This document shows, piece after piece, positions 1 through 22,712 of a stretch of DNA of 22,712 nucleotides. The position numbers and the translations under genes are program-made. Source of the stretch: a virus. A model generated the notes under the pieces. It did not search any database, was not told the DNA's origin, and was given only the letters and a program-made list of their open reading frames with translations. The stretch lies in IMG/VR virus record IMGVR_UViG_3300033148_002419, positions 1 through 22,712 of that record. One strand, 5' to 3'. How positions within the stretch are numbered: the first letter of the stretch is position 1; each line of letters starts with the position of its first letter.

Positions 1-148
1 CCTTCTGAAGAGTCACCCCAAGAGAGCCCACACATTTCACACAAATCGGTCCCCTCAACTTCCCCGCTGCATCAAACCAGCTTCCAGTGCATTCAGAGTT
101 CTCAACTTCACCACTCGTACTTTCTCTTCCACATACCGAACAGCGCAT
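1..148 (-). CDS. Small CxxC/CxxC zinc-ribbon-like protein, partial at left edge
   Basis: A minus-strand reading frame starts at ATG (148-146) and is still open at base 1, giving 49 codons. The N-terminus reads MRCSVCGRE, with Cys at residues 3, 6, 20, 36 and 39. The pairs C3-x2-C6 and C36-x2-C39 look like the two knuckles of a zinc ribbon. A good ribosome binding site (GAAAGGA, 8 nt before the ATG) supports this start. The same frame stays open upstream to about 358, and an in-frame ATG lies at 283-281, but that ATG has no Shine-Dalgarno sequence, so a longer form is less likely. The gene is transcribed away from the structural genes, probably from the promoter at 335-362, and so likely belongs to the early module. 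Function is unknown; zinc binding is inferred from Cys spacing only. Confidence 0.6.
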   Translation of the reverse strand, partial: MRCSVCGRESTSGEVENSECTGSWFDAAGKLRGPICVKCVGSLGVTLQK

Positions 149-334
149 AATCAAAATCCTTTCATGCACGTTCAGTGAATTACACCCTTTGAACATTGCG
201 GTTATACACCCGCTGTGCTTTGTCCCGGCATGCTCATACACTGAGCGAAGAACAAAGAAGATTGTCAAAGATCTTGGGAACATTCGCGTTTCGTCACAAT
301 GACTCGAAGAGGCCGCCACCTTCAACGTAACCAA

Positions 335-362
335 AGTATACCCAACTCTGCCCGGTTGTCAA
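335..362 (-). promoter_or_regulatory. Leftward sigma70-type promoter
   Basis: On the minus strand, TTGACA (362-357, perfect -35) is followed after 16 bases by TATACT (340-335, five of six consensus -10 bases). Transcription would start near 328 and run left into the Cys-rich gene starting at 148, leaving a leader of about 180 nt. The match is good enough for recognition by host RNA polymerase without an activator, as expected for an early phage promoter. It is predicted from sequence only. Confidence 0.6.
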
Positions 363-412
363 ATCCACACCTTTCCCTGGTCCACCCACCAGCTAGAGGA
401 GAAGAATACCCT

Positions 413-441
413 AGGGGGTACCAGCCCCAACCCCACCCCCT
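413..441. repeat. GC-rich inverted repeat, possible hairpin
   Basis: AGGGGGT (413-419) and ACCCCCT (435-441) can form a 7-bp stem around a C-rich 15-nt loop. The palindromes CCCTAGGG and GGTACC lie alongside. No T-run follows on either strand, so it does not look like an intrinsic terminator. Role unknown. Confidence 0.3.
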
Positions 442-701
442 GAGAAAGATAGATGGCCTCCTTCTTTACTAAACTAGATTTTCAAAACGAGATAGCTGGG
501 AAGGCGCCAAATGGTCCTGCGCCCAAAGAAGCTGAGTGGGAGGAAGATTAATTCTCCACCACATTACCATGTTTATAGTAGGATGAAGGAAGTATCTCTC
601 CCTCTTCCTAATGCTATCACCATTACAGAGATTGGGAGGAAGGGAGGAAGGTTTCTTCTCCACTACAATCACCCTTCCAGGGAAGAGGATCAATTTCTAA
701 T

Positions 702-824
702 GTTTCTGGAAGGATGATAAAAAGGATTACTAGTTTCTGGAGAAAGAACCTTCATCCCACCCTTTCAGCTTAAATTCGGCGGAGAGTTCCTTTCTCATAA
801 GAAAATTCATCGCTATCCAGAAAC
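702..824. promoter_or_regulatory. Three GTTTCTGGA repeats upstream of the late promoter (candidate operators)
   Basis: The 9-mer GTTTCTGGA occurs at 702-710 (+), 733-741 (+) and 816-824 (- strand). The middle copy is part of a palindrome, TTTCT-GG-AGAAA (734-745), and a related TTTCT-CATA-AGAAA lies at 791-804. The third copy ends 3 bases before the -35 box at 828, centred near -43 relative to the expected start, a usual site for an activator that contacts RNA polymerase. That these are binding sites for a phage late regulator is inference from position and repetition. Confidence 0.45.
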
Positions 825-827
825 TCC

Positions 828-856
828 TTGACTGCTGATAGCTCCTATGCGATTAT
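828..856 (+). promoter_or_regulatory. Rightward promoter with extended -10, head of the structural block
   Basis: TTGACT (828-833, five of six -35 bases) is separated by 17 bases from GATTAT (851-856, four of six -10 bases). The spacer ends in TGC, giving the TGn extended -10 element. The expected start is near 863, leaving a leader of roughly 38 nt before the ATG at 901. It is the only good promoter noticed in front of the rightward genes, and the GTTTCTGGA repeats adjoin it. Confidence 0.55.
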
Positions 857-900
857 ACACTATAACACATCAATTACTAAGGACCTGAGAGGACTGAAAA

Positions 901-1062
901 ATGTCTGGCGGAAACTGTAATATCTGCTCAAACCTACAAAGAGATAGAAAGACCCGAATCCTTTCCTGCTCTTTGCACGCACAGATTAATACCAGTAACC
1001 CCGCTAGAATCAGACCAGAAACCTCTTGCCCAAAGGGAGACTACAGTGCTTCACGAAGTTGA
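901..1062 (+). CDS. Small Cys-rich (CxxC...CxxH) phage protein, first gene of the rightward block
   Basis: This 53-aa frame begins with ATG 7 nt after GAGAGGA (887-893) and ends with TGA at 1060-1062. Residues 6, 9, 23 and 26 form C-x2-C-x13-C-x2-H, a plausible zinc site, followed by a basic stretch ending NPARIRPETSCPKG with a further Cys at 43. Its 3' end overlaps the next gene by 17 nt and contains that gene's ribosome binding site, so the two are probably translationally coupled. The strong binding site, the Cys/His spacing and the promoter just upstream argue that it is real despite its size. No function is known to me; small zinc proteins at this position could act in regulation or packaging. 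Confidence 0.65.
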   Translation: MSGGNCNICSNLQRDRKTRILSCSLHAQINTSNPARIRPETSCPKGDYSASRS

Positions 1063-1501
1063 CGATGTTGCACTCACATCAGACGATAGGGAACTCAATC
1101 TTTCAGTCGACCCTATCATTGAACTTGCTGAGCAAGGCTACTCCACAAAAGAAATAGCCGCAATTGTCAATGATGCACCTGAGACTATCCGCAAGCAGAT
1201 AAAGGAAATTCAATCTAAACAAGGCGTTCTCCTGGACTACCGATCGGTCCAAGGACTCCAACTCACAGATATTCAACGCAAACTTCTCGCTGCAATGACT
1301 GATGAAAAAATAGCCGAAGCTCCATTAAAGGACTTGGTTAACTGCTTTAAGACTCTCAAAGACAAAGAACTCGTCATGGATGGTAAACCTACTGAAATCC
1401 AAGGACTCGTAGGTTACCTAGTCCAACTTGAAAGAGAAGAACGTGGTGAGATAGACGTCACCCCACTTCCTGAACCTGAAGAGGAGTTACCAGACTTATG
1501 A
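1046..1501 (+). CDS. HTH DNA-binding protein, probable terminase small subunit
   Basis: A 151-aa protein starting at GTG with AAAGGGAGA 6 nt upstream. Residues 22-56 form a helix-turn-helix (GYSTKEIAAIVNDAPETIRK), the recognition module typical of small terminase subunits. Residues 70-130 are predicted helical, a possible oligomerisation region, and the tail from 131 is acidic and proline-rich. Small terminase subunits bind the packaging site on phage DNA and load the ATPase-nuclease large subunit. The large subunit gene is present at 6471, unusually about 5 kb downstream. Alternatively it could be a transcription regulator of the late block. The HTH is clear; the terminase assignment is inferred from domain order and context. 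Confidence 0.6.
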   Translation: MLHEVDDVALTSDDRELNLSVDPIIELAEQGYSTKEIAAIVNDAPETIRKQIKEIQSKQGVLLDYRSVQGLQLTDIQRKLLAAMTDEKIAEAPLKDLVNCFKTLKDKELVMDGKPTEIQGLVGYLVQLEREERGEIDVTPLPEPEEELPDL

Positions 1502-1857
1502 GTCTATCCAACGAACAGCACGAGTTCGCTAAAGATGTCTCCAGTCTTCTCCACTTCATCCACCTTCTTGGCATCAAACATACCCTTGGGGAAGTCTTCA
1601 GGACCCCTGAACAGCAAGCCATTTATTTTGCTGCCGGAAAGAGTTGGAAAAAATTCTCAGGTCATCAAAACAAACTTGCTATCGATATCAACTTCTTTCC
1701 TAATGGTAAATACATAGGCACATTCTCACCAGAAACTGGTAAAGCTCTTCTTACTGATATAGGAGGATATTGGTGTAGTCTCCATCCAAAGAACCGCTGG
1801 GGAGGAAACTACTCTTTAAAATATCTTGACTTGCCACACTTTGAAAGATTGAGGTAA
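1498..1857 (+). CDS. M15-family (VanY-like) peptidase, endolysin
   Basis: A 119-aa protein whose start codon overlaps the stop of the preceding gene (ATGA); GAGGAG lies at 1481-1486. It carries the zinc site of M15 peptidases: SGHQNKLAIDI, with His56 and Asp63 seven residues apart, and DLPHFE, with His114. Upstream is the usual RTPEQQAIYFAAGKS segment (35-49), and a WGGNY stretch (101-105) precedes the last motif. Single-domain M15 enzymes of this size are known phage endolysins that cut peptide cross-links in peptidoglycan (L-alanyl-D-glutamate or D-Ala peptidases). There is no signal peptide or cell-wall-binding domain, which fits a globular endolysin needing a holin. It heads a likely lysis group with the next two genes. 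Confidence 0.88.
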   Translation: MSLSNEQHEFAKDVSSLLHFIHLLGIKHTLGEVFRTPEQQAIYFAAGKSWKKFSGHQNKLAIDINFFPNGKYIGTFSPETGKALLTDIGGYWCSLHPKNRWGGNYSLKYLDLPHFERLR

Positions 1858-1860
1858 CTT

Positions 1861-2250
1861 ATGCAAATAAATAACTACCTCAACCTTTATCAGTTCAATA
1901 AATCAATGCTGATTGCACCAACGAGATATATTCTCGCTACCACTGAAGTCAGGGATGCTGCAACAAACGGCTGCGGAACTGCAGGTTGGAAGGGAAAACT
2001 CGTCCCTGATACACTTTACTTCCTCAGCATCCTCGAAGCCTGTCGTATTCATGACTGGATGTATGCTGAAGGAGAAACTGAGATTGACAAAAAGAGAGCT
2101 GATGATATTTTCCTAAGCAACATGGAAGAATTAATATCTAACGCTTTCTGGTTTCTACGTTTCCTCAGACGACGTCGCGCTCTGAAATACTTCCTCGCAG
2201 TTGCTATCGCAGGAGACGCCGCTTTTTGGGCTGATAAGGAGAAACCATAA
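1861..2250 (+). CDS. Phospholipase A2-like protein
   Basis: A 129-aa protein with GAGGT 5 nt before ATG. Its centre carries the hallmarks of the PLA2 fold: a glycine- and Cys-containing segment NGCGTAGWKG (36-45), possibly the calcium loop, then ACRIHDWMY (60-68) with the His64-Asp65 catalytic pair, and Asp81/Asp82 on the following helix (KKRADDIFLSNM). In PLA2 enzymes this His, with a distal Asp, activates water to cleave the sn-2 ester of phospholipids. The C-terminus (about 95-124) is basic then hydrophobic (RFLRRRRALKYFLAVAIAG), which could associate with membrane. Its place between an endolysin and a tiny one-helix peptide suggests a role in lysis; a virion role in entry, as in parvovirus VP1, is the alternative. 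Enzyme activity is inferred, not shown. Confidence 0.65.
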   Translation: MQINNYLNLYQFNKSMLIAPTRYILATTEVRDAATNGCGTAGWKGKLVPDTLYFLSILEACRIHDWMYAEGETEIDKKRADDIFLSNMEELISNAFWFLRFLRRRRALKYFLAVAIAGDAAFWADKEKP

Positions 2251-2381
2251 TGTGGAAAGCAATTTGCCTTAAAAAGATTACCTCTGCGACTGTAGCAACA
2301 GTGAAATTCCTTTGGCCGATTATCAAGCCTATTCTCACTGAAGTTGCTAAGCAGAAGTTAGAGAAAAAGTTACTTAAATAA
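2250..2381 (+). CDS. 43-aa single-helix peptide, holin- or spanin-like candidate
   Basis: ATG at 2250 shares its A with the previous stop (TAATG) and has a strong AAGGAGA 7 nt upstream (2236-2242). The 43-residue product has a basic N-terminus, one hydrophobic stretch (TSATVATVKFLWPIIKPIL, 11-29) and a charged, Lys-rich helical tail. One short membrane helix with a basic tail occurs in small holins and pore-forming lysis peptides, and the gene follows the endolysin directly. The hydrophobic segment contains a Lys and two Pro, so insertion in the membrane is uncertain. Gene existence is well supported by the binding site; function is a guess from context. Confidence 0.6.
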   Translation: MWKAICLKKITSATVATVKFLWPIIKPILTEVAKQKLEKKLLK

Positions 2382-2427
2382 TTCAACCAGAAATATCAAA
2401 AATTGACATACTTCACTGGAGGATCAA

Positions 2428-2721
2428 ATGAAAAGACAAACTATTATAAGTGCTGATACAGCCGGCCTGACAACTACCCGATTCCATGTTAATGAAAATT
2501 CCAGTGTAACCATTGCTGCAAGAGGACTTGCCGGCGTTGAGACTATAACTCTCCAGATCTACGTCAATAGTGGTTGGACTGATGTATACCAGGAAGATTC
2601 TGTAGTCGCAATGACTGCAACAAACAACCTCCTTTACGCTGTTCCTGTTGGTATCTATCGCCTAGTTAAATCTGCAACTGCAGGTGCGACTTCCGTAGAC
2701 ATGTATAACATTGGTGGCTAA
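2428..2721 (+). CDS. Small beta-rich virion protein
   Basis: A 97-aa protein with GGAGG 5 nt before ATG. The sequence is rich in Thr, Val, Ala and Gly with alternating hydrophobic strands (SSVTIAARGLAGVETITLQI at 25-44) and an aromatic GWTDVYQ segment. It has the look of a single beta-sandwich, as in capsid decoration or spike proteins. No membrane segment or catalytic motif is visible. It lies 2 nt upstream of the large fibre gene, so it may decorate the head or form part of the fibre assembly. The specific family is not recognised. Confidence 0.6.
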   Translation: MKRQTIISADTAGLTTTRFHVNENSSVTIAARGLAGVETITLQIYVNSGWTDVYQEDSVVAMTATNNLLYAVPVGIYRLVKSATAGATSVDMYNIGG

Positions 2722-2723
2722 TT

Positions 2724-4979
2724 ATGAGAGATTTTCGTGGTTTCTTATATAATGCATTTAGACCTCAGTGGGGATTACTAAAAGTAGTTAGTGATGTTAC
2801 TCAATACTTGCTAACTCTTCCTCTTAGTGACTTTACATTCTCCCGTGGCGGTTCGTCTAAGGTTATTCCTGACCACCGTGGTGTGCTGATTACAGTGCCT
2901 GATGGTGTGCCTGCCTGGGAGGGGGCTAGGCTGGCTACTACGGTGGCGGATGGGGCCGAGTTGGGGGGTGAGTTGTGGGAAGGCAGTCCAACTCTTGGAG
3001 CTGGTTGGACAGATAATGGGGATGGCACATATACCTGTGATGGTTCACAGTCTGCTAATTCAAATTTGTATATGCCGTCTCCTGCCACAGAGGGCAAGTA
3101 CTTTAGGTTAGTAGTTGTCGCTATAGAGCATACATCAGGGGGATGCAATTTAGGGATAGGTACATCAAATGTGCTATATACTCAAGTTATTGCCGTAGGT
3201 GAGTGGCCACATGAAGGTGTTGCCGCGGGTACTACTTGGGCGCTAATTCAGGCATCTTCTTCTTTTGAAGGTATTATTTCTGTATCGTTCAAACAAGTAA
3301 TCCCCACCAACCTAGCCACCACCGACGATGGCCTTCCGCTCGTCCTCGCAGCCGACTACCCCCTGCCTCGCGAAGATAGTGAGGAGATGTCTGAGGGGGA
3401 TAAGAGGTATGTGTATGGGCAGATGTTGGGAAAGAATCTTTTTACTGGGTTCACTACTCTCGGCACAGGTTGGGCTGATAACGGAGATGGATCTTTTACT
3501 ATCGATGGTACACAGACGGGCGCCTCAAATGCTGTAGTTGATCTTGGTATGACAGATGGTGCGTTATATACCCTAAAAACTATAGCATCAGGTGTGACAG
3601 GGACTACTTGGTTTTTGATTGGAAATGGTTCAGTTGACGGTACCGCTGTTAATGGGCAAAATGTTATAACCGCTGCCGCAGATGGTGGATCACCCCATCT
3701 ACTATTGTTCCAAGCTACTGCTGGAGCGACGGGTACTTTCAGCCTGATTAGTGCTAGTTCATACCATCAACGCCCCATAGCCCTCGAAGTAATCACAGGC
3801 GGCACTACCGCCGAACTACCCCCCGAACTCGGCCCAGATGATATCGGGGTTGAGTATACCGATGGCACCGCCGTGATTAAGCCTGTCGGATACTCAACGC
3901 TTGAGGGGTATAGCAATGATGGGCAGGTTACAAATATACTCACAAACTCTGAGGAGTTTGATAATGCAGCGTGGATCAAAACAGCAATAAATACCACAGG
4001 GACACCACCTTGGGTAGATCAAACTTCTGCTCCAGATACTACATTAACAGCAGACTTGATTATTCCAACCACTGCAAATACGGCACATTCAATACAGCAG
4101 AATAAAACAACAACAATTAGTACACTTAGTGTTTTTGCTAAAGCTAATGGTTTAGTAAATCCTATGTTGAGAATGAGAGCAGGAACAGGGGAGGTAGTCA
4201 CAGTAGTATTTAACCTAACTACAGGATTACTTACACAGACAACAAACCAAGGAACAACGTTTACTAGCGTATCTGGAGGTATTGAAAGACTAGCAAATTC
4301 TTGGTTTAGGATTTCTCTTACCGCCACAAGATCGGCAGGATCGACTAATTGTGCCATTGACTTCAGCAATAGTGATACTCCGAGTTTGGATACAAATGGG
4401 ACTATAGCTTTTGCTAATGATGGCACATCGGGTATTTATTTATGGGGAGGAGACTTAAAAGTTGGGGTGTTATCAGCCTACATCCCCACTACTACAACCT
4501 CTGCAACTCGGGCGGCAGACAACCTGAGCTTCCCGATTCCGAGTGTGTTGAGTGCGGAGAGTTGGGCGTTTGAGTTAGCGGTCAATCCCTCCGCAACAGG
4601 ACAAGATGCGTGGTCACACCCATTTTCATTATTTATAGATGTCAGAAATGAACTAACAATAGCTATCGCCCCTACATCAATTAGATTATGGGAGCGTGTA
4701 GGAGATGTACTAACACAGATCTCATTCACTCACGCCCACGTCGCAGAAACACCGTTAAGAATACAGGCATACGGCAGTGGGAATACCATTGGGCTAAGAG
4801 TGGCCGACTACTCCGCTGATATCTCTGCAATTTCATTTATCGAGGAAACGCGACTGGCAACACCAACCGCAATTGCAGAGACATTAAGTATCGGACGAAG
4901 AAATGATACAGCACATTTCGTAGGCGAATACATCTCAGACGCCTACTACGCAAGCCGAGAGGAGGCCGCAGGATGGTAA
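2724..4979 (+). CDS. Modular tail fibre/receptor-binding protein with carbohydrate-binding-like modules
   Basis: A 751-aa protein. The N-terminus (30-75) contains FTFSRGGSSKV...GVPAWEGARLA, a segment common at the front of phage fibre or head-spike proteins. Two related beta modules follow (about 82-192 and 234-356), each with the signature GW-x-DNGDG-[TS]-[YF]-T-x-DG-[ST]-Q. A third, different module spans about 404-598 (TNSEEFDNAAWIK ... SAYIPTTTTSATRAAD), a known phage-fibre type of carbohydrate-binding-like domain. The C-terminus (601-751) resembles a concanavalin-A-like lectin sandwich. Such proteins bind cell-surface glycans. Linkers between modules are proline-rich and GC-rich, while module interiors are AT-richer, suggesting module exchange. 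No hydrolase motif or intramolecular chaperone was seen. Confidence 0.75.
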   Translation: MRDFRGFLYNAFRPQWGLLKVVSDVTQYLLTLPLSDFTFSRGGSSKVIPDHRGVLITVPDGVPAWEGARLATTVADGAELGGELWEGSPTLGAGWTDNGDGTYTCDGSQSANSNLYMPSPATEGKYFRLVVVAIEHTSGGCNLGIGTSNVLYTQVIAVGEWPHEGVAAGTTWALIQASSSFEGIISVSFKQVIPTNLATTDDGLPLVLAADYPLPREDSEEMSEGDKRYVYGQMLGKNLFTGFTTLGTGWADNGDGSFTIDGTQTGASNAVVDLGMTDGALYTLKTIASGVTGTTWFLIGNGSVDGTAVNGQNVITAAADGGSPHLLLFQATAGATGTFSLISASSYHQRPIALEVITGGTTAELPPELGPDDIGVEYTDGTAVIKPVGYSTLEGYSNDGQVTNILTNSEEFDNAAWIKTAINTTGTPPWVDQTSAPDTTLTADLIIPTTANTAHSIQQNKTTTISTLSVFAKANGLVNPMLRMRAGTGEVVTVVFNLTTGLLTQTTNQGTTFTSVSGGIERLANSWFRISLTATRSAGSTNCAIDFSNSDTPSLDTNGTIAFANDGTSGIYLWGGDLKVGVLSAYIPTTTTSATRAADNLSFPIPSVLSAESWAFELAVNPSATGQDAWSHPFSLFIDVRNELTIAIAPTSIRLWERVGDVLTQISFTHAHVAETPLRIQAYGSGNTIGLRVADYSADISAISFIEETRLATPTAIAETLSIGRRNDTAHFVGEYISDAYYASREEAAGW
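2967..3791 (+). repeat. Two diverged copies of a beta module inside the fibre gene
   Basis: The module around 2967-3299 and the one around 3423-3791 share the motif GW-[TA]-DNGDG-[TS] at equivalent positions and end in similar S-F/I-S core strands. They are paralogous domains from an internal duplication or independent acquisition of the same module. They are visible at protein level more than DNA level, so the event is old. Confidence 0.6.
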
Positions 4980-5416
4980 CGACAAAGTATGTAGACGTGA
5001 TCCTAAGATCAACCAACCTTGCTGCTACCATCGAGCACATGGCCGCTATGCGAATCATCGTAGAGCGCACCAGTGAGAGAACGATCAAACTCCAGTGGGA
5101 CGACGGTGACAAAGTAGTAATCGCAGAAACGCCTTTGCTGATTTGTGTTGACACTGACACTCTCGAGCCCACCGGTGTGCTGGTGTTTGCCGTCCGCCTG
5201 ACGGAATTCTACGCCTCGAATCTCCTAGAATATATCGCCACAGGAGCCACCATCTGCGACTGGAGAGAAGACGTGTGGGTGGACACTGGCGAGGTTGACG
5301 AAGAAGAGGAGCCGATCATGGCCCTTGAACCCATTCCCGAATACCCGATTGTTAGCGTAGACGCAGAAGGCCAACTAGTGCTAAAGATGCAGCAACCTGG
5401 AGTAGTAGTGAGATGA
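4973..5416 (+). CDS. Hypothetical fibre-cluster protein with acidic linker
   Basis: A 147-aa protein starting inside the last codons of the fibre gene (7-nt overlap), with a GAGGAGG sequence about 9 nt upstream, within that gene's end. Residues 1-100 alternate beta strands and one helix. Residues 107-118 are strongly acidic (TGEVDEEEEPI), then comes a Pro-rich stretch and a final strand segment (VSVDAEGQLVLKM). No family is recognised. Tight coupling to the fibre gene and to the Ig-like gene downstream suggests a fibre chaperone or an adaptor that links fibre to virion. Confidence 0.55.
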   Translation: MVTTKYVDVILRSTNLAATIEHMAAMRIIVERTSERTIKLQWDDGDKVVIAETPLLICVDTDTLEPTGVLVFAVRLTEFYASNLLEYIATGATICDWREDVWVDTGEVDEEEEPIMALEPIPEYPIVSVDAEGQLVLKMQQPGVVVR

Positions 5417-5730
5417 TTACTTTAAAGCGTGGTGATACTTTTAAACTAGATGCAGTAGTCCTTGGGGATGGTGTGGTCATCCCTGGCGGAATCGGTGGTT
5501 GGACTATAACAAGTCAGATCCGTACTACCAGAGGCGTATTAATAGATACCTTAGTAGTAACTGTTGTCTCCTCAATTGCTTGCACTTATACACTTGAGGA
5601 ATCAGATGCTGGAGTTACTGAGGACTGGCCTATTGGTCACCACGAAATGGATATTGAATACGTTATTAACGACGCTGTCATCAGCACCAAAACAATAACA
5701 GTTAAAGTTGAAAGGGATATTACTAGATGA
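5413..5730 (+). CDS. Ig-like phage structural protein (baseplate/fibre-associated domain)
   Basis: A 105-aa protein joined to the previous gene by an ATGA overlap. It has a pattern I know from many phage and prophage structural regions: an N-terminal LKRGDTFKL, then ITSQIRTTRGVLIDTL, a DWPIG turn (71-75), a DIEYVINDAVISTKTITVKV segment, and an end in DITR. This is probably a single immunoglobulin-like beta sandwich like the N-terminal domain of baseplate upper proteins. Its job is likely attachment of fibre parts to the virion. The pattern is clear; the exact role is inferred. Confidence 0.6.
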   Translation: MITLKRGDTFKLDAVVLGDGVVIPGGIGGWTITSQIRTTRGVLIDTLVVTVVSSIACTYTLEESDAGVTEDWPIGHHEMDIEYVINDAVISTKTITVKVERDITR

Positions 5731-6416
5731 ATATCACTACTACTTTAACTGCCGGGAACTCAGCATTAACGATATCTGATTCTGTGTTATCCCTCGTAAC
5801 ACTGTTATCCCAACCAGGATCTCCTGGCGTCGGCAGTGGTGATATGACTGTAGCTACTTACGATCCGCAAGCAATAGAAGATGACGCATTTGCTCGTGCT
5901 AATCATACAGGTGAACAAGCTATTGCTACAATAACTGGACTGCAAGTCGCACTTTATAAAGCCTATATTGAGATCTACCTTGATCAGGATTCCACAACAA
6001 CACGTAGTATCCCATCAGAAGATATAAATACTGATCTGGATTTTGTTTTAACATATATCTCAGATTTTGCTAACGATTTTAGTTACAATGATACTACTAA
6101 AGAACTTACATATATAGGTTCTATCTCTATTATAATTCGTATTGCATTTGATATTTCGATGGAACGTACAGATACTGGAGGTGCCCCTGAGATGGAGTAT
6201 TTTGTTCAGTATGATTCAGGTTCCGGCTTTGTTAAAATACCAAAATCAATAGCCGTTCGGTCCTACAGTAATGCTGATATTGGGACAGCTAGCAATTCAT
6301 TTTTACTTAGTATTGATACTGGTGATAAACTTAAAATGGGACTTCGGGCAAATGCTGCTATTGCTCTTGATTACCGAAATATAACTATAGTTATAACAGC
6401 TGAAGATATAGTTTAA
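5727..6416 (+). CDS. Tail/head fibre-like protein with NHxGxQ motif and C-terminal beta domain
   Basis: A 229-aa protein whose start overlaps the previous stop (ATGA), with AAAGGGA upstream. A short Gly/Pro segment (QPGSPGVGSGDM, 29-40) leads into VATYDPQAIEDDAFARANHTGEQ (42-64). The YDP...D-x-F-x-R-x-NH-x-G-x-Q motif is widespread at the stalk of phage fibre proteins. Residues 75-229 are beta-rich and resemble a trimeric C1q/TNF-like or fibre-tip domain. It is probably a second receptor-binding or fibre component. It closes the fibre block in front of the terminase large subunit. Confidence 0.62.
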   Translation: MNITTTLTAGNSALTISDSVLSLVTLLSQPGSPGVGSGDMTVATYDPQAIEDDAFARANHTGEQAIATITGLQVALYKAYIEIYLDQDSTTTRSIPSEDINTDLDFVLTYISDFANDFSYNDTTKELTYIGSISIIIRIAFDISMERTDTGGAPEMEYFVQYDSGSGFVKIPKSIAVRSYSNADIGTASNSFLLSIDTGDKLKMGLRANAAIALDYRNITIVITAEDIV

Positions 6417-6470
6417 CAAATTACTGTTGAAATTAATTAACTGGGCACATTAAAAAGTGATATTTCTGCC

Positions 6471-7928
6471 ATGAGTTTAGATCCAGCAATTCTCCATAGA
6501 ATCAGAACTTGGCGAAACGATCCAGTAGCATTCGTAAAGGACTGCATTCAGGTTACACCATCAGACCAGCAAGCAGAAGGTCTACGAGCAATTGCTAAAT
6601 CAAAGAGAATCAGTATTCGCTCTGGGCACGGAACTGGTAAAGATGCTTTTGCAAGTTGGGTAATTCTCTGGTTCATGGTAACAAGGGTAGATGCTAAGGT
6701 AATCTGTACAGCACCAACAGCCCGGCAACTTGATAACATTCTCTGGAGTGAAATTTCCAAATGGTTGAACCGCTCAGTAGTAAAGGATGAATTCGTTTAC
6801 CAGAAACAACGAATTTTCCACAAGAGCAATCCTAACGAATGGTGGTGTACAAAGGTTTCTCCTGCAGTAAAGGCTTCCAAAGAAGATCAGGCTGAGACAC
6901 TCGCTGGCTTCCATGGCGATCATATGTTAATAGTTTGCGACGAAGCTTCTGGTATCCCTGATCCAGTCTTTATCCCTCTTGAAGGCGCAATGACGCAGGA
7001 GGATAACCGTTGCTTAATGATAAGCAATCCAACCAGGAGTGGAGGGTACTTCTGGGATAGCCACAATAACCCTGATCTCAAGAAAGACTGGGCTAGACTT
7101 CATTGGGATTCCAGCAAAAGTTCCAATGTCCAGGAATCTTATGTAGACTACATGCGTAGGAAATACGGAGTAACTTCAAATGTTTACGCTATTCGTGTTC
7201 TTGGTGATTTTCCCTCAGAGAATGAGAAGACTCTGATCCCACTTGAATGGGCGCAGCAATGTGTTGGCAATGAACTCCCCAGGGTTGAGGAAGACACTAA
7301 GTACATCGGCGTTGACGTAGCAAGATTCGGCGATGACTTCTCTATCATTCTCCCAAGACAGGGTCTTATCATAGATCCTTGGGAAAGTTTCCAAGGTATG
7401 AATACAATATCCCTTGCTGGCTTCTGCTCCCAGCATTATCAGGAAATGGAAGCTGATGGGATGACTATAGACGAGATTGGAGTTGGTGCTGGTGTCGTTG
7501 ACTGGCTGATGAAGCACAATCTCCCAGGTATCTTTGGTGTTAATGTTGCTTGGGCATCCAGCGATATAGCCAAATATGACAGACTCAGGGATGAACTTTG
7601 GTGCAGAGTCAGAGAAAAGTGTATGAAGGGGTTGTATTCTTTCCCAATTGACTTAAACGTCGATGGTATCCCGATGGGAAATGAGTTAGCGAATGAGTTA
7701 GCTTCCCCATTATATGACTTCAATAACCAAGGTGGGATCAAGGTTGAGGCTAAAAAGGATATGAAACGTAGGGGTATTGAAAGTCCTAATATAGCAGATG
7801 CCCTTTGTCTGACTGAATACTTCTACACCGTGGCGCATAAAGTCTGGGAAAATAAAGGCAGGAAGAAAAAGAATCGCAGAGATCGTAACGGGTCTACAAA
7901 CTCTCGTAATGGATATCAGGTGTGCTAA
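6471..7928 (+). CDS. terL: Terminase large subunit (DNA packaging ATPase-nuclease)
   Basis: A 485-aa protein of normal TerL length. The N-terminal ATPase has Walker A GHGTGKD (52-58), Walker B MLIVCDEAS (152-160, Asp157-Glu158) and the coupling motif SNPTR (185-189). The C-terminal RNase H-like nuclease supplies three acidic residues: Asp282 (GVDVARFGDD), Asp334 (MTIDEIGVGAG) and Asp443 (SPNIADAL). The motor docks on the portal, pumps DNA into the procapsid and cuts it. The C-terminal 25 residues are very basic (GRKKKNRRDR). The upstream ribosome binding site is weak (AAGTGA), and 54 nt separate the gene from the fibre block. The next gene overlaps it by one base (TAATG). Confidence 0.95.
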   Translation: MSLDPAILHRIRTWRNDPVAFVKDCIQVTPSDQQAEGLRAIAKSKRISIRSGHGTGKDAFASWVILWFMVTRVDAKVICTAPTARQLDNILWSEISKWLNRSVVKDEFVYQKQRIFHKSNPNEWWCTKVSPAVKASKEDQAETLAGFHGDHMLIVCDEASGIPDPVFIPLEGAMTQEDNRCLMISNPTRSGGYFWDSHNNPDLKKDWARLHWDSSKSSNVQESYVDYMRRKYGVTSNVYAIRVLGDFPSENEKTLIPLEWAQQCVGNELPRVEEDTKYIGVDVARFGDDFSIILPRQGLIIDPWESFQGMNTISLAGFCSQHYQEMEADGMTIDEIGVGAGVVDWLMKHNLPGIFGVNVAWASSDIAKYDRLRDELWCRVREKCMKGLYSFPIDLNVDGIPMGNELANELASPLYDFNNQGGIKVEAKKDMKRRGIESPNIADALCLTEYFYTVAHKVWENKGRKKKNRRDRNGSTNSRNGYQVC

Positions 7929-9784
7929 TGACTAAAAAAGCTAAACAAGAAACATTAAGTGAACTAGCTATTACATTAAATACTTGGTTAAGTAAATGCG
8001 AAACTTCAATTCCTGAAGAAACTTGGCGCAAGGTTTCAGCAGAGGATTATCGCTTTTACTCCGGTGAGCAGGACGAACAAACTGTTCTTGATAAACTAAT
8101 AGCCACAAAGCGTCCTTGTACAGTATTCAATCAAGTTAAACCAAAGATTGATATGCTGATTGGGACTGGTGCCCAGATGCGTGACATGCCAGCATTCGCA
8201 CCTGTCGGTACTGAGGATGCTCCACTTGCTGAACTTGTCAATGGAGCTGTTAAGCACTTCCGTAAACAACTTAGTTTAGATGATAAAGAGTCTGATTGCT
8301 TTGGGCATACTGTTAAAAGCGGCCGCTCTTTCCTGCACTTTTATATTGACAATGAGAACCCTTTCCAGCCTAAGATTGCAGCTAAGAGAATTGCGGGTAA
8401 AGACATCAGAGTTGATCCAAATTCTCTCGAGTATGATCTCTCTGATGCTCGGTACATCTTCATCGATAAATGGTTTGGTGCTGAAGAGATCAAGGCATAT
8501 TGGCCAGGTCTCGATCCTACAATGCTGGAGACAACCAGTGGAGCTACTGACCAACCAACATATTACTCCAGTGTTGAAGATCTTTACAGAGTTGTTGAAT
8601 GCTGGTATAGAAAGGTTGAGGCTGTAGTTTGGTTTATCAATCCCATGACAGGAAAACAAGAATGGCTTCTTCCTAGGGAATTTAATGACTTTGAAAAGGC
8701 TATGACTGAGGGGATTATAACTCCGGAAGGGTTCTTTCAGATTGAGCAACCGCTTCAGTCAATGAAGGCATTTAAAAAGACTATCCACTTTGCAATCTTC
8801 TCTGGTACAGAGATCCTGGAGCATGGGCCATCGCCTTATACCCATAATGAATTTCCTTATATCCAGTTCGGCGCCTACAAAGATGATGACAAGAATCGTT
8901 GGTTTGGTGCCATTACTATGATGAAAGATCCGCAGATAGGTCTGAACACCATCCGTCGGCAGCTCACGCATCTCCTGCAAGTAGCGCCCCGTGGCATCTT
9001 AATGCACGAAACAGGTGCTATCGCCAACATCGAAGATTACGAAGAGCGTGGAGCTGATCCTACATACCACATGGAAGTTCTGCCGAATAAACTGGATAAA
9101 GTCAAATTCTCTCAGCAGCCTCAAATTAGTCCCATTTATCAATATCTTGATGCAATGAATGATCAGGCCATGAAAGATGCCTCTGGGGTTCAGGATGAAA
9201 TGATGGGAATTCAACAGTCCTCTCGTGAACCTGGCGTTACTGTCCAAGCAAGATATGAGACTGGCATGGCTGTCCTATATATCCTCTTTCAGAATTATCG
9301 CAAAAGCAGGAAACAGGGCATGACGCAATTACTCTCTATGATCCAGCAATACGTTACTGATGAAACACTAATCCGTATCGAAGGTACTAATGGTATGGAA
9401 CTTATGCAGGTTAATAGTCAACTTAATCCACAAAACGAAGGTTGGAATGATATAACAGCGGGTAAATTTGACCTTGATTATGAGGAGTCCTCAATTGGTG
9501 CCATGACCCGACAGGGAATTGCTAAAGTCCTTGGCGACTTTGCGCAGACAAATCCAGGCACCATTCCACCTGAGGTAATCCTTGAACACTCGAATGTTCC
9601 GTACAGCACGAGGACACGAGTACAACAGGCTAGCGCACAAGCACAGCGGAGTGAAATCGAAAGTGAAGAACGTAAATCAGCAATGGAGGAGCGTGAAATT
9701 GCAGTAAAAGAATTTGACGCAGAAACTAAAAGACTGGCACTTAGTAACCAATCAACAACCTCTAACAATGGAGACAGCGAATGA
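7928..9784 (+). CDS. Portal protein, P22-type
   Basis: I place the start at ATG 7928, which shares its A with the TerL stop and has AGGTG (7918-7922) ahead; the in-frame GTG at 7922 lies inside that site and is less likely. The 618-aa product begins with a helical region and has the P22-like portal core: SAEDYRFYSGEQ, TVFNQVKPKIDMLIGTG, GHTVKSGRSFLHFYID, and IRVDPNSLEYDLSDARYIF. A long helical, charged C-terminus (about 560-612) could be the barrel or coiled-coil end. Portals form a dodecameric ring at one head vertex through which DNA is packaged and ejected. Its place between TerL and scaffold is standard. Confidence 0.92.
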   Translation: MTKKAKQETLSELAITLNTWLSKCETSIPEETWRKVSAEDYRFYSGEQDEQTVLDKLIATKRPCTVFNQVKPKIDMLIGTGAQMRDMPAFAPVGTEDAPLAELVNGAVKHFRKQLSLDDKESDCFGHTVKSGRSFLHFYIDNENPFQPKIAAKRIAGKDIRVDPNSLEYDLSDARYIFIDKWFGAEEIKAYWPGLDPTMLETTSGATDQPTYYSSVEDLYRVVECWYRKVEAVVWFINPMTGKQEWLLPREFNDFEKAMTEGIITPEGFFQIEQPLQSMKAFKKTIHFAIFSGTEILEHGPSPYTHNEFPYIQFGAYKDDDKNRWFGAITMMKDPQIGLNTIRRQLTHLLQVAPRGILMHETGAIANIEDYEERGADPTYHMEVLPNKLDKVKFSQQPQISPIYQYLDAMNDQAMKDASGVQDEMMGIQQSSREPGVTVQARYETGMAVLYILFQNYRKSRKQGMTQLLSMIQQYVTDETLIRIEGTNGMELMQVNSQLNPQNEGWNDITAGKFDLDYEESSIGAMTRQGIAKVLGDFAQTNPGTIPPEVILEHSNVPYSTRTRVQQASAQAQRSEIESEERKSAMEEREIAVKEFDAETKRLALSNQSTTSNNGDSE

Positions 9785-10581
9785 CGGAGCAAGGTAGTGT
9801 AGAAGCGCAAGAGACTGGTGAAAAAGCGACAGTAGATCTGAATGCAGGATTTGTCGACGAACCAGCGCTTGAGGCTGAAGAAGAATCTACCGAAGATGGC
9901 GAGGGAGAGAAACCTGACGAAGATGCAAATGATCAGGGCGCCGATAAAGAGCTGGACGAGTCAAAAATTGATGTTTCTGTCGACCCGAAAGACGCAGAAA
10001 TTGCAAGTCTCAGAAGCATGAATCGCAGTATGAAGCGTTCACTTGATGAAGTTCGTGCGAAACAAGCTACGCACGATAAGGCATTGCAGGATAACGACCT
10101 GCTTACTGCTGAAGAAGGGGATGCCAAGGATGATGGTGCTGCAAATACGCAATACCTTGGTAACCTCCTGGCTGTAATGGAAATGAATCCTAAGTACGAA
10201 GACGTGAATGCGGTTGTTACCCAGGATAATGTTGATAAACTCCTGGCCGGCCTCGCATCAGCACATATCGCTGAACACGGCGGAGAACTCGTGGATGTTA
10301 TTACTGAACTGGAAGAATACGTCTGGTCCCAGAGTAACCCGTACAAACTTCTTTATGACAAAATCAGGCCAGCACTTGCTCCCGCACCAAAGTCTGCTGA
10401 AGAAAAGGAACAACGCACACCCGCAGCATCTGCACCGTCACTGGCAAGCCTTCCTGCTGGTGCGCCGGCTAACGCAGGTGGTTGGTCAATGACCAAAATC
10501 GATGGCATGAGCGAAGAGCAACTTACTAAAGTACCGGCTGATGTATACAACAAATACATGGCCGGTCAGTTGCCGGAATAA
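9781..10581 (+). CDS. Capsid scaffolding protein
   Basis: A 266-aa protein with an ATGA overlap with the portal gene. The first 60 residues are extremely acidic (EAEEESTEDGEGEKPDED), followed by a predicted coiled coil (about 75-110, SLRSMNRSMKRSLDEV), a helical middle and an Ala/Pro linker. It ends in a short helical motif (MSEEQLTKVPADVYNKYMAG). This charge pattern, length and position between portal and major capsid gene are typical of scaffolds that guide procapsid assembly and then leave or are degraded. No protease motif is seen. The assignment rests on position and composition, since scaffold sequences are poorly conserved. Confidence 0.82.
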   Translation: MTEQGSVEAQETGEKATVDLNAGFVDEPALEAEEESTEDGEGEKPDEDANDQGADKELDESKIDVSVDPKDAEIASLRSMNRSMKRSLDEVRAKQATHDKALQDNDLLTAEEGDAKDDGAANTQYLGNLLAVMEMNPKYEDVNAVVTQDNVDKLLAGLASAHIAEHGGELVDVITELEEYVWSQSNPYKLLYDKIRPALAPAPKSAEEKEQRTPAASAPSLASLPAGAPANAGGWSMTKIDGMSEEQLTKVPADVYNKYMAGQLPE

Positions 10582-10606
10582 CTCCCACTTAAGAAAGGAT
10601 TAACCT

Positions 10607-11650
10607 ATGGACCCCAAGACTCAGTTACTCACAAATGATCCCTTGACTCGGAAACGCTGGGCAAGAGACCTGTACAAGATTCTCCCCCAGGCAATCGAAT
10701 TCAACGAACTGATTGGTAGTGACAAAACTGCCGTCGTTCAGCAGTCTCTCGATCTCGGCAAGGGCGAAGGCGACCAGATGACCTTTGGTATTCGTCTGCC
10801 GCTCACCGGTGAAGGTGTTGTCGGTGATGATACCCTGGAAGGCAACGAAGAAAAGATGTCCTTCCGGAACTTCAAGGCTGGTATCGAAGAGCTGAATCAC
10901 GCTGTCGATACTGGTGGCAAGATGGAAGAGCAGCGCATTCCTTACGACCTGATGATGGAAGCCAAAGATGGCCTGCAAGAATGGTGGGGCAACAAACTCA
11001 GCGATTATATGTTCGCTGTTCTCTGCGGCGATACCAGTTTCAAGATCAATGGCAAGACCTTTGCCGATGCACCGACCGCAGCATCCACCAATCGCGTCCT
11101 GCGTGTGAACGATGTTGCTGATGACGCCTCCATGACCAGTGCCGATGTCATCGATCTCGGGTTCCTGGATCGGATGAAGCAGAAGGCAGAGCTCCCAGTT
11201 GGCACTGCCAAATATCGCATCCGGCCTATCATGATCGGCGGTAAGAAGTATTACCGCATCATCCTGCATAACTATTGCTTCGACCAGCTTCGGACCAATA
11301 TGAATGCTGGCCAACTCGGTGATATCCTGCGGAATGCTCAGAAGCTTAACATCGCCAATGTCGAGTACGAATATAACGGACTGTTGATCTCCAAGTCCGA
11401 GCGTGTTCGCAAGTCCCTGACCGGTACCAATATCTATAACAATCTCCTGCTCGGTTCGCAGGCCGCTGTTTGTGGCTGGGGCGGAGCCGGCGATTCCAAG
11501 TCTACCGCGATGGTCTTCAAGCCTTATACCAGGGATGCTGAACGTTACGTCATGGTTAGAGGTGGTGGTATCCTCGGCATCAAGAAAGTCATCTTCGACG
11601 ATGTTGACTACGGCGTCATGGTCGGTGCTGGTTACGGTGTTGCTCTTTAA
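10607..11650 (+). CDS. Major capsid protein, N4-gp56 family
   Basis: A 347-aa protein with AAAGGA 7 nt before ATG. It reads as an N4-gp56-type HK97-fold capsid protein: an early TRKRWARDLYKILPQAIEF, the G-rich GKGEGDQMTFGIRLPLTGEG segment (52-71), GNEEKMSFRNFKAGIEELNHAV (E-loop/N-arm area), and a C-terminal GILGIKKVIFDDVDYGVMVG strand region. It would form the icosahedral shell with the scaffold encoded just upstream. Codon use is clearly more C/G-ending than in neighbouring genes, as expected for a very highly expressed protein. That bias also creates a long spurious minus-strand frame (10625-11314). Confidence 0.92.
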   Translation: MDPKTQLLTNDPLTRKRWARDLYKILPQAIEFNELIGSDKTAVVQQSLDLGKGEGDQMTFGIRLPLTGEGVVGDDTLEGNEEKMSFRNFKAGIEELNHAVDTGGKMEEQRIPYDLMMEAKDGLQEWWGNKLSDYMFAVLCGDTSFKINGKTFADAPTAASTNRVLRVNDVADDASMTSADVIDLGFLDRMKQKAELPVGTAKYRIRPIMIGGKKYYRIILHNYCFDQLRTNMNAGQLGDILRNAQKLNIANVEYEYNGLLISKSERVRKSLTGTNIYNNLLLGSQAAVCGWGGAGDSKSTAMVFKPYTRDAERYVMVRGGGILGIKKVIFDDVDYGVMVGAGYGVAL

Positions 11651-11674
11651 CTTTAACCCTTGAAGGAGGCGTAC

Positions 11675-12079
11675 ATGGCTGATCGTTTTTCACAGCGAAT
11701 CTCCGACATTAATTGGACGGCAAAAGCTGTACTCGTCGAGCCAGTTGATGATACTTATAACCTCATTCGCATCCCAGCCAAGTCTTTGGTGAAGAAAATC
11801 TGGGTACGTATTTCGACAGCAGCAACTGCATCGAGTACCGCAACTGTTACCATCGGACATACTGGTGGTGGGTTGACAGCAGATGCTGATGCGTTCATTG
11901 ATACCACTTTGGGTGCACTTAACCTTGCTGCAATGCTTGCATCTACACAAGATGCTCAGCCAGCTTCCGAAGGTATTTACTTCGAGAAGTCCGCAGTTAT
12001 CACAGCGACTACTCTGATTGGTAATGCTGATGATCAGGCTACTTTCGAGGTCTATGTCGAATACGCGCAAATCTCGTAA
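11675..12079 (+). CDS. Capsid-associated beta protein A (decoration-like), paralogue of next gene
   Basis: The start is ATG 11675, six nt after AAGGAGG (11663-11669); an in-frame TTG at 11660 lies upstream of that site and is rejected. The 134-aa product is beta-rich: LVKKIWVRI then TATVTIGHTGGG, a DADAFIDTT motif (70-78) and a final strand pair ending FEVYVEYAQIS. The next protein has the same order with DADAYIDTT, so the two are tandem paralogues. Position directly after the capsid gene with a strong binding site suggests an abundant head decoration or cement protein. Function is inferred. Confidence 0.65.
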   Translation: MADRFSQRISDINWTAKAVLVEPVDDTYNLIRIPAKSLVKKIWVRISTAATASSTATVTIGHTGGGLTADADAFIDTTLGALNLAAMLASTQDAQPASEGIYFEKSAVITATTLIGNADDQATFEVYVEYAQIS

Positions 12080-12104
12080 CTATTAACTGAAAGGAGGCCA
12101 TATA

Positions 12105-12719
12105 ATGGCTACTGAAACTATTCTCGACCAGCGACGTGCTGACCAGCGTGGACAGACACTGGAAAACCCCTTCTGGCTTACTAGTGCAGAAATCACCAAG
12201 GATGCTGATGATCTTGGTGCAGTTCTTTTTTCCTTCCCGAAAGTTGGCCACGACTACGTTGTAAAGGATATCATCGTCGAAATTGTGGAGGCTTTTGCTG
12301 GGGGTACGATTACCCTGGACATTGGCTCTGGGACTTTGGCTACTGATCTGATTACCACTGATGGTGATGTTACCGTCGTTGATGCAGATGCGTATATTGA
12401 TACTACTGACATCACCAACGGCACCATTGGTCTGTATTCTGGGCGGGCAACAACTGCTCTTACTGATGGCACCCTCGGCACGGCATCCGACTCTCTTGCC
12501 GAGATTACTGATACCTACGTAGAGGCTACAATTGCCAACGCTCTTGCTTCTCTCGCCGCTAAGGTAAACGCTCTTATCAATGCTCAGCGGATTCTTCCTC
12601 GCTCTATCATCGAAGGTGCGACTACTACTGTTCCGTGTATTTATGCCACCCTGGTCAGTGATGATGTTATCACCGCCGGACGAGCCAGAGTACATATCCT
12701 GGTGGCCAAAGTCCCGTAA
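12105..12719 (+). CDS. Capsid-associated beta protein B (decoration-like), longer paralogue
   Basis: A 204-aa protein with AAAGGAGG 7 nt before ATG. Residues 50-101 match the preceding protein in pattern: VVKDIIVEI, TITLDIGSGT, then DADAYIDTT (93-101). The two proteins also share the final strand region (CIYATLVSDDVIT...VHILVAKVP). It differs by an inserted stretch of about 40 residues that is largely helical (EATIANALASLAAKVNALIN, 140-159), which could add a trimerisation element, and by a longer N-terminus. Two related shell proteins made next to the capsid gene could occupy different lattice positions. Structural role inferred. Confidence 0.62.
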   Translation: MATETILDQRRADQRGQTLENPFWLTSAEITKDADDLGAVLFSFPKVGHDYVVKDIIVEIVEAFAGGTITLDIGSGTLATDLITTDGDVTVVDADAYIDTTDITNGTIGLYSGRATTALTDGTLGTASDSLAEITDTYVEATIANALASLAAKVNALINAQRILPRSIIEGATTTVPCIYATLVSDDVITAGRARVHILVAKVP

Positions 12720-12760
12720 CCAGAAACATCAATTTTTGACCCGCTCAGGAGATAGATGCC

Positions 12761-13393
12761 ATGACGATAGCTGAAATTATCACTGAAATTGAAATTGCAA
12801 TACAGGATACTAGTGCTGAACTGAATGACCCGATTGTGGGTTATATCAACGAAGCTCTGGCAGCTATTTCGGAGGAAGCATCTATCCCTGAGCTCAAAAC
12901 CCTGGGGACAGTTGATACTGTCGTTGACCAGGCTTGGGCGAATATGCCGACTGGATTTAATGGGAAACTCCTATTCGTCACCAACGATAAAGGGAGAATA
13001 CCTGTTAACCAAGCTGGTTTGGAAGGTCTTCTGGACCGCGACCCAAGCTTGGCTGAGGTGGGGGAGGTAGAGGAGGTTGCCTTGGATGGGGGACTTCTGT
13101 GGTATAGGAAAATTCCTGAAGAGGTAACCTCTCTTACTGTTGTGTACCAGAAGTGGCCAGATACAATTACTGCTGATGATGATGTACCTGTTTATCTCCC
13201 GCCGCATCTGCAAAGGCGATTGCTCCTGCATATGACTGCCATGATTATCTTTGATAAGATTGAAGATGGTATGGATGGGGATAAGGTAAATACTCTGGTT
13301 CACGCCGGAATGTTTGAAAAAGCTCGCAAAGAGTTTACTGCTTTCATCGGGAGACGTAGAATTTCTAATATGACAAGCAAGTGGGGAGTGTAA
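12761..13393 (+). CDS. Head-tail adaptor (connector) protein
   Basis: A 210-aa protein with AGGAGA 8 nt before ATG. It begins with a helical segment MTIAEIITEIEIAIQD...DPIVGYINEALAAISEE, typical of adaptor proteins that bind under the portal (P22 gp4-like and related). A beta section with the motif LLWYRKIPEEVTSLTVVYQK-W follows. A C-terminal helical bundle contains YLPPHLQRRLLLHMTAMIIF and the basic GRRRIS. In P22-type phages this protein closes the portal ring after packaging and carries the tail hub. Its place between shell proteins and a hub-like protein agrees with this. Confidence 0.72.
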   Translation: MTIAEIITEIEIAIQDTSAELNDPIVGYINEALAAISEEASIPELKTLGTVDTVVDQAWANMPTGFNGKLLFVTNDKGRIPVNQAGLEGLLDRDPSLAEVGEVEEVALDGGLLWYRKIPEEVTSLTVVYQKWPDTITADDDVPVYLPPHLQRRLLLHMTAMIIFDKIEDGMDGDKVNTLVHAGMFEKARKEFTAFIGRRRISNMTSKWGV

Positions 13394-13394
13394 T

Positions 13395-14288
13395 ATGAGC
13401 GTTAAGCCTGTTACTATTCTCGGGAAGAAATGTTTAGGTTTGCATGTTGGTGCTGATGCTGGTGCTATTGACGGAGCAGATGTTACGTTTCTATCAGCAT
13501 GTAAGAACATTATTATAACAACTGGGTATAAGATTCAGAGAAGAATGGGGTATACTAGTAAAGTTGCTCTAGCAGTTACTTCCTTTCATGGGAGCGGACT
13601 GGATTCGTTATTTACAACTGAAGATGCTTTATACAGGTTGAATTCGGATTATACGTATACTATTTTACGGAATGGTATGAATAATCAAGAAATGTTTTAC
13701 ACGGATGGACCTGATGGAATATATTACAATAACGGAATTGAGCGTGGGTTAGTTAGGTATGGGAGTGCATCAGAGGTTTGGAAAAAAGGAACGTATTATG
13801 GGCCTCCGACTACTAAACAGTTTAGTGGTCCGCCAGTAGGAAAGTTTATCTTATGGTATCTTGGTAGGATGTATGTAGCTGATGGTAAGGTTCTTTGGTA
13901 TTCTGAATATATGAGTACGAACTTGTTTGACCAGGAGAAGGGATTATTCATGCTAGACTCTGAGTGCATTGGGGTAGTCGGAGTTGGTGCTGTACTTTAT
14001 GTCTTTACAAGGAAGCAAGTTTATACCTTTACTGGTGGGGTTATGATAGAAAAGAGTGAGGCTGTAGTTTCCAGGATTCCGCCAATCAAAGGAACTATGC
14101 AGTTACTTAGTGGTCCTGGTGCTTTTGCTGAATATGTAGTATGGGCTACAGAGGAAGGACTTTTCGTTGGTGCCTCAGATGGATCTATAAAAAATATAAC
14201 TGAGGACAGGATTAAGCTCCCAGATATTTCTGACGGATGTGGATTCTCCTATAATGGTAAGTATTACTTAACTCTCAACAGGAGGTAA
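13395..14288 (+). CDS. Probable tail hub/stopper protein, beta-propeller-like
   Basis: A 297-aa protein starting 1 nt after the adaptor stop, with GGGGAG upstream. It consists of repeated short strands with recurrent Tyr/Phe/Trp-Gly turns: DSLFTTEDALYRLN, MFYTDGPDGIYYNNG, LWYLGRMYVADGKVLWYSE, LYVFTRKQVYTFTGG and GLFVGASDGSIKNIT. Such repeats are typical of phage beta-propeller hub or plug proteins, for example P22 gp10 or the T7 tail proteins. It would sit below the adaptor and form the closed DNA exit. It is shorter than P22 gp10 (about 470 aa), so some blades may be missing. Its last codons carry the AGGAGG site of the next gene. Confidence 0.6.
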   Translation: MSVKPVTILGKKCLGLHVGADAGAIDGADVTFLSACKNIIITTGYKIQRRMGYTSKVALAVTSFHGSGLDSLFTTEDALYRLNSDYTYTILRNGMNNQEMFYTDGPDGIYYNNGIERGLVRYGSASEVWKKGTYYGPPTTKQFSGPPVGKFILWYLGRMYVADGKVLWYSEYMSTNLFDQEKGLFMLDSECIGVVGVGAVLYVFTRKQVYTFTGGVMIEKSEAVVSRIPPIKGTMQLLSGPGAFAEYVVWATEEGLFVGASDGSIKNITEDRIKLPDISDGCGFSYNGKYYLTLNRR

Positions 14289-14290
14289 AC

Positions 14291-14764
14291 ATGGCAAAAC
14301 TTAGTACAGGATTGAAAAATGGGCTCCTTGGTGACAGTGGTGTTGCTGGTGGATCAGTGCAGGATCAACTGGATGGTGGTGTAATTGGGCTGTATAATGG
14401 CACTCCGCCAGCAGATGGTGACGCTGCTGAAACCGGGACTTTGCTGGCATTGATCACCTTGGGTGCCGCGGCTTTTACGAAGGATACAGGATCTGGTTCA
14501 ACGAATGGTCTTACGTTTGCAGATGCAGTTGCTGGTGTCCTTGTAAAGACTGTAGCTGAGGAATGGAAGGGTGTAGGATTGGTTGAGGGGTATATTACTT
14601 ATGCCAGGCATTATGCAGCTGACTATGTGACCGGCGTAAGTACAACTGGTAAGCGTGTTGACTTTACGACTGGCACTATCGGGACAGAGGTTATTCTTAA
14701 TAATACAAAGGTAACTGTTGGCGTCCCTGTTACTGTCCTTACCTCACAGATCAGTTTCAAATAA
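14291..14764 (+). CDS. Beta-rich virion protein, paralogue of the next gene
   Basis: A 157-aa protein with AGGAGG lying in the last codons of the previous gene. After an N-terminal Gly-rich segment comes VIGLYNGTPPADGDAAETGT-LLALITL (31-57), then Gly/Thr/Val-rich strands and an end in a hydrophobic strand pair. The next protein aligns over the same stretch (KLLFYTATRPATGVAISTQT-LLGTLTL), with the shared plan strand, Pro-containing turn, TxTLLxxxTL, later small-residue strands. No enzyme motif is present. It is probably a tail or head accessory protein with a beta-sandwich fold; exact role unknown. Confidence 0.6.
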   Translation: MAKLSTGLKNGLLGDSGVAGGSVQDQLDGGVIGLYNGTPPADGDAAETGTLLALITLGAAAFTKDTGSGSTNGLTFADAVAGVLVKTVAEEWKGVGLVEGYITYARHYAADYVTGVSTTGKRVDFTTGTIGTEVILNNTKVTVGVPVTVLTSQISFK

Positions 14765-14777
14765 AGGAGATTAGGTC

Positions 14778-15188
14778 ATGGCAGTAGGATATTCAACAAC
14801 TGTAAGGAATGCACGAATGACTGCTATACTTACTGCCCTTGATCTTGGGGCAGCAGGTGGTAAGCTTTTATTTTATACTGCAACTCGACCCGCTACAGGT
14901 GTGGCGATTAGTACACAGACGTTACTTGGGACGTTGACGTTATCGGATCCAGCAGGTACTGTAGCAACTGGTGCATTGACACTAAGTGCTGTTACTCCGG
15001 ATACAGATGCTGATGCAAGTGGAGATATTAGTTGGGCAAGGTTAACTGATAGTGATGACGTCTTTGTAGCTGACCTTTCTGTTACTGCTACAGGAGGTGG
15101 TGGGGATATTACAGTAGATAATATCACTGTTGTAGCGGCTTCGACAATTTCTGTGACAAGTGGTGTACTTACTGAAGGTAACCCCTAA
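14778..15188 (+). CDS. Beta-rich virion protein, second paralogue
   Basis: A 136-aa protein with AAAGGAGA about 9 nt before ATG. A helical start (TTVRNARMTAILTALDLG) leads into KLLFYTATRPATG (29-41) and QTLLGTLTL (47-55). An ISWARLTDSDDVFVADL strand pair and a Gly-rich loop TATGGGGDITVDN follow. The overall plan repeats the preceding protein. This kind of protein (short, Thr/Val/Gly-rich, with a GLLGTLTLSDPAG-like strand) is common in phage virion clusters, where a few are known as minor structural proteins. Role unknown. Confidence 0.62.
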   Translation: MAVGYSTTVRNARMTAILTALDLGAAGGKLLFYTATRPATGVAISTQTLLGTLTLSDPAGTVATGALTLSAVTPDTDADASGDISWARLTDSDDVFVADLSVTATGGGGDITVDNITVVAASTISVTSGVLTEGNP

Positions 15189-15200
15189 AGGAGGTAACTG

Positions 15201-15857
15201 ATGGCCACAGCTGTAATAGCAGCAGTCGAGGGAGGTGATACTGCAGAAGTTGTGGCTACAGTTCTGCCTCCTGCGACGCAGGTTGTATTAGCAGCAACTG
15301 AAAACAGTGATACGGTGGCAATTATAGCTACTGAATCTCAATCAGCAACTGTAGTAGTTGAACTAGAGTTAGATGTTAACATGCTCGGTTTAGAAACTAT
15401 AATTGCTGAATCTGCCATTGAATTAGAATTAGCAGTTGAGTATACTGCCACTGTTCAGAACATTGCTGATATCTCATACGAAATTGAACTTGATTTTGCA
15501 ATATCAACAGTTGGTACGATCTCTACTAGTATTGAGTTAGAATTAGTAGGTTCGTATACTGCAGTAAATGAGATTGTCGTTAACTCTCTGATGGAGTTAA
15601 TTTTTGATGTTTCTGGTACGGCGTATAATGAGTTAGTAGCAGATGCATCTGTTAGTTTAGAACTTGCATTTGCTGCTACTTTGCGAGATAGTAATTCAGC
15701 AGTTATAGCATATGATCTTCCAGCTTTTGAGTTTAGTAGTACAGCAGTAATTGAGAATGAATGTGCTATAACTATTGAACTTGATCTAGTCTGCGTTTCG
15801 GTAATAAAGGTAACTCCAATTAGTGTAGAACTTCTAAGGTATTCAAGATATGAATAA
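15201..15857 (+). CDS. Tandem-repeat beta protein (20-residue repeats)
   Basis: A 218-aa protein with AAGGAGG about 6 nt before ATG. The N-terminal part has two copies of a 24-residue unit, AAVEGGDTAEVVAT (7-20) and AATENSDTVAIIAT (31-44), resembling the A-x-E-x-x-D-T repeats seen in some phage virion proteins. From residue 54 short strands E-L-E-L recur at 54, 74, 94, 112, 132, 152, about 173 and 193, close to every 20 residues. The protein has no Trp, few basic residues and mostly hydrophobic/acidic alternation. Such regular strands suggest a beta-solenoid or an elongated fibre-like rod. Function is not recognised; the virion context suggests a spike or tail filament. Confidence 0.55.
   Translation: MATAVIAAVEGGDTAEVVATVLPPATQVVLAATENSDTVAIIATESQSATVVVELELDVNMLGLETIIAESAIELELAVEYTATVQNIADISYEIELDFAISTVGTISTSIELELVGSYTAVNEIVVNSLMELIFDVSGTAYNELVADASVSLELAFAATLRDSNSAVIAYDLPAFEFSSTAVIENECAITIELDLVCVSVIKVTPISVELLRYSRYE
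15360..15788 (+). repeat. Eight near-20-residue repeats coding for E-L-E-L strands
   Basis: Codons for E-[LI]-E-L or close variants recur about every 60 bp through this stretch (one spacing is 54 bp). Units are diverged in DNA sequence, so the periodicity is evident mainly in the protein. Confidence 0.6.
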
Positions 15858-16335
15858 ACTTGTGTTGTTTGTTAATACTGAACTAGGAGAGTTTCCTACT
15901 ACTGAGTTTACTGAATTTAACTTTACAGGATTTGGATTGCATGGTAGGAATGTTGTTGCATTCAGTCAAGATGGTATTGTTGAACTTGGTGGGGATACTG
16001 ATTTGCTGGCAGGGATAGAAGGAATGGTTGAGTTTCCTTCATCTGACTTTGGTTCCATGCAGCAAAAAAGAGCTCGTGCTATATTCATTGCAGGAAGAAC
16101 TACTGAAGACTTAACTGTTTCTATGTCAGCTGATAACGGTACCTGGAAATCTTATTTAGTAAAGACTTATGGGAACTGGAAGAAGGGACTGTTTAAGAAG
16201 ACTATTAACCGTGAGCAGAAGGGTGGGAGTTTAGGCTTTAAGATTGAGAATATCGATGGTGGGGATTTTCACCTTGATAATGTCACTGTGACTATTCTTG
16301 AACTTCATAATAAACCTAGCGAAATTGGACTTTAA
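15850..16335 (+). CDS. Virion protein with GxxxxKRAR / dG-DFxLD strand motifs
   Basis: A 161-aa protein overlapping the previous gene by 8 nt. The second half carries an order of motifs I recognise from phage tail and hub proteins: DFGSMQQKRARAIFIAGRT (66-84), DLTVSMSADNGTWKSYLVK, then LGFKIENIDGGDFHLDNVTV (128-147). In those proteins this region is a beta-sandwich near the tail hub. The N-terminus (FPTTEFTEFNFTGFGLHGRNVVAF) resembles the strand just before such a domain. It could be the detached C-terminal part of a hub protein that is one polypeptide in other phages. Attribution to the tail is probable; the exact role is unknown. Confidence 0.55.
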   Translation: MNKLVLFVNTELGEFPTTEFTEFNFTGFGLHGRNVVAFSQDGIVELGGDTDLLAGIEGMVEFPSSDFGSMQQKRARAIFIAGRTTEDLTVSMSADNGTWKSYLVKTYGNWKKGLFKKTINREQKGGSLGFKIENIDGGDFHLDNVTVTILELHNKPSEIGL

Positions 16336-16336
16336 G

Positions 16337-18970
16337 ATGAGTACATTTTCTTTTAAATATACTGGCGATGAAGAGATTGCAAGGTCTCTCATGCGCTTTG
16401 CTATGAAGCAGGCCGGTATATTGAAAGAGCATTGTGCCGTGAATAATCTGCTGACTAGTCGTCGTTTGCTTAAGGATAAATCAGGGCAGATTATTGAAAT
16501 CATTAAATCCAATGATCACTTTCACTGTGTTATTTATGTACCTAAAGTAACTGCCGCAAAAGTAATAAAAGAGATTGAGATACCTAGCCGCTTGTCTAAT
16601 ATAATGTTAGCAGGTGAGAGGTTTTATGGGTATAACTATATAACTGATGCTCTTACAGCATTTGGTGAGACTAATCAGAAGACTGATCTTACTCCTGGGT
16701 ATAATGGAGTTAGTAATGTTCTTCCTTATTTAAGCATTAGTAGTACTGGTAATGTAATAGTCTGGGAAACAGATATATCAGATGTATCATACCTCTTTGG
16801 TATTAATGCTTACGAGTTGACTGTTTTCTCAGATGGGGTTAATATTTATGGACTGCATGGGACTGATCTTGGAAGGATTGGGACTATTCAGGCGCCGGAT
16901 ATATTACTTCCTGAATTGTGTAACATGCAAGGTTCCTTAGGTGGACTGACTGTCTATAAATCATCAGATGCTTGGAATCTTTATAGAGGAGTTATTCTTT
17001 ATACACTCAACCCAGTAAATCAGATTTTGTTAGATTCATGGTATTGGGTTCCCTCCTTTTTCACCGCACAACCAGCAGACGCCTTTGGTCTTCCTCCGGG
17101 TTTTTACTATGGCAAGTATCCATATTCTAATTATGGCATTGAGACAGCGTTAGAAAGCCTCAAGGTATCATTCAGAACATTAATAAATACGCGTTACACC
17201 AGCGAGACCGGCGCATATCAATATGGATGGATTGAGCAGGTTACCGAGGTGAATGGTGAGGCGGTTTCTGACTTGCATATCTATTTGCAGCAAACGCCTT
17301 TAACTGTCCCAGGTCACAGCAATTTTGGCTACTTGAGGATTGCCGGCACCACGGCTGACCAGTTTATAACTGTCGGCTCCGATCTACCTGGATTCGAGGC
17401 TGCGTTAGTCCTGACTGTAAATGGGACGCCCGAGGTGGATCTTTGGAATTTTAAGATCTGGACTAACCCAGATGCTTTGCTACCGACTCAGGATAGCGGA
17501 GTTGGGATCGCAGTTATAGACGGCCCAAACGCCACGTTCCGTAGATTTACTGGTGCAACTGCTACTGTGTTGGAGACAGCGATCTACCATTCTCATAGCG
17601 TTAGTCAGGATGGCACAGTGCTGGCAGTGTTTGAGTCTGAGGATGGTGTGCTAATCTCAGGGGTAAGAGTATTTGATCTCTTTGGTGTGCGGACAGATGT
17701 AAAGAAAGCTGAGTATAGCAGTGGAGGATTTACTGAATTACGCATTAGCTTTGTTGTTGCTGCAACATCAGCTGTAGCTGGTTGTCTGATTCCTTATCGG
17801 ACTGAAGATTTCGAACCGCTGACTTTGCCTTACGACCTGGCAACTAGTGCACCAGTAGTTCCAGACATTACAGATTATATTCTACCATTCTCATCACTCT
17901 CTATGATGTATTTCCCCAAGAATGCTGAGAGTGCCCCACGTTTCACAAAGGTTATCTGCACAAATGGGGTTGACGCTGAACTTATTGTGTCAGATGATGA
18001 ATGTTTCGACAGTACAATTACTATAGAACCAATAGGCGAAGGTATTACTGAAGAGAAGTTGGTTGGTTCGTGGGATGCTGGCGGAATTTTAAACGGAGTG
18101 GTACGTGGAGACTACAGCCAGAATGGTAGCACTATTCGTTTCATAGGTGTTGATACCGATGGGGCTGAGACTGTTACCAAGGGAGACATGACTCTTGAGG
18201 AGGATATATTTGGAGACGTGACTCAGCAAGGGGGGCTCGGATCGATTACGATTATTGGACCAGAAGATACTCCTGATCAAGATTGCGATGAACAGATTTA
18301 TACTAAATATTCAGCCGTCTCCTCGTGCGGGCAAATGGCTATATTGGAAGAGACAGTTCCAGGAATAGTAGCTTCTCCTGAAATTACTGAGCCGGCATCA
18401 GGAGATCTAGTTGACGTAGGTACTAATATTCACATTACTGGGGGTAAGCCTCCATATTCTGTCGTAGCATACAATATGACAGTTACCAAGATTGATGAAA
18501 ATAATTGGGAAATAGCCACTGTTCCAACATGTATAGGGGATGAGTCTGCTACAGCGACCATAACAGTTACGGACGACTGTGGAAGACAGGATGTTGCTGA
18601 AGTACGCCTTGATATTACCTATGCTAGATGGTGTTGCGATAATCCGAATAGCCCACCTTTATACTGTACTACCTCAGTAGGAAGTATTCGGTGGAACTGT
18701 ACTTCTGATGATACTCCTTCGGTAATAGGTGACGCTTGTCTTGATGGAGGATCATCAGTAAATGTTGACGGGTATGCGAATCTTATAGGCGCAGTGTATT
18801 TTATCGAGAACATAAACTGCAAAAAGAATAATGCTAATTTGATAGCTTGTACCGCTCCTGCAGATGGAGGCAATCCGTGTTATCCTCTTGCTGGTGATTG
18901 CCAGGCTGGTGGAATAGCTAAATCGTGCGTGCAGCATCGCTGGTATGGCTACTGGCGGTGTCCTTTATAG
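16337..18970 (+). CDS. Large multidomain virion protein with Ig-like domain and Cys-rich C-terminus
   Basis: I choose ATG 16337, one base after the previous stop; an in-frame TTG at 16298 would give 890 aa but lies inside the preceding gene. There is no clear Shine-Dalgarno, so translation is probably coupled. The 877-aa product has an N-terminal region of about 180 residues, a Trp/Tyr-rich central beta region (about 230-490), and a domain with GGKPPYS (702-708), TATITVTDDCG and a final strand, resembling bacterial Ig-like or SprB-type repeats. The last 112 residues hold 11 Cys (766, 767, 777, 788, 801, 828, 838, 848, 855, 864, 875) and are Gly/Asn-rich. It is probably a tail spike or appendage; host-contact function is inferred. 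I do not recognise a family. Confidence 0.55.
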   Translation: MSTFSFKYTGDEEIARSLMRFAMKQAGILKEHCAVNNLLTSRRLLKDKSGQIIEIIKSNDHFHCVIYVPKVTAAKVIKEIEIPSRLSNIMLAGERFYGYNYITDALTAFGETNQKTDLTPGYNGVSNVLPYLSISSTGNVIVWETDISDVSYLFGINAYELTVFSDGVNIYGLHGTDLGRIGTIQAPDILLPELCNMQGSLGGLTVYKSSDAWNLYRGVILYTLNPVNQILLDSWYWVPSFFTAQPADAFGLPPGFYYGKYPYSNYGIETALESLKVSFRTLINTRYTSETGAYQYGWIEQVTEVNGEAVSDLHIYLQQTPLTVPGHSNFGYLRIAGTTADQFITVGSDLPGFEAALVLTVNGTPEVDLWNFKIWTNPDALLPTQDSGVGIAVIDGPNATFRRFTGATATVLETAIYHSHSVSQDGTVLAVFESEDGVLISGVRVFDLFGVRTDVKKAEYSSGGFTELRISFVVAATSAVAGCLIPYRTEDFEPLTLPYDLATSAPVVPDITDYILPFSSLSMMYFPKNAESAPRFTKVICTNGVDAELIVSDDECFDSTITIEPIGEGITEEKLVGSWDAGGILNGVVRGDYSQNGSTIRFIGVDTDGAETVTKGDMTLEEDIFGDVTQQGGLGSITIIGPEDTPDQDCDEQIYTKYSAVSSCGQMAILEETVPGIVASPEITEPASGDLVDVGTNIHITGGKPPYSVVAYNMTVTKIDENNWEIATVPTCIGDESATATITVTDDCGRQDVAEVRLDITYARWCCDNPNSPPLYCTTSVGSIRWNCTSDDTPSVIGDACLDGGSSVNVDGYANLIGAVYFIENINCKKNNANLIACTAPADGGNPCYPLAGDCQAGGIAKSCVQHRWYGYWRCPL

Positions 18971-18979
18971 GAGCAGTAT

Positions 18980-19444
18980 ATGCGTAATATTGGAATACTT
19001 GATATCTATAAACTGCTGCTTAATAATCCAGCAGATATTGTTGCCTACCATATTCGTGACAATGCAGAGAATGTAGTTGGAAGCCTGCTGCTACTCGATG
19101 AAGTGGTGCATATAAAAGGCTTGTATAGCGAGGAACTGGCTGCAGGAAAGCCATTTACATTATTATTTGCCACTCACTATGACACATTGCAGCGGAAATC
19201 TAATGGACATACTATCCCAGAACTACCAACTAGAGTTAAGAATTTCTCTAAGGCCATTTTCAAGTTCGTAGTTTCAGGGTTCCCTGTAGCAACCAAAGCA
19301 GAGGCACAACGAAAACTTGAAATCTGCGAAACAAACGAATGCGGGTATTTCGATGGGTCTATCTGTCGTCACACTAAATGTGGTTGTTTCAGTAAAATAA
19401 AAACATTTTTTGAGACTGAGAATTGCCCGATTGGTAAGTGGTAA
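18980..19444 (+). CDS. Cys-rich phage protein with CGC...CPxGKW C-terminus
   Basis: A 154-aa protein with GGAG 6 nt before ATG. The first 65 residues are mixed strand/helix and not recognised. A helical segment follows (RVKNFSKAIFKFVVSGFPVATKAEAQRKLEIC). The end carries six Cys at 116, 121, 129, 134, 136 and 149 and closes with CPIGKW. The ending C-x4-C-x7-C-x4-CGC-x12-CP-x-GKW is a pattern I have seen at the ends of other small phage and bacterial proteins, probably binding zinc or an Fe-S cluster. It lies among virion genes and directly follows another Cys-rich gene. Function unknown. Confidence 0.6.
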   Translation: MRNIGILDIYKLLLNNPADIVAYHIRDNAENVVGSLLLLDEVVHIKGLYSEELAAGKPFTLLFATHYDTLQRKSNGHTIPELPTRVKNFSKAIFKFVVSGFPVATKAEAQRKLEICETNECGYFDGSICRHTKCGCFSKIKTFFETENCPIGKW

Positions 19445-19464
19445 TAATATTATAAGGAGGATTT

Positions 19465-20793
19465 ATGGCAGTTGAACCTGATGGGATAGACGTTGCAGGA
19501 GTAGTGGCGAATCAATATGAATCTACCCATACTTACGCAGCAGAGGTATTTGAATCTTTGCAGGAGGTTATTGAATCACTAGTAGAACTGGATACAGATC
19601 CTCCTTGGTCTAAAGGTCTTGGTGGACTTAGTGCAGTAGGTGATCTTGAAAGACCTGCATTTCCTGAGATGCCAGTAATGCCGACGCTGGAGTTTACTGC
19701 TCCTGTAAAGCCTGATAAACCTGCTTTTCAAGAACTTGTTCTTCCCACTATGCCGGATGTGCCAGATGTTGAATTGCCTGAGTTTACTGGAACATTTGAT
19801 TACCAGCAGAATTATTATGATACTGCTGATTTAGTAGTTTTCCGAAGTAGACTTGAGGATTTTATCTTTAATGGTGGGACTGGATTGAGTACGGCCGTTG
19901 AAGCTGCTATTTATGAAAGGGATAGGATTCGACGGCAGGATGCTGATGAGCGACAACTTGTTGATGTGCAGAATCATTTTGAAGGGAGGGGGATTAGTCT
20001 GCCCCATGGTGAGATGAGTGCAGCGGTTAATAAAACTTTTGCGGATAGAGTGCTTGCGGATCAGTTGCTGAGCAAGGATATAATGATTAAGGCTGCCGAA
20101 CTTGAACAGGAGAATATGCGCATTGCTCAGGAGACTTTGACAAAGGTTGATATTATCCTTGCTGATATTCATGACCAGGAAGAGAATCGGGAACTTTTGT
20201 CAGAAACATCAAAAATTGACGCACTCAGTAAAGTCTTTGAATCTGTAGTTAGCGCGGCGTTGAGTAAGTTGGAAGTGCATAAGCTTACTGTAGAATCGAT
20301 GGTTGCTTATATTGAAGCTAATGCTAAGATCCTGTCTGCTACTGTTAGTACGTATACTGCTGAGGTTAGTGCGTACGGAACGGAGGTAAGTGCTGAGGCC
20401 TCAAGGGTTGGAGCGACTGCTGAGATTTATGGTAAACATGTGAGTGGAGTAGCCGCGGCTATTGATGCACTCTCTAAGATTTCTTCTCTTGATATAGAGC
20501 AAATGAAACTTGTATCAACGCAAGAAGTTGCTGGAGCAGAGTTGGAACTTAGGGAGATGGATATGAACCTTGATCTTCTCACTAAGAATCTGCAGATTAA
20601 AGTGGAAGGGCTGAGGGCAGCAGCTACTGTATCTGCGCAAGTAGTTGCAAGTGCATTAACGTCTGTGAATACTAGTGCTAGTCTTGGGCATAGTGTTAGT
20701 CAGGCGTTTAGTCATAGCAATGATGAGACAAAGGGTTTGGCTACAGGATTGCAGACTATCGAGTATCACACAGTTGAAGGTCCGGTATCATAA
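19465..20793 (+). CDS. Long helical internal/ejection protein with Pro-rich N-terminus
   Basis: A 442-aa protein with AAGGAGG about 6 nt before ATG. Residues 63-107 are Pro-rich with repeated P-x-(M/F)-P units (PAFPEMPVMPTLEF, VLPTMPDVPDVELPEF). Then come FDYQQNYYD and a RSRLEDFIFNGGTGLSTAVEAAIYERDR segment (127-154). Residues 145-410 are nearly all helix with long coiled-coil stretches, rich in Ala, Glu, Ser and Val. The NGGTGLS...E-A-A-I-Y-x-R-x-R motif occurs in other podovirus-like virion proteins that follow the tail genes. Such helical proteins can be packed in the head and ejected with DNA, or form a tail shaft. Ejection is the favoured reading. Confidence 0.6.
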   Translation: MAVEPDGIDVAGVVANQYESTHTYAAEVFESLQEVIESLVELDTDPPWSKGLGGLSAVGDLERPAFPEMPVMPTLEFTAPVKPDKPAFQELVLPTMPDVPDVELPEFTGTFDYQQNYYDTADLVVFRSRLEDFIFNGGTGLSTAVEAAIYERDRIRRQDADERQLVDVQNHFEGRGISLPHGEMSAAVNKTFADRVLADQLLSKDIMIKAAELEQENMRIAQETLTKVDIILADIHDQEENRELLSETSKIDALSKVFESVVSAALSKLEVHKLTVESMVAYIEANAKILSATVSTYTAEVSAYGTEVSAEASRVGATAEIYGKHVSGVAAAIDALSKISSLDIEQMKLVSTQEVAGAELELREMDMNLDLLTKNLQIKVEGLRAAATVSAQVVASALTSVNTSASLGHSVSQAFSHSNDETKGLATGLQTIEYHTVEGPVS

Positions 20794-20808
20794 TAAGGGG
20801 ATAAAATT

Positions 20809-21561
20809 ATGGCTATTGATGAGAGAAAAAAGAAGAAACTAATTGGACAGAGAGTTGGAGAGACCTTGCGTGAGGGACTGGTTACTGGCGCAAGAAGGAC
20901 TAAGGAAGGTCTTGCCGCTGCGACTAGGGTTATAGGTGAACCTCAGGAGCAAGTTGAGCAGTTTTACAAAGCGGCTTTTGGTAGTCCTGATTATCAGACT
21001 ACAAGAGAGTTTGAAGAAGGGTTGAAACCTCTTGGAGATACAGGTAGACCAGCAAGTCTTCTGGAGATTCCTACTGAACGACCTGCTATAATGAAGCCTG
21101 CTATATCGGCGGTGGCGAGACCTGTTACCGCACCGACTGTGCCTACTGTTGAAGGATATGCTCCTAAGGATCGGCGGATTGATGAACGAATGCTTCGGGA
21201 TTTAATGGCCTTAAATGAGGAGGCCGCTCAATGGTCTGGTAATATTGGTGATCCAGGAGAGGCAGCATATCGTAATCCTAATCGGCAATTGATGAAACAG
21301 TTGCTTAGTAATCAGCAAAAAGAAAGAATGAGAGGAACTTTTGGTGATGTGGCTAGGAAGGAATCAGCTTTTGGAATACAGCAAAGACAGCAGCAACTTG
21401 CATCAGCCGGACTTTCTCAGGCACAAAGGGATGCTGTAGCTCAAGAATCCAAGAGTCAAGCCGAGTTTGAAAGAATGTTTATGGGAGGCACAGCGGCGAC
21501 TAAGAAGAAGAAAGCAGCACTTGAGGAACGGCGCAGAGAAGCAGCATTTACTATCATGTAA
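20809..21561 (+). CDS. Helical internal virion protein
   Basis: A 250-aa protein with AAGGGGA 6-7 nt before ATG. It is basic and hydrophilic, beginning KKKKLIGQRVGETLREGL. A Pro-rich central linker (about 84-118, RPAIMKPAISAVARPVTAPT) separates two helical halves. The second half is Gln/Arg-rich (NRQLMKQLLSNQQKERM, GIQQRQQQLASAGLSQAQRD). It ends with a basic ALEERRREAAFTIM. No catalytic or membrane motif appears. The position between two other helical late proteins suggests an internal core or ejection protein; the family is not recognised. Confidence 0.5.
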   Translation: MAIDERKKKKLIGQRVGETLREGLVTGARRTKEGLAAATRVIGEPQEQVEQFYKAAFGSPDYQTTREFEEGLKPLGDTGRPASLLEIPTERPAIMKPAISAVARPVTAPTVPTVEGYAPKDRRIDERMLRDLMALNEEAAQWSGNIGDPGEAAYRNPNRQLMKQLLSNQQKERMRGTFGDVARKESAFGIQQRQQQLASAGLSQAQRDAVAQESKSQAEFERMFMGGTAATKKKKAALEERRREAAFTIM

Positions 21562-21576
21562 GTAAGGAGATAAAGA

Positions 21577-22712
21577 ATGGCTATTGACTTTAGAAGATTA
21601 GTAATGGAAGAGGCAGCGGCTGGTCAGAAAGAAGAGACTAAGATCGCACAGTCTAGGCAAAAGGCCTTGGCAGACCCGTCCATAGCGGATAAGAGAATTG
21701 CATCTTATTTAAAGGAGCAGATTCCCGCTGGGGCTAAGGTCAAAAAAGCCAGGTATGCCAATGAGACTGATGCTGTAAGTTCGTTCTTTCAGGAAGATGA
21801 TCCTAGGAGAGATCTTGGCGATCGGATTAAAAAGAGTTATAATAAACTGCTTACTGATCCTAATTTTGCTGACCTTGATCCTGATGAAGGTTTGAATATT
21901 GCTACTAGGGTAGAGCAGGAGAGGCATAAGACTGCTACGTTTGAGCATATTAGAAGAGCGAATGCCCCCTTTCTTGGGTTCTCTGCTGGAGTAGGTGAGG
22001 CTCCTGGGTATCAGGAATGGAAAGAAGGGAAGAGGGCTGAAGAGGATATTACTGCAAGTGAGAGAGAAGCAGCTGGGTTTATCGCTGGTGCACCTGAGCG
22101 TGCGACTATTGGTGCGGCCTTTGCTGGAGCGGGACTTGCGGTTTCTAATACAGCAAGAGGAAGGGCAGTTGCACAGAGTGCGGCTAAGGGAGCGGATTAT
22201 TTAGCTAAGAAGGTTGGTTCTAAAATCTTTTCTAAAGTTGCAGCACGTGGATTGATGGCTGCTCCGCATCCTCTAGCAAAGATAGCTGGTGCTGCGTTAT
22301 TCGCAACAGCAGATCTTTTTGTTATGGATAAAGCGCTGGAACTTGTTGATGATACTGAGTGGGGTCGAGCGAATGTAGGGACTAAGAAGAAACTTGCGGC
22401 TGATCTTGTCCTTGGACTTGCATCTGGTGTAGCGACACATAAGGCTGTTACTGGTATAGCTAAGAAAAGCATGGTTGCAGCTATGGAGAAGGGGATGCTT
22501 TCTAAGCAGGCTACGCAAATGCTTGGGAAATTGCCGACTGGTGAGAATGCTATTAATGCGTTTAAGGCTCAAAGGGCTAGTAGGATAGCTACTGCTAGGT
22601 CTAAAGGATTGAATGCTGGGAAAGGGATTAAAGAGGCTGTTGAAGAAGAACATAGAACAATGCTTGCGCAGTCTTTGAAGGAAGCTGAAGAGAGAGGGAT
22701 TGTTGAGGATAT
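21577..22712 (+). CDS. Large internal/ejection protein, partial at right edge
   Basis: ATG 21577 follows AAGGAGA (21564-21570) by 6 nt, and the frame stays open to the window end (378 complete codons). The first 130 residues are charged helix. Then come several Gly/Ala-rich hydrophobic segments: about 165-190 (AGFIAGAPERATIGAAFAGA), 235-250 (PLAKIAGAALFATADLF) and 273-295 (LVLGLASGVATHKAVTGIA). These alternate with Lys/Glu-rich helices. Such glycine-zipper segments are seen in podovirus core proteins that cross the cell envelope during DNA ejection. Its true length and any enzymatic domain (for example a transglycosylase or a virion RNA polymerase) lie beyond the window. Confidence 0.6.
   Translation, partial: MAIDFRRLVMEEAAAGQKEETKIAQSRQKALADPSIADKRIASYLKEQIPAGAKVKKARYANETDAVSSFFQEDDPRRDLGDRIKKSYNKLLTDPNFADLDPDEGLNIATRVEQERHKTATFEHIRRANAPFLGFSAGVGEAPGYQEWKEGKRAEEDITASEREAAGFIAGAPERATIGAAFAGAGLAVSNTARGRAVAQSAAKGADYLAKKVGSKIFSKVAARGLMAAPHPLAKIAGAALFATADLFVMDKALELVDDTEWGRANVGTKKKLAADLVLGLASGVATHKAVTGIAKKSMVAAMEKGMLSKQATQMLGKLPTGENAINAFKAQRASRIATARSKGLNAGKGIKEAVEEEHRTMLAQSLKEAEERGIVED

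Follow-up and report, generated by a model that had tools for sequence, protein, structure and literature searches.

A phage phospholipase A2 of the group XIV/DUF1353 fold, encoded beside the endolysin and probably used at lysis

The DNA analyzed here (the window) is a 22,712-nt fragment of a virus genome, positions 1-22,712 of IMG/VR virus record IMGVR_UViG_3300033148_002419, in which family scans recognize genes for a terminase, a portal and a major head protein. Beside its M15 endolysin gene it encodes a 129-residue protein whose membership of the phospholipase A2 (PLA2) family, with the group XIV fold, is well supported. We consider it probable that this is a small cytosolic PLA2 of the group XIV/DUF1353 fold that is produced along with the endolysin and acts at lysis, possibly as a substitute for spanins. 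An earlier note on this DNA had recognized a PLA2 catalytic layout in an open reading frame lying between an M15 endolysin and a 43-residue ORF. Both observations hold: the NGCG, ACRIHDWMY (with His64-Asp65) and Asp81-Asp82 elements all read as described, and the neighbors are confirmed by family scan and ORF reading (Table 1).

The PLA2 gene starts with an ATG preceded by a GAGG ribosome-binding site; Met16 was considered as an alternative start and rejected, since nothing comparable to the GAGG lies before it. Relative to the sister contig L001, the gene shows synonymous changes in 4 of 83 sites and non-synonymous changes in 2 of 304, and because of this pattern the ORF is regarded as a real gene and not a chance reading frame. 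The endolysin gene and the upstream gene for a helix-turn-helix (HTH)-like protein each differ from the sister contig by seven synonymous and no non-synonymous changes, and for the PLA2 gene and the endolysin the comparison points to purifying selection. The leftmost 1 kb or so of the window (1-1045) holds no convincing gene on either strand; the remainder is densely coding. The PLA2 protein has Cys38 and Cys61 as its only cysteines, and hydropathy analysis finds in it neither a signal peptide nor any other hydrophobic signal segment. The absence of a transmembrane helix and of a lipobox sets it apart from spanins, and the absence of predicted transmembrane helices likewise from holins.

Table 1 The PLA2 gene of the window, its functional motifs and the genes beside it
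Feature	Positions	Strand	Basis or remarks
151-residue HTH-like protein; stop overlaps the endolysin start, same gene run	1046-1501	+	Weak HTH matches
M15 peptidase endolysin, 119 residues, 3 nt upstream of the PLA2 gene	1498-1857	+	PF13539 E=1.6e-6; PHROG endolysin E=5e-10
PLA2-family gene; NGCG loop (residues 36-39), His64-Asp65, Asp81 and C-terminal Y110..AV...G118 helix conserved	1861-2250	+	Sequence, profile, alignment, fold
NGCG codons, candidate calcium-binding loop	1966-1977	+	Gly37 and Gly39 invariant in 24 relatives
ACRIHDWMY codons (residues 60-68), active-site helix	2038-2064	+	His64, Asp65, Trp66 and Tyr68 invariant; aligned to HD..Y of 1FAZ/4AUP
Asp81 codon, predicted dyad partner	2101-2103	+	Conserved except for Asn in L027; aligned with the DUF1353 Asp
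43-residue cationic amphipathic ORF; overlaps the stop of the PLA2 gene by one base (TAATG)	2250-2381	+	Sequence

The proposed PLA2 identity passes sequence-profile, fold and family tests. When a profile of ten family members is searched against all PDB sequences, group XIV PLA2s rank first (1FAZ/1LWB, 7.9e-7; 7YGK, 6.6e-5; 4AUP, 2.3e-4; 8K1W, 4e-4), and they are found again with a 24-member alignment; the homology is seen only with profiles, a PDB search with the single window sequence returning chance matches only. The comparison with PLA2 folds that the earlier note had called for agrees with this, as the confident PDB matches of the AlphaFold2 model (pLDDT 82, pTM 0.80) are all group XIV PLA2s. 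Foldseek retrieves 4AUP (E=7e-4) together with 1FAZ, 7YGK and 8K1W, all at probability 1.00, and every one of the five matches above probability 0.21 belongs to the same group. In a viral fold library, a Vibrio phage PLA2 is the best match (3e-7), followed by another phage 'Phospholipase A2' and then by weaker matches to densovirus VP1 PLA2 domains. The assignment to PLA2 thus stands with its class refined, the closest kin being group XIV/DUF1353 PLA2s, not the classical secreted PLA2s.

The residues Gly37, Gly39, Pro49, His64, Asp65, Trp66, Tyr68, Asn87, Arg103 and Gly118 are invariant in 24 related phage proteins, and Asp81 is conserved in at least 90% of the 24-member alignment, from which the pairing of His and Asp is assigned. 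The catalytic Asp pair of the original proposal is present, and the role of catalytic partner is given more narrowly to Asp81, its conserved member. The residues just after NGCG (about 40-50) are modeled at low confidence (pLDDT about 52), NGCG itself being conserved, and the alignment contains no conserved Asp in the stretch just before Pro49, where the calcium ligands of group XIV are expected. The group XIV secretion signal and two disulphides are likewise absent from the window protein. One family member (L027:5854-6312), located directly 3' of a T4-type lysozyme gene, carries Asn at the Asp81 position and is possibly inactive or using another residue.

The window protein also passes the gathering cut-off of DUF1353 (PF07087), at 24.9 bits against 22.5 and over residues 58-92 only; the match spans profile positions 45-78 of 91, the N-terminal half differs, and a full-length DUF1353 domain is therefore not present. 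Most relatives score under the cut-off. A profile-profile comparison of the phage PLA2 family with canonical DUF1353 yields E=3e-6 and places Asp81 on the DUF1353 Asp. DUF1353 comprises more than 6,000 database sequences and includes TtaP of the typhoid islet, a demonstrated PLA2 with an H70/D85 dyad, the activity of which requires the Asp that is the counterpart of Asp81; when TtaP is made in the cytosol, the envelope is not overtly disrupted (PMC11525133). The typhoid islet encodes TtaP together with TtsA, a muramidase homologous to those of bacteriophages, and its outer-membrane step is unexplained. A canonical DUF1353 gene in a prophage (L074) adjoins an M15_3 peptidase gene; in a Mu-like prophage (L076, minus strand, 1381-2016), DUF1353 shares a frame with a dksA/traR-like zinc-finger segment, and a lipoprotein gene is adjacent.

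Scans of viral contigs yielded about 25 PLA2-family loci. Among 50,697 isolate phage records, two carry the gene (Vibrio phage 1.097.O and a Thiohalocapsa phage), as do four contigs from bacterial genomes, and a search for phage-type PLA2 in a sample of 395 genomes from the Geobacteraceae phylum found a single true match besides two that are RHS-associated. The Vibrio phage protein gp09 (MG592470), annotated as 'phospholipase A2 domain protein', is 31-41% identical to family members. Two other labels were set aside as unreliable because the matched stretch is the HD helix: 'tail assembly chaperone', which is the best PHROG match (phrog_1158), and 'DNA binding protein', the name that GenBank gives to the Thiohalocapsa homologue. 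L030 was rejected as a member, being an unrelated long protein in which IHDWGY occurs by chance. An intact stand-alone copy, 46% identical, is found in Vibrio sp. THAF191d (L040, 4968-5387); it lies on a replicon of 1.85 Mb and has no obvious phage neighbors. Profile matches beside RHS/YD-repeat coding sequence in two bacterial genomes (L036 and L037, E about 4e-9 and 9e-9), one of which holds a stop codon, may represent C-terminal, PLA2-like domains of polymorphic proteins. A Victivallaceae genome (G012) matches at four places, one with an internal TGA. The contig JAHFDG010000032.1 (L032), binned as Candidatus Methanoperedens, carries a PLA2 gene and a GH108 peptidoglycan hydrolase; because of the latter, Methanoperedens was rejected as the host, and the contig is probably that of a bacterial phage placed in an archaeal bin by mistake.

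Gene neighborhoods were compared across 28 independent loci, leaving out three that had been found through an endolysin query; the counts derive from neighbor family scans, and their assignment to loci from reading the sequences. The PLA2 gene directly adjoins a Pfam/PHROG-recognized endolysin in nine of these loci, and the endolysins represent four unrelated families: M15_4 in the window, GH108 in L005, L007, L015, L031, L033 and L016 (in the last on the other side of the PLA2 gene), Amidase_3 in L025 and T4-type lysozyme in L027. Since the families are unrelated, the pairing is hard to explain as one inherited cassette; the binomial probability of 9/28 is ~1e-6 if 4% of phage genes lie next to the endolysin by background and ~1e-3 at 10%, an estimate only, as the background is assumed. 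The endolysin lies one small gene away in L018 (M15_3) and L032 (GH108). The gap between the PLA2 gene and an upstream endolysin is mostly -4 nt, an overlap that suggests translational coupling of the two. A holin or small transmembrane gene lies directly beside the PLA2 gene in L018, L029, L032 and L033, and a LydA-type holin is among its direct upstream neighbors. The recurring adjacency to endolysins of unrelated families supports the earlier assignment to a lysis group, and the PLA2 likely acts at the lysis stage. Against this, the gene is located near terminase, portal or nuclease genes in L003, L006, L009, L012 and L020.

In L014, L017 and L028 the PLA2 gene adjoins an unannotated, lysozyme-fold-like family of 190 residues, and in L013 one gene lies between. 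This family is found in 28 loci (L041-L068, e.g., L042:2968-3540) at the endolysin position of Mu-like phages; four members scanned gave no Pfam match, and N-E and S-G-x-S-F motifs are invariant. Its model (pLDDT 94) resembles the folds of GH46 chitosanase, pesticin and T4 lysozyme, with no match reaching E<0.001, and it is probably a new endolysin family.

On the other side of the PLA2 gene of the window, the 43-residue ORF encodes an amphipathic peptide with a net charge of +8 and no transmembrane segment predicted by hydropathy, a possible membrane-active partner of the PLA2. Hydropathy analysis predicts no transmembrane holin adjoining the PLA2 gene in the window; a 94-residue transmembrane, holin-like gene is located far downstream in the sister contig. 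Neither the window nor the 31-kb sister contig contains a lipoprotein gene or other spanin candidate, the window being a fragment, so that a spanin may lie elsewhere.

Lacking both a signal peptide and a transmembrane helix, the PLA2 would at first stay in the cytosol, like many endolysins. A holin or membrane-active peptide would open the inner membrane, and endolysin and PLA2 would enter the periplasm together. Calcium is scarce in the cytoplasm and available in the periplasm, and the His64/Asp81 dyad, probably with calcium, would there cleave the sn-2 ester bonds of phospholipids in the inner membrane and in the outer membrane's inner leaflet. Lysophospholipids and free fatty acids released in this way would rupture the last barrier. 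We infer that the wall would be cut first, that calcium would serve as the switch and that the outer membrane would be the main target. In lambda and Mu, this outer-membrane rupture step is carried out by spanins.

The Mu-like loci allow a positional comparison. In Mu, endolysin gene 22 is followed by the spanin genes 23/23.1 and then by 24 and 25. The order is endolysin, PLA2 and zf-dksA_traR in L014, endolysin, small transmembrane gene, PLA2 and zinc finger in L018, and endolysin, PLA2, small lipoprotein and zinc finger in L015 and L017; the PLA2 gene thus sits about where Mu keeps its spanin genes. A lipoprotein gene directly beside the PLA2 gene occurs in about 10/28 loci (a quarter to a third). 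The PLA2-adjacent lipoproteins are of several unrelated kinds (L004, L008, L009, L012, L015, L017 and L034, also L063 and L064) and could be spanins, or else partners or inhibitors. Whether PLA2 and lipoproteins exclude each other was examined in loci that surround one common endolysin family, and the idea was rejected: there is no clean exclusion, since L063 and L064 of the control set each carry two lipoproteins plus the PLA2.

These possible o-spanins, which are direct neighbors of the PLA2 gene in roughly one locus out of three, would fit an enzyme that chiefly damages the inner membrane, as or with a holin, and leaves the outer membrane to spanins encoded elsewhere, and so would the lack of a predicted transmembrane holin next to the PLA2 gene of the window; for phage WO, moreover, a lysis cassette made up of a patatin-type PLA2 and a holin-like partner has been proposed (PMC9203015). 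We regard this as unlikely, however, as an adjacent holin or small transmembrane gene in four loci (L018, L029, L032 and L033) would make a second such agent redundant, and cytosolic TtaP did not overtly disrupt the envelope (PMC11525133). That the PLA2 is a virion-associated entry enzyme, opening a membrane at genome delivery like the parvovirus VP1 PLA2 domain, appears quite improbable. In its favor, the fold weakly resembles densovirus VP1 PLA2, and the gene lies among tail-region genes in L008, L029 and L034 and between terminase and head adaptor in L012; nevertheless, no fusion to a structural domain occurs in any locus read, and direct adjacency and start-stop overlap with endolysins recur, and a LydA-type holin is one of the direct upstream neighbors. 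Highly improbable, in our judgement, is a lipid remodeler for host takeover or superinfection exclusion, i.e., a moron merely housed in the late lysis region: the patchy distribution (~25 viral contigs, the two isolate phages, the stand-alone Vibrio copy) and the varying location in some phages agree with it, but the recurring unrelated endolysin neighbors are unlike random placement (binomial 1e-6 at the assumed 4% background). Least credible is a catalytically altered PLA2-fold protein (an acyltransferase, lipid binder or dead enzyme), for which the missing partner Asp of L027 and the missing Asp before Pro49 could speak, whereas the His-Asp and the partner Asp are otherwise conserved and TtaP, a DUF1353 homologue, has PLA2 activity that depends on its Asp.

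Phages of Gram-negative bacteria have to break the outer membrane, and an enzyme that cleaves lipids and accompanies unrelated endolysins would offer a further way of doing so. A lysis role for the window PLA2, as favored here, suggests that some phages digest membrane lipid in addition to the cell wall when they break bacteria open; a full-text literature search, covering few subscription journals, returned no report of a PLA2 of the group XIV/DUF1353 fold in phage lysis. If true, this role would explain DUF1353 in terms of function, and likewise the PLA2 of unclear role in the typhoid islet. The muramidase-PLA2 pairing found in phages suggests, without proving it, that the TtsA-TtaP pair descended from a phage lysis cassette. 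More tentatively, and with the balance of our judgement somewhat against it, a calcium-gated PLA2 freed with the endolysin might rupture the outer membrane from inside and replace spanins in phages of diderm bacteria, TtsA-TtaP then being a domesticated phage lysis pair. Such a pair, if real, would explain how the type 10 secretion system of the typhoid islet, which has no spanins (PMC13284979), opens the outer membrane.

As agents of outer-membrane disruption in Gram-negative phages, PMC9239132 recognizes spanins and disruptins. The PLA2 resembles the spanins Rz/Rz1 and Mu gp23/gp23.1 and the disruptins in that its gene adjoins that of the endolysin and in its proposed outer-membrane step, but spanins are membrane-anchored proteins and disruptins peptides, whereas the PLA2 is a soluble enzyme. 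The patatin-type PLA2 cassette of Wolbachia phage WO, proposed as lysis genes (PMC9203015), likewise puts forward a phospholipase for phage lysis; its patatin fold is unrelated, however, and it is proposed to act without a canonical endolysin. Compared with the group XIV secreted PLA2s of fungi and bacteria (SvPLA2, 1FAZ/1LWB; Tuber borchii TbSP1, 4AUP), the profile and fold match from Pro49 to Gly118, and the dyad positions and the C-terminal Y..AV..G helix are the same, but the window protein is viral and cytosolic, lacks the signal peptide, propeptide and disulphide pattern, and differs in the calcium-loop region. Vibrio phage 1.097.O gp09 is a full-length homologue and the best viral fold match; its gene, in contrast, is found between those for terminase and head adaptor, with a lipoprotein gene adjacent. 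With TtaP, the window protein shares a DUF1353 match over the cut-off, HD..Y and a distal Asp, a length of about 125 residues, the absence of a signal peptide and of the group XIV secretion signal and two disulphides, and linkage to a phage-type muramidase gene (TtsA in the case of TtaP). The profile match is confined to the HD helix and the one that follows it, an NGCG loop takes the place of the TDFASxPR segment of DUF1353, and the setting of TtaP is a toxin islet, whereas that of the window protein is phage lysis.
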